DNA of 50,571 nucleotides, from NCBI GenBank assembly GCA_937877715.1, contig CALEHW010000061.1:1-50571 (forward strand), given 5' to 3'. The translations under genes and the position numbers were made by a program. Position 1 is the stretch's first letter. Each line of letters begins with the position of its first letter. The notes under the pieces are model-generated. The model saw nothing but the letters and a program-made list of their open reading frames with translations, was not told the DNA's origin and made no database searches. Shown piece by piece: positions 1 through 50,571 of this stretch. The stretch comes from an uncultured Methylophaga sp. (GTDB lineage: Bacteria > Pseudomonadota > Gammaproteobacteria > GCF-002020875).

Positions 1-2
1 TT

Positions 3-245
3 GGTGGGGATGGGATGGTTCGTTCATTCCGCTTTCTCAAGGGGGCTACGGTAACCCTGCTGACCGAGCGGAGGGCCAGCTCTCCGTGGGGAGTTGGTGG
101 GGGTGGTTGTGGTGCTCCGGGAGAGAACAGTCTGGACGGGGAGCTGCTCCCCTCCAAGTGTGTGCTGACTGTGATGCCGGGGCAGATCCTCTCTATCAAG
201 AGCCCGGGCGGAGGCGGAATATGTGCGGAATATGTGGTGAGCTGA
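3..245 (+). CDS. Hydantoinase B / 5-oxoprolinase-type protein, C-terminal end only
   Basis: The gene starts before the window; the visible frame encodes about 80 residues. It opens with GGDGMVR, followed by TLLTERR, SPWGVGGG and a final SPGGGG. These are the conserved C-terminal motifs of the HyuB/5-oxoprolinase family, which hydrolyse hydantoins or 5-oxoproline with ATP, usually together with a HyuA subunit. After the glycine run the protein ends in an atypical short tail (ICAEYVVS). That tail is encoded by the start region of the next gene read in another frame, so the two genes overlap by 25 nt. The family is clear from the motifs. The substrate, and whether the gene is intact upstream, cannot be seen. 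Confidence 0.75.
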   Translation, partial: GGDGMVRSFRFLKGATVTLLTERRASSPWGVGGGGCGAPGENSLDGELLPSKCVLTVMPGQILSIKSPGGGGICAEYVVS

Positions 246-1996
246 GGCTGGATGGATCCAGACCAGATCCATCGGTGGCTGAACGGATGTTGCAGCTATT
301 ACGCCCCCGCGGCCCCGATGATGAAGGGGTGTGGCAGCAGGGGCCCCTGCTGTTTGGTCACCGCCGCCTCTCGATTATCGACCTCTCGCAGCGGGCGCAC
401 CAGCCGATGGTTGATGAGCAGCATGGACTCTCCATCGTCTTCAACGGAACCATATATAACTATCGAGAGCTGCGCGGAGAGCTGATTGCGCTGGGTTACT
501 CGTTCCGCTCCAGCGGGGATACCGAGGTGATTCTCAAGGCTTTCTATGTGTGGGGCAGATCCTGTGTGGAACGCTTCTCCGGGATGTTTGCCTTTGCACT
601 CTGGGATACCGCCCGGCGGCAGCTCCATCTGGTGCGTGACCGGATGGGAATCAAGCCACTCTACTGGACCCGAGATGGAGAGCGCCTGCTCTTCGCCTCT
701 ACCCTGCCAGCCTTGTTGGCAGCGGGTGGAATTGATACCGAATTTGATTCAATTGCACTGCACCACCATTTTACCCTGCATGCGGTAGTGCCGGCTCCGA
801 GAACCCTGTTTCGCGGGGTGCACAAGCTGGAGCCTGCCCACTGGATGGAGTGCTCTCCCTCAGGTGAGATGGTCAGCCATCGGTACTGGAAGCTGCAGGC
901 AACCCGCCCCTCCCAGCCAAAAAGTGAGTGGGAGTGGGCGGAGGATGTTCGGGACTCTCTCACGGCCGCGGTGGAACGGCGACGGGCGGCATCAGATATC
1001 CCAGTCGGGGTGTTACTCTCCGGCGGACTTGACTCCAGTCTACTGGTGGGGATGCTGGCGGAGGCTGGGCACCAGGATATCAGAACCTTCTCCATCGGCT
1101 TCGAGGACTCCCCAGAGGAGTGTGGGAGTGAGTTCGAATACTCTGATGCTGTGGTTGAGCGTTTCCAGACCAGCCACAGGAAGATCATCATCCCTAATGA
1201 CCAAGTGCTCTCTCGTCTTACCGAGGCGGTGGATGCGATGTCGGAACCGATGTTTGGCCAGGATGCGATCGGCTTCTATCTGCTGGCCGAGCAGGTCTCG
1301 AAAGAGGTTCACGTTGTGCTGAGTGGCCAGGGGGCCGATGAGGTCTTTGGTGGCTACTTCTGGTATCCGGCGATGGAGCAGAGTGTTGGCAGAGCGGTTG
1401 AGCGGTTTCGAACCCACTATTTTGACCGGGACCACCAGGAGGTGCTGGAGCTGCTGGATCCCGCCTACCATGGGGAGGATAGTACTATCGCCCTGATCGA
1501 CGGTCTGCTGGAGGCCCCGGCAGCAGACACATTTATGGACCAGGTGTTGCGCGCAGACAGCACCACCCTAGTGGTGGATGATCCGGTCAAGCGGGTAGAC
1601 AACATGACCATGGCGTGGGGGCTGGAGGCGCGGGTGCCGTTTCTGGACCACCAGCTGGTGGAGCTGGCAGCAGAGATGCCACCTGAGCTAAAGTTGAGAC
1701 ACCACGGCAAGGGGCCGTTGAAGCTGATATCCAGAGGGCTGCTGCCGGACTCCGTAATTGATCGACCTAAGGGCTATTTCCCCATGCCTGCACTCAAATA
1801 TGTACGGGGGGAGTTTCTAGAGTTTATGCAGGATATTCTAGGTTCACAGGCCTGTCGTGAACGTGGGTTGTTCCAGCGTAAATATGTGAAGCGCCTACTG
1901 GCAGATCCAACAGCAGATGAGAGTTTTACCAGGATTCATGGGAGCAAGCTCTGGCAGCTGGCACTGACAGAGCAGTGGCTGCAGAGACACCTGTAA
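221..1996 (+). CDS. N-acetylglutaminylglutamine amidotransferase (asparagine synthase family)
   Basis: A class II glutamine amidotransferase fused to an asparagine-synthase-type ATP-pyrophosphatase, 591 aa. It should convert N-acetylglutaminylglutamine to its amide, NAGGN, a compatible solute of osmotically stressed bacteria. The start at 221 is chosen because it gives MCGICG, placing the catalytic cysteine directly after the initiator Met. A GGAGG lies 6 nt upstream; the frame stays open further upstream but would bury this cysteine. Further motifs are RGPDDEG and FNGTIYN (glutaminase domain), SGGLDSS (PP-loop, near residue 267) and VDDPVKRVDNMTMAWGLEARVPFLD near the synthetase active site. 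The C-terminal KGYFP and GSKLWQLA blocks match the NAGGN subfamily rather than AsnB. The usual partner N-acetylglutaminylglutamine synthetase is not downstream; petA follows after 127 nt. Confidence 0.85.
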   Translation: MCGICGELRLDGSRPDPSVAERMLQLLRPRGPDDEGVWQQGPLLFGHRRLSIIDLSQRAHQPMVDEQHGLSIVFNGTIYNYRELRGELIALGYSFRSSGDTEVILKAFYVWGRSCVERFSGMFAFALWDTARRQLHLVRDRMGIKPLYWTRDGERLLFASTLPALLAAGGIDTEFDSIALHHHFTLHAVVPAPRTLFRGVHKLEPAHWMECSPSGEMVSHRYWKLQATRPSQPKSEWEWAEDVRDSLTAAVERRRAASDIPVGVLLSGGLDSSLLVGMLAEAGHQDIRTFSIGFEDSPEECGSEFEYSDAVVERFQTSHRKIIIPNDQVLSRLTEAVDAMSEPMFGQDAIGFYLLAEQVSKEVHVVLSGQGADEVFGGYFWYPAMEQSVGRAVERFRTHYFDRDHQEVLELLDPAYHGEDSTIALIDGLLEAPAADTFMDQVLRADSTTLVVDDPVKRVDNMTMAWGLEARVPFLDHQLVELAAEMPPELKLRHHGKGPLKLISRGLLPDSVIDRPKGYFPMPALKYVRGEFLEFMQDILGSQACRERGLFQRKYVKRLLADPTADESFTRIHGSKLWQLALTEQWLQRHL

Positions 1997-2123
1997 GGCC
2001 ATTGTCAGGTCCATATAGAGGCAACCAGAACATAATAAAAGGGTGTAATTAAGCAGTAAATTTATGGTAATATCCTCCCCCACAAAATTTTGAGTTCATC
2101 ATTTATTCTCTTGGAGAAACTGT

Positions 2124-2717
2124 ATGAGTACAGAGACAGTAGATCTTGGTAAGCGCCGTTTTTTGACGGCAGCAACCTCTGCAGTGAGCGCAGTAGGGGC
2201 TGGCTTTGTGGCTGTCCCCTTCCTGAAGTCAATGAATCCAAGTGCGAAAGCACAGGCTGCTGGCGCTCCTGTTGAAGCTGACATCGGTAAATTGGAGCTG
2301 GGGCAGATGTTGACGGTTGAGTGGCGCGGCAAGCCAGTCTGGATTGTGCGCCGCACCCAGGAGACCCTGGATACATTGAAGACCATGGATGGGATCATGC
2401 GTGATCCAGCATCTGACGAGTCTGAGCAGCCAGAGTACTGCAAGAATCTATCCCGTGCGATCAAGCCGGAGTATCTGATAACTGTTGGAATCTGTACCCA
2501 TCTAGGTTGCTCTCCAACCTTCCGGCCTGAGATGGCGCCTGCTGATCTGGGGCCAGACTGGAATGGTGGCTTCTTCTGTCCATGCCATGGATCTCGATTT
2601 GATCTGGCTGGACGTGTCTACGCAGGCGTACCGGCACCAACAAATCTGGTCATTCCCCCTCACAAATATATCAGTGATTCCCGGATCCTGATTGGTGTTG
2701 ATCAAGGAGCAGCGTAA
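2124..2717 (+). CDS. petA: Ubiquinol-cytochrome c reductase, Rieske iron-sulfur subunit
   Basis: The Rieske subunit of the cytochrome bc1 complex, 197 aa. It passes electrons from ubiquinol at the Qo site to cytochrome c1. The N-terminus has a KRRFL twin-arginine motif followed by a hydrophobic anchor (about residues 13-33), as expected for Tat-dependent insertion into the inner membrane. The 2Fe-2S cluster is bound by CTHLGC and CPCHGS, which supply two Cys and two His ligands. A GGAGA ribosome site sits 6 nt before the ATG. It is the first gene of petABC, and its stop overlaps the petB start. In many relatives rplM-rpsI lie immediately upstream; here those genes are 47 kb away. Confidence 0.97.
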   Translation: MSTETVDLGKRRFLTAATSAVSAVGAGFVAVPFLKSMNPSAKAQAAGAPVEADIGKLELGQMLTVEWRGKPVWIVRRTQETLDTLKTMDGIMRDPASDESEQPEYCKNLSRAIKPEYLITVGICTHLGCSPTFRPEMAPADLGPDWNGGFFCPCHGSRFDLAGRVYAGVPAPTNLVIPPHKYISDSRILIGVDQGAA

Positions 2718-3964
2718 TGGGACTGAGAAATACAGAAGAAACCGGCGTACTGGGATGGTTTGATCAGCGCTTTCCGCTGATGAAGGTTTGGAATGAGCAC
2801 TTGGCACAGTATTATGCGCCAAAGAATTTCAATTTTTGGTACTTCTTTGGCTCACTGGCAATGATGGTGCTGGTAATCCAGATTGTGACCGGAATTTTCC
2901 TCACCATGAACTATAAGCCTGATGCGGAGCTTGCCTTTGCCTCGGTTGAATACATCATGCGTGATGTGGAGTGGGGCTGGCTGATTCGCTATATGCACTC
3001 TACTGGTGCATCCGCATTCTTTGTTGTGATCTATCTCCATATGTTCCGGGGACTGATGTACGGATCATACCGCAAGCCTCGTGAATTGATCTGGATCTTT
3101 GGTATGGTGATCTATGTTGCCCTGATGGCTGAGGCCTTTATGGGCTATCTGCTGCCATGGGGACAGATGTCCTATTGGGGTGCGCAGGTGATCATCTCCC
3201 TGTTTGGTGCAATTCCATATGTTGGCGAGGAGATCGCATTATGGATTCGCGGAGACTTCGTGATTGCTGATGCAACACTGAATCGCTTCTTTGCGTTCCA
3301 CGTTATTGCAGTGCCACTAGTGCTGGCTATGTTGGTATTCCTGCACATTATTGCGTTGCATGCAGTTGGATCAAACAATCCTGACGGTATCGAGATCAAG
3401 GATGGTCCAAAAGGAAACCGCTGGAGTGATACAGCACCTGCGGATGGGATTCCATTCCACCCATACTATTCTGTCAAGGATATTGTTGGTGTAGTTGTCT
3501 TCCTCATGATCTTCTCTGTCATTATGTTCTTCGTGCCGGAGATGGGCGGCTGGTTCCTGGAGAAGGACAACTTTGTCCCTGCAGATCCACTGAAGACCCC
3601 GGAGCACATCGTTCCACTCTGGTACTTCACTGCATTCTACGCAATTTTGCGTGCAGTGCCTGATAAGTTCCTTGGGGTTATGGCAATGTTCGGAGCAATT
3701 ATTGTGCTCTTCCTGTTGCCGTGGCTAGACCGTAGCCCGGTCAAATCCATAAAGTATAAAGGTATGATCTCCAAGGTCACCCTGGCAATCTTCGTGGTCA
3801 CCTTTGTTGCGCTCTCTTGGTTGGGTACACAGCCAGCGACACCAACAGCGACCATGTTTGCACGGATCTTCTCGGTGCTCTACTTCGCCTTCTTCCTGTT
3901 GATGCCTTTCTACTCGAAGATGGATAAGACAAAGCCGGTACCTGAGCGTCTGCCAGAGCATTAA
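2717..3964 (+). CDS. petB: Ubiquinol-cytochrome c reductase, cytochrome b subunit
   Basis: The membrane core of the bc1 complex, 415 aa, carrying two b hemes and both quinone sites. It has about eight hydrophobic helices. Heme-ligand histidines are visible in RYMHSTGASAFFVVIYLHM (helix II) and in FHVIAVP...FLHIIALH (helix IV). The Qo-site motif that is PEWY in mitochondria and alphaproteobacteria reads PLWY here (HIVPLWYF), a form related to the PVWY seen in other gammaproteobacteria. The ATG overlaps the petA stop by one base, so the two are probably translationally coupled. The length is normal for a full-length, unsplit bacterial cytochrome b. Confidence 0.98.
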   Translation: MGLRNTEETGVLGWFDQRFPLMKVWNEHLAQYYAPKNFNFWYFFGSLAMMVLVIQIVTGIFLTMNYKPDAELAFASVEYIMRDVEWGWLIRYMHSTGASAFFVVIYLHMFRGLMYGSYRKPRELIWIFGMVIYVALMAEAFMGYLLPWGQMSYWGAQVIISLFGAIPYVGEEIALWIRGDFVIADATLNRFFAFHVIAVPLVLAMLVFLHIIALHAVGSNNPDGIEIKDGPKGNRWSDTAPADGIPFHPYYSVKDIVGVVVFLMIFSVIMFFVPEMGGWFLEKDNFVPADPLKTPEHIVPLWYFTAFYAILRAVPDKFLGVMAMFGAIIVLFLLPWLDRSPVKSIKYKGMISKVTLAIFVVTFVALSWLGTQPATPTATMFARIFSVLYFAFFLLMPFYSKMDKTKPVPERLPEH

Positions 3965-3976
3965 GGAGAACAATCA

Positions 3977-4684
3977 ATGAAAAAGATGATGAAAAAAATC
4001 AGCACACTACTGTTTGTGATCCTGCCAACATTTGCATTTGCAGCTGGAGGGGGCGCACACTTGGATTCTGCTCCTGTAGATCTATCTGATAAGGAGTCCC
4101 TGAAGAGTGGTGCCAAGCTGTTCATGGACTACTGTCTGAGTTGTCACTCTGCCAAGTTCATGCGTTACAAGAGAATGGCAGACGATCTGGGTATGGAGGA
4201 TAGTGAGGTTTTGGAGAATCTTGTCTATACAGGTGCCAAGATTCATGACACCATGGAGATCGCCATGCCAGAGTCTGACGCTGCAGCCTGGTTTGGAACT
4301 ACTCCGCCGGACCTTAGTGTTACCTCCCGTTCTCGTGGTGCAGACTGGCTTTACACTTACCTGCGCGGGTTCTATGTTGATGTATCCCGTCCAATGGGAG
4401 TCAACAATATTGTCTTCCAGGATGTGGGTATGCCCCATGTGTTGGCAGATCTGCAAGGCAAGCAGTATCTGCAGGAAGAGAAGCTGGTTGTTGATGGTTC
4501 CGGTAGTATGACCCCAGACGAGTATGATAAGGCGGTTGGTGATCTGGTCAACTTCCTAGTCTATGTTGGGGAGCCGATTAGAGCATATCGTGAGTCGTTG
4601 GGATGGTATGTATTGATCTTCCTGTTGATCCTGCTGGTGGTATCCTACCGCCTGAAGAAGGAGTACTGGAAGGACATACACTGA
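3977..4684 (+). CDS. petC: Ubiquinol-cytochrome c reductase, cytochrome c1 subunit
   Basis: Cytochrome c1, 235 aa, the periplasmic electron acceptor from the Rieske protein. A Sec signal peptide ends near the AFAAGG stretch. The single heme-binding motif is CLSCH (about residue 53). A likely Met axial ligand is in the GMPHVLADLQGK block. A C-terminal membrane anchor (WYVLIFLLILLVV) is followed by a positively charged tail. The gene lies 12 nt after petB with GGAGAA as ribosome site, and a strong hairpin terminator follows at about 4710-4745, closing the operon. Confidence 0.97.
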   Translation: MKKMMKKISTLLFVILPTFAFAAGGGAHLDSAPVDLSDKESLKSGAKLFMDYCLSCHSAKFMRYKRMADDLGMEDSEVLENLVYTGAKIHDTMEIAMPESDAAAWFGTTPPDLSVTSRSRGADWLYTYLRGFYVDVSRPMGVNNIVFQDVGMPHVLADLQGKQYLQEEKLVVDGSGSMTPDEYDKAVGDLVNFLVYVGEPIRAYRESLGWYVLIFLLILLVVSYRLKKEYWKDIH

Positions 4685-4709
4685 TTCTGCTGGGTAACAG
4701 TTGAAGCAG

Positions 4710-4745
4710 ACCCCGGTCTCGATTATCGAGTCCGGGGTTTTGTCT
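4710..4745 (+). terminator. Rho-independent terminator of petABC
   Basis: A long hairpin follows petC. ACCCCGG (4710-4716) pairs with CCGGGGT (4732-4738), and an inner CTCGA/TCGAG stem closes a TTA loop, with one T-T mismatch between the two stems. A T-rich tract (TTTTGTCTT) follows. It lies between petC and sspA. Confidence 0.85.
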
Positions 4746-4806
4746 TGAGATCGAACGCCACGGTGCATTCATGGTGTTAGGATATAGTGGGTAACAGGGA
4801 AAAGTT

Positions 4807-5430
4807 ATGACAATTGCAAGCAGACGTTCCATCATGGTTCTTTTTTCAGGATCGCTGGATCACTTTAGTCACCGAGTCAGGATCGTGATGACTGAGAAGG
4901 GGGTTGCTCATGAGCTTGAGAGCGTTGACCTTTCCGACCCCAGTGAAGACTTTATCGAGATAAGTCCGTATCAGACTGTGCCGGCCCTAGCAGACCGGGA
5001 TCTGACCCTGTTTGGCTCCAGAGTAATCATGGAGTATCTTGATGAGCGCTTTCCTCACCCACCACTAATGCCGGTTGATCCAGTTGCCCGCGCCAAAGAC
5101 CGCCTGATGATTGATCGTATTGACCGTGATTGGTCGGTACGGATGGAGGATATTGAGCTGGGTAGTGACAAGGTGGCCAACAGGGCCAGAAAGGAGCTGA
5201 CTGAGAGTCTGACCATGCTGGCACCACTGTTTGCACAACATTCATACTTCATGAGTGATGAGTTCTCGTTGGTAGACTGCAGTATGGCCCCCATTTTGTG
5301 GCGCCTGAAATCGATGAAGATCACCCTGCCACCATCAGCAAAATCGGTCATGGATTACGCTGAACGGATATTTGATCGTGACTCATTCCTGGATAGCCTG
5401 ACCGAAGAGGAGCGTGAACTGGATGAGTGA
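4807..5430 (+). CDS. sspA: Stringent starvation protein A
   Basis: SspA, 207 aa, is a glutathione-S-transferase-fold protein that binds RNA polymerase and modulates transcription under stress and starvation in E. coli and relatives. The thioredoxin-like N-terminal half carries VLFSGSLDHFSHRVRIV and the SspA-typical EKGVAHELESVDLSDP. The helical C-terminal half ends with ERIFDRDSFLDSLTEEE, as usual in the family. It is separated from petC by a terminator and overlaps sspB. The petABC-sspAB order is common in beta- and gammaproteobacteria. Confidence 0.95.
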   Translation: MTIASRRSIMVLFSGSLDHFSHRVRIVMTEKGVAHELESVDLSDPSEDFIEISPYQTVPALADRDLTLFGSRVIMEYLDERFPHPPLMPVDPVARAKDRLMIDRIDRDWSVRMEDIELGSDKVANRARKELTESLTMLAPLFAQHSYFMSDEFSLVDCSMAPILWRLKSMKITLPPSAKSVMDYAERIFDRDSFLDSLTEEERELDE

Positions 5431-5854
5431 CCAATCCCCACCCGAGGAGGGGATGAGCTCCAGTCGCCCCTACATGATCAGGGCAATCCATGCCTGGATC
5501 AATGATAACGGAATGACACCATATATTGTTGTCGATGCCACCAACCAGATGGCGACTGTGCCGATAGCGCACATCAATGATGGCAAGATTGTACTCAACA
5601 GCAGTTATAGTGCAGTTTCAAGGTTATCTATCGACAATGAGTGGATAAGTTTCAGTGCCCGTTTTGCAGGTGCCTCCGAGCAGATCTCATTCCCCCCAGC
5701 TGCGGTTCGTGCAATCTATGCCAAGGAGAATGGTCAGGGAATGCTCTTTCCGGATGATGAGGGTGAATCATCCTCCATTAATGAGACTATCTCGGAATCT
5801 GACCCCGGATCCATCAGCAAGAGCGGCCGACCCGCGCTGAAAATTGTAAAATAG
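5423..5854 (+). CDS. sspB: ClpXP adaptor protein SspB
   Basis: SspB, 143 aa from this start, delivers ssrA-tagged proteins to ClpXP. The folded domain contains RPYMIRAIHAWINDNGMTPYIVVDA and the FSARFAGASEQISFPPAAVRAIYAKENGQGM block. A flexible acidic linker follows, and the tail GRPALKIVK is the conserved ClpX-docking peptide. The ATG at 5423 overlaps the sspA stop (ATGAGTGA), with GAGGAG 10 nt upstream. A GTG at 5414 and an ATG at 5453, immediately behind AGGAGG, are alternative starts in the same frame. The frame and the identity are certain; the exact start is not. Confidence 0.92.
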   Translation: MSDQSPPEEGMSSSRPYMIRAIHAWINDNGMTPYIVVDATNQMATVPIAHINDGKIVLNSSYSAVSRLSIDNEWISFSARFAGASEQISFPPAAVRAIYAKENGQGMLFPDDEGESSSINETISESDPGSISKSGRPALKIVK

Positions 5855-5900
5855 CTGGTATATCCAGGCTATCGCCCCTCCAGAGTTGAGCGTTAGCTCC

Positions 5901-7277
5901 CTATAGTTGTGGCCCCTTCCCTGGGTTGAGGATCACGTCAGGGTCGAACAGATATTTGATCTCCACCATCAGTTTGCGCTCCCGATCACCGATCTCATTG
6001 CTGACAAATTTCTGTTTTACCAACCCTATCCCGTGCTCTCCAGAGATTGATCCACCAAGCTCCAGAACCCTCTGAAACAGTATATCTAGACAACTTTCGG
6101 CACGCTTCAGCTCTGCCGGGTCATCTGGATTGATCAGCAGATTGGTGTGGAGGTTGCCATTGCCTGCATGGCCAAAGTTGGCAATTGTTATTCGATATTG
6201 GGCGGAGATGGTATTGATAGTCTCGATTAGCTGTGGAATTTTCGACACTGGAACCACGATGTCCTCATTGATCTTTTTCGGTGCAATCTCCCTTAGTCGC
6301 GGGGAGAGGATCTTTCGTGCCTGCCATAGCTCTTCCGTCTCCGCACTGTTGGCGGCAACATAAAAGCTGATCAGGCCATCGTTGGCGGCAGACAGGCGGA
6401 TGGCGGCGATAGACTCCTCAACAGTATGTGGTGAACCATCAACCTCAACCATCAATAGTGCCTGGGCCTCTGGTGGAAATTTACCACCCAGTTGTGGGCG
6501 GATTAGCTCTAGGCTCTTGCCATCCATGAACTCTAGGGCGCTTGGGGTGGCCGGCTGGGCCATGATGGCGGCAACAGCCTCTGCGGCACTCCGCATATCA
6601 CGATAGAGTGCGCGCATCATCCTGCTCTGCTGCTGTATGGGGAGGAGTTTAAGGGTTGCCTCGGTGATGATTGCCAAGGTCCCCTCTGATCCGGTCAGGA
6701 GCTGTGTAAGGTCATATCCGACCGCCCATTTTGTGGTCTCTGTGCCGGTACGAATCTCCTCGCCAGCCCCTGTAACCGCCCTCAGCCCCAGGATGTTCTC
6801 ACGGACTGTACCGTACTTGACGGCACGGGGCCCAGCGGAGCCGCAGGAGATATTTCCGCCCACACTGCAAAAGGCGCTACTGCCAGGGTCTGGAGCCCAG
6901 AAGAAACCGTAGCGAGCAGCCTCCTCCTGCACCTCCCTGTTAGTAACCCCAGGTTGCACCACCATTAATCGGTCACCGGGCTCCATGCGCAGAATTTTTC
7001 TCATTCTCTCGGTCGAGAGTACAATTCCGTGCCTGCTCGGTACCGCCCCACCAGAGGTTCCGCTACCACGCCCCCGTGTGGTGATCGGGATTTTGCGTTC
7101 TCTGCAGAGGCGGGTTATCTCCACAACTTGCCGGTGCTCTGTAGGTAACACAACGGCATCGGGTAGTATCGAGATCCTGCTGTTGTCGTAGCTGTAGCTC
7201 AGTAGGTCAACGCTTTCGGTAAGAAGCTCATCCTCTCCAACAACGGAACGGAGTTGTTCAAGCAGAGCATTATCCAT
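5901..7277 (-). CDS. FAD-linked oxidase, GlcD / D-lactate dehydrogenase family
   Basis: A flavoprotein of 458 aa in the GlcD/Dld2 group (glycolate oxidase subunit or D-2-hydroxyacid dehydrogenase). The PCMH-type FAD domain shows PITTRGRGSGTSGGAVP, WAPDPGSS and SVGGNISCGSAGPRAVKYG. The C-terminal FAD-oxidase domain has NFGHAGNGNLHTN and GGSISGEHGIGLVKQKF, ending in FDPDVILNPGKG. The length is normal. It is the last of three minus-strand genes after yraN and a BON-domain lipoprotein. No glcE lies nearby; a GlcF-like Fe-S protein is encoded 40 kb away at 47874-46633, and whether the two work together is unknown. Glycolate or D-lactate are the likely substrates. Confidence 0.85.
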   Translation of the reverse strand: MDNALLEQLRSVVGEDELLTESVDLLSYSYDNSRISILPDAVVLPTEHRQVVEITRLCRERKIPITTRGRGSGTSGGAVPSRHGIVLSTERMRKILRMEPGDRLMVVQPGVTNREVQEEAARYGFFWAPDPGSSAFCSVGGNISCGSAGPRAVKYGTVRENILGLRAVTGAGEEIRTGTETTKWAVGYDLTQLLTGSEGTLAIITEATLKLLPIQQQSRMMRALYRDMRSAAEAVAAIMAQPATPSALEFMDGKSLELIRPQLGGKFPPEAQALLMVEVDGSPHTVEESIAAIRLSAANDGLISFYVAANSAETEELWQARKILSPRLREIAPKKINEDIVVPVSKIPQLIETINTISAQYRITIANFGHAGNGNLHTNLLINPDDPAELKRAESCLDILFQRVLELGGSISGEHGIGLVKQKFVSNEIGDRERKLMVEIKYLFDPDVILNPGKGPQL

Positions 7278-7315
7278 CCTGACAGGATGCAGGGGTTATA
7301 TTAATTGCCCCTGGA

Positions 7316-7900
7316 TCAATCGATATACTCAAATAGCTTGATAATCTTCTGTACCCCGCTGATCCCTTGGGTAATGGTAACCGCTACCGTACCCTGTTCC
7401 CGGGTTACTAGCCCCATCAGGTAGGTCGAGCCATTCTCTGTGACCACCTTGATCTTATGGGCGTCAAAGTTATCTGCCCCCAGCATTGCTGCCTTGATTC
7501 TTGCTGTCAGTGCTGTATCACTGGTTCGTGTCAGGATGGAGCTGGGAGCAGCCAGGGTAACCATGTTGTGGACTCGTCGCATCTTGGGCTGAGACATTAC
7601 AATTTTTTCGATACGGCTCTTCAGCTCTTTGGTTGGAGCCTCGCCGGTAATCAACACAATAAAGTTGAAACTTATGATGTTGATATGTGTTTTATCATTC
7701 AGCTCCTGATCCTGATAGATGGCATCTGATATATTGAGCTCGATTATCTGGTCATCAATAAAAGTCCCCACTGTGCGTTGATCAGAGGCGACAACCGTTG
7801 CCCCACTACCCGCCGCCACGGTTGTGGCGGTTGTCGAACACCCCTGTAATTGCAGTATAGTAGCGAGAAGTATGGCGATTGGCAGCGCTTTGTTTAACAT
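7316..7900 (-). CDS. dolP: BON-domain outer-membrane lipoprotein (DolP/YraP-like)
   Basis: A lipoprotein of 194 aa. The signal peptide ends in a lipobox (LQLQGC), so the mature protein starts at the lipidated Cys. Two BON domains follow. The first contains INIISFNFIVLITGEAP and MSQPKMRRVHNMVTL; the second contains IKVVTENGSTYLMGLVT and ISGVQKIIKLFEYID. This is the architecture of DolP (YraP), which supports outer-membrane integrity and septal cell-wall turnover in E. coli. As in E. coli it lies near yraN and rsmI, although lpoA and diaA are absent from between them. The symbol is assigned by architecture and context. Confidence 0.8.
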   Translation of the reverse strand: MLNKALPIAILLATILQLQGCSTTATTVAAGSGATVVASDQRTVGTFIDDQIIELNISDAIYQDQELNDKTHINIISFNFIVLITGEAPTKELKSRIEKIVMSQPKMRRVHNMVTLAAPSSILTRTSDTALTARIKAAMLGADNFDAHKIKVVTENGSTYLMGLVTREQGTVAVTITQGISGVQKIIKLFEYID

Positions 7901-8006
7901 GATCTCTCCTGTGATGTCTGTCTCTATGGCTGTCCGGAGTATATACCAGTAACCTATCAGAGAATAGAGCCCCCTGTTTCTTGTATGGGGTTTTTAGGCG
8001 GGTCTC

Positions 8007-8393
8007 CTAGTTATCCCCGGGCCAGAAGGCCTCTTCTATCCAGTCGAAGTGGTAACACCCCTGGTGCAGTGATCCAGAGACCACATCAAAACGGAGAGGG
8101 CTCTCCTGGTACTGGGGGTGGCTCTGCAGATAGTGGAGCGCAGTCTTGGAGATCTTCTGTTGTTTGGCTGTGGTGACTGTATCGGCACCACTGCCACAGT
8201 GGCGATTACTGCGCAGACGAACCTCAATAAAAACCAGGGTTGAGTCAGCCGCTCTCATGATCAGATCAATCTCGCCGCCACGACAGTGGTAGTTTGAGAC
8301 TATATGTTCAAGCCCCTGCTGCTCCAGGAAGCCACGCGCAGACTCTTCTGCATGGAGACCAATTGTGGAGGGATTGGGCGGTTTCTGTTTCAA
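8007..8393 (-). CDS. yraN: YraN family protein (UPF0102), nuclease-like fold
   Basis: A small protein of 128 aa in the UPF0102/YraN family, which has a Holliday-junction-resolvase-like restriction endonuclease fold but no settled function. Visible family features are GLHAEESARGFLEQQGL, NYHCRGGEIDLIMRA (GEID motif) and LVFIEVRLR (the E-x-R/K position). The start is a TTG at 8393; no better in-frame start is visible. It is divergent from rsmI, with 47 nt between the start codons. The rsmI/yraN pairing is widely conserved in gammaproteobacteria. Confidence 0.88.
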   Translation of the reverse strand: MKQKPPNPSTIGLHAEESARGFLEQQGLEHIVSNYHCRGGEIDLIMRAADSTLVFIEVRLRSNRHCGSGADTVTTAKQQKISKTALHYLQSHPQYQESPLRFDVVSGSLHQGCYHFDWIEEAFWPGDN

Positions 8394-8440
8394 TATAGTG
8401 ATATCTATCTTTTGACCAACGTTTTTACGGCATCATCATT

Positions 8441-9268
8441 GTGACTGGCACACTCTACATCGTAGCAACTCCAATAGGAAATCTGGGAGATTTTTCCCTG
8501 CGCGGGCAGCAGACCCTTGCTGAGGTCGATCTGATTGTTGCGGAGGATACCCGCCACAGCCGCCACCTGCTTAACCATTTTGGTATCAACAAGCCGCTGC
8601 TCTCAATGCATGAGCATAATGAGCTGGGGCGGGTTGATTCCCTGGTAGAGAGAATGTTATCTGGTGACTCCATCGCCCAGATCAGTGACGCGGGAACACC
8701 GTTGATCAGTGACCCCGGTTATCTGCTGGCACGTGGAGCCCGAGAGGCGGGGATTCAGGTCACAGTGGTGCCCGGTCCCAGCGCCCCCATTGTTGCACTC
8801 GCACTCTCCGGACTGCCAGCTAGCCATTTCAGTTTTGAGGGTTTTCTGCCGTCACGCAGCGGCCCCAGGGAACAGCTTCTACGAGATCTTCTGGGGGAGA
8901 CGCGCACCATGATATTTTTTGAGTCCCCACGCAGGGTGGTCGATTCACTGCGCTCCATGGAGAGGATTTTCGGCCCCTCCAGAGAGGTTTCTGTTGCCAG
9001 AGAGCTGACCAAGCTCCATGAGTCGGTTCATACGGCACCACTGGGTGAGTTGCTCAGATGGATAGAGGAGGAGCAGAACAGGCAGCGTGGCGAGTTTGTC
9101 TTGGTTGTAAAGGGGGCAGATGAGGAGAGCCAGGAGGAGGAATTGGTAGAGGCATATCGTATCGTAGAGTTGTTGGCTCGTGACCTTGCCCCACGCAGGG
9201 CAGCGGCTGTTGCGGCGGAGATCACCGGGGTGAGAAAAAACCTGCTCTACCGTTCACTGCTGGAGTGA
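8441..9268 (+). CDS. rsmI: 16S rRNA (cytidine(1402)-2'-O)-methyltransferase
   Basis: RsmI, 275 aa, methylates the 2'-O of C1402 in the decoding centre of 16S rRNA using S-adenosylmethionine. The tetrapyrrole-methylase-like fold is shown by the N-terminal GTLYIVATPIGNLGDFSLR, AEDTRHSRHLLNHFGI, ISDAGTPLISDPGYLL, and VVPGPSAPIVALALSGLP. GTG is the start codon; the family start pattern M(S/T)GTLYVVATPIGN supports it. RNase P RNA begins only about 15 nt after the stop. Confidence 0.95.
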   Translation: MTGTLYIVATPIGNLGDFSLRGQQTLAEVDLIVAEDTRHSRHLLNHFGINKPLLSMHEHNELGRVDSLVERMLSGDSIAQISDAGTPLISDPGYLLARGAREAGIQVTVVPGPSAPIVALALSGLPASHFSFEGFLPSRSGPREQLLRDLLGETRTMIFFESPRRVVDSLRSMERIFGPSREVSVARELTKLHESVHTAPLGELLRWIEEEQNRQRGEFVLVVKGADEESQEEELVEAYRIVELLARDLAPRRAAAVAAEITGVRKNLLYRSLLE

Positions 9269-9283
9269 AGTAATATTACACAC

Positions 9284-9652
9284 GGAAGTCGGCTAGACAA
9301 CCGCTGTATTCATCTGAATATAGAGGAAAGTCCGGGCTCCGCAGAGCAGAGCGCCAGGTAACGCCTGGGAGGTGAAATTCTTTAGAGATATAAGCCTATG
9401 GAGAGTGCCGCAGAAAATATACCGCCTACGTACGAATTTCGTGCCGGTAAGGGTGAAAAGGTGCGGTAAGAGCGCACCGCACAACAGGTAACTGTTTGTG
9501 GCAGGGTAAACCCCGTTCGGAGCAAGACCAAATAGGAGAGTTACAGGAGCTGCTCGCTCTGCTCTCGGGTAGGTCGCTTGAGGTGTGTGGTGACATGCAT
9601 CCCAGATGAATGGTTGTCCTAGACAGAACCCGGCTTATCGGCCGACTTCCAC
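9284..9652 (+). ncRNA. rnpB: RNase P RNA, bacterial class A
   Basis: The catalytic RNA of RNase P, which matures tRNA 5' ends. The 5' end (GAAGTCGGCTAGACA) pairs with the 3' end (GGCCGACTTCC). Universal core segments are present in order: GAGGAAAGTCCGGGCTCC, CAGGTAACGCCTGGG, GGGTAAACCCCGTTCGGAGC followed by AAGACCAAATAGG, and ACAGAACCCGGCTTATCGG near the 3' end. The length, about 370 nt, fits class A. A TAATAT -10-like box ends 7 nt before the 5' end; no clear -35 is visible inside the end of rsmI. The ends are approximate by a few bases. Confidence 0.96.
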
Positions 9653-9856
9653 CTTCTGCTCCCTTGTTGCCCCCCTTTGAGGCTATTCAGTGGTTTCTGC
9701 ACAATGAGCATTGCCAATTCGCATATTGCCTATCTTAAAGAAGAAAATTGGATATTACCCCAACCACATGAAAAACAAGAGTATCACTGCCTTATGATCA
9801 CCATTGAACAACTGATGTAACTCTCTGTTGTGATGTGACTTTTTTCCATTTTTTGG

Positions 9857-9884
9857 TTGATATTGGAAAAAAGTGGCGTATAGT
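9857..9884 (+). promoter_or_regulatory. Predicted sigma70-type promoter of ftsZ and the dcw cluster
   Basis: TTGATA (9857-9862) and TATAGT (9879-9884) are separated by 16 nt, a good match to the sigma70 consensus. Transcription would start near 9891, giving a leader of about 50 nt before ftsZ. The -10 box is embedded in the TGGNN repeat array described separately. No comparable promoter fits in the 17 nt between ftsZ and mraZ, so this is the likely main promoter for ftsZ and the genes behind it. Confidence 0.6.
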
Positions 9885-9908
9885 GGGGATTTGTGGGATG
9901 TGGTGGAT
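9874..9908 (+). promoter_or_regulatory. Predicted MraZ-box array (four 10-bp-spaced repeats)
   Basis: Four five-base repeats, TGGCG (9874), TGGGG (9884), TGGGA (9894) and TGGAT (9904), lie exactly 10 bp apart, each separated by 5 nt. MraZ of E. coli is known to bind TGGGN repeats with 5-nt spacers at the mraZ promoter. The middle two repeats match fully and the outer two partially. The array overlaps the -10 box and the predicted transcription start, so bound MraZ should block RNA polymerase. Here it precedes ftsZ, not mraZ. Confidence 0.65.
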
Positions 9909-9941
9909 TGTTTTAGGTGATGTTAATAACAGAGGGGTGAC

Positions 9942-11111
9942 ATGATGTTTGAAGAGGTAGTCGATGCATATGCAGATAACGCAATTATTCGTGTTATCGG
10001 TGTTGGGGGTGCTGGAGGCAATGCTCTTGAGCACATGGTTGAATCAGAGATTGCTGGGGTTGAATTCATCTGTGCAAATACCGATGCCCAGGCCTTGGGG
10101 AGATCATCAGCTGATACGGTCATTCAAATTGGGTCACAGACAACCAGAGGTCGTGGCGCAGGGGCGCGTCCATCCATTGGTCGTGACTCAGCCCTTGAGG
10201 ATCGTGAGCGTATTAGGGAGTTAATTGATGGCACAGAGATGCTCTTCATTACTGCTGGCATGGGCGGTGGTACAGGCACTGGAGCGGCACCAGTTGTGGC
10301 TGAGGTTGCCAAGGAGATGGGTGTATTGACTGTTGCTGTGGTAACCAAACCATTTACCATGGAGGGCCCTAAAAGGATGGGCGCAGCCATGGATGGTATT
10401 GATGAGTTGAGTAAGCATGTTGACTCCATCATCACCATCCCTAATGAGAAATTGATGAGTGTATTCGGTCCAGATATGACACTTATGGATGCATTCCGTG
10501 AGGCGGATAGCGTACTGCGTGGGGCGGTACAGGGCATTGCCGAATTGATTACTCGCGACGGGATGATCAATGTGGACTTCGCTGATGTGAAAACGGTGAT
10601 GTCAGAGATGGGTATGGCGATGATGGGAACCGGTTCCGCAACAGGAGAGGATCGAGCTGCCAAGGCAGCAGATGCTGCACTACACAGTCCGTTACTCGAG
10701 GATGTTGACCTGCAGGGCGCCCGCGGTGTTCTGGTTAACGTGACCTCAGGATATGATCTGACTATGGGTCAGTTCAACGAGGTTGGTACAGCGGTCCGTC
10801 AGTATGCTTCAGAGGATGCAACAATCGTGATTGGTGCAGGCTTCGATCCTGATATGAATGATGAGATCCGAGTTACCGTGGTGGCGACCGGGTTGGGCAG
10901 CATATCTGCAGAGGAGGTCATATCCCAGAGACCAAAGCCAACCCTGGTTGAGGCCAAACGTACCGGAACCGATGGCTATGTCGTTGGTGGTGATGTTGAT
11001 TATCCAACCTATAAACGCCAAGGTGGCGAGACAGCTGGCTCCCCTGCAGCACCGGTGGCAGATGAGGAGTATCTGGATATACCTGCCTTCCTGAGAGCAC
11101 AGGCCAACTGA
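9942..11111 (+). CDS. ftsZ: Cell division protein FtsZ, at the head of the dcw cluster
   Basis: The tubulin-like GTPase that forms the cytokinetic Z ring, 389 aa. The GTP-binding domain shows GVGGAGGNA (about 20-28), the tubulin signature GGGTGTG (108-114) and the T7-loop region NVDFADV (about 210-216). The C-terminal domain has GVLVNVTSGYDLTMGQFNEVG. A linker of roughly 60 residues leads to the conserved tail DIPAFLRAQ, which binds FtsA, ZipA and ZapD. Everything expected of the active main-chain FtsZ is present. ATG codons occur at 9942 and 9945 behind GAGGGGTGA. Normally ftsZ follows ftsA; here it lies between rnpB and mraZ, 17 nt before mraZ and behind the predicted MraZ-controlled promoter. 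No second ftsZ or remnant lies between ftsA and lpxC. Confidence 0.97.
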   Translation: MMFEEVVDAYADNAIIRVIGVGGAGGNALEHMVESEIAGVEFICANTDAQALGRSSADTVIQIGSQTTRGRGAGARPSIGRDSALEDRERIRELIDGTEMLFITAGMGGGTGTGAAPVVAEVAKEMGVLTVAVVTKPFTMEGPKRMGAAMDGIDELSKHVDSIITIPNEKLMSVFGPDMTLMDAFREADSVLRGAVQGIAELITRDGMINVDFADVKTVMSEMGMAMMGTGSATGEDRAAKAADAALHSPLLEDVDLQGARGVLVNVTSGYDLTMGQFNEVGTAVRQYASEDATIVIGAGFDPDMNDEIRVTVVATGLGSISAEEVISQRPKPTLVEAKRTGTDGYVVGGDVDYPTYKRQGGETAGSPAAPVADEEYLDIPAFLRAQAN

Positions 11112-11128
11112 TCATGTTGGAGTGAGCA

Positions 11129-11566
11129 ATGTTCCGGGGTAACAAGACAGTCAGTCTCGACAGCAAGGGGAGGATCTCAATCCCTGCCCACTATCGTGTG
11201 CGTCTGTTGGGCAGTTCTGGGGGTAAGGTGGTGGTTACCCCCAACTTCCGTTTCGCATGTCTCGATATCTACCCACTATCTGAATGGGAGGGGGTGGAGG
11301 AGCAGATTGGAAAGCTGGCCGGTAGCCAACAGGCAAAATTGCGCCGCGTTGTTATTGGCCGCTCCCTGGAGTGTGAACTGGATGGTAGTGGCAGAATTCT
11401 CCTGAGCCAGGAGCTACGTGATCATGCCAATCTGGAGAGGATAACAGTGCTGGCCGGGGTCGGCTTCAAGATGGAGCTATGGGATGAGGGTGCCTGGAGC
11501 AGGATATCTCAGCCAGAGGAGTTGAGCGAGGAAGATTTGAGTCTTCTCCAGGATGTCTACTTCTGA
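11129..11566 (+). CDS. mraZ: Transcriptional regulator MraZ
   Basis: MraZ, 145 aa, is a DNA-binding repressor of the dcw cluster with two SpoVT/AbrB-like half-domains. The first contains DSKGRISIPAHYR and the second DGSGRILLSQELR; in the second the usual Pro of the LP motif is Ser. It starts with the typical MFRGN. GGAG lies 6 nt upstream of the ATG. The gap to ftsZ is only 17 nt and holds no MraZ box, so mraZ is probably read from the promoter upstream of ftsZ and would repress itself from there. It overlaps rsmH by 14 nt. Confidence 0.96.
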   Translation: MFRGNKTVSLDSKGRISIPAHYRVRLLGSSGGKVVVTPNFRFACLDIYPLSEWEGVEEQIGKLAGSQQAKLRRVVIGRSLECELDGSGRILLSQELRDHANLERITVLAGVGFKMELWDEGAWSRISQPEELSEEDLSLLQDVYF

Positions 11567-12491
11567 GTCAGATAACCAGAGCGCCCACTTTTCAGTCATG
11601 CTGGAGGAGGCTATTGCAGGCCTCAATATAAAACCAGGGGGGTTCTATGTGGACGCAACCTTCGGCCGAGGGGGGCATGCAGCAGAGATTCTGCGGAGGC
11701 TCTCCCCACATGGACGACTACTGTTGCTGGACCGTGATCCGGCGGCGATTGAGGCTGCAGAGAGAAAGTTCTCTGCAGATTCCAGGGTATCTACAGTCCA
11801 GGCACCATTCTCCATGCTTGGGGATATAATTCCAGAGGGTCAAAAGATAGATGGACTTCTGCTTGATCTGGGAGTCTCATCACCGCAGCTTGATCAGGCA
11901 GAGCGCGGTTTCAGTTTTATGCAACAGGGTCCGCTGGATATGCGGATGGATCCAGACCACGGAATTACTGCAGCAGAGTGGATCCAGGAGACGGAGCAGC
12001 AGGAGATTGCACGAGTGCTGTGGGAGTTTGGAGATGAGCGCCACTCCAGGCGGATCGCCCGTGCCATTGTCCATGCGCGCAATGAAGAGGCCATCACTAC
12101 CACCCGGCAGTTGGCAGATATCATCAGGGGAGCAGTCCCCGGTCACCACAAGAGACACCCGGCAACCAGAAGCTTTCAGGCTATTCGTATCCATCTCAAT
12201 CGGGAGCTCGACGAGCTTAGTGATCTTCTTGGGCAGGTGGTTGATCTGCTGAACCCTGGGAGACGGGTTGCCATCATCAGTTTCCACTCACTGGAGGACA
12301 GAATTGTGAAGCGTTTCTTCAGGAGATGTGAGCGGGGGGCGGATGAGTTGCCACATGATCTGCCTGTGCGCGCGGTAGAGTGTAGTGGGGTGATGCGGAT
12401 TATCGGCAAGGCGCAATTTCCCTCGGCAGAGGAGGTGGAGCAGAATCCAAGATCGAGAAGTGCTGTGCTACGGATTGCAGAGAGGGTGTAA
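11553..12491 (+). CDS. rsmH: 16S rRNA (cytosine(1402)-N4)-methyltransferase
   Basis: RsmH (MraW), 312 aa, methylates N4 of C1402 in 16S rRNA, the same nucleotide that RsmI methylates on the ribose. Motifs are HFSVMLEEAIAGLNIKPGG, YVDATFGRGGHA (SAM-binding), LLLDRDPAAIEAA, LLLDLGVSSPQLD, ERGFSFMQQGPLDMRMD, and VAIISFHSLEDRIVKRFF near the C-terminus. It starts inside the end of mraZ, suggesting coupled translation, and is followed after 3 nt by ftsL. Confidence 0.97.
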   Translation: MSTSESDNQSAHFSVMLEEAIAGLNIKPGGFYVDATFGRGGHAAEILRRLSPHGRLLLLDRDPAAIEAAERKFSADSRVSTVQAPFSMLGDIIPEGQKIDGLLLDLGVSSPQLDQAERGFSFMQQGPLDMRMDPDHGITAAEWIQETEQQEIARVLWEFGDERHSRRIARAIVHARNEEAITTTRQLADIIRGAVPGHHKRHPATRSFQAIRIHLNRELDELSDLLGQVVDLLNPGRRVAIISFHSLEDRIVKRFFRRCERGADELPHDLPVRAVECSGVMRIIGKAQFPSAEEVEQNPRSRSAVLRIAERV

Positions 12492-12494
12492 GAG

Positions 12495-12788
12495 ATGAGT
12501 CGCTGGTATGAGGTAGCCCCGATTGTACGCGGTGGTTTGCTACCACTTCTGGTTCTGCTGGTTGTTACGAGTGCAATGGGAGTAGTCTATCTGCAACATC
12601 GCGAGGTTCAGCTCTATATCACCATGCAGGGATTGCAGCAGCAGTATGATCGCGCCCTTGAGGAACAGGGGAGATTGCGTCTAGAGGAGGCGGCATGGGG
12701 AAACCTGGCAAGGATCGAGGATCGTGCAGTCACTGAGCTCGATATGTTATATCCTGAGGCTAGCCAGAGAATCGTGATCCAAAGATGA
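12495..12788 (+). CDS. ftsL: Cell division protein FtsL
   Basis: FtsL, 97 aa, is a bitopic inner-membrane protein that forms a complex with FtsB and FtsQ and activates septal wall synthesis by FtsWI. A short cytoplasmic N-terminus is followed by one membrane helix (about residues 14-33, GGLLPLLVLLVVTSAMGVVY) and a periplasmic heptad-like region with leucines suited to a coiled coil. Sequence conservation in the family is low, so the assignment leans on size, topology and position between rsmH and ftsI. Confidence 0.9.
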   Translation: MSRWYEVAPIVRGGLLPLLVLLVVTSAMGVVYLQHREVQLYITMQGLQQQYDRALEEQGRLRLEEAAWGNLARIEDRAVTELDMLYPEASQRIVIQR

Positions 12789-14500
12789 GCAGCCATACTA
12801 TAACGGGGGATACCTTGGTGCGTCGCATTCTGGTTGGAGGGGTTCTGTTTCTGGCTCTGACTGCAGTGGTGTGGCGAGCGGTTACCCTTCACCTCTTTCC
12901 AGAGGAGGTGAGTGCCAGATTGCCATCTCGGGTAAACCAGCATATAGGTGAGATGTTGATCCCTGCCAGGCGTGGGGAGATTGTTGATCGTAATGGTGCA
13001 GTGCTTGCACTAAGTACTCCGGTGGTGACAGTGGGGTGTAATCCGCAGGAATTTACTGCTTCCAGTGAGCAGCGCTCCAAACTGGAGAGCCTGCTTGGAG
13101 AGCAGCGAGGCTGGCTTGACCACAAACTCTCTCGTTACACCTCAAGAAAATACATCCCGCTAAAGAGGCAGGTTGCGCCCTATACTCAGAAGCAGATAGC
13201 GGCGTTGGGACTGGATGGGATCGAATTTCGTCGTGGGGTCAGGCGCTACTATCCAGAAGGGGAGGCGATGGCCTCTTTTCTTGGGTTCACCAATCAGATA
13301 GATGAGGGGCAGGAGGGTATCGAGCTGGCCTATGATGAGTGGCTCAATGGCTCCCCGGAGCGGGTCAGTGTGGTGCGTGATGCCTCCAGAAAGGCGATCG
13401 AAACTCTGGGCCTGATTGAGCGTGGAGAGCAGGGGAGACGTCTCCATTTGAGTCTTGACAGGCGCCTGCAATTTCTCGCCTACCGCTCCCTGAGTATGGC
13501 AATAAAGGGACATGAAGCCTCATCCGGATCTGTAGTGGTGCTCGATTCAGACCATGGAGAGGTGCTTGCCATGGTTAGTCTCCCCTCTTTCAACCCCAAT
13601 GATCCAGTGCAACGCAGAGGTGGTGCACTGCGCAATCGGGCGGTGACTGATCTGCTGGAGCCGGGATCCACCATGAAGCCATTTACCGTGGCCGCCGCCC
13701 TGGAGAGTGGCGTGGTTACAGAAAAGACGATAATTGACACCTCCCCGGGCACATTGCGCATAGGCAGCAAGACTATTCGTGAGTTTAGGAACCACAACTA
13801 CAAGGAGATAGATTTGGCGACCCTGATTCGCAAGTCCAGCAATGTGGGGGCTGCTAAGGTTGCATTGATGATGAGGCCACGTCAGCTCTGGCGGGTGTTG
13901 GATCTGGCTGGTGTGGGTGAGCCAACCGGTAGTGATTTTCCGGGGGAGGGCACCGGGGTTCTGCGTGACCATGCAAGGTGGAGAAAGGTGGAGCAGGCCA
14001 CACTCTCATACGGTTACGGACTGAACATGACCCCACTGCAGCTCGCCCGGGCATACCTAGCTATTGCCGAGGATGGAGTGCTGCGCCCGATCTCATTCCT
14101 GCGCCATCCGCAGGGAGACAATGGAGGGGAGAAAAGACGTGTATTCTCGGTGGAGACGGCACAGCAGGTCAGGGCCATGATGGAGGGGGTAACGCAGGAG
14201 GGTGGCACAGCGAGAAAGGCAAGAGTCAAGCAGTATCGGGTAGCTGGGAAGACCGGTACAGTAGATAAATTGGTAGGTGGAAGATATGCCGACAAGGAGG
14301 GCAAGCCATTTGGCCATACCGCACTGTTTGCCGGGATGGCACCAGCCGGCAGCCCCAGGATAGTGGTGGTTGTGGTGGTTGATGATCCCAAGAGTGGCGG
14401 CTATACCGGTGGGGCAGTTGCGGCACCGGTATTTGCCGAGGTGATGGATGGGGCACTACGGGTGATGGGGATTTCACCGCAACCCCCTCAACAGGGGTGA
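12785..14500 (+). CDS. ftsI: Septal peptidoglycan transpeptidase FtsI (PBP3)
   Basis: The monofunctional class B penicillin-binding protein that crosslinks septal peptidoglycan, 571 aa. An N-terminal membrane anchor (about residues 13-33) precedes the pedestal domain with RRGEIVDRNGAVLA. The transpeptidase domain holds the active-site GSTMKP (Ser near 295), the SSN motif (in RKSSNVGAAK) and KTGT (in AGKTGTVDK, near 487). It works with FtsW as glycosyltransferase partner. It overlaps ftsL by 4 nt (ATGA) and murE follows 4 nt after its stop. Confidence 0.97.
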   Translation: MSSHTITGDTLVRRILVGGVLFLALTAVVWRAVTLHLFPEEVSARLPSRVNQHIGEMLIPARRGEIVDRNGAVLALSTPVVTVGCNPQEFTASSEQRSKLESLLGEQRGWLDHKLSRYTSRKYIPLKRQVAPYTQKQIAALGLDGIEFRRGVRRYYPEGEAMASFLGFTNQIDEGQEGIELAYDEWLNGSPERVSVVRDASRKAIETLGLIERGEQGRRLHLSLDRRLQFLAYRSLSMAIKGHEASSGSVVVLDSDHGEVLAMVSLPSFNPNDPVQRRGGALRNRAVTDLLEPGSTMKPFTVAAALESGVVTEKTIIDTSPGTLRIGSKTIREFRNHNYKEIDLATLIRKSSNVGAAKVALMMRPRQLWRVLDLAGVGEPTGSDFPGEGTGVLRDHARWRKVEQATLSYGYGLNMTPLQLARAYLAIAEDGVLRPISFLRHPQGDNGGEKRRVFSVETAQQVRAMMEGVTQEGGTARKARVKQYRVAGKTGTVDKLVGGRYADKEGKPFGHTALFAGMAPAGSPRIVVVVVVDDPKSGGYTGGAVAAPVFAEVMDGALRVMGISPQPPQQG

Positions 14501-14504
14501 GAGG

Positions 14505-16028
14505 ATGTTAAAGAGCGGCAACCATGGATGGCGTCTGGAGCAGTTGCTGGAGGGGATTGTGGAACTGCCCTACCACCTCTACGGTATTGAGGTAACAGGC
14601 CTGTCCATGGATAGCCGTACGGTATCTGCAGGGGATCTCTTTTTTGCTTTGGCTGGTGGTAGTCTGGACGGGGCCGATTTTGTGGAGCAGGCTCTGGAGC
14701 ACGGGGCAGTTGCGCTCCTATGGGAGCATGGGGAGCTCAATGTGGCCGTCGGGATCCAGACCACCGAATTGCGAGAGAAGGTGGGGGTGATAGCCAGCCG
14801 TTTCTACGGCAATCCATCAGCCAGCCTGCGAGTTGCTGCAGTGACAGGGACAGATGGCAAAAGCTCTGTCACCCACTTCATTGCATCGGCTATGGAGAAG
14901 ATTGAGGGTGGAGCCGGGGTTATCGGTACAGTTGGCGCTCGAATGAGCGGGGAGGGTGGGGTTGAACAGAGCAGCAGCCATACGACCCCCCCTCCTGTTG
15001 AGCTGCAGCGGCTGCTCAGCCAGATGGTAGAGCATGACGGCAAGAGTGTGGCGCTTGAGGCCTCATCTCACGGCATTGAGCAGTCCAGACTAGCCGGTTG
15101 TGTAGTCAATACAGCGGTACTTACCCAGCTGGGGAGGGACCATATGGACTATCATGGCTCTGTTGAGCGTTATGGTGAGGTGAAAAAGAGTCTCTTCTAC
15201 AGTGCCGGTCTGGAGTCGACAGTGGTTAACATGGATGATGCCCTGGGCAGGGAGATCAGACGTTCCTCCCCTCAAGGAGTACAAGCCATCGGTTACGGAT
15301 TGGATCTGGAGGTAACACCAGCACCAGAGCTCAGGGGGGTAGTTATCAGCCAGAGTCGAGAGGGGATGCTGCTTGAGGTCGAGTATCGTGGTGAGACTGT
15401 GGAGCTGCGGAGCCTGCTCTATGGTCGCTTCAATGGCAGTAATCTGTTGGCGGCACTGGGAGTGTTGATAAGTTGGCAGGTGCCATTGCGGCAGGCGGTG
15501 GCGGCCCTGGAGATGGTAGAGCCGGTTCCGGGACGGATGGAGCCATTTGGAGGTGTTGATGGGGGTGGAGCACTGCTGGTTGTGGACTATGCCCACACCT
15601 CGGGTGCACTTGCTGCAGCACTTACCGCTCTCCGCGATCATCTGCATGGTACTGTAGATAGAGGCAGGCTCTGGGTGCTGTTTGGTTGTGGTGGTGAGCG
15701 CGACCGGGGCAAGAGGGCGGAGATGGGGGAAGTTGCGGAACATCATGCCGATCTGGTGGTGGTGACCAGTGACAACCCACGCTCTGAACCACCCGGGCAG
15801 ATTATCCAGCAGATTCTGCAGGGTACAGAGAGGCCAGGAGATATTACGGTGATTGAGAACCGGGAGCAGGCCATACGTTACTGCGTCAGGGAGGCGGAGC
15901 CGACCGATACAGTGTTGATTGCCGGCAAGGGACATGAGGAGTGGCAGTGGGTCGGGGGGGAGAAAATCCCCTTCAGTGATCGTGAGCTGGCAAATTTGCT
16001 AGCAGAGGACAGTACTGATGGCGGGTGA
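14505..16028 (+). CDS. murE: UDP-MurNAc-L-Ala-D-Glu:meso-diaminopimelate ligase
   Basis: MurE, 507 aa, adds the third residue of the peptidoglycan stem peptide in the cytoplasm. The N-terminal domain has the DSRTVSAGDLFFAL block. The ATP-binding loop is GTDGKSS, and the C-terminal ligase domain contains FGCGGERDRGKR and DNPRSEPP. The DNPR motif recognises meso-diaminopimelate, so this organism should have the Gram-negative type of peptidoglycan. It overlaps murF by 11 nt. Confidence 0.97.
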   Translation: MLKSGNHGWRLEQLLEGIVELPYHLYGIEVTGLSMDSRTVSAGDLFFALAGGSLDGADFVEQALEHGAVALLWEHGELNVAVGIQTTELREKVGVIASRFYGNPSASLRVAAVTGTDGKSSVTHFIASAMEKIEGGAGVIGTVGARMSGEGGVEQSSSHTTPPPVELQRLLSQMVEHDGKSVALEASSHGIEQSRLAGCVVNTAVLTQLGRDHMDYHGSVERYGEVKKSLFYSAGLESTVVNMDDALGREIRRSSPQGVQAIGYGLDLEVTPAPELRGVVISQSREGMLLEVEYRGETVELRSLLYGRFNGSNLLAALGVLISWQVPLRQAVAALEMVEPVPGRMEPFGGVDGGGALLVVDYAHTSGALAAALTALRDHLHGTVDRGRLWVLFGCGGERDRGKRAEMGEVAEHHADLVVVTSDNPRSEPPGQIIQQILQGTERPGDITVIENREQAIRYCVREAEPTDTVLIAGKGHEEWQWVGGEKIPFSDRELANLLAEDSTDGG

Positions 16029-17364
16029 GGTGAAGATAGAGAGTCTTGCCCACGTTGCGAGGTTGTTGGATGGCCCGCTACTGGGTAATGATGCCGTCTT
16101 TCATGGGGTCAGCACTGATAGCAGGACCATCCTTGAGGGAGAGCTCTTTGTGGCCCTACAGGGACCAAACTTTGATGGTGGCGAGTATCTGGAGATGGCC
16201 CGCAGGCGTGGTGCGGCGGGGGCGATTGTACAAAACAGAGGGGACTCGACACTGCCCCAGATTATGGTGGGTGATACCCTCACTGCTCTGGGTAGACTTG
16301 CGGCAGCTTGGAGAGAGCAATTTGAGATTCCACTACTGGCGATCACCGGCAGCAATGGCAAGACCACAGTGAAGGAGATGACTGCCTCAATTCTTCGCCA
16401 GTTTGGCCCCGGAACAGTTACCCGTGGCAACCTCAATAACGAGATTGGGGTCCCGCTGACTCTGCTGCGGATCTTGCCAGAGGATAGATGGGCGGTAATC
16501 GAGATGGGTGCGAGTGGGCCGGGAGAGATTGCGACCCTATCAAGGATTGCGCAGCCAACTGTGGCACTGGTAAATAATGTGGGCACTGCCCATCTGCAGG
16601 GGTTTGGTTCTGTGGAGGGGATCGCTGCGGCCAAGGGGGAGATCTACTCAAACCTGCGCAGAGATGGGGTGGCCCTGATAAATTGTGATCTGCCGCAGGC
16701 GGCAGAGTGGCGTGTGCTGGCAGCAGGGAATAGGATAGAGACCTATGGCTGCTCCGGTCACCCCTCCCTGGTTGGTGCCGTGATTGACCTCAATCGCCCC
16801 TTCATGCTCTCTTACCACGGTGAGTCGTTGGAGGTAGAATTACCTCTGCTTGGGGCACACAATCGCCTCAATGCGCTTGCGGCTGCGGCACTCTCACTCC
16901 AGACTGGGGCCTCGCTAGAGCAGGTGAAGAGAGGGTTGGAGCTGGTGGAGCCAGTTCCGGGGCGGCTGGAGATCAAGAGCGGCAGGAGTGGAGCAGAGAT
17001 TATTGATGACAGCTACAATGCCAACCCGGAGTCGATGTTCAGGGCGATAGAGCTGCTCTCTGCCATGGAGGGGAGAAAGATTCTGGTGCTGGGGGATATG
17101 GGAGAGTTGGGGGTTGATACCCCACAGCTCCACAGGAAGGTTGGCCTGGAGGCCAGAGCAGCAGGTATTGATCGACTCTATGCGCTGGGTAGCAGTGCTG
17201 TTGAGTACCCCTCCGCTTTTGGTGGTGGTGCGACCCACTTTAGCGGCTGCAGGGAGTTACTGGCGGCCCTAGAGGAGGAGCTGAAAGAGGGGGTGGTCAT
17301 TCTGGTAAAAGGTTCGCGATTCATGAGAATGGAGCGTATTGTGGAGGAGATTACAAAATTATGA
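16018..17364 (+). CDS. murF: UDP-MurNAc-tripeptide:D-alanyl-D-alanine ligase
   Basis: MurF, 448 aa, adds D-Ala-D-Ala to UDP-MurNAc-tripeptide, completing the soluble precursor. Motifs are [18 protein letters not shown] in the N-terminal domain, the ATP loop [34 protein letters not shown], and [11 protein letters not shown] with LGDMGELG in the C-terminal part. Its stop overlaps the mraY start. Confidence 0.97.
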
Positions 17365-18443
17365 TGCTCTATCTTGGTAACTATCTGGCAGATTTTTATA
17401 GCCCATTTACGGTCTTCCAATATCTGACCCTGCGGGCCATTCTGGGGGCACTGACCGCACTGGTACTCTCTTTTATGGTTGGTCCGATAATGATCAGAAA
17501 GCTGACCCAGTACAAAGTGGGTCAGGCGGTGCGTGAGGATGGTCCCCAGACCCACCTGCCCAAGGCGGGAACCCCGACCATGGGGGGTGCGCTGATCCTA
17601 GTGGCAATTACACTCTCGACCCTGCTATGGGGGGATCTCTCGAATCGCTATCTCTGGATCGTGCTTCTGGTGACTCTGGGGTTTGGGGTTGTGGGCTGGA
17701 TAGATGACTATCGCAAGGTGGTCAGACAGGATCCAAAAGGGCTCTCTGCCGGCGCAAAAATCATTGGGCAGTCACTGGTCGCAGTGGTTGCTGCCGGGTG
17801 GATCTACAGTACCACCACCATCCCCGCAGAGACCCAGCTCTATGTCCCCTTTTTCAAGGATGCTGTGGTGGCCCTGGGTATTTTCTATCTGCCACTGACA
17901 TATTTGGTTATTGTGGGTTCCAGTAATGCGGTCAATCTGACCGATGGACTTGATGGGCTGGCAATCATGCCGGCTGTACTGGTCGGCGGTGCCCTGGGGA
18001 TCTTTGCATATCTGAGTGGCCATGCCGAATTTGCCCGCTATCTGGCCATTCCCTCCCTCCCGGAGGCTGGCGAACTGGCAGTCTTTTGTGGTGCCCTGGT
18101 TGGGGCTGGGCTCGGTTTCCTCTGGTTTAACACCTATCCGGCCATGGTCTTTATGGGGGACGTGGGTGCACTGGCACTTGGTGCTGCTCTGGGAATTGTT
18201 GCAGTACTGGTGCGCCAGGAGCTGGTATTAGTGATTATGGGCGGGGTCTTTGTGCTGGAGACACTCTCGGTGGTGATCCAGGTGGCATCCTTCAAGTTGA
18301 CCGGCAAGCGGGTCTTCAGGATGGCTCCAATCCACCACCATTTCGAGCTCAAGGGATGGCCTGAACCGCGGGTGATAGTTCGCTTCTGGATCATAACCTT
18401 TATTCTGGTGCTGGTTGGACTGGCCACACTCAAGATCAGATAA
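17361..18443 (+). CDS. mraY: Phospho-N-acetylmuramoyl-pentapeptide transferase
   Basis: MraY, 360 aa, transfers phospho-MurNAc-pentapeptide to undecaprenyl phosphate, making lipid I at the inner membrane. It is a polytopic protein with about ten helices. Key family blocks are [24 protein letters not shown] (catalytic Asp pair), [27 protein letters not shown], and the [19 protein letters not shown] signature near the C-terminus. Two adjacent ATG codons occur at the start; the first overlaps the murF stop. Confidence 0.97.
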
Positions 18444-18446
18444 CAT

Positions 18447-19871
18447 ATGTCAGTACTGGCGACCGAGCACAGTTTTATTGATACGACACCGGGGCTGCGG
18501 CAGCAGACCCTAGTTGTCGGCCTTGGCAAGAGCGGCCGCTCAGTGGTGAGATTTCTATCCGCGCGCGGGGTTCCGCTGCTGGCAGCCGATACCAGAGGTA
18601 GCCCGCCAGAGCTGGCACAACTACGGCGAGAGTACCCAGAGCTGGAGATCCATCTGGGGCCGCTGGAGCGGGACCTCTGTGCTGCGGTGGGGCGTATCAT
18701 TCTCAGTCCAGGGCTCTCCCGAGAACACCCGGTAATCCACCATGCAGTCGAGATGGGTGTTGAGGTAGTTGGGGATGTGGAGCTCTTTGCGCAGCTGGCA
18801 ACAGCCCCGATTGTTGCGATTACTGGTTCCAATGGCAAGAGTACAGTCACCACACTGGTTGCAGAGATGGCGGCAAATGGGGGGCTGGAGGCACGTGCCG
18901 GCGGCAATCTCGGTACCCCGGTACTGGAGCTATTGGGGCAGACAGAACCGGATCTATATGTAATTGAGCTCTCCAGTTTTCAGCTGGAGACCACAACCTC
19001 TCTCGCCCCACTGGCGGCTGTGGTGCTGAATGTAACCCCGGACCATATGGACCGCTACCACGATCTGGAGAGCTATGCAGAGACCAAGGGCACCATATAC
19101 CGACACGCTGCTCATATTATCCATGATGCGGATAACAGGATGGTCTCTACCCTGATCAAAAGGAGGGAGAGTTCTGCAGAGCTGATCTCATACCGTACGG
19201 CCCCCTCTCTGGCAGACCATTGTTACGGCATTTGCAGGGGAGCAGGAGCAGATGGAGGGGAGTGGCTCTGTCGTGGAGAGAAGTTGTTGATGCCACTGGA
19301 CGAGTTGCGAATTGCCGGTCGCCACAACCACTCCAATGCGCTCGCTGCACTGGCGCTGGGTGAGGCTGCAGGAGTTCCGCTCTCATCCATGGTGGAGACC
19401 CTCAAGGTTTTCAGGGGGCTGCCTCACCGCACTGAGTGGGTGGCGGAGAGTGGAGAGGTGCGTTGGATCAATGACTCCAAGGGGACCAATGTGGGGGCAA
19501 CAGAGGCAGCCATCAGTGGCCTGCTTGCAGATAGCCCACACGGTGCTTCCAAGATTGTCCTGATTGCGGGGGGGCAGGGGAAGGGAGCCGATTTTTCACC
19601 ACTACGCACGTTGGCAGCAAATACGCTGCGGGCGGCAGTGTTGATGGGAGAAGATGCAGAGCTGATCTCTGCTGCCCTAGATGGGGTAGTTCCCGAGATT
19701 CGGGTGGATGGCATGGAGCAGGCTGTAGCTGTTGCACATGGTGTTGCAGAGAGTGGTGACACCGTGCTGCTCTCTCCAGCCTGTGCCAGTTTTGATCAGT
19801 TTTCCGGGTTTGAGGGGCGTGGAGAGAGATTCAAGGCGGAGGTTCACCAACTGCTCGGGGAGTCACCATGA
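18447..19871 (+). CDS. murD: UDP-MurNAc-L-alanine:D-glutamate ligase
   Basis: MurD, 474 aa, adds D-glutamate to UDP-MurNAc-L-Ala. It shows VVGLGKSGRSVVRFL (Rossmann-like UDP-binding domain), the ATP loop GSNGKST, AGGNLGTPVLELL, ELSSFQLE, LNVTPDHMDRY, and the C-terminal NDSKGTNVGAT and LIAGGQGKGADF blocks. It starts 3 nt after mraY and overlaps ftsW by 4 nt. The N-terminus is about 15-20 residues longer than in E. coli, with no better start visible. Confidence 0.96.
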   Translation: MSVLATEHSFIDTTPGLRQQTLVVGLGKSGRSVVRFLSARGVPLLAADTRGSPPELAQLRREYPELEIHLGPLERDLCAAVGRIILSPGLSREHPVIHHAVEMGVEVVGDVELFAQLATAPIVAITGSNGKSTVTTLVAEMAANGGLEARAGGNLGTPVLELLGQTEPDLYVIELSSFQLETTTSLAPLAAVVLNVTPDHMDRYHDLESYAETKGTIYRHAAHIIHDADNRMVSTLIKRRESSAELISYRTAPSLADHCYGICRGAGADGGEWLCRGEKLLMPLDELRIAGRHNHSNALAALALGEAAGVPLSSMVETLKVFRGLPHRTEWVAESGEVRWINDSKGTNVGATEAAISGLLADSPHGASKIVLIAGGQGKGADFSPLRTLAANTLRAAVLMGEDAELISAALDGVVPEIRVDGMEQAVAVAHGVAESGDTVLLSPACASFDQFSGFEGRGERFKAEVHQLLGESP

Positions 19872-21103
19872 GTAGTTCCGGCCTGTTTCAGGGGTGGTTG
19901 ATCTGGGGCGGCGGTAGCCGGCCAGGAAGGCCAGATGCAGCGGGTGCGCGTAGTATCAGACGTAGTATTGCAGAGTCTGGGCTGTTCCCAGCTGCTTCCA
20001 TATTGCTGCTGTTTGGTCTGGTGATGGTGGCCTCTGCCTCGATGCCAATTGCAGAGGAGCGCTTTGGTGATCCCCTCTACTATCTGCTGCGACAGCTGAG
20101 TTTTGCCTCTATTGGTCTGCTTGTGGGGGCGGTTGTGGTACAGATTCCGCTGCGGTTCTGGGAGAGAGTAGCACCTGCACTACTACTGATCAGCGCGCTA
20201 TTGCTGGTTCTGGTGATGTTTGTTGGGCTCAAGGTTAACGGTGCCTCGCGCTGGATTACCCTGGGCCCCATCAGTCTGCAGCCGTCAGAGTTTACCAAGC
20301 TGGCTGCCTTTCTCTATCTTGCCGGCTATCTGGTGCGTCATCGGGAGAAGGTCTCCAGCGATCTGTTTGCGGTACTGCGCCCAATTGCACTATTGGCGGC
20401 GGTTGGGGTGCTGATCCTTATTGAACCTGATCTGGGGGCCGCCTTTGTGATGATGGTTGTTGTCCTAGTGATGATGTTGCTGGGCGGAGTGCGGTTCTCA
20501 CAATTCATGCTCTTTATCCTCTTCGGGGCCGGATTTCTACTGGTTGCAATCTGGATGGAGCCCTTCCGGGTTTCGCGTATAGCCTCTTTTCTTGGTGATG
20601 ATCCATTCCTGGTAGATCCCAGAGGGAGAAACTATCAGATCACCCAGGCGCTTATCGCCTACGGCAGAGGTGGGTGGCAGGGCCTCGGTCTGGGTGAGGG
20701 GCTGCAGAAGCTCTTCTATCTTCCGGAGGCGCACACCGATTTCATTCTTGCTGTGGTGGCGGAGGAGCTGGGGTTGGCTGGCACCCTCTCGGTGGTTGCC
20801 CTATTCTCGTTTCTGGTATGGAAGGCATTTCGCCTGGCAATGCGTGCCAGTGCCTGCCGTCAGCCATTTGCCTGCTATCTCTCATATGGTTTGGGAACCT
20901 GGATCGGACTACAGGCGCTGATCAATCTGGCTGTCAACATGAACCTGTTGCCAACCAAGGGGTTGACGCTACCGCTGATGAGTTACGGCGGCAGCAGTCT
21001 GCTGGTGATGATGATTGCTATCGCTTTGTTGATGCGGGTAGAGTATGAGAGCTGCCCGCTGGCCAGAAGAAAGTTGAGAAAAAACCGGGGTAGCCACCAA
21101 TGA
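19868..21103 (+). CDS. ftsW: Septal peptidoglycan glycosyltransferase FtsW
   Basis: FtsW, 411 aa, is a SEDS-family polymerase that extends septal glycan strands from lipid II together with FtsI. About ten membrane helices are visible. Family blocks are GDPLYYLLRQ, GASRWITLGPISLQPSEFTKLA, LIEPDLGAAFVMM (catalytic Asp region), RGGWQGLGLGEGLQKLFYLPEAHTDFI, and MNLLPTKGLTLPLMSYGGSS. About 40 residues of charged or glycine-rich sequence precede the first helix. It is joined to its neighbours by 4-nt overlaps. Confidence 0.97.
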   Translation: MSSSGLFQGWLIWGGGSRPGRPDAAGARSIRRSIAESGLFPAASILLLFGLVMVASASMPIAEERFGDPLYYLLRQLSFASIGLLVGAVVVQIPLRFWERVAPALLLISALLLVLVMFVGLKVNGASRWITLGPISLQPSEFTKLAAFLYLAGYLVRHREKVSSDLFAVLRPIALLAAVGVLILIEPDLGAAFVMMVVVLVMMLLGGVRFSQFMLFILFGAGFLLVAIWMEPFRVSRIASFLGDDPFLVDPRGRNYQITQALIAYGRGGWQGLGLGEGLQKLFYLPEAHTDFILAVVAEELGLAGTLSVVALFSFLVWKAFRLAMRASACRQPFACYLSYGLGTWIGLQALINLAVNMNLLPTKGLTLPLMSYGGSSLLVMMIAIALLMRVEYESCPLARRKLRKNRGSHQ

Positions 21104-22194
21104 AATCTCGGCCACGACGCCTGATGATAATGGCAGGGGGCACTGGCGGTCACATCTATCCAGCACTTGCTGTGGCTGAGTTGTGGCGAGAGAATGGTGA
21201 CGAGGTGGTCTGGTTGGGGACCAGAGCGGGGCTCGAGGCGAGGCTGGTTCCTGAGGCCGGAATAGTGGTGGAGTGGATCTCTATCCATGGCCTGCGAGGC
21301 AAGGGGTTGTTGAGTCTGCTGGCCGCCCCCTTGCGCTTGCTATATGCAATGATGCAGTCACTCGTTGCGGTGAGACGCCAGCATCCGGATCTGGTTCTGG
21401 GGATGGGTGGCTTTGTCTCCGGTCCTGGTGGGGTTGCCAGCTGGATTCTGCGCAAACCACTGCTGATTCACGAGCAGAATGCAGTTGCCGGGTTGACCAA
21501 TAGACTGCTGTCACATATTTCCAGCCAGTTACTGGAGGCATTTCCCGGAACTTTTCCGCGAAGCTACAGGGTGATCTCTGTAGGGAACCCACTGCGCAGA
21601 GGGCTGTCGGGGCTTGCTGCAGCCAGCCCTCATCGCCCCTTGAGACTACTGGTTCTAGGGGGGAGTCTCGGGGCGCAGCGGCTCAACCAGCTGGTCCCGC
21701 AGATGGTCAGGATGGTGCCTGCAGGAGAGCTGGAGGTGTACCATCAGGCAGGAGGAAACAACCTTGGGGAAACAGAGTTGGAGTATCAACATTGTGGAGT
21801 GGAGTGGGAAGATAGAGATGAGACACGTATTGTCCCCTATATCGAAAATATGGCGGAGGCCTACCGCTGGGCAGATCTGGTGCTCTGTCGGGCCGGGGCG
21901 ATGACGGTCTCTGAGTTGGCAGTTGTAGGCCGTCCGTCCATTCTGGTTCCATTCCCCTTTGCGGTGGATGATCATCAGACGGCAAATGGACGCTTTCTGG
22001 AGAGGTGTGGAGCGGCGTTGCTGGTGCAGCAGAGTGAGCTGGATGGCAACAGACTGTATGAGATAGTGATGAGGTTTATCGACCATCCACAGAGGGTCTC
22101 CGAGATGGGTGAGCGGGCCAGTCAGGCTGCTCAACCAGATGCCACAAATCGGGTGGTCTCAATCTGCCAGAGATTTTGTCAGGGGGTTGCGTAG
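21100..22194 (+). CDS. murG: UDP-GlcNAc:lipid I N-acetylglucosaminyltransferase
   Basis: MurG, 364 aa, converts lipid I to lipid II on the inner face of the cytoplasmic membrane. It is a GT-B-fold glycosyltransferase with the N-terminal GGTGGHIYPALAVAE loop, GMGGFVSGPGGVA, HEQNAVAGLTNR, the central LGGSLGAQRLNQLVP, and the UDP-GlcNAc-binding CRAGAMTVSELAVVGRPSILVPFP with DDHQTANG. The stop shares one base with the murC start. Confidence 0.97.
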   Translation: MKSRPRRLMIMAGGTGGHIYPALAVAELWRENGDEVVWLGTRAGLEARLVPEAGIVVEWISIHGLRGKGLLSLLAAPLRLLYAMMQSLVAVRRQHPDLVLGMGGFVSGPGGVASWILRKPLLIHEQNAVAGLTNRLLSHISSQLLEAFPGTFPRSYRVISVGNPLRRGLSGLAAASPHRPLRLLVLGGSLGAQRLNQLVPQMVRMVPAGELEVYHQAGGNNLGETELEYQHCGVEWEDRDETRIVPYIENMAEAYRWADLVLCRAGAMTVSELAVVGRPSILVPFPFAVDDHQTANGRFLERCGAALLVQQSELDGNRLYEIVMRFIDHPQRVSEMGERASQAAQPDATNRVVSICQRFCQGVA

Positions 22195-23645
22195 TGATCT
22201 TCTCCAGTAACCGTGATCTTGCCGAGGCAATGCACCAGATTCGCAGAATCCATATGGTGGGGATTGGTGGCGCAGGGATGAACGGCATTGCCAGGTTGCT
22301 GCTCAATCTCGGTTTTGAGGTCTCTGGTTCTGATCAGAGAGAGTCGAGCATCCTTCGCAATCTCATGGAACAGGGAGCTGCGATCAATGTTGGCCATAGT
22401 GCGACAGCTATTGCGGGAGCTGATGTGGTGGTGATATCCAGTGCAATTGGTGCCGACAATCCCGAGGTGGTTGCGGCTCGTACATCTGGTTTGCCGGTGA
22501 TACCCCGTGCCGAGATGTTGGCAGAATTGATGCGTTTCCGTTACGGGATTGCAGTTGCTGGTACCCATGGCAAGACCACAACAACCAGTCTGATCGTTGC
22601 CCTGCTTGAGGAGGCGGGGCTGGATCCGACCTATGTGATAGGAGGTCGGGTCAAGTGGGGGAGAAAAACAGACGATTATGACGAGGGTGGTGCCCAGCTG
22701 GGGTCGGGACGTTATCTGGTGGCAGAGGCTGACGAGAGTGACGCCTCATTTCTCCATCTGCAGCCGATGGTGGCAGTGGTTACCAATGTTGACGAGGATC
22801 ACATGTCCACCTACGGTGGAGAGGTGGCGCAGCTGGACAGTACCTTTGAGGAATTTATCCACCACCTCCCCTTCTATGGAATGGCAGTGCTATGTGCAGA
22901 TGACCAGGGGGTACAGCGTATTATCGGGCGTCTTACACGGCCACTGTTGCGCTACGGTTTTTCAGATGAGGTAGATTTTGGTGCAGACCAAGTGGAGATC
23001 TTAAATGGGAAGAGCCATTTTCAGCTGCGTCGCCCGGGGCGGCCGCTATTGCCAGTCAGTCTGAACCTACCGGGTCGTCACAACATCTTGAATGCACTGG
23101 CAGCCATTGCAGTTGCTTCCCGCCTCGGAGTGGATGATGCGGCGATGGTTAGTGCCCTTGCAGGGTTTCAGGGGATAGCGCGACGCTTTCAGGACTATGG
23201 CTCCAGGCGCTCCCCCGGTGGTGTGGTCAGGCTGGTTGATGATTATGGTCACCACCCCAGAGAGGTGGCAGCAACCATCGACACAATCCGGGAGAGCTGG
23301 CCGGAACGGCGTCTGGTTCTCCTGTTCCAGCCACACCGTTATTCACGTACCCAGGATCTCTTTGATGATTTTGTTGAGGTGCTTTCAAGGGCGGATCTGC
23401 TGCTGTTGATGGAGGTTTATGGTGCCGGCGAGGAGCCAATTCCGGGGGCAGATGGGCACAGCTTGATGCGTGGTATCAGGGCCAGAGGAGAGGTGGAGCC
23501 GATCTTTATCAGGGATATTCCACAACTATTGCAGTTGTTACCGACCCTGGTGGAGGATGGTGACCTGCTGTTGATATCGGGGGCGGGGAGCATTGGTCTG
23601 GTGGCACCACAGCTTGCCGATCTCTGGCTGGGAGGGCGAGGGTGA
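22194..23645 (+). CDS. murC: UDP-N-acetylmuramate:L-alanine ligase
   Basis: MurC, 483 aa from this start, adds the first amino acid of the stem peptide. The UDP-binding domain begins with HMVGIGGAGMNGIARLLLNLG and contains VSGSDQRES. The ATP loop is GTHGKTTT. Later blocks are EADESDASFLHL, NVDEDHMSTY, PGRHNILNALAAI, DDYGHHPREV and FQPHRYSRT. The GTG at 22194 overlaps the murG stop (TAGTG) behind AGGGGG. A TTG at 22176 in the same frame is possible but less likely, since it lies inside murG before that ribosome site. Confidence 0.95.
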   Translation: MIFSSNRDLAEAMHQIRRIHMVGIGGAGMNGIARLLLNLGFEVSGSDQRESSILRNLMEQGAAINVGHSATAIAGADVVVISSAIGADNPEVVAARTSGLPVIPRAEMLAELMRFRYGIAVAGTHGKTTTTSLIVALLEEAGLDPTYVIGGRVKWGRKTDDYDEGGAQLGSGRYLVAEADESDASFLHLQPMVAVVTNVDEDHMSTYGGEVAQLDSTFEEFIHHLPFYGMAVLCADDQGVQRIIGRLTRPLLRYGFSDEVDFGADQVEILNGKSHFQLRRPGRPLLPVSLNLPGRHNILNALAAIAVASRLGVDDAAMVSALAGFQGIARRFQDYGSRRSPGGVVRLVDDYGHHPREVAATIDTIRESWPERRLVLLFQPHRYSRTQDLFDDFVEVLSRADLLLLMEVYGAGEEPIPGADGHSLMRGIRARGEVEPIFIRDIPQLLQLLPTLVEDGDLLLISGAGSIGLVAPQLADLWLGGRG

Positions 23646-24559
23646 TCCAGGCTACAGAAATGGTCGGCAGATTGCTCCGCAATGAGCTACTCTCCGCCTA
23701 TACCACCTGGGGTGTAGGGGGGGTGGCAGACCAACTCTATCTGCCAGTCACGATCAATGACTTGGCCCGGTTCATGCGGGCACTCCATCCTAGGGAGCCG
23801 CTGCTGTGGATCGGTAGAGGGAGCAATCTGCTGGTACGCAGTGGTGGAGTCAGGGGTACAGTGGTTGCGTTGACCACAGGGGTGGGTGGTATCGAGCAGC
23901 TAACGGGTGGTGCAGTACGGGCAGAGGCTGGGGCATCCCTCTCCCTCCTCGCCAGCTTTTTTCGCAGAACTGGCGCTGTTGGTCTAGATTTTCTTGCGGG
24001 GATACCAGGTTCGGTTGGAGGGGGGCTGGCGATGAATGCGGGGGCCTTTGGTGGCGAGATCTGGGATCTGGTTACTGAGGTTGAGGTGATGAACCGTCGG
24101 GGCGATATCATTCACCGCTCAGTGGATGAGTACCAGATAGGCTATCGCTCTGTCAGACGGAGGCAGGCAGAGGGTGGTGATGAGTGGTTTGTTGCAGCCA
24201 CTTTCAATGGCAGAGGGGGAGAGGCGGCAGCAGGGAGTGGGGCCGGTCGTCTGCAACAGCTGCAACAGAGGAATAGCAGTCAGCCAATGGCGCTTCATAG
24301 CTGTGGATCGGTATTTCGCAATCCAGATGGGGATTTTGCGGGGCGGCTGATTGAGGAGTCTGGGCTCAAGGGGTATTGTATTGGTGCTGCCTGCGTCTCC
24401 GGCAAGCATGCCAACTTCATTACCCATGGTGGAGATGCGACGGCTGCAGAGATCGAGGCATTGATTGATCATGTCGCCAATGCAGTTGAAGAGAGCCATG
24501 GGGTCAGGCTGCAGAGAGAGGTGAGAATTGTGGGTGAGGCGGTGAGAGAGGATGGGTAG
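23642..24559 (+). CDS. murB: UDP-N-acetylenolpyruvoylglucosamine reductase
   Basis: MurB, 305 aa, an FAD enzyme that reduces enolpyruvyl-UDP-GlcNAc to UDP-MurNAc with NADPH. Visible blocks are YTTWGVGGVADQLYLP, IGRGSNLLVRSGGVRG, DFLAGIPGSVGGGLAMNAGAFGGEI, IGYRSVRR (substrate Tyr), SCGSVFRNPDGDFAGRLIEESGLKG (catalytic Ser), and KHANFITHGGDATAAEI. A Gly/Gln-rich stretch (about residues 195-215) separates the last two domains. GTG start, overlapping murC by 4 nt. The murC-murB-ddl order is common in gammaproteobacteria outside the enterics. Confidence 0.96.
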   Translation: MIQATEMVGRLLRNELLSAYTTWGVGGVADQLYLPVTINDLARFMRALHPREPLLWIGRGSNLLVRSGGVRGTVVALTTGVGGIEQLTGGAVRAEAGASLSLLASFFRRTGAVGLDFLAGIPGSVGGGLAMNAGAFGGEIWDLVTEVEVMNRRGDIIHRSVDEYQIGYRSVRRRQAEGGDEWFVAATFNGRGGEAAAGSGAGRLQQLQQRNSSQPMALHSCGSVFRNPDGDFAGRLIEESGLKGYCIGAACVSGKHANFITHGGDATAAEIEALIDHVANAVEESHGVRLQREVRIVGEAVREDG

Positions 24560-25448
24560 AACAGAGAAAGTTGCAGTTTTGATGGGAGGGACCTCCTCGG
24601 AGAGAGAGGTCTCACTGCTTAGCGGTGCCGCAGTGGTGGCTGGCTTGAAGGCCGCAGGGGTTGAGGTGTCACCATTTGATCCGGCACAGGAGCCAATTAC
24701 CGAGCTGAAGAGTTTTGATCGGGCCTTTATTGCGCTTCACGGTCGAGGCGGGGAGGATGGGGTGATCCAGGGGGCTCTTGAGGTGTTGGAGGTTCCCTAC
24801 ACCGGTTCCGGGGTACTCGCCTCTGCGCTGGCAATGGATAAGTTGCGAAGCAAGCAGCTCTGGATCGGAATTAGCCTGCCGACTCCGCGGTTCACGGTTC
24901 TGAGGGCTGGCGACAATCTTGCCGAGGCAGTTAAAGAGCTTGGATTACCGTTGATGATCAAGCCGGTCTGTGAGGGATCCAGTATAGGGATGGCGAAGGT
25001 AGAGAATAGTGATGAGTTGCAGGCGGCACTGGAGAAGGCGGAAAAATTTGGTGGAGAGATTATTGCCGAGCAGTGGATTGAGGGGGAGGAGTATACCGCT
25101 GCAATCCTGGGTGAGCAGCCATTGCCGTTGATCAAGTTGTGTACACCACACGGCTTTTATGACTATGATGCAAAATACTATGCCGAGGATACGGAGTATG
25201 AGTGTCCATGTGGTCTGGATGGTATTGAGGAGGAGACTCTTCAGGACCTCGCTTTGGAAGCCTTTAGCTCACTGGGGTGCAGGGGGTGGGGGCGGGTAGA
25301 TATCATGGTCGACAAGCAGGGTCACCCATGGCTGTTGGAGGTCAATACAGTTCCAGGCATGACAGATCACAGTCTGGTGCCAATGGCTGCAAGGGAGGCA
25401 GGCATCTCTTTTGACCGGTTGGTCAAAAAGATCCTGGATGCCTCATAA
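24552..25448 (+). CDS. ddl: D-alanine:D-alanine ligase
   Basis: Ddl, 298 aa, makes the D-Ala-D-Ala dipeptide used by MurF. It is an ATP-grasp enzyme with MGGTSSEREVSLLSG, ALHGRGGEDGVIQGALE, PYTGSGVLASALAMDK, KPVCEGSSIGMAKV, and the metal/ATP-binding EVNTVPGMTDHSLVPMAA. The size corresponds to the DdlB type. It overlaps the end of murB by 8 nt and ftsQ follows after 8 nt. Confidence 0.96.
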   Translation: MGRTEKVAVLMGGTSSEREVSLLSGAAVVAGLKAAGVEVSPFDPAQEPITELKSFDRAFIALHGRGGEDGVIQGALEVLEVPYTGSGVLASALAMDKLRSKQLWIGISLPTPRFTVLRAGDNLAEAVKELGLPLMIKPVCEGSSIGMAKVENSDELQAALEKAEKFGGEIIAEQWIEGEEYTAAILGEQPLPLIKLCTPHGFYDYDAKYYAEDTEYECPCGLDGIEEETLQDLALEAFSSLGCRGWGRVDIMVDKQGHPWLLEVNTVPGMTDHSLVPMAAREAGISFDRLVKKILDAS

Positions 25449-25456
25449 TCGAAGTT

Positions 25457-26254
25457 ATGAGATTGGGTGGTCACGGGTCTGTCAAAGGCAGAGAGAAGAT
25501 GAATCGCCCGCTGAACCATTCGCAACAGGATGCTGGGAGGCGTTACCATCTTCTCTCCTATGGACTCATGTTGTTAATGATTGCCGTCGGAGCTTTTTTG
25601 TTGCTCGAGAGCGGGCAGCAGCAGGAGGTAGTGAATCTGCTTCCAGAGACGACCCCAACTATGGTGAAGCGGATCGCCCTTTTTGGAGAGATGGAACAGG
25701 TTGATACGACAGCGGTAGAGCGCTTGGTGCGGGAGTTTGCACAGCATGGGATGCTTGCATTGGATCTGATGCAGTTGCGCGCGGCATTGGAGGCGCTACC
25801 ATGGGTCTATCGTGTAAAGGTACGAAAACTGTGGCCGGAGACGGTGGAGATTTGGCTACAGGAGCAGCACGCCGTGGTTGCCTGGGGAGAGGATGGATAT
25901 CTAAACGGGGATGGTGAGTTCTTTGAGGCTGCGGGAGTCACATTTCCCGACCGCAGATTGCCACGGATTCTCTCCAGTCGTCGTGATACTGTAGCGATCC
26001 ATGACCAGCTCAACCGCTTCTCTCGTATTCTTGGCAGTAGTGGTTACAGAATAGAGCGCATGGTGGTTGACCGCCGGGGCGCCGTAACCCTCCACATGGA
26101 GAGCGGGTTGGAGCTTGCTCTGGGGCGCAGAGCTCTGGAGCAGAGATTGCTGAGATGGAGGAGGCAATCAGTGGTTATAATGAGCCGTCTCAACAGAGAG
26201 ATGCGAAAAATGGATCTGCGTTATGAACAGGGAATGGCGATCGGTGCCCGATAG
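25457..26254 (+). CDS. ftsQ: Cell division protein FtsQ
   Basis: FtsQ, 265 aa, is a bitopic divisome protein that links early proteins to FtsB/FtsL and FtsWI. A cytoplasmic N-terminus of about 30 residues is followed by one membrane helix (YGLMLLMIAVGAFLLL). A POTRA domain then contains IALFGEMEQVD and LPWVYRVKVRKLWPETVEIWLQEQHAVVAWG, followed by a beta domain ending in MRKMDLRYEQGMAIG. An ATG at 25499 in the same frame, behind GAGAGAAG, is an alternative start giving 251 aa. It lies between ddl and ftsA as usual. Confidence 0.94.
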   Translation: MRLGGHGSVKGREKMNRPLNHSQQDAGRRYHLLSYGLMLLMIAVGAFLLLESGQQQEVVNLLPETTPTMVKRIALFGEMEQVDTTAVERLVREFAQHGMLALDLMQLRAALEALPWVYRVKVRKLWPETVEIWLQEQHAVVAWGEDGYLNGDGEFFEAAGVTFPDRRLPRILSSRRDTVAIHDQLNRFSRILGSSGYRIERMVVDRRGAVTLHMESGLELALGRRALEQRLLRWRRQSVVIMSRLNREMRKMDLRYEQGMAIGAR

Positions 26255-26302
26255 TCGTCTATAGATGCAGGGGTCTGGAGAGTTACTAGCAGGTAATCGT
26301 TA

Positions 26303-27529
26303 ATGGGTAAGAAAGAGCGTGAGTTGATTGTTGGTCTCGATATCGGCACCACAAAAATAGCGGCCATTGTGGGTGCGCTGCTGCCTGACGGTGAGCTGGA
26401 GATTCTGGGGGTTGGTACTCACCCATCCAGGGGGCTGAAGAAGGGGGTGGTGGTCAATATTGAGTCGACCGTAAAATCGATCCAGCAGGCAGTTGAAGAA
26501 GCGGAGATCATGGCTGAATGCGAGATCGGTTCTGTCTCGGCAGGGATTGCGGGGAGCCATATCCAAGGGATGAACTCTCACGGTATTGTTGCCATCCGTA
26601 CTAGGGAGGTGACCGCCATCGATGTAGATAGGGTGGTTGATGCCGCCAAGGCGATTGCAATTCCGGCGGATCAGAGAATTCTCCATGTGTTGCCGCAGGA
26701 GTTCATTATCGATAATCAGGAGGGGATCCACGAGCCGCTGGGGATGTCAGGGGTCCGTCTTGAGGCTAAGGTCCACATTGTTACTGGATCGATCAGTGCG
26801 GCGCAGAATATTGTGAAATGTATCCGTCTTTGCGGTCTGGAGGCGGAGGATGTGGTGCTTGAGCAGTTGGCATCCAGTTATGCCGTACTCAGTGAGGATG
26901 AGAAGGAGCTGGGGGTCTGCATGATCGATATCGGTGGGGGTACCACCGATATTGCGGTATTCACAGATGGTTCCATTCGCCACACTGCGGTTATACCGGT
27001 TGCTGGGGATCAGGTTACCAATGATATTGCTGTCTTCCTCCGCACCCCCACCCATCATGCAGAAGAGATAAAGGTGAAATATGCTTGTGCCATCTCCGAG
27101 ATGGTTGATCCACAGCAGGAGATTGCTGTCCCTAGCATTGGGGATCGTCCGGAGCGCCGGCTCAAGCGCCAGGGGCTGGCAGAGGTGGTGGGGCCCCGTT
27201 ACGAGGAACTCTTCACCCTAGTTCAGGCAGAGCTGCGGCGTAGTGGTTTTGAGGAGTTGATCAACGCAGGGATTGTGTTGACAGGGGGGAGCTCAAAGAT
27301 GGAGGGGGCAGTCGAATTGGCTGAGGAGATCTTTCACAAGCCGGTGCGGCTGGGTGCGCCACAGAATATAGAAGGTCTGATCGACATCGTACGAACCCCG
27401 GTCCACGCTACAGGGGTGGGGCTGCTGATCCATGGCGCACGACGCCGACAGCAGGATGGTGGTCTGCTGGATGGAGGTATGACCACTCTCTGGGAGCGGA
27501 TGAGGCGCTGGTTCTCAAAAAATTTGTAA
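26303..27529 (+). CDS. ftsA: Cell division protein FtsA
   Basis: FtsA, 408 aa, an actin-like ATPase that tethers FtsZ filaments to the membrane and recruits later divisome proteins. Actin-fold blocks are GLDIGTTKIAAIVG (phosphate 1), the 1C domain region with GIAGSHIQGMNSHG, CMIDIGGGTTDIAVF (phosphate 2) and GIVLTGGSSKMEGAVELA. The C-terminus WERMRRWFSKNL is the amphipathic membrane-targeting helix. Normally ftsZ follows directly; here the next gene is lpxC after 153 nt, because ftsZ is at the head of the cluster. Confidence 0.97.
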   Translation: MGKKERELIVGLDIGTTKIAAIVGALLPDGELEILGVGTHPSRGLKKGVVVNIESTVKSIQQAVEEAEIMAECEIGSVSAGIAGSHIQGMNSHGIVAIRTREVTAIDVDRVVDAAKAIAIPADQRILHVLPQEFIIDNQEGIHEPLGMSGVRLEAKVHIVTGSISAAQNIVKCIRLCGLEAEDVVLEQLASSYAVLSEDEKELGVCMIDIGGGTTDIAVFTDGSIRHTAVIPVAGDQVTNDIAVFLRTPTHHAEEIKVKYACAISEMVDPQQEIAVPSIGDRPERRLKRQGLAEVVGPRYEELFTLVQAELRRSGFEELINAGIVLTGGSSKMEGAVELAEEIFHKPVRLGAPQNIEGLIDIVRTPVHATGVGLLIHGARRRQQDGGLLDGGMTTLWERMRRWFSKNL

Positions 27530-27611
27530 TATCCACACAGAAACTGCTTGATTTCGCAGCTGATTATCCCTTAGAATCAAGTTATGTCGAAAAAGTGTCT
27601 TTTTTATGCGC

Positions 27612-27640
27612 TTGTATTCAATAGATTGCTTGCGTATAAT
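27612..27640 (+). promoter_or_regulatory. Predicted sigma70 promoter of lpxC
   Basis: TTGTAT (27612-27617) and a consensus TATAAT (27635-27640) are separated by exactly 17 nt, 42 nt before the lpxC start. The spacer is A/T-rich. It fills the gap where ftsZ normally stands and would let lpxC be transcribed independently of the dcw cluster. Confidence 0.75.
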
Positions 27641-27682
27641 ACGACCTTATTAACGAGAAGTCTAAAATAATATCCAATATCG

Positions 27683-28588
27683 ATGACACGTCAAAGAACA
27701 CTTAAATCCCAGGTCCACTCTACTGGGATCGGTTTGCACTCCGGGAGAAAGGTTAATCTGACTCTGCGTCCGGCGCCGGAGAATAGCGGTATTGTCTTCC
27801 GTCGTACCGATCTTACTGGGTCCCCCCATCTATCGGCACGTCCTGACTGTGTTGGGGATACCAGACTTTCGACGACGTTAAGCAAAGATGGCGTCACGAT
27901 ATCTACTGTTGAGCACCTGATGTCTGCATTTGCCGGCTTGGGTGTAGATAATGCCTATGTTGATCTGGATGCCCCAGAGATTCCCATCATGGATGGCAGT
28001 GCCAGCACTTTCGTCTTTATGTTGAGGAGTGCGGGGCTGGTAGAGCAGAACACGGTCAAGCGTTACATTCGCATCAAGAAGAGTGTGGAGGTTAACGATG
28101 GTGATAAAACTGCTCGCCTGGACCCATACGATGGATTCCGCCTCTCTTTTGGTATCGATTTTCACCACCCGGCATTTACTGCGGATCTGCAGCAGTGTGA
28201 GATTGAGTTCTCCTCCCTCCGTTATGAGAAGGAGGTCAGCCGTGCCCGTACCTTTGGTTTTATCCGTGATGTAGAGGCACTGCGAATGCAGGGGTTGGCG
28301 CTTGGAGCCAGTCTGGAAAATGCTGTTGGACTGGATGAGTTCCGTGTCCTCAATGAGGATGGTCTCCGCTTCAAGGATGAGTTTGTGCGTCACAAGATTC
28401 TCGATGCAGTTGGTGATCTCTACCTGCTGGGCAGCCCGGTTCTCGGCGCATACCACGGCTATAAGTCGGGACACGATCTCAATAACAGACTCACCAGAGA
28501 GCTTCTCTCCAGAGAGGAGTGTTGGGAGTATGTGACCTTTGAGAAGGAGGGGCATGCCCCGATCTCCTTCGTGCCCCTGACGGCGTAA
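27683..28588 (+). CDS. lpxC: UDP-3-O-acyl-N-acetylglucosamine deacetylase
   Basis: LpxC, 301 aa, the zinc enzyme for the committed step of lipid A synthesis. The N-terminus [20 protein letters not shown] is typical. The zinc site is formed by the His in [13 protein letters not shown] and the HKILD motif ([15 protein letters not shown]), with a catalytic His in the C-terminal [13 protein letters not shown] block. Its presence shows an outer membrane with lipopolysaccharide. It has its own predicted promoter. Confidence 0.97.
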
Positions 28589-28784
28589 AACCAGTAACAT
28601 CCTGCTATCCAAAAATGTAAGAGGATTTTTCCTTCTTACCACCTTGCCTGTCACAGTGACGGCAGAATGTGTGGATGTTGCCAGAACTTATGGAACGACT
28701 AATATTTTGTCGCACCGTTTTGGTTGGAGTTCACCCCTCTATCCTTTATGATTCCCCCTCTGTAACCGTTACACTGCACCACAC

Positions 28785-31508
28785 ATGATCAAGAAAATAT
28801 TCAAGAAGGTTTTTGGAAGCCGCAACGAACGTACCATTCGCAAGATGCGCAAGGCTGTTGAGCAAATCAACGCCTTGGAGGAGGAGTTTCAGGCCCTGAG
28901 CGATGAGCAGTTGCAGGGTAAGACAGGCGAGTTCCGCTCCCGTTTCGAGCAGGGATCCTCCTTGGAGGATCTGCTTCCAGAGGCCTTCGCAGCGGTTCGT
29001 GAGGCTTCCCAGCGTGTTTTCAAGATGCGTCACTATGATGAGCAGATGATCGGTGGCATAGTGCTTCACCAAGGCAAGATCTCTGAGATGCGTACCGGTG
29101 AGGGCAAGACTTTGATGGCAACCCTGGCGGTCTATCTCAACGCACTCTCTGGCGATGGGGTCCATGTGGTGACGGTCAATGATTACCTGGCCAGCCGTGA
29201 TGCTGCCTGGATGGGGGAACTCTACAATTTTATGGGAATGAGTGTCGGTGTGGTCATTCCGGGACTGGACCATGAGCAGCGCCAGCAATCCTATGCAGCC
29301 GACATCACCTATGGCACCAATAACGAGTTTGGTTTTGACTACCTCCGTGACAACATGTCATTTTCCGCCGATGAGCGGGTACAGCGGGGGCGTAATTTCG
29401 CAGTGGTTGATGAGGTTGACTCCATCTTAATTGATGAAGCTCGTACTCCACTGATTATCTCTGGCCCAACAGATGATAACTCAGATCTCTATCAGTCGAT
29501 GAATACCATGCCGGGCAAATTGACAAAGAGGCTGGATGAGGGAGATGAAGAGGCGGATGGGGACTATACGGTTGATGAGAAGCAGCGCCAGGTTCTGTTA
29601 ACCGAGAGAGGTCATGAGAGAGCTGAGGAGCTGCTGGTAGAGGCTGGGCTGCTGGACGAGGGCGAGAGTCTTTATGACCCACAGAATATCACCCAGGTAC
29701 ACCATCTTTACGCCGCACTGCGTGCCCATGTCCTGTTTGAGAAGAACGTCCACTATATTTTGCAGGATGGTCAGGTGGTCATTGTTGATGAATTTACCGG
29801 ACGAACCATGCCTGGTCGTCGCTGGGGTGAGGGGTTACACCAGGCGGTCGAGGCTAAAGAGGGGGTCGAGATTCAGAATGAGAATCAGACCATGGCCTCC
29901 ATCACCTTCCAGAACTATTTTCGTATGTATAGCAAGCTCTCCGGGATGACCGGAACTGCTGATACCGAGGCCTACGAGTTCCAGCAGATCTACGGCCTTG
30001 AGGTTGTGGTAATCCCGACCCATCGACCAATGGTTCGTGATGACAGAGCAGATTTAGTCTACCTTACGGCTGAAGAGAAATTCAGCGCCATTATTAATGA
30101 TATTCGTGAGTGCATGGCCAAGCAGCAGCCGGTGCTGGTGGGTACAGCTTCAATCGAGAACTCTGAGCTGATTTCCGGGATGCTGGAAAAAGAGGGAATA
30201 TCCCACGAGGTTTTGAACGCAAAACAGCATGAGCGTGAGGCCCATATTATTGAGCATGCAGGTGCACTAGGTGCAGTAACCATTGCAACCAATATGGCGG
30301 GACGCGGTACCGATATCGTGTTGGGCGGCAACCTTGAGGTGAAGCTGAAGGCGCTTGGAGAGGAGGCAGACCCAGCCACGGTGGAGCAGCTGCGAGGAGA
30401 GTGGGGGCATCGCCATCAGCAGGTGCTGGATGCGGGTGGTCTCCACATTATTGGCACCGAGCGTCATGAGTCGAGACGTATAGACAACCAGCTCAGGGGA
30501 CGTTCAGGACGTCAGGGAGATACGGGGTCGAGCCGCTTCTACCTCTCTCTGGAGGACTCCCTGATGCGTATCTTCGCCTCTGAGCGTCTGGCTGGAATGA
30601 TGCAGAAGCTGGGAATGGAAGAGGGTGAGGCGATTGAGCATCCATGGGTCAATAAAGCGATCGAGAATGCGCAGCGCAAGGTAGAGGGGCACAACTTCGA
30701 TATCCGTAAACAGCTGCTGGAGTATGACGATGTGGCCAACGATCAGCGTCAGGTGATCTATGAGCAGCGTAATGAGCTGATGGATGTTGATGACATCTCG
30801 GAAACCGTTCACGCAATTCGTGAGGATGTGGTTCACCAGGTTATGAACCACTTTGTGCCCCCACAGAGCATGGAGGAGCAGTGGGATATTCCAGGGCTTG
30901 AGGCTGCAGTGAAGCAGGAGTTTGATTTTGAGTTCGACATCACCGGCTGGCTGGGTGAGGATGATAATCTCCATGAGGAGACCCTGCGGGAGCGGGTGAT
31001 CGAGGAGATGGGAAAAGTTTATGCTGAAAAGGAGCTGCTGGCCGGCTCCGACACTGTTCGACACTTCGAGAAGGCGGTAATGCTCCAGGTGCTGGATCAC
31101 CAGTGGAAGGAGCATCTGCAGGCGATGGACCACCTGCGACAGGGGATCCATCTGCGTGGTTATGCCCAGAAGAATCCCAAACAGGAGTACAAGCGGGAGT
31201 CATTCGAGATGTTCTCCTCAATGCTGGATCGCATGAAGCATGATGCCTTAGGGATCATGACCAAGGTTCAGGTACGTACCGAGGAGGATGTTGCAGCGGT
31301 GGAGGCGCAGCGTCGCCAGACTGAGGAGATGGAGTTTCAGCATGCACCGACAGGCACCCTCTCCGCCTCTGAGGAGGTTGATGAGATGGGGGCGGCCGAG
31401 GAGGAGCCCAAGCCATTTGTACGAGAGGGGCGCAAGGTTGGCAGAAATGAGCCCTGCCCGTGTGGCTCGGGAAAGAAATACAAGCAGTGTTGTGGCAAAC
31501 TCTCTTGA
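28785..31508 (+). CDS. secA: Preprotein translocase ATPase SecA
   Basis: SecA, 907 aa, the motor that drives proteins through SecYEG. It begins [16 protein letters not shown]. Walker A is MRTGEGKT and the DEAD-like Walker B is [16 protein letters not shown]. Further blocks are [23 protein letters not shown] and [11 protein letters not shown]. The C-terminus has the zinc-binding [13 protein letters not shown], which binds SecB and lipids. No clear Shine-Dalgarno sequence precedes the ATG. The 196-nt gap after lpxC contains an imperfect GTAAGAGGA/TCCTTCTTAC hairpin (28617-28640) that could end lpxC transcription; no secM-like gene is visible. Confidence 0.98.
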
Positions 31509-31558
31509 TCGCTCAAGAGTGCTAATGCTTTTGGAGCAACTGATAGAAAGGTAGTTAT

Positions 31559-32779
31559 ATGCCGGTAGGAGAGATAGAGTTTCCCGAGATGCACCCGGTG
31601 GCAGGATTCTCTCTGGGGACCACCGAGGCAGGAATTCGTCTGAGCGGAAGACGTGATCTGGTAGTGATGGAGTGTGCAGAGGGGTCGACAGTTGCTGCCA
31701 CCTTCACCCAGAATGCCTTCTGCGCTGCACCTGTCACTCTTTGCAAAGAACATCTCGCAGAGGCTGCCCCTCGCTATCTGGCAGTAAACACCGGGAATGC
31801 CAATGCTGGCACCGGGGCGCAAGGGAGAGTGGATGCTGAGACGGTCTGCAGTGCCTTAGCAACCCTGACCTCTCTCCAGCCCAATCAGGTTCTCCCATTC
31901 TCAACCGGGGTAATTGGTGAACCGCTGCCAGTCACAGCCATTACACAGGGGTTACCGGATGCTGTGGCATCACTATCGGTAACCGGTTGGGAGGATGCTG
32001 CCCACGGCATCATGACAACAGATACCGTAGCCAAGGGGGCGAGTCGGCAGTTGCAGATTGGTGGAGATCAGATAACCATCACTGGGATCGCCAAGGGGTC
32101 GGGGATGATACACCCGGATATGGCCACCATGCTGGCCTATGTTGCCACCGACGCCGCTGTAGAGCAGGAGCTTCTGCAGCAGATGGTAAGTGAGGTTGCA
32201 GATCGTTCATTCAACCGTATTACCGTGGATGGAGATACCTCGACCAACGACTCCTTTGTGGTGGTTGCAACCGGGCAGAGCGCTATGCCACAGCTGATGG
32301 AGCTGGAGAGTGAAGCGTCCGGGCAGTTTGTTACTGCGCTGGAGTCACTGGTGGTTGAGCTGGCGCAAAAGATGGTGCGGGATGGAGAGGGCGCCACCAA
32401 ATTTGTTACGGTTCAGGTGGACGGCGCAAAAAACTCACAGGAGGCGCTTGATGTGGCCTTTACAGTGGCTCACTCGCCACTGATCAAGACGGCACTGTTT
32501 GCATCGGATCCCAACTGGGGGAGGATTCTGGCGGCAGTTGGGCGTGCCGGGGTGACTGCCCTGGAGATTGAGGCCGTCACTCTCTGGTTGGATGATATCT
32601 GTATTGTAGAACATGGTGGCCGCGCGGCCAGATACAGTGAGGCGCAGGGCCAAGCAGTAATGAACCAGGAGGACATCACCATCCGTATTGATCTGGGGCG
32701 TGGAGCTGCAGCGGAGACGGTCTGGACCACCGATCTCTCCCACGACTACGTGACAATCAACGCGGAGTACAGAACCTGA
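31559..32779 (+). CDS. argJ: Bifunctional ornithine acetyltransferase / N-acetylglutamate synthase
   Basis: ArgJ, 406 aa, transfers the acetyl group from N-acetylornithine to glutamate (and may use acetyl-CoA), recycling acetyl groups in arginine synthesis. It is an Ntn-type enzyme made as one chain and self-cleaved before the nucleophile Thr in the HPDMATMLAYV block. Other family blocks are AVNTGNANAGTG, STGVIGEPLP, ITVDGDTSTNDS, and DPNWGRILAAVGRAGV. It follows secA by 50 nt with a GAAAGG ribosome site, and its stop overlaps the next start (TGATG). Confidence 0.95.
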   Translation: MPVGEIEFPEMHPVAGFSLGTTEAGIRLSGRRDLVVMECAEGSTVAATFTQNAFCAAPVTLCKEHLAEAAPRYLAVNTGNANAGTGAQGRVDAETVCSALATLTSLQPNQVLPFSTGVIGEPLPVTAITQGLPDAVASLSVTGWEDAAHGIMTTDTVAKGASRQLQIGGDQITITGIAKGSGMIHPDMATMLAYVATDAAVEQELLQQMVSEVADRSFNRITVDGDTSTNDSFVVVATGQSAMPQLMELESEASGQFVTALESLVVELAQKMVRDGEGATKFVTVQVDGAKNSQEALDVAFTVAHSPLIKTALFASDPNWGRILAAVGRAGVTALEIEAVTLWLDDICIVEHGGRAARYSEAQGQAVMNQEDITIRIDLGRGAAAETVWTTDLSHDYVTINAEYRT

Positions 32780-33348
32780 TGAACACACTGCAGCTGCCAG
32801 ACCGTTACCTGATTACCGGCAAGGCAGAGAGTCGGGAGCAGTTTCTGGAGAAGCTGGAGAGGGCGCTCCTGAATGGAATCAGCCTGATCCAGTTGCGAGC
32901 CCCAGAGTTGGAGCCTGAACCCTATATAGAGCTTGCGGTTGAGGTGGTGAATCGTGCCCACAACCACGGGGTTCGGGTGTTGTTGAATGGAGATCCGCAG
33001 TGGGTTGAGCAGAGCGGAGCAGATGGGATTCATCTCAACGGTCACCGTCTCAGGGAGTTCTCAGGCCGCCCTCTGGGGGAGAAGCTGCTTATCTCGGCAT
33101 CATGTCACGATGCCGAGGAGTTGCGTCAAGCTGCGCAGATAGGGGTTGATTTTGCCGTGCTCTCGGCTGTTCTACCAACCCAGACTCACCCGGATCGAAC
33201 TCCGTTGGGGTGGGAGAGGTTTTCGCAACTGGTCGGGGCGGTACCATTTCCGGTATATGCGCTGGGCGGAGTTGACCAGAGCCATATTTCCCACTCCCGT
33301 CAAATGGGAGGACACGGTGTTGCTGCCATCACGGCGTTCTGGAATTAA
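32779..33348 (+). CDS. ThiE-like thiamine phosphate synthase domain, without the usual MutT partner
   Basis: A TIM-barrel protein of 189 aa in the thiamine-phosphate-synthase superfamily. The sequence (LPDRYLITGK, LIQLRAPEL, VRVLLNGDPQWVEQSGADGIHLNG, ISASCHDAEELRQA, FAVLSAVLPTQTHP, ALGGVDQS) matches the C-terminal half of the gammaproteobacterial Nudix-ThiE fusion that normally stands after argJ. The N-terminal Nudix (MutT) domain, which would clean up oxidised dGTP, is absent: the ATG overlaps the argJ stop and there is no room for it. The QLRxK lysine and some phosphate-binding residues of true ThiE are altered, as in the fusion family, so enzyme activity is doubtful. Its stop overlaps the convergent zapD stop. 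Confidence 0.8.
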   Translation: MNTLQLPDRYLITGKAESREQFLEKLERALLNGISLIQLRAPELEPEPYIELAVEVVNRAHNHGVRVLLNGDPQWVEQSGADGIHLNGHRLREFSGRPLGEKLLISASCHDAEELRQAAQIGVDFAVLSAVLPTQTHPDRTPLGWERFSQLVGAVPFPVYALGGVDQSHISHSRQMGGHGVAAITAFWN

Positions 33349-34112
33349 AGAATACAGGTAGTAAGCTGAAAGGAGACATCCTCCATCGCCTGTGCGGGGC
33401 GCTCTTCTAGGGAGGGGACCATCATCCGTGCAGAGAAGCGGTGTCTGCCACCACTGATCTCCACGTAGTAGGGAGAGTCGGCAGGGAGGGTGACACGAAT
33501 CAACTGGTATGGGGTGTTCTTGTCCAGGCTATGTTGGTAGAAGCCATTGATCGCGGTGACAGTGGTTGGGGTGGCGCTTCTGCGAATCATATCCAGCACC
33601 AGTCCAACCGCCTCACGCACAGTATCGAAACATGAGACCCACTCTGATAGTGCGGCAATCCGCGTCTCGGCTGGCAGGTTTAGCCAGAAGTGGTAGTGGG
33701 GGAAGTCGATATCAGAGAGCCCCCCTGGAATCCCTGCCCGCTGGCGGAAACTCTTGAGGAACTCAGAGTTGCGAATCTCCTGTCCGGGCTTGCTCCGCTC
33801 TGCATCAAGCTCCCGGTTCAGCTGTTTCAGCTTCCCGAGGAAATCATCCAGCTGCTGGTGGTTTACCCCGGAGCGCTCCTTCAGTGCAGTCAACGTTATA
33901 TGGTTGCGCTCTAACTCCTTCATCAGATCCTTTTTTAGCTCGGAGCGATCTGTCAGTGAGAGGATCTCCTCCAGCCGCTCCAGGGTTGCATGGCTGCTGG
34001 CAGGGGCTGGTCCATGCAGTGTCTCCTGGATGTTTCTGAACAGCGACTCCAACCGTAACAGGGTACGGATGCGTTCATTCAGAGGTTGTTCATAAATTAT
34101 GGTTTCTGACAA
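33345..34112 (-). CDS. zapD: Cell division protein ZapD
   Basis: ZapD (YacF), 255 aa, binds the C-terminal tail of FtsZ and bundles its filaments. The sequence begins IIYEQPLNERIRTLLRLESLF and contains IPGGLSDIDFPHYHFWL, both strongly conserved in the family, and ends with a beta-rich region (QLIRVTLPADSPYYVEISGGRHRFSARMM). It lies downstream of coaE on the minus strand, as in other gammaproteobacteria, but yacG does not follow. Its partner ftsZ, with an intact tail, is in the same window. Confidence 0.95.
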   Translation of the reverse strand: MSETIIYEQPLNERIRTLLRLESLFRNIQETLHGPAPASSHATLERLEEILSLTDRSELKKDLMKELERNHITLTALKERSGVNHQQLDDFLGKLKQLNRELDAERSKPGQEIRNSEFLKSFRQRAGIPGGLSDIDFPHYHFWLNLPAETRIAALSEWVSCFDTVREAVGLVLDMIRRSATPTTVTAINGFYQHSLDKNTPYQLIRVTLPADSPYYVEISGGRHRFSARMMVPSLEERPAQAMEDVSFQLTTCIL

Positions 34113-34179
34113 CTGTTCAGCCCTTTGCAGGTAAAGTTAATGCCCTATTCTCAATGACTTTGCGATGAAGAGCAACTTT

Positions 34180-34773
34180 CTAGTTTACCAGCAGAAGGTA
34201 CTGTTCATGAAGTTGTTTTACCTGCGCCTCTACCATCGCAGGATCAAGGTTGAGGATTACATCGTCTGCCATCAGCAGCCTCTCCTCACGACTAGCCTGT
34301 ACCTCAAGGATCAACTCAACCTCCGCTCTACTGGTCTGGTCACGATTTACCACCCGTTCAATCTGTAGCTCTTCGGGCAGATCAACCAGTAGAATACGGT
34401 CAACACTGTATTTACCACTGCTCTCGACCAGTAGCGGGATCACCAGCAAGAGATATGGTGCATCGATCTCTGCCGCCTTCCTCTCCAACTCCTCTGCAAT
34501 TCTGGGGTGGAGGATCTGCTCCACAGCCACTCGTTTTTTCGGATCGGCAAAGATCAGTCTGCGCAGTGCCCTGCGATCCAGGGTTCCATCTTCAAGCAGT
34601 ATGGTTGAACCAAACTCCGTCTTGAGCTCCTCCAGTCCACCAGTCCCTGGCTCTACAACGGCACGAGCAGCCCGGTCGGCATCCAGCACAGCCACTCCAA
34701 GTTTTTCAAACAGTCGGGCAACAGTACTTTTGCCGCTACCGATACCACCTGTGAGCCCGATGATAATTGTCAT
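34180..34773 (-). CDS. coaE: Dephospho-CoA kinase
   Basis: CoaE, 197 aa, phosphorylates dephospho-CoA, the last step of coenzyme A synthesis. It starts MTIIIGLTGGIGSGKSTVARLF, with the P-loop GGIGSGKS. The substrate-binding LDADRAARAVVEPG and the VIPLLVES and RDQTSRAEV blocks follow. It overlaps pilD by 4 nt, giving the usual pilD-coaE-zapD order. Confidence 0.96.
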   Translation of the reverse strand: MTIIIGLTGGIGSGKSTVARLFEKLGVAVLDADRAARAVVEPGTGGLEELKTEFGSTILLEDGTLDRRALRRLIFADPKKRVAVEQILHPRIAEELERKAAEIDAPYLLLVIPLLVESSGKYSVDRILLVDLPEELQIERVVNRDQTSRAEVELILEVQASREERLLMADDVILNLDPAMVEAQVKQLHEQYLLLVN

Positions 34774-35741
34774 CCTATACCACCAATCGCCCCGAACGGC
34801 TGCAGGCCAGTAATACCAAGAAGTTGATTGGCGTCCAGTAGGTCGCCCGCAAGACGAATGGTGTCCAGTAGGTCACCCGCAAGACGGTTGATCTCCCCAC
34901 CCCAGAGCAGGGCAATCCACCCCCCGAGAGCGAGGAATGGTCCAAAGGGGATGGGGGTTACCGCCCAAATGGGTGTTACGCTGTTTCTGGCTATCCCTCC
35001 GGGCTCCCCCTTTTTTCGTTTGGAGAGAATGAACGGGATCCCCACAACAATCCCGCTCAGCGAGGCGATCAGTAGAATCTGTGGCAGCAGAAGCCAGCCG
35101 CACCAGGCCCCGAGGGCCGCAAACAGCTTGAGATCTCCCCCACCCATACCACTGCAGCCGGTGACTAGCCGATAGAGATGAAACACCATCCAGAGAGCTA
35201 GATAACCGGCCACAGCCCCCCACAGTGCTTCAGAAGGGGCGGCAAACAGGTCCCACTGGTTAACCAGCAGCCCGCTCCAGAGCAGAATCTGGGTTAGTGG
35301 GTCGGGCAGCAGCTGGTGCTCCAGGTCGATAAAGAGAAGGGCAAGCAGAATCCATCCAAACCCCATGGCAGCGCTGGCGTGCAGCGGCTGGTCAAAATGG
35401 AGGGTTGCAGTGATGGCAACAGCGATCGCCAGCAGCTCTATGGTCAGATATCTCCAGCCGATGGGGTGGTTGCAGTGGTTGCAGTGGCCACGGTTGAGCA
35501 GAAAACCGATGACAGGTATGTTGTCAACCAGCCTGAGAGGGTGACTGCAGTGGGGGCAGTGTGAACGGGGGAGCCAGAGGCTCTCCTTTTTCTCGCCCTC
35601 AGCACCATCTTCCACCCCCAAAAATTCCTGGCACTCAGATCTCCACTGCCGTTGCATAATGCGTGGGAGACGGTAGACAAGCATCGATAGAAAGCTGCCG
35701 ATGACTGCACCCAGAATACCAATCAATAGAAGATGACTCAT
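34770..35741 (-). CDS. pilD: Type IV prepilin peptidase / N-methyltransferase
   Basis: PilD, 323 aa, cleaves and N-methylates type IV prepilins at the inner membrane. A cytoplasmic zinc-binding loop has two CxxC pairs (CPHCSHPL and CNHCNHP). The two catalytic aspartates lie in LFIDLEHQLLPD and GMGGGDLKLFA. About eight membrane helices follow. The C-terminus carries a 10-residue tandem duplication (RLAGDLLD twice) beyond the last helix, making it longer than usual. In most relatives pilC is directly upstream; here a MITE-like element separates them. Confidence 0.95.
   Translation of the reverse strand: MSHLLLIGILGAVIGSFLSMLVYRLPRIMQRQWRSECQEFLGVEDGAEGEKKESLWLPRSHCPHCSHPLRLVDNIPVIGFLLNRGHCNHCNHPIGWRYLTIELLAIAVAITATLHFDQPLHASAAMGFGWILLALLFIDLEHQLLPDPLTQILLWSGLLVNQWDLFAAPSEALWGAVAGYLALWMVFHLYRLVTGCSGMGGGDLKLFAALGAWCGWLLLPQILLIASLSGIVVGIPFILSKRKKGEPGGIARNSVTPIWAVTPIPFGPFLALGGWIALLWGGEINRLAGDLLDTIRLAGDLLDANQLLGITGLQPFGAIGGIG
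34833..34892 (+). repeat. Two tandem 30-bp repeats in the 3' end of pilD
   Basis: Copies at 34833-34862 and 34863-34892 share GTCCAGTAGGTC and CCCGCAAGACG and differ at only a few positions. Being 30 bp long, the duplication stays in frame and gives two RLAGDLLD peptides at the PilD C-terminus. It is probably a recent slippage duplication. Confidence 0.85.
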
Positions 35742-35783
35742 ACTCTAATAATCTCGCAAGCAACCATCACTTTTGGCATGGTT

Positions 35784-35980
35784 AACATTCATCAGTAGTC
35801 CTCATTAATGGCAATTTTCCAAAGAAAGACGTCATCCCCGCGTACCACGGAAGCAATGCTTCCTCTGCATCTAATGGAAAGGCGGGGATCCAGGAAACAA
35901 GCAATTACGTTCATTTTAGCTTCTGGATTCCTGTCTTCACGGGAATGATGAGGCCATAATGAGAATTGCTGAACATTCAT
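35784..35980. mobile_element. MITE-like element, full copy with two REP-type hairpins
   Basis: A non-coding element of about 179 bp (35793-35971) is flanked by 9-bp direct repeats AACATTCAT (35784-35792 and 35972-35980), the right one overlapping the pilC stop. Its ends are imperfect inverted repeats: left CAGTAGTCCTCATTA, right, read on the other strand, CAGCAATTCTCATTA. Inside are a long hairpin (35831-35893) with stem ATCCCCGC/GCGGGGAT and an inner GGAAGC/GCTTCC hairpin, and a short hairpin with ATTCC/GGAAT at about 35926-35945. Half copies occur at 45519-45580 and 46634-46724. No transposase is encoded. Confidence 0.75.
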
Positions 35981-37161
35981 AGATGGTGCCCAAGCTGGAA
36001 TATGGGTTGATAGAGGGCAACCGCCAGCACCCCAACCATGCCGCCGATCAGCAGAATCAGCAGGGGCTCCAGCATGGTAGTCAGCTGTTGAATACGATGC
36101 TCGACCTCCTCCTCATAGTAGTCCGCCAGGCGCCCCAACATATGAGCCAGCTGACCACTCTCCTCCCCGGCACGAACCATCTGCACCGCAATGGGAGGGA
36201 ACAACTGCTGTTCAGCGAGCGCCCTGGAGAGGGTGACCCCCTGCGTTATCTCCTGGCGCACAATGTTGATCGCCTTTCGAATCACAAGATTATTAGTCAT
36301 TCTGGCAGATGTTGTGAGCCCCATGTGGATTGGAATAGCCGTCTCCTGTAGCGTTGCCAGGGTGCGGCTAAGTCGTGCCACCATCACCTCCCTCAGGGTG
36401 GTGCCAACTATGGGGAAAGAGAGTAGTAAACGATCAACTCCAGTCCTGAAGGGTGTAGAGATACGATAGAGCAGTAGCGGCAGAAGCAGGGAGAGAGTGA
36501 TGGAGAGCATCACCGTAGCCAGATTGTCCTGCAGAAAATGGGCGCTTCCGAGGATCCGTCTTGTCAGTAGTGGAAGTTCGCCCCCAAGGTTGTGAAACAG
36601 AACTTCAAACTGCGGGACCACCTGTAGCAGCAGAAAGAGCGAGATGGTAAGGGTGAAGAGAAAGACCCCCAGGGGGTAGGAGAGGGCCTTCCAGGCCTGG
36701 CGTTTCAGGGCGCGACTCCGTTCACGATGCTCCGCACCCCGTGCCAACAGCAGTGGTAACTGGCCAGCATGTTCACCTGACTGCACCAGATGAATCAGAA
36801 ACGGATCAAAATATTGTGGTCGAGCTGCCACTATCTCCGAGAATGGAGCGCCCTGTTGCAGCTCCAGCGCCATATCCTCGGCTAGCCTTCGCGGCTGAGA
36901 GTCAGAGAGTCCCTGGATGATCCCCTCCAGTGCGCGGGAGAGGGTCAATCCGGAGGAGAGCAGGGTGGCGAGCTGTCTGATAAAGAGAGTGATCTGGGTA
37001 GAGGAGATGGAGAAGAGCTGCTCAGGCAGTGGCACCAGTCGTGGTGTGGTCACCCTTCGGAGCCGGAGCTGCTCTCTGGCACCGTTGCGACTGGTAGCTC
37101 GGAGCTGCCCCCTGACTGCTATGCCAGCCTCGCTGACTCCACGCCAGTAGTAGAGTGTCAC
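35977..37161 (-). CDS. pilC: Type IV pilus inner-membrane platform protein PilC
   Basis: PilC, 394 aa, is the polytopic platform protein that couples the PilB and PilT ATPases to pilus assembly. It has the two tandem GspF-type domains: the first around FIRQLATLLSSGLTLSRALEGI and FLIHLVQSGEHAGQLP, the second around RLSRTLATLQETAIPIHMGL and VQMVRAGEESGQLAHMLGRLADYYEEEVE. Three hydrophobic segments lie in the expected places. No pilB is encoded next to it in this window; the gene is bounded by the divergent fkpB. Confidence 0.93.
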   Translation of the reverse strand: MTLYYWRGVSEAGIAVRGQLRATSRNGAREQLRLRRVTTPRLVPLPEQLFSISSTQITLFIRQLATLLSSGLTLSRALEGIIQGLSDSQPRRLAEDMALELQQGAPFSEIVAARPQYFDPFLIHLVQSGEHAGQLPLLLARGAEHRERSRALKRQAWKALSYPLGVFLFTLTISLFLLLQVVPQFEVLFHNLGGELPLLTRRILGSAHFLQDNLATVMLSITLSLLLPLLLYRISTPFRTGVDRLLLSFPIVGTTLREVMVARLSRTLATLQETAIPIHMGLTTSARMTNNLVIRKAINIVRQEITQGVTLSRALAEQQLFPPIAVQMVRAGEESGQLAHMLGRLADYYEEEVEHRIQQLTTMLEPLLILLIGGMVGVLAVALYQPIFQLGHHL

Positions 37162-37208
37162 CCGATTTGTCCCAAGCGTTCCATAGCCGTAGTGAGTATA
37201 CTACGACG

Positions 37209-37685
37209 ATGTCTGCACAAGGAACTAATCAGCATGGAGTTGCCCAGGGCTCAGAGGTGACGTTGGCTTACCGCCTCTCCATGAGTGACGGCACCGAGAT
37301 TGACAGTGTCACCAGAGAGGATCCGTTTATCTTTACGCTGGGAGATGGCTCCATGATTGCCGGCCTGGAGGATCTGTTGCTGGGGCTACCGGCAGGCTGT
37401 AGTGAGGACTTTCTGGTGGCAGCGCAAGAGGCCTTCGGGGTGCCGGATCCGCAGCAGGTACACGAGATCCCAAGGAGTACATTCGAGCGCGGGCTGGAAC
37501 CGGTTCCAGGAACTGTATTCTCCTTTGTATCACCGTCTGGTGAGGAGATTCCGGCAACTGTGGTCGAGGTTGGCAAGGAGATGGTTATGGTTGACTTCAA
37601 CCACCCACTGGCAGGCAGAGACCTGCAGTTTCATGTGGAAATTATCACCATTAAGGATAACCCGGAGAGAGATGATGAAAATTGA
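37209..37685 (+). CDS. fkpB: FKBP-type peptidyl-prolyl isomerase (SlpA/FkpB)
   Basis: An FKBP-type prolyl isomerase of the SlyD-like group, 158 aa. The FKBP domain has [18 protein letters not shown], and [19 protein letters not shown] forms the active-site edge. An IF (chaperone) domain insert follows from about residue 70. The start at 37209 gives the normal family length; an upstream in-frame start at 37155 would add an unconserved N-terminus. It precedes ispH with a 14-nt overlap, the standard fkpB-ispH pair. Confidence 0.94.
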
Positions 37686-38610
37686 GTTGGCTCGCCCGCG
37701 GGGTTTCTGTGCAGGTGTGGAACGGGCGATTACCATTGTGGAGCGCGCACTGGAAATCTTTGGTGCTCCCATATATGTGCGCCATGAGGTAGTTCATAAC
37801 CGTTATGTGGTTGACCAGCTACGTTCCCGGGGGGCGATCTTCGTGCAAGAGCTGGAGGAGATACCGGAGGGTGAGCGGGCCATCTTCAGCGCACACGGGG
37901 TCTCATCTGCAGTGGAGCAGGAGGCGGCGCAGCGTGGCATCAAGGTGTTTGACGCAACCTGTCCCCTGGTGACCAAGGTCCACCTTCAGGTTGTACGCAA
38001 TGCCAGAGAGGGGCGCAGTGTGGCACTGATCGGCCATGCCGGCCATCCAGAGGTGGATGGAACTCTGGGGCGCTATCCCGACAGTAGTGGTGGATCAATT
38101 CATCTGGTGGAGAGTAAAGAGGATGCAGCACAGCTGAAGATATCCCATCCAGAGCAACTCTCATATGCCACCCAGACCACGCTCTCAATGGATGATGCAT
38201 CCACAGTGATTAATGTGCTGCGAGATCGTTTTCCCTCCCTCCAAGGGCCCAAGAGGGACGATATCTGCTACGCCACCCAGAACCGGCAGAATGCAATCAA
38301 GCAGTTGGCATCCCGTTGCGAGTTGGTGCTGGTGGTGGGTTCCGCCAACAGCTCAAATTCCAACCGCCTGCGGGAGATTGCAGAGTCATCAGGCACCACT
38401 GCCTATCTGATTGACTGGGCGGATGAGATTCAGCCGCAGTGGCTGGATGGGGTGACAAGTTGTGTCGGGGTCTCCGCCGGTGCCTCCGCCCCCGAGGTGC
38501 TGGTGCAGGGTGTTATCGAGAGGCTGCAGCAGCTCGGTGCAGAGTGGGGCGGGGAGAGCAGCGGAGAGAGCGAGGATGTCTTCTTTCCACTACCAGAGGA
38601 GTTGCGCTGA
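37672..38610 (+). CDS. ispH: 4-hydroxy-3-methylbut-2-enyl diphosphate reductase
   Basis: IspH, 312 aa, the Fe-S enzyme that makes IPP and DMAPP at the end of the MEP isoprenoid pathway. Cluster cysteines lie in [18 protein letters not shown] and [11 protein letters not shown]. Other blocks are [46 protein letters not shown], and [11 protein letters not shown]. The ATG at 37672, or 37675, fits the conserved [14 protein letters not shown] start. The frame is open upstream to 37357, but that part overlaps fkpB and is not conserved coding sequence. Confidence 0.97.
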
Positions 38611-38620
38611 CCCGCCATTT

Positions 38621-39052
38621 TCACTGCCAACACTCCGCCCCCGATGCTGATCCAGTGATCCCGCGCTCTCCCCTTTCGTTCAGGGTGAAACTGTTGCACC
38701 GCAGATCCTGTAGCTGGGCCCCTGTTGGCGATGCCTGGAGCTGATAGCTGTTATCGGTGGCGGTAATGGAGAGGGTGTAATACCCTCTGTCGGAGTTGTC
38801 ACGGTAGATTGTGGTGGTCGCCCCGCTATAGCTGCCACTCTCCAGGAAGTGGCGTTCAACCCGCTGGGCAAAGGTGACCAGCGCAGTGGTTGCATCACTG
38901 CGCCGCCCCTGCAGCAGCTGCTCCTCATAGGAGGGGAGGGCAACCACAACCAGAATGGCGACAATCGCCAGTGCAACCACCATCTCGATCAGAGTAAACC
39001 CACTCACGGACAGACGCCTATCCGCAGCTGGCAATATTGTCTCCACTGCCAT
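38621..39052 (-). CDS. pilE: Type IV pilin, PilE-like
   Basis: A minor or major type IV pilin of 143 aa. The prepilin cleavage motif is SG^FTLIEMVVALAIVAILVVVALP, with Glu at +5 and a hydrophobic N-terminal helix. The PilE-type block SYEEQLLQGRRSDATTALVTFAQRVERHFLESGSY follows, and Cys residues near the C-terminus (LRCNSF and AECWQ) can form the pilin disulfide loop. ATG at 39052 is used here; a GTG at 39046 has better spacing from GGAGG (39054-39058). It overlaps the upstream fimT by about 35 nt. Most similar in type to PilE of the fimT-pilV-pilW-pilX-pilY1-pilE minor pilin clusters, but the intervening genes are missing. Confidence 0.82.
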   Translation of the reverse strand: MAVETILPAADRRLSVSGFTLIEMVVALAIVAILVVVALPSYEEQLLQGRRSDATTALVTFAQRVERHFLESGSYSGATTTIYRDNSDRGYYTLSITATDNSYQLQASPTGAQLQDLRCNSFTLNERGERGITGSASGAECWQ

Positions 39053-39578
39053 CCTCCGGAATGCCGTCACCATCACCATCCTCACCAATACGGACTCTGC
39101 CGGTGCTGTTGATATAGATTACCTGCGCCCCCTCCAGCTGGTTATTATTGCAGAGTACTAGGCGACTGAAGCTGGTGGAGTCACCGGTCGGCTTGTAGGT
39201 GACCCGATTTTTGAAATTGCCTGCCCCCCGCAGGGTGGCTCCAGTGGGGAGGGGGCCATGCAACTGCAGAATGGTATCTCCCGAATCCACCCTGTTGTCA
39301 CCGTCCTGGTTCACAAATAGGATCCATCCAGACTCCCACTCAGCTGAGCTGTTGCACTGACTGCTGCTGTCACTCTTGCAGATAGATACCTTGCTGTTCT
39401 GCTTTATCGCCTCACTGCGAGCCAGCTGCAGATCACTGCTCAGTTCGGCGCTGATGGTATAGAGTTGGTTGTGTTGAAAAATGGAGGAGAGATCGGGGCT
39501 TAGCTGGCTCAAGAGGATGGCAAGCAGAGCCAGGGTGATCAGCAGTTCTACAATTGTAAATCCCCGGTAACTACTCAC
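39018..39578 (-). CDS. fimT: Minor type IV pilin, FimT/GspH-like
   Basis: A FimT/GspH-type pseudopilin, 186 aa. The prepilin motif RG^FTIVELLITLALLAILL is followed by the FimT-type ELSSDLQLARSEAIKQNSKVSICKS and a C-terminal half with GWILFVNQDGDNRVDSGD. The start is a GTG at 39578 with GGAGG 5 nt upstream, giving a normal short leader (MSSYRG). The frame is open upstream to 39707, but that would give a 49-residue leader encoded in a hairpin region. Some FimT proteins bind DNA during natural transformation; whether this one does is not visible. Confidence 0.82.
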   Translation of the reverse strand: MSSYRGFTIVELLITLALLAILLSQLSPDLSSIFQHNQLYTISAELSSDLQLARSEAIKQNSKVSICKSDSSSQCNSSAEWESGWILFVNQDGDNRVDSGDTILQLHGPLPTGATLRGAGNFKNRVTYKPTGDSTSFSRLVLCNNNQLEGAQVIYINSTGRVRIGEDGDGDGIPEDGSGDNIASCG

Positions 39579-39624
39579 CCATGCCTCCAATACATCTATC
39601 TCCTCAGGGGCCGCCTCCCTCCTT

Positions 39625-39709
39625 GCTTGCCGGCCATTTTTCAGCACCTGCCAAAACTCGCTACGCTTGGACACTGGCAGGCTCTCTCTCTGAATAATGG
39701 CCGGCAAGC
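39625..39709 (-). other. Nested hairpin element between radC and fimT
   Basis: Outer arms GCTTGCCGGCCATT (39625-39638) and its inverted copy (39696-39709) are extended by TTCAG/CTGAA. Inside, an independent 7-bp stem CCTGCCA/TGGCAGG (39647-39653 and 39675-39681) encloses a 21-nt loop. On the minus strand this loop reads GTGTCCAAGCGTAGCGAGTTT. Nearly the same loop occurs in a hairpin at 43706-43742. It is likely a structured RNA or REP-type element in the leader of fimT; no T-run follows, so it is not a typical terminator. Confidence 0.55.
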
Positions 39710-39769
39710 GGGGCGCAGCCAGTTCGTCGACAGATGGATTGGGGGCATAGTTGAGTGGCTATCATCTCT

Positions 39770-40447
39770 TTATAGCAAGCCACGCTCAGCCAGTGAGGTG
39801 GTTGACTTCCCATCACCAATAATAATGTGGTCCAGCAGCCGAATATCTATCAGCGCCAGCGCCTCACCAAGTTGTTTGGTGATTGCACGATCCGATCGAC
39901 TCGGTTCTGCGACTCCTGAGGGGTGGTTGTGGGCGAAGATGACAGCAGCTGCATTGTGGTTGAGTGCACTGCGAACCACCTCGCGGGGATGGACCGAGGC
40001 ACCATCGATGGTACCGGTAAAGAGGATCTCAAAGGTGATGATCTGGTGCTGGTTGTCAAGAAAGAGAGCACCAAAGGCCTCATGCGGATATCCACGCAGA
40101 CGGCTGCTGAGGTAGATTCTGGTTAGCTGTGGGTTAGTGAGCACATCCCCCTTCTGGAGTTGTGCCCTGAGGTGGCGGGAGGAGATCTCCATGGTGGCCT
40201 GCAGCTGGGTGAATTTCGCATCCCCCAGCCCCTTGGCGCTACAGAACTGCTCCCGGCTCGCCTCCAGAAGTTGACGTAGCCCCCCAAAGCGCTCCAGCAG
40301 ATCACGTGCCAGATCGACTGCCGATTTCCCCTTGATCCCGGTACGCAGGAATATCGCCAACAGCTCTGCATCGGAGAGGGAGTCTGCACCCCGCTCCAGC
40401 AGTTTCTCTCTGGGGCGTTCCCCCTCTGGCCAATCACTAATCGCCAC
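39770..40447 (-). CDS. radC: RadC/YicR family JAMM-domain protein
   Basis: A UPF0758 (RadC) protein, 225 aa. The N-terminal helix-hairpin-helix region ([34 protein letters not shown]) precedes a JAB/MPN metalloprotease-like domain with the zinc motif [14 protein letters not shown]. The DNA-repair role once proposed is not supported in E. coli, and the function is unsettled. GTG start at 40447. Its divergent position next to coaBC is typical of gammaproteobacteria. Confidence 0.95.
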
Positions 40448-40546
40448 TCTTGCTCTTCCCGGTTGCCTCTTTAACAGGCAATTACAATACTCCGAGCAGG
40501 GGAGATGTTGGGTTACAAAATATTACAGAAACGTAACGGCTTGTCC

Positions 40547-40570
40547 CATAACGAGAGATCTCTCGTTATG
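40547..40570. promoter_or_regulatory. Perfect 24-bp palindrome upstream of coaBC
   Basis: The half-site CATAACGAGAGA (40547-40558) is followed directly by its exact reverse complement (40559-40570). A related single half-site, CTCTCGTTGTG, recurs at 40589-40599. A TATACT -10-like box lies at 40611-40616, only 8 nt before the coaBC ATG. The palindrome is of the size of a dimeric repressor operator in the radC-coaBC divergent region. No regulator gene is adjacent, so the binding protein is unknown. Confidence 0.5.
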
Positions 40571-40624
40571 AGGTGAGTAGTTGCATACTCTCGTTGTGGC
40601 GAGTTCAGGGTATACTTCACTGTC

Positions 40625-41854
40625 ATGATAGAGAGAGCAAAGTTGCAGAATCGAAGAGTTCTACTCGGAGTCACTGGAGGTATTGCCGCCTACAAGAGTG
40701 CTGAGCTTGTGCGCCTGTTGGTTAAGGCGGGTGCAGAGGTGCGTGTGGTCATGACTGATGCCGCTCGGCAGTTTGTGGGTGCGCTGACCTTTCAGGCGCT
40801 CTCTGGAAATCCGGTCCATACCAAACTGCTTGACTCCGGGGCAGAGGCGGGAATGGGCCATATTGAGTTGGCCCGTTGGGCTGACTTGCTGCTGGTGGCA
40901 CCGGCAACGGCAGATTTTCTTGCGCGTCACAGTGTTGGGCGGGCAGATGATCTGCTGACGGCAATCTGTCGGGCAACGACAGCCACTCAACTATTGGCTC
41001 CCGCAATGAATCAGCAGATGTGGCAAGACGGTGCTACCCAGAAAAATGTAGAAGGTCTGAGGCAGCAGGGGATCCAGCTGGTGGGGCCGGATAGTGGGGA
41101 GCAGGCCTGCGGGGATGTGGGTCCAGGGCGGATGGTTGAGCCGGAGCAGATCCTTGAGGTTGTGGCAGCGCAGTTTGAGTCAGGGGTGCTGCAGGGTGAG
41201 CGGGTGTTGATCACCGCAGGCCCTACCCGTGAGCCGCTGGACCCTGTCCGTTTTCTCTCCAACCACAGCTCAGGCAGGATGGGATTTGCTATTGCCCAGG
41301 CAGCGATGGAGGCAGGGGCAGCAGTTACTGTGGTGGCTGGACCTGTCGGCCTGGATATCCCCAGAAGTGTGAAGAGAATAGATGTGGAGCAGGCAGAGGA
41401 GATGGCTGCGGCTGTAGAGAGGGAGGTTGGTGCTGCAACAATATTCATCGCAACTGCCGCAGTGGCGGACTACCGCCCGGCAGAGGTCTCGCAACAGAAA
41501 ATCAAGAAAGAGCGGCTCAACAGTGAAGAGATTAATTTAAGGCTGGTGAAAAATCGCGATATTCTTGCTGAGGTTGCGGCTCGTGATGGTGCCCCTTTTA
41601 CCGTGGGTTTTGCTGCAGAGACAGAGAAGCTTGCCGAACATGCAAAACAGAAGCTCAAGGCAAAAGGGGTGGATATGGTTGCAGCCAACCTGGTCAACAT
41701 GGAGGGGACGGGGTTTGATGCTGAAGATAATGCACTCACCCTGTTCTGGGATGGGGGGGATAGTGAACTGCCACGTACCAACAAAAACCGGCTGGCTCGT
41801 CAGCTGATTCAGCATATTGCAGAGAGAATAAAACAGTCAGGGAAGAGATTATGA
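40625..41854 (+). CDS. coaBC: Bifunctional phosphopantothenoylcysteine synthetase/decarboxylase
   Basis: CoaBC (Dfp), 409 aa, makes 4'-phosphopantetheine on the way to coenzyme A. The N-terminal FMN decarboxylase domain has [19 protein letters not shown], the catalytic His region [21 protein letters not shown], and PAMNQQMW with [10 protein letters not shown]. The C-terminal CTP-dependent synthetase has [25 protein letters not shown] and the KIKK motif (QQKIKKE). With CoaE it covers two stages of CoA synthesis in this window. It overlaps dut by 4 nt. The very short distance to the -10-like box could mean a leaderless transcript or a TTG start at 40643. Confidence 0.96.
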
Positions 41855-42306
41855 AAAAGGTAGAACTGAAGATACTGGATGGGCGCATTGGAATGGAATA
41901 TCCACTACCCCACTATGCCACCGAGGGCTCCGCAGGAATGGATTTACGGGCCTGTATCGATGGACCACTGGATCTGGAGCCCGGGCAGACAGAGTTGATT
42001 CCAACAGGGATTGCGATCCATATGCAGGATGCAAAGATGGCGGCAACCCTGCTGCCCCGCTCCGGACTGGGCCACAAGCATGGGATCGTATTGGGAAATC
42101 TGGTAGGGCTGATCGACTCCGACTATCAGGGGCAGGTTTTTGTCTCCTGCTGGAATCGCGGCTCTGCCACCTTCACCATAGAGCCTGGGGAGCGCATTGC
42201 CCAAATGGTATTTGTCCCGGTGATTCAGGCTGAGTTTGAGGTGGTAGATGAGTTTGATCAGTCAGAGCGCGGTGCCGGTGGTTTTGGCCATACGGGAGCA
42301 AGATGA
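41851..42306 (+). CDS. dut: dUTP diphosphatase
   Basis: Dut, 151 aa, hydrolyses dUTP to dUMP, keeping uracil out of DNA and supplying dTMP synthesis. All five trimeric dUTPase motifs are present: [37 protein letters not shown], and the C-terminal Phe-containing [10 protein letters not shown]. It overlaps coaBC by 4 nt and the next gene begins at the base after its stop. Confidence 0.98.
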
Positions 42307-43683
42307 GTGATTAGAATCCCGGAATCAATATTTCGCGCCTATGATATCCGTGGCATTGTCGATGAGACCCTCACCGAAGAGGTAGTAGAAAAGATAGGTC
42401 AGGCAGTCGGCAGTGAGAGTCAGGCCCGTGGGGCCGGCACCATTGTGGTGGGTCGTGATGGCCGTCTCTCTGGCCCCACACTCCAGGCGGCATTGATGCG
42501 TGGTCTGCAGCAATCGGGGATGGAGGTAATCGATATCGGTCAGACCCCAACCCCGGCCATCTACTATGCTGCAGTTCACCTTAATGCCTCATCTTGTGTA
42601 GCGGTCACCGGTAGCCACAACCCTCCAAACTACAATGGACTCAAGATTGTGGCAGCGGGGGAGACGCTCTCTGCCGGCGCCATCAAGGATCTCCATCGCC
42701 GCATTGTGGAGGATGACCTGCTTAGTGGGGAGGGCTCCATCCGTCAGGCAGAGATCAAGGATGACTATATCAAGCGCATTGTTGATGGGGTCACCATAAA
42801 TCGTCCACTCAGAGTGGTGGTTGACTGCGGTAACGGGGTGGCCGGTGCCATCGCACCCGAGCTGCTGCGAGCGCTGGGGTGTGAGCTCACGGAGCTCTAC
42901 TGTGAGGTGGACGGTACCTTTCCAAACCACCACCCCGACCCTAGCAAACCGGAAAATATGGCAGATCTACGAGAGAAAGTTGCGGAGATGGGTGCTGACC
43001 TTGGCCTCGCCTTTGATGGGGACGGAGATAGGCTTGGGGTAATTGACTCCGCCGGCAATCTGATCTTTGCCGACCGGCAGATTATGCTATATGCCAGAGA
43101 CATTCTCGCCAGAAATCCCGGTGGTGAGGTGGTCTATGATGTGAAGTGTACCCGTAATCTGCCAGAGATTATCCATCAGGCAGGTGGCAGGCCCACCATG
43201 TGGAAGACTGGCCACTCCTTTATCAAGAAAAAGCTGAAGGAGAGCGGGGCTCTGCTGGCGGGGGAGATGAGTGGCCATATCTTTTTCAAGGAGCGCTGGT
43301 ACGGATTTGATGATGCCCTCTATGCAGCGGCACGTCTGTTGGAGATTGTCTCCACTGACCAGCGACCTACCGTTGAGATCTTCGGGGAGCTGCCGGATAC
43401 GGTCAACACCCCAGAGCTCAATATCCAGTTTGCAGAGGGGGAGAACTACGCCTTTATGGATAGGTTGAAACAGCAGGCCAATTTTGAGGGTGGAGAGGTC
43501 AATGATATCGACGGGCTGCGGGTTGACTATCCGCACGGCTGGGGGTTGGTGCGCCCCTCCAATACCACCCCGGTTCTGGTGCTCCGCTTTGAGGCTGAGA
43601 GCGAGGAGACACTGCAGCAGGTACAACAGGCTTTCCGTCAGCAGCTTCTGAACGTACAATCAGATCTGAAATTACCGTTTTAG
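42307..43683 (+). CDS. algC: Phosphomannomutase/phosphoglucomutase
   Basis: An alpha-D-phosphohexomutase of the AlgC type, 458 aa, interconverting hexose-6- and hexose-1-phosphates for lipopolysaccharide and exopolysaccharide synthesis. The N-terminal FRAYDIRG, the phosphoserine loop TGSHNPPNYNG, the metal loop DGDGDRLG, the sugar-binding GEMSGHIFF, and the phosphate-binding RPSNTTPVLVLRFEAE are all present. GTG start, directly after the dut stop. The order coaBC-dut-algC-argB is as in Pseudomonas. Confidence 0.95.
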   Translation: MIRIPESIFRAYDIRGIVDETLTEEVVEKIGQAVGSESQARGAGTIVVGRDGRLSGPTLQAALMRGLQQSGMEVIDIGQTPTPAIYYAAVHLNASSCVAVTGSHNPPNYNGLKIVAAGETLSAGAIKDLHRRIVEDDLLSGEGSIRQAEIKDDYIKRIVDGVTINRPLRVVVDCGNGVAGAIAPELLRALGCELTELYCEVDGTFPNHHPDPSKPENMADLREKVAEMGADLGLAFDGDGDRLGVIDSAGNLIFADRQIMLYARDILARNPGGEVVYDVKCTRNLPEIIHQAGGRPTMWKTGHSFIKKKLKESGALLAGEMSGHIFFKERWYGFDDALYAAARLLEIVSTDQRPTVEIFGELPDTVNTPELNIQFAEGENYAFMDRLKQQANFEGGEVNDIDGLRVDYPHGWGLVRPSNTTPVLVLRFEAESEETLQQVQQAFRQQLLNVQSDLKLPF

Positions 43684-43705
43684 AGAAAGGTGCCAATTCT
43701 GTAGT

Positions 43706-43742
43706 GCATCTGAGTGTTTGAGCGCAGCGAGTTGTCAGATGC
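43706..43742 (+). other. Hairpin with conserved 21-nt loop between algC and argB
   Basis: GCATCTGA (43706-43713) and TCAGATGC (43735-43742) form an 8-bp stem around the loop GTGTTTGAGCGCAGCGAGTTG. The loop differs at only a few positions from that of the minus-strand hairpin at 39647-39681, while the stems are unrelated in sequence. The remaining algC-argB gap (to 43836) is A/T-rich and may hold the argB promoter, but no convincing -35/-10 pair was found. Confidence 0.5.
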
Positions 43743-43815
43743 GCTGTCAGATCAGATAATTACAGAGATTTGAGTGGCTTAGAGGGGTATCATCTACTAC
43801 AAAATTGGTTGTTAA

Positions 43816-44726
<911 letters not shown>

Positions 44727-44727
<1 letters not shown>

Positions 44728-45470
44728 TGGATCAACTTCTTCTCCTTCTAATCTCGTTTATTGCCAACCTCTTCTCCGCTTTCGCCGGTGGAGGGGCAGG
44801 GCTTATTCAGCTGCCGGCCTTGATCTTCCTGGGGCTCCCATTCTCGATTGCGCTGGCTACCCATAAGGTAGCAAGTGTTGCGCTCGGGGTTGGGGCAACC
44901 CTGCGTCACCTGCGTGAGGATGCACTGGAGCGCCGTTTCGCCATCTTCATTCTGGTAGCTGGGCTGCCGGGGGTAATCCTGGGGGCAAGCCTGATTCTGA
45001 CAGTTCCGGACCGTATGGCCGAGGTTGCACTTGGAGTTTTGACTATCACCCTTGGGCTCTACTCCATCTTCAAGCGGGACCTGGGGTTAAGGGTAGAGGA
45101 GAGAAACCGTCATGGTTCCGGTCAGCTGCGTGGAGGGGTTGTGCTCTTCCTAATCGGAATTCTCAATGGCTCACTGACATCAGGGACCGGACTCTTTGTC
45201 ACCCTCTGGCTGGTTCGTTGGTTTGGCCTCGACTACAAACGGGCTGTGGCCTATACCCTGATTCTGGTGGGTATGTTCTGGAACGGCTCCGGGGCAGTTA
45301 CCCTCGGCATATTGGGCGAGATCCACTGGGAGTGGCTGCCGGTGTTGCTGTTGGGATCTCTACTGGGCGGCTACGCAGGTGCTCATCTGGCGATCCTCAA
45401 GGGTAATCGCTGGATCAAACGTGTCTACGAGGCAGTGACGATTCTGGTAGGGATAAAACTGATTTTTTAG
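44727..45470 (+). CDS. TauE/SafE family permease
   Basis: A membrane protein of 247 aa in the TauE/SafE (DUF81) family, sulfite or organosulfonate exporter-like permeases. About eight hydrophobic helices are visible, with the two family repeats: AGGGAGLIQLPALIFLGLP with ATHKVASVALGVG in the first half, and LNGSLTSGTGLFVTLWLVRWFGLDYKRAVAYTLILV in the second. The GTG start overlaps the argB stop by one base. The substrate cannot be predicted from sequence; a role in sulfur-compound transport would fit a sulfur-oxidising host but is only a guess. Confidence 0.85.
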
Positions 45471-45490
45471 TTGGATGGATAACATCCATT

Positions 45491-45518
45491 AAAAAAGGGA
45501 TACAGTTTCCTGTATCCC
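45491..45518 (-). terminator. Rho-independent terminator of the phosphoribulokinase gene
   Basis: A perfect 9-bp stem GGGATACAG/CTGTATCCC (45497-45505 and 45510-45518) with a 4-nt loop. Six A residues (45491-45496) precede it on the plus strand and become a T-run on the minus strand, so it ends minus-strand transcripts coming from prkB. It may also stop plus-strand reading from the permease gene less efficiently. Confidence 0.8.
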
Positions 45519-45580
45519 TACGTTTCAGTTTCTGGATTCCCGCCTCCGCGGGAATGACGAGACTATAATGAGAATTACTG
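45519..45580. mobile_element. MITE-like element, right half
   Basis: It matches the right half of the full element at 35793-35971: TACGTT, then TTCTGGATTCC, a hairpin ATTCCCGC/GCGGGAAT (perfect here, imperfect in the full copy), GACGAG, and the terminal ATAATGAGAATTACTG. The left half and the long hairpin are missing. It lies downstream of prkB. Confidence 0.7.
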
Positions 45581-45633
45581 AAGAGAGGTATGGTTTACAG
45601 TATGCCCCTCTATTGACGGATATGGTCAGGAGA

Positions 45634-46521
45634 TCAGCGACTCTCCATCATACTGTGGATGATTGGAGCCAGGATAATCTCCATCGCAAATCCCATCTTC
45701 GATCCAGGAACAACAATTGTATTGCGACGGGACATGAATGAGTCCTGCAACATATCCAGCAGATATGAGAAATCGATATTGTGTTTGACAGGATCCTTGA
45801 AGCGGATAACGATAAAACTCTCATCCGGGGTCGGGATATCGCGCGCAATAAACGGGTTGGAGGTATCAACTGTAGAGACACGCTGGAAGTTGATATCGGT
45901 CTGTGAGAACTGTGGGGTGATGTAGTTCACATAGTCCGGCATGCGGCGCAGGATGGTGTCGACAATCACCTCCTCGGAGTAGCCACGCTCGGCATTGTCA
46001 CGGTGGATCTTCTGGATCCACTCCAGGTTTACGATAGGGACGACACCCACGCCCAGGTCAACCTGCCCGGCAACATCTGCATCGGAGTTCTTGACCAGTC
46101 CATGCAGCCCCTCGTAGAAGAGCAGATCTGTTCCAGCACCCACTTTCTCCCATGGGGTGAACTGACCCGGGGTCAGCCCGGTGTTCAGGCGTGCATTATG
46201 TTCGGCAGCCTCCTCATCACTGTGGAGGTAGTAGCGACGGCCACACTCGCCGTTCTCGCCGTAGGCCCTGAAGTTATCCGCCAGCAGATCAAAATGGTTG
46301 GCATCGGGACCAAAATGGCTGAAGGATTTGTTCCCCTTTGCCTCCTCCTCGGCAACCTTCTCCTTCATTGCGGCACGGTCAAAACGGTGGTAGCTATCAC
46401 CCTCAACCACCAGCGCATTGAGCTTCTCTCGATTGAAGATATGCTCAAAGGCGCGTTTGACAGTGGTGGTACCGGCACCGGAGGAACCGGTGATCGCAAC
46501 AACTGGATGTTTTGCTGACAT
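45634..46521 (-). CDS. prkB: Phosphoribulokinase, class I (proteobacterial)
   Basis: Phosphoribulokinase, 295 aa, makes ribulose-1,5-bisphosphate from ribulose-5-phosphate and ATP, the step that feeds RuBisCO. The P-loop is GSSGAGTTTV (residues 12-21). EGDSYHRFDR holds catalytic and substrate-binding residues, followed by SHFGPDANHFD, FYEGLHG, and the C-terminal VPGSKMGFAMEIILAP. The length and sequence are those of the class I octameric, NADH-activated type of proteobacteria, not the plant/cyanobacterial type. AGGAG precedes the ATG by 9 nt. It is downstream of the GlcF-like gene on the same strand, and flanked on both sides by half copies of the MITE-like element. Confidence 0.96.
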   Translation of the reverse strand: MSAKHPVVAITGSSGAGTTTVKRAFEHIFNREKLNALVVEGDSYHRFDRAAMKEKVAEEEAKGNKSFSHFGPDANHFDLLADNFRAYGENGECGRRYYLHSDEEAAEHNARLNTGLTPGQFTPWEKVGAGTDLLFYEGLHGLVKNSDADVAGQVDLGVGVVPIVNLEWIQKIHRDNAERGYSEEVIVDTILRRMPDYVNYITPQFSQTDINFQRVSTVDTSNPFIARDIPTPDESFIVIRFKDPVKHNIDFSYLLDMLQDSFMSRRNTIVVPGSKMGFAMEIILAPIIHSMMESR

Positions 46522-46599
46522 ATTTCTCTACTCCTAGGTTTGGTCGGGGGAGGAGCAGCTGCTGCACGCCTCCCTGCGTACAAAATGATTCCGTAATTC

Positions 46600-46632
46600 T
46601 ACCGCCAGTTGGCCTCTCCGTCCATCTGGCGG
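46600..46632 (-). other. Hairpin between the GlcF-like gene and prkB
   Basis: ACCGCCAG (46600-46607) pairs with CTGGCGGT (46625-46632) around a 17-nt loop, directly behind the GlcF-like stop. No T-run follows, so it may be a processing or mRNA-stability structure rather than a terminator. The remaining gap to prkB (46522-46599) may hold a promoter, with TAGAAT near 46595 on the minus strand as a weak -10 candidate. Confidence 0.35.
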
Positions 46633-47874
46633 TTAAGTAGCCTCGTTATTCCCAGTCACCTCGTCATTCCCGCGTACCACGGAAGCAATGCTTCCTCTGC
46701 ATCTAATGGAAGGGCGGGAATCCAGCTGGCGCACAAGAAGGGTAACCGGATGGACCACCTCAACCGTGGCACCCATCTTCTCTATCCCCTCTGCCAGGTG
46801 GAGGGCGCAGCCATAGTTGGTGGAGAGAAGCATTGTGCTCTCTGCCGCAAGCAGTGACTCGACTTTGGGTTGGCGCAGAAGATCGGCAGTTTCAGGTTCC
46901 CGTAGTCGATGGCTGCCCGCCGCCCCGCAACATCCTCCATCTGGCCCCAACAGAGTGATCTTGATCTTCGGGATTCTCTCGAGAAGAGCCTCCACCGCAC
47001 GGTTGCCCCGCAGCACATTTCCAAGTGAACAGGGGTGGTGGAGGGTGATCTGTTGCGGCAGAGGGCTGAACAGAAGTCTGTCAAGACCGGGGCTCTGTAG
47101 CAGGAACTGACAGATCTCCATTGCTGGTGCAGGCAGATCCCCCTTCTCAACCAGCTGCACCCCGCATCCGGATGAGGTGAAGATGATGGCATCCAGCTGC
47201 TGCCCGCCAAAAGCCTCCTGATTCATCCTATTTAGCTGCTTTGCCCTCTCCGGATTTCCGTGGTGTTGCGGTAGCGCCCCACAACACTGCTGCCCCTGTG
47301 GAACTGTCACCTCATACCCAAGCCGGGACAACAGGGTGGCGGCATCCCGGTGTGTCTGCCGGTCAAATGGGCCTGCAACACAGCCAAGGAAGAGCCCAAC
47401 CTTGCCAAGTTTTTTGCCAACTGCAGGGTAGTGGGAACTTACCCTTCCTGCTTTCGGCAACCTGCTAGTGGCGGCTCTCCCCAGTGCCGTCAGGGGTAGT
47501 CGTAGTCGTCTCCAGAGTGCCGCACCATCTGCCAACAATGCTACCAGTCGCGGTCTCAGGGCGATCTGCTCCAGCCAGTATGCGGCCCCGGCAGGCGACG
47601 GCAGCATGGCATGTGCTCCATCCAGAATCTCCCCATAAGGCACTCCAGATGGGCACGACTTCTCACAGGCGCGGCAGAGCAGGCAGTGGTCGAGATGGGC
47701 AACAAGCCTTTTGGATGGCTCCATCTCACCTCGCAACAGGGCGACACTCATCATCACCCGTCCACGGGGGGACTCTCCCTCCTCACGGAACAGCTTGTAG
47801 GTGGGGCAGTGGCTGCTGCAGAGGCCGCAGAGAACGCAGCGGTCGGCGGCCTCAATCAGGGCGTGAGAATTCAT
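46633..47874 (-). CDS. glcF: Fe-S oxidoreductase, GlcF-like (glycolate oxidase iron-sulfur subunit family)
   Basis: A (Fe-S)-binding oxidoreductase of 413 aa. Two 4Fe-4S motifs near the N-terminus (CVLCGLCSSHCP and CLLCRACEKSCP) are followed by two CCG domains (QQCCGALP; HHPCSLGNVLRG with GGCCGAAG). This is the GlcF/LutA/HdrB-type plan. GlcF transfers electrons from the GlcD flavin to the quinone pool. The last 30 or so residues (from DSRPSIRC) are encoded by an inserted MITE-like element and are not part of the family; the native protein probably ended near VVHPVTLLVRQL. The GlcD-like gene is 40 kb away, and no glcE is seen. Its place next to phosphoribulokinase suggests a link to phosphoglycolate salvage. 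The function is assigned by family only. Confidence 0.82.
   Translation of the reverse strand: MNSHALIEAADRCVLCGLCSSHCPTYKLFREEGESPRGRVMMSVALLRGEMEPSKRLVAHLDHCLLCRACEKSCPSGVPYGEILDGAHAMLPSPAGAAYWLEQIALRPRLVALLADGAALWRRLRLPLTALGRAATSRLPKAGRVSSHYPAVGKKLGKVGLFLGCVAGPFDRQTHRDAATLLSRLGYEVTVPQGQQCCGALPQHHGNPERAKQLNRMNQEAFGGQQLDAIIFTSSGCGVQLVEKGDLPAPAMEICQFLLQSPGLDRLLFSPLPQQITLHHPCSLGNVLRGNRAVEALLERIPKIKITLLGPDGGCCGAAGSHRLREPETADLLRQPKVESLLAAESTMLLSTNYGCALHLAEGIEKMGATVEVVHPVTLLVRQLDSRPSIRCRGSIASVVRGNDEVTGNNEAT
46634..46724. mobile_element. MITE-like element, left half, within the end of the GlcF-like gene
   Basis: It matches the left half of the full element at 35793. The end AAGTAGCCTCGTTA resembles the left inverted repeat, and 46662-46724 is identical to 35831-35893 at 60 of 63 positions. 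Two of the three differences compensate each other in the stem (ATTCCCGC/GCGGGAAT here, ATCCCCGC/GCGGGGAT there), so the hairpin is kept. The right half is missing. Read on the minus strand it encodes about the last 30 residues of the GlcF-like protein, including its stop. Confidence 0.75.
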
Positions 47875-47897
47875 GACACTATTGTATACTGCAATCC

Positions 47898-48221
47898 ATG
47901 AGCAGTGAGACCGGATACTACAGACGCCACCTCTTCTTCTGTACCAGTCAGGCGGAGGATGGAAAACTGTGCTGCAACCAGCATGGAGCTAGGAAGATGC
48001 ACAAATATGCCAAGCAGCGGATCAATGAGATGGGGCTCCATGCCCCCGGTGAGTACCGCATCAATAAGGCAAGTTGCATGGGGCGCTGTGGCGAGGGACC
48101 GGTAATTGCAATCTATCCCGACAATGTCTGGTACACCTATGTGGATCGGGAGGATATTGATGAGATTATCGACGAGCACCTGCTTAACGGTCGTGAGGTA
48201 GAGCGCCTCAAACTGCCGTGA
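47898..48221 (+). CDS. Thioredoxin-like [2Fe-2S] ferredoxin
   Basis: A small protein of 107 aa in the thioredoxin-like 2Fe-2S ferredoxin family (COG3411). Four cysteines are positioned as in that family: one in FFCTSQAEDG, a CC pair in KLCCNQHGA, and two in ASCMGRCGEGPVIAIYP. The ...WYTYVDREDIDEIIDEHLLNGREVERL C-terminus is also typical. It is divergent from the GlcF-like gene by 23 nt and overlaps the following hydrolase by 4 nt. Its redox partner is unknown. Confidence 0.85.
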   Translation: MSSETGYYRRHLFFCTSQAEDGKLCCNQHGARKMHKYAKQRINEMGLHAPGEYRINKASCMGRCGEGPVIAIYPDNVWYTYVDREDIDEIIDEHLLNGREVERLKLP

Positions 48222-48856
48222 GCCCTGTTGTGGATTGCTCTGCGGAGAGGGGGGTTATCTCTGGGCCGGTAGGTGACTTGGAGATCTGGCTGGAGTGCCC
48301 GAATGTCACCCCGAAGGCGGTGATGATTATAGCACACCCCCATCCGCTCTATGGTGGAATCATGCAAAACAAGGTTGTCCATACCTTGGCGAGAGGGGCA
48401 CTCAATAGCGGTGTGGCTGCACTGCGTTTCAACTTTCGTGGGGTAGGTAAGAGTGGTGGTGAGTATGACGAGGGGCGAGGTGAACGGCAGGATCTGTTAG
48501 CTGTGGCTAAGTGGGTGCAGGAGCAGTTCCCGGGGTTGCCTGTCTGGCTCTCTGGCTTCTCCTTTGGGGCGGGGGTTGTTCTGCGCACCATGGAACAGGC
48601 AGGGGCGGAAAAACTGCTACTGGTGGCGCCACCACTTAACCTCTACCCAGCTCTCAATAAAATCAAGCAGATAGATATTCCATGGTCAGTGCTAATGGGG
48701 GACGCTGATGAGGTGATCCCCTTTGAGCAGGTCAGTGAATGGGTGGAAAAACAGCAGATACCGCCAGATTTCCGGGTTTTTCCAGGCGTCAGCCACTTCT
48801 TTCACGGAAGACTGGTTGAGCTGCGTGGCGCGGTAGAGGAGTTGATGGCGAAATAA
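48218..48856 (+). CDS. Alpha/beta hydrolase (COG2945 type)
   Basis: A serine hydrolase of 212 aa. It has HPHPLYGGIMQNKV (oxyanion region), FNFRGVGKSGGEYDEGRGE, the nucleophile elbow GFSFGA (Ser in G-x-S-x-G), GDADEVIP (acid) and SHFFHGRL (catalytic His). GTG start overlapping the ferredoxin gene by 4 nt. Genes of this family often stand just upstream of rplM in gammaproteobacteria, but the natural substrate is unknown. Confidence 0.85.
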   Translation: MSPVVDCSAERGVISGPVGDLEIWLECPNVTPKAVMIIAHPHPLYGGIMQNKVVHTLARGALNSGVAALRFNFRGVGKSGGEYDEGRGERQDLLAVAKWVQEQFPGLPVWLSGFSFGAGVVLRTMEQAGAEKLLLVAPPLNLYPALNKIKQIDIPWSVLMGDADEVIPFEQVSEWVEKQQIPPDFRVFPGVSHFFHGRLVELRGAVEELMAK

Positions 48857-48870
48857 AGCGCTTTTTTCTC

Positions 48871-48899
48871 TTGCGGCGGTAAAAACCATTCTGTAAAAT
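48871..48899 (+). promoter_or_regulatory. Predicted sigma70 promoter of rplM-rpsI
   Basis: TTGCGG (48871-48876) and TAAAAT (48894-48899) are spaced by 17 nt. Transcription would start near 48907, leaving a leader of about 70 nt that contains a CTCTC/GAGAG hairpin (about 48920-48935). This could serve regulation of the ribosomal protein operon, but it has no certain match to a known leader. Confidence 0.65.
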
Positions 48900-48977
48900 C
48901 TGCGCTCTTTTCCGGGAGCTCTCCACGTCGAGAGGGTGCCGGTACGATTGTACGAACAGAATTCTGGAGTAGTGTTG

Positions 48978-49409
48978 ATGAAAACCTTTAGCGCCAAGTC
49001 TCACGAGGTAAAACGTGACTGGTATATCGTGGATGCCGATGGCAAGACCCTGGGTCGCCTCGCCTCCGAGATCGCCCACCGTCTGCGTGGCAAGCATAAG
49101 GCCGAGTACACCCCGCATGTGGATACCGGCGACTACATCGTGGTCATCAATGCAGAGAAGATTGCAGTAACCGGCAACAAGCGTCAGGACAAGATGTACC
49201 ATCGCTATACTGGATATATCGGTAACCTCAAGTCAACCAACTTCGAGGACCTCAACCAGAAGGCACCTGAGCGCATCATACAGCTGGCAGTCAAGGGAAT
49301 GCTTCCACGCAACCCGCTGGGTCGCGCCATGATTGGCAAGCTTAAGGTCTATGCGGGAACAGACCATCCACACACTGCACAGCAGCCTCAGACTCTTGAT
49401 ATCGCATAA
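48978..49409 (+). CDS. rplM: 50S ribosomal protein L13
   Basis: L13, 143 aa, an early-assembly protein of the large ribosomal subunit. The ATG at 48978 gives [33 protein letters not shown], the family N-terminus; an in-frame start at 48936 lies in the leader and is not used. [25 protein letters not shown] and [21 protein letters not shown] are conserved blocks. It is followed by rpsI after 53 nt, the universal pair. Confidence 0.98.
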
Positions 49410-49462
49410 CTAGATATCGCCTGACTGAGCACCAGAGAAAATTTAAGAGACACATACATATT

Positions 49463-49858
49463 ATGGCAATGACAGAACAGTATTACGGAACCGGACGTCG
49501 CAAAACCTCAACTGCACGCGTCTACCTGCGCCCCGGTACAGGCGCAATCACCATCAACGGCAAGAGCCTGGATGACTTCTTTGGTCGCCCAACCTCACGC
49601 ATGGTGGTAAATCAGGCGTTGGCAGCTGTCGATATGGCTGAAAAGTTCGATATTAACGTCAATGTTGCCGGTGGCGGCATTACCGGCCAGTCTGGTGCCA
49701 TCCGTCACGGCATTACCCGTGCCCTGATGAATTACGATGAGTCTCTACGCCCAACACTGCGTGAGGCTGGCTTTGTTACTCGTGACTCCCGTAAGGTTGA
49801 GCGTAAGAAGGTTGGTCTGCATAAAGCACGTAAGGCGACCCAGTACTCCAAGCGTTAA
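49463..49858 (+). CDS. rpsI: 30S ribosomal protein S9
   Basis: S9, 131 aa, of the small ribosomal subunit. It begins [25 protein letters not shown] and ends with [16 protein letters not shown], whose terminal Arg reaches the P-site t[23 protein letters not shown] is the central family block. petABC, which often follows rpsI, is not here; a tRNA gene follows instead. Confidence 0.98.
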
Positions 49859-49887
49859 CCGGAACCTGTTTTTTAGTAAAAGTTTAT

Positions 49888-49961
49888 TCGGGCATCGTCT
49901 AACGGCAGGACAAAGGATTCTGATTCCTTTAATCGTGGTTCGAATCCATGTGCCCGAGCCA
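49888..49961 (+). tRNA. tRNA-Gln (anticodon CTG)
   Basis: The cloverleaf is complete in 74 nt with encoded CCA. The acceptor stem is TCGGGCA/TGCCCGA with discriminator G. The D stem is GTCT/GGAC and the anticodon stem AAGGA/TCCTT, with loop TTCTGAT. The anticodon CTG is at 49920-49922, reading CAG glutamine codons. The T arm is CGTGG-TTCGAAT-CCATG. The last 19 nt are repeated 96 bp downstream. Confidence 0.95.
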
Positions 49962-50059
49962 AATATCAGATAGCTACAGCACTTGCAGGTACCACTATTT
50001 CAGAGTCATCCGCGGTGCTTCGGGGTGGCGTAGCCACCAATCCATGTGCCCGAGCCAAA
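49943..50059. repeat. 21-bp direct repeat of the tRNA-Gln 3' end
   Basis: AATCCATGTGCCCGAGCCA plus AA occurs at 49943-49963, inside and just past the tRNA, and again at 50039-50059. The 75-bp spacer contains a GGTGGC/GCCACC hairpin (50024-50038) and no gene. The arrangement resembles attachment-site repeats left by an integrated element at a tRNA gene, or the remnant of a second tRNA-Gln copy whose 5' part is gone. Confidence 0.8.
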
Positions 50060-50089
50060 AAAGCCTGTCTCCTCTAGACAGGCTTTTTT
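50057..50089 (+). terminator. Rho-independent terminator after tRNA-Gln
   Basis: AGCCTGTCT pairs with AGACAGGCT around the loop CCTCT, and the stem is extended by A and T runs on both sides (six A, then six T). It is a strong terminator that may work in both directions, between the tRNA region and the toxin-antitoxin genes. Confidence 0.9.
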
Positions 50090-50107
50090 ATTGATGCCCA
50101 CCTTGGT

Positions 50108-50136
50108 TTGCACTACAATAGTGTGCACGCTATACG
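50108..50136 (+). promoter_or_regulatory. Predicted promoter and operator of the toxin-antitoxin pair
   Basis: TTGCAC (50108-50113) and TATACG (50131-50136) are 17 nt apart. A palindrome CACTA-CAA-TAGTG (50111-50123) lies over the -35 and spacer, as expected for autorepression by an antitoxin or toxin-antitoxin complex. GAGGG sits about 8 nt before the antitoxin ATG. Confidence 0.55.
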
Positions 50137-50160
50137 TGTTATTTTAAGAGGGATCAAAAA

Positions 50161-50385
50161 ATGAAAAATATTACCCTGAGTGCAGACGAGCAGTTGATTG
50201 AGGCCGCCCGACAACAGGCCAAGGCAATGCATACTACTCTAAACCGGCAGTTTCGTACCTGGTTGGAAAATTTTGTGCAGCATGAGAGAAAGGCGGATGA
50301 TGCAATGCGTCTGATAGAGGAGATTCAGGGTTACGCACGTACGCAAGGGAAAAAATTCACCAGAGAAGAGATGAATGAGCGTTAA
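50161..50385 (+). CDS. Antitoxin of a VapBC-type module (ribbon-helix-helix-like)
   Basis: A small protein of 74 aa. The N-terminus KNITLSADEQLIEAARQQAKAMHTTLNRQFRTWLENFV fits a ribbon-helix-helix DNA-binding domain: one beta strand, then two helices. The charged C-terminal half with IEEIQGYARTQGKKFTREEMNER would wrap around the toxin. It overlaps the PIN-domain toxin by 11 nt. It should neutralise the toxin and repress the operon through the palindrome at 50111-50123. Confidence 0.8.
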   Translation: MKNITLSADEQLIEAARQQAKAMHTTLNRQFRTWLENFVQHERKADDAMRLIEEIQGYARTQGKKFTREEMNER

Positions 50386-50571
50386 TTTTATTGACAGTAA
50401 TGTTTTCATCTATCTGTTCGATGAGACGGATCACAGGAAACAACAGATAGCCAACGAGCTGATTCATGGCGCATTAAGTAATCTGGATGCGGTAATCAGC
50501 TTCCAGGTTGTTCAGGAGGTTATGAATGTCATTACTCGAAAGATGGCTCTGCCAGTCACCCACCAGCATGC
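50375..50571 (+). CDS. PIN-domain toxin (VapC-type), 5' part cut by the window end
   Basis: The frame starts with ATG at 50375, overlapping the antitoxin end, and stays open to the window end (about 65 residues). NFIDSNVFIYLFDETDHRKQQIANELI is the typical PIN N-terminus, with the first catalytic Asp in FIDSN; the Glu in FQVVQEVMNVI is the second acidic position. VapC toxins are Mg-dependent RNases that often cut tRNA. Later acidic residues lie beyond the window, so intactness is unknown. Confidence 0.82.
   Translation, partial: MSVNFIDSNVFIYLFDETDHRKQQIANELIHGALSNLDAVISFQVVQEVMNVITRKMALPVTHQH

Follow-up and report, generated by a model that had tools for sequence, protein, structure and literature searches.

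Which promoter and which regulator govern ftsZ when this gene stands at the front of the dcw cluster? Few gene orders are as well conserved in bacteria as that of this cluster, which puts mraZ at the start and ftsZ at the end; in its canonical gammaproteobacterial form it begins with mraZ and closes with ftsA-ftsZ-lpxC. The window analyzed here, a stretch of 50,571 nucleotides that is contig C61 of a 1.89-Mb draft genome (G000) rated 99.8% complete, departs from this configuration, with ftsZ as the first gene. The genes and elements concerned are the following.

8441-9268, forward strand: rsmI
9285-9653, forward strand: rnpB (RNase P RNA, class A; Rfam RF00010, 318.6 bits), the ancestral upstream neighbour of mraZ
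Between 9653 and 9942: the rnpB-ftsZ intergenic region, 288 bp, which holds the promoter and the TGG array
9854-9906, forward strand: putative MraZ-box array of six TGG at a 10-bp pitch (9854, 9864, 9874, 9884, 9894, 9904)
9857-9862, forward strand: -35 hexamer TTGATA, adjoining box 1 (TGG at 9854)
9879-9884, forward strand: -10 hexamer TATAGT, whose final T also begins box 4
9942-11111, forward strand: ftsZ, 389 aa (TIGR00065, 417 bits), start at 9942 or 9945
11112-11128, forward strand: ftsZ-mraZ gap, 17 nt, with neither array nor promoter
11129-11566, forward strand: mraZ, 145 aa (TIGR00242, 112.6 bits), the only mraZ in the genome
11553-27529, forward strand: rest of the dcw cluster (rsmH, ftsL, ftsI, murE, murF, mraY, murD, ftsW, murG, murC, murB, ddl, ftsQ, ftsA)
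27530-27682, forward strand: ftsA-lpxC gap, 153 nt, the place of ftsZ in other gammaproteobacteria, from which ftsZ is absent here

The gene at the front is the only ftsZ of the genome, in which a single PF00091 match was found. Its product matches the family above the cut-off and ends in DIPAFLRAQAN, thus retaining the DIPAFLR peptide; the FtsZ starts of relatives match the second ATG, at 9945, not the one at 9942. From rsmH to ftsA the genes follow one another with gaps of -19 to +48 nt.

Upstream of ftsZ, the sequence TTGATA-N16-TATAGT at 9857-9884 is the best promoter-like site on the forward strand from rnpB to mraZ, with 10 of 12 positions matched, the next best reaching 9 of 12 at 9768-9798. 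The distance from the end of the -10 to the ATG at 9942 is 57 nt. A preliminary description of this DNA had placed four TGG repeats with an exact 10-bp spacing over this promoter; the promoter and the pitch were borne out, whereas the count was too low, since there are six boxes and they span 9854-9906. When the 288-bp intergenic region was simulated 100,000 times under a first-order Markov model, no run exceeded 4 boxes, and another 100,000 simulations, of the 91 GT-rich bp of the locality, gave 5 at most; six did not occur in either set. Within this genome, the four-box pattern occurs here and at one further isolated place, C19:6078, and in the congeners it occurs before ftsZ with at most one isolated site each. 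An MraZ operator usually lies directly upstream of mraZ, a matter of context that binding does not require, and here the 1.17-kb ftsZ lies between the two. Its other marks are present, namely at least three direct repeats of the TGG(G) type at a 10-bp pitch (six here, 4-6 in congeners) and linkage to the dcw promoter in a fixed phase with the -10.

The arrangement is shared by the genus. The taxonomic order comprises six genomes (G000-G005), all of one genus and all fragmented drafts, and the order rsmI, rnpB, array with promoter, ftsZ, mraZ, rsmH was found in all five with an intact region (the window, G001, G003, G004 and G005), which bears out the conserved spacing in relatives that had been proposed as a check; in G002, the end of ftsZ lies directly before mraZ and the contig stops inside ftsZ. 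The FtsZ proteins of four congeners are 73-84% identical to that of the window. When the species are aligned without gaps, with the -10 as anchor, their promoters and arrays are 60-81% identical, vs 23-41% just upstream. If k gives the distance of a box from the final T of the -10, in units of 10 bp, then TTGNNN-N16-TATAGTGG with boxes at k = -1, 0, 1 and 2 is present in all five intact genomes, and in two species the boxes reach k = -3, adjoining the -35. The -35 itself varies among the five genomes (TTGATA, TTGAAT or TTGCAA) at the same N16 distance. The longer G runs seen in some boxes are not conserved in the genus; the TGG phase alone is. At the other end of the cluster, three congeners (G005, G003 and G001; loci L127, L128 and L129) carry response-regulator-like or other genes and no lpxC within 1.5 kb after ftsA, so that the 3' end of the cluster has broken up in them.

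We compared this element with the mraZ upstream region of E. coli and with 29 more from other families of the class, 30 in all. At least three TGG at a 10-bp pitch were found in 23/30, as against 14 of 15,000 shuffled sequences, and in 17/30 the -10 is exactly TATAGT, followed by TGG at k = 1 and 2 and usually also at 3. Among these 17 TATAGT-type promoters, a box at k = 0 is present in three and one at k = -1 in none. In a scored promoter search, the offset from the first TGG to the end of the -10 equals 9 modulo 10 in 5/5 genomes of the genus and in 18/23 of the other arrays, where about 2 would be expected (binomial p of about 2e-14, with the loci treated as independent). The -10 stands 59-66 nt from the start codon of ftsZ in the genus and 48-93 nt, mostly 56-67, from that of mraZ elsewhere, and rsmI-rnpB lies directly before mraZ in 12 other families. 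The pattern TATAGT-N9-TGG-N7-TGG leading into ATGTTYVRN was found in 41 genomes among 369 of the class; four of these 41 are genus members in which it leads into ATGTTTGA (FtsZ, MFE), and outside the genus no ftsZ-like start was seen behind it in the 31 of 37 matches whose third codon is visible. The mra promoter is strikingly constant in its -10 (TATAGT) across the Gammaproteobacteria, with the MraZ boxes locked in a 10-bp phase. In a locus of another family (L029, in G006), an array of six boxes occupies the stretch between 97 and 47 nt upstream of mraZ; the contexts of its TGG are weaker, and its phase relative to the best promoter match is a different one.

Because the -10, the box phase, the distance to the start codon and the rnpB flank are those of the mraZ promoters of other families, the comparison strongly supports reading the element before ftsZ as the ancestral mra promoter and operator (Pmra) in its ancestral place, with ftsZ now in the first-gene position. 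The preliminary description had proposed just such an insertion of ftsZ between Pmra and mraZ, and the fixation of the arrangement in the genus adds to its support. The comparison also gives a precise ancestral proteobacterial Pmra that can serve annotation: TTGACA-N17/18-TATAGT, with TGG boxes at +10, +20 and +30 from the last T of the -10. In the genus, the -35 is weaker than the ancestral one and the spacer is 16 instead of 17-18.

The repeats could in principle be something other than MraZ sites, such as GT-rich sequence arisen by chance, a G-quadruplex or sites to which another regulator binds, and the GGGG and GGG runs in boxes 4-5 of the window would suit such a reading. Targeting of a G-quadruplex has reportedly been examined with regard to the mraZ promoter of S. 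aureus; here we rejected this reading, given the lack of conservation of the G runs in the genus. With the same type of array before mraZ in 23 of the 30 compared loci, and with the one MraZ of the genome encoded beside the array, we regard the whole class of non-MraZ explanations as very improbable.

We then considered how ftsZ may have reached this position and how rare the position is. In the best 80 named genomes by FtsZ match, ftsA lies directly upstream of ftsZ except at two loci (L064 and L088), where the DNA ends just before ftsZ, and no ftsZ was found upstream of mraZ in the available flanking DNA of the mraZ loci of other families. A search of the 369 class genomes with a junction pattern allowing gaps of up to 30 nt found no ftsZ-mraZ junction outside the genus; the pattern is blind to longer gaps and misses that of G001 (about 44 nt), therefore this absence applies to tight junctions. 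A literature search found no published description of ftsZ before mraZ. In the tree of FtsZ as in that of FtsA, the genus comes out as one group at the end of a long stem, with its sister left open. The simplest history is therefore the move of a native gene, in which the single ftsZ would have passed from behind ftsA to between Pmra and mraZ in an ancestor of the genus. Replacement of ftsZ by a foreign gene is a less simple alternative, of which the two trees give no sign. The stem of the genus measures 1.63 changes per column for FtsZ and 0.92 for FtsA, which suggests a fast evolution of the division proteins.

Given that the ftsZ-mraZ gap is only 17 nt long and that no other good promoter lies between Pmra and mraZ, both genes are expected to be under the array. 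The preliminary description was right that the gap is free of boxes, and it was mistaken in having the array control ftsZ instead of mraZ. Extra promoters that a sigma-70 scan does not see are possible. The encoded MraZ has two PF02381 matches (MraZ, AbrB-like domains), is related to the solved MraZ structures 1n0e and 9qlr, and keeps the DxxxR motif in both halves (DSKGR and DGSGR, in an alignment with E. coli MraZ). We propose that RNA polymerase would start at Pmra a few nucleotides past TATAGT (at about 9891) and produce a transcript running from ftsZ through mraZ, rsmH and ftsL onward, and that MraZ, made from the second gene, would bind the TGG array as a ring-shaped oligomer taking consecutive boxes on one face of the helix. 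The boxes are one helical turn apart, therefore the contacts would fall on one face, which fits a ring-shaped oligomer. Bound MraZ would block the entry of the polymerase, as boxes lie in the spacer between the -10 and -35, downstream of it and, in some species, at the -35; the supply of FtsZ would thus be set by negative feedback through the second gene of its own transcript.

Much of this regulation has precedents. E. coli MraZ represses Pmra from repeats downstream of the -10 (PMC7761207). The E. coli Pmra resembles the element described here in being a sigma-70 promoter with TGGGN-N5 direct repeats at a 10-bp pitch, and AGTGGGAAATTGTGGGGCAAAGTGGG stands before mraZ; it differs in having three boxes, downstream of the -10, and mraZ as first gene, whereas here ftsZ takes that place and the boxes run back across the spacer as far as the -35. 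The repression reported for E. coli MraZ covers 11 genes, from mraZ to murC, and does not include ftsZ, the last gene of the cluster there. The PmraBc promoter of Burkholderia cenocepacia has, as here, a putative MraZ site at a 10-bp pitch (four 7-nt repeats with 3-nt spacers), and a fragment with those repeats was bound by MraZ in EMSA; there too, as we propose here, the operon has ftsZ among its genes and a single promoter for all of them (PMC7761207), but ftsZ comes late in the transcript, toward its 3' end, and the repeats are downstream of the -10, over the start site. In Mycoplasma genitalium and M. gallisepticum, MraZ represses the mraZ-mraW-MG_223-ftsZ operon, ftsZ included, through AAAGTG[T/G] repeats, and ftsZ goes up in M. 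genitalium when mraZ is deleted (PMC8475190). These organisms are wall-less, with a reduced cluster in which mraZ is first and ftsZ last. Thus neither the boxes nor autoregulation by MraZ is new, and operons containing ftsZ are already known to be under its control (Mycoplasma, PMC8475190; implied in Burkholderia, PMC7761207). We found no precedent, however, for ftsZ in this place in the gene order, for a captured promoter that keeps its phase and leader length, or for an operator that reaches across the promoter; as far as we found, these features are new.

The sign of the regulation is less certain, as dcw expression in Neisseria elongata falls when mraZ is lost. Were MraZ an activator at this same Pmra, FtsZ would rise with MraZ in a positive loop. 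The N. elongata dcw genes, down upon mraZ deletion and up upon overexpression (PMC9395523), as well as a -35 weaker here than the ancestral TTGACA, are compatible with it; on the other hand, an oligomer bound over the spacer, the -10 and the start region should occlude the polymerase, and the MraZ proteins of E. coli and Mycoplasma repress, for which reasons we consider activation quite unlikely. Gene order may also have drifted neutrally, with Pmra kept as the promoter of the cluster, a minor role for MraZ and FtsZ controlled after transcription. In E. coli the loss of mraZ has no evident phenotype (PMC8475190), and for B. cenocepacia, where ftsZ lacks its own promoter, control after transcription was suggested (PMC7761207). 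Yet the boxes were kept in exact phase while their flanks diverged, and the box at k = -1, in 5/5 genomes of the genus, is in 0/17 of the TATAGT-type mraZ promoters; both suggest selection on binding and make drift, in our judgement, unlikely.

We therefore favour repression, and think it likely that ftsZ moved between Pmra and mraZ and that MraZ, binding over the promoter, represses the transcript that begins with ftsZ, mraZ and rsmH; binding, repression and transcript structure are what we infer. The supply of the Z-ring and its regulator would then probably share one feedback switch. With somewhat less assurance, we suggest a rewiring fixed in the lineage: its single ftsZ would have become the target of MraZ nearest the promoter, on one transcript with the Z-ring supply first and the repressor second and behind an enlarged operator that straddles the whole promoter. 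FtsZ dosage would in this way be under a closed autoregulatory loop, no longer coupled to ftsA at the other end of the cluster. Since ftsZ, and no other gene, was moved to the front under an MraZ operator, this natural lineage is a ready experiment on whether the position in the dcw cluster sets FtsZ dosage, whether FtsZ and FtsA need to be encoded side by side and whether the supply of the division ring is the main target of MraZ.

Two further FtsZ-like proteins were considered as a second functional FtsZ in the congeners and rejected, both consisting of the GTPase domain only and being encoded away from the dcw cluster. The one of G004 (L131:2320-3291, on contig C28) has 323 aa and is 33% identical to FtsZ; it carries a hydrophobic segment at the N-terminus, and its FtsZ GTPase domain was matched by Pfam Tubulin at 5.5e-19. 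That of G002 (L132:658-1413, reverse strand, on contig C186) has 251 aa and is 25% identical to FtsZ; its gene lies about 2 kb from that of a large multi-receiver histidine kinase.
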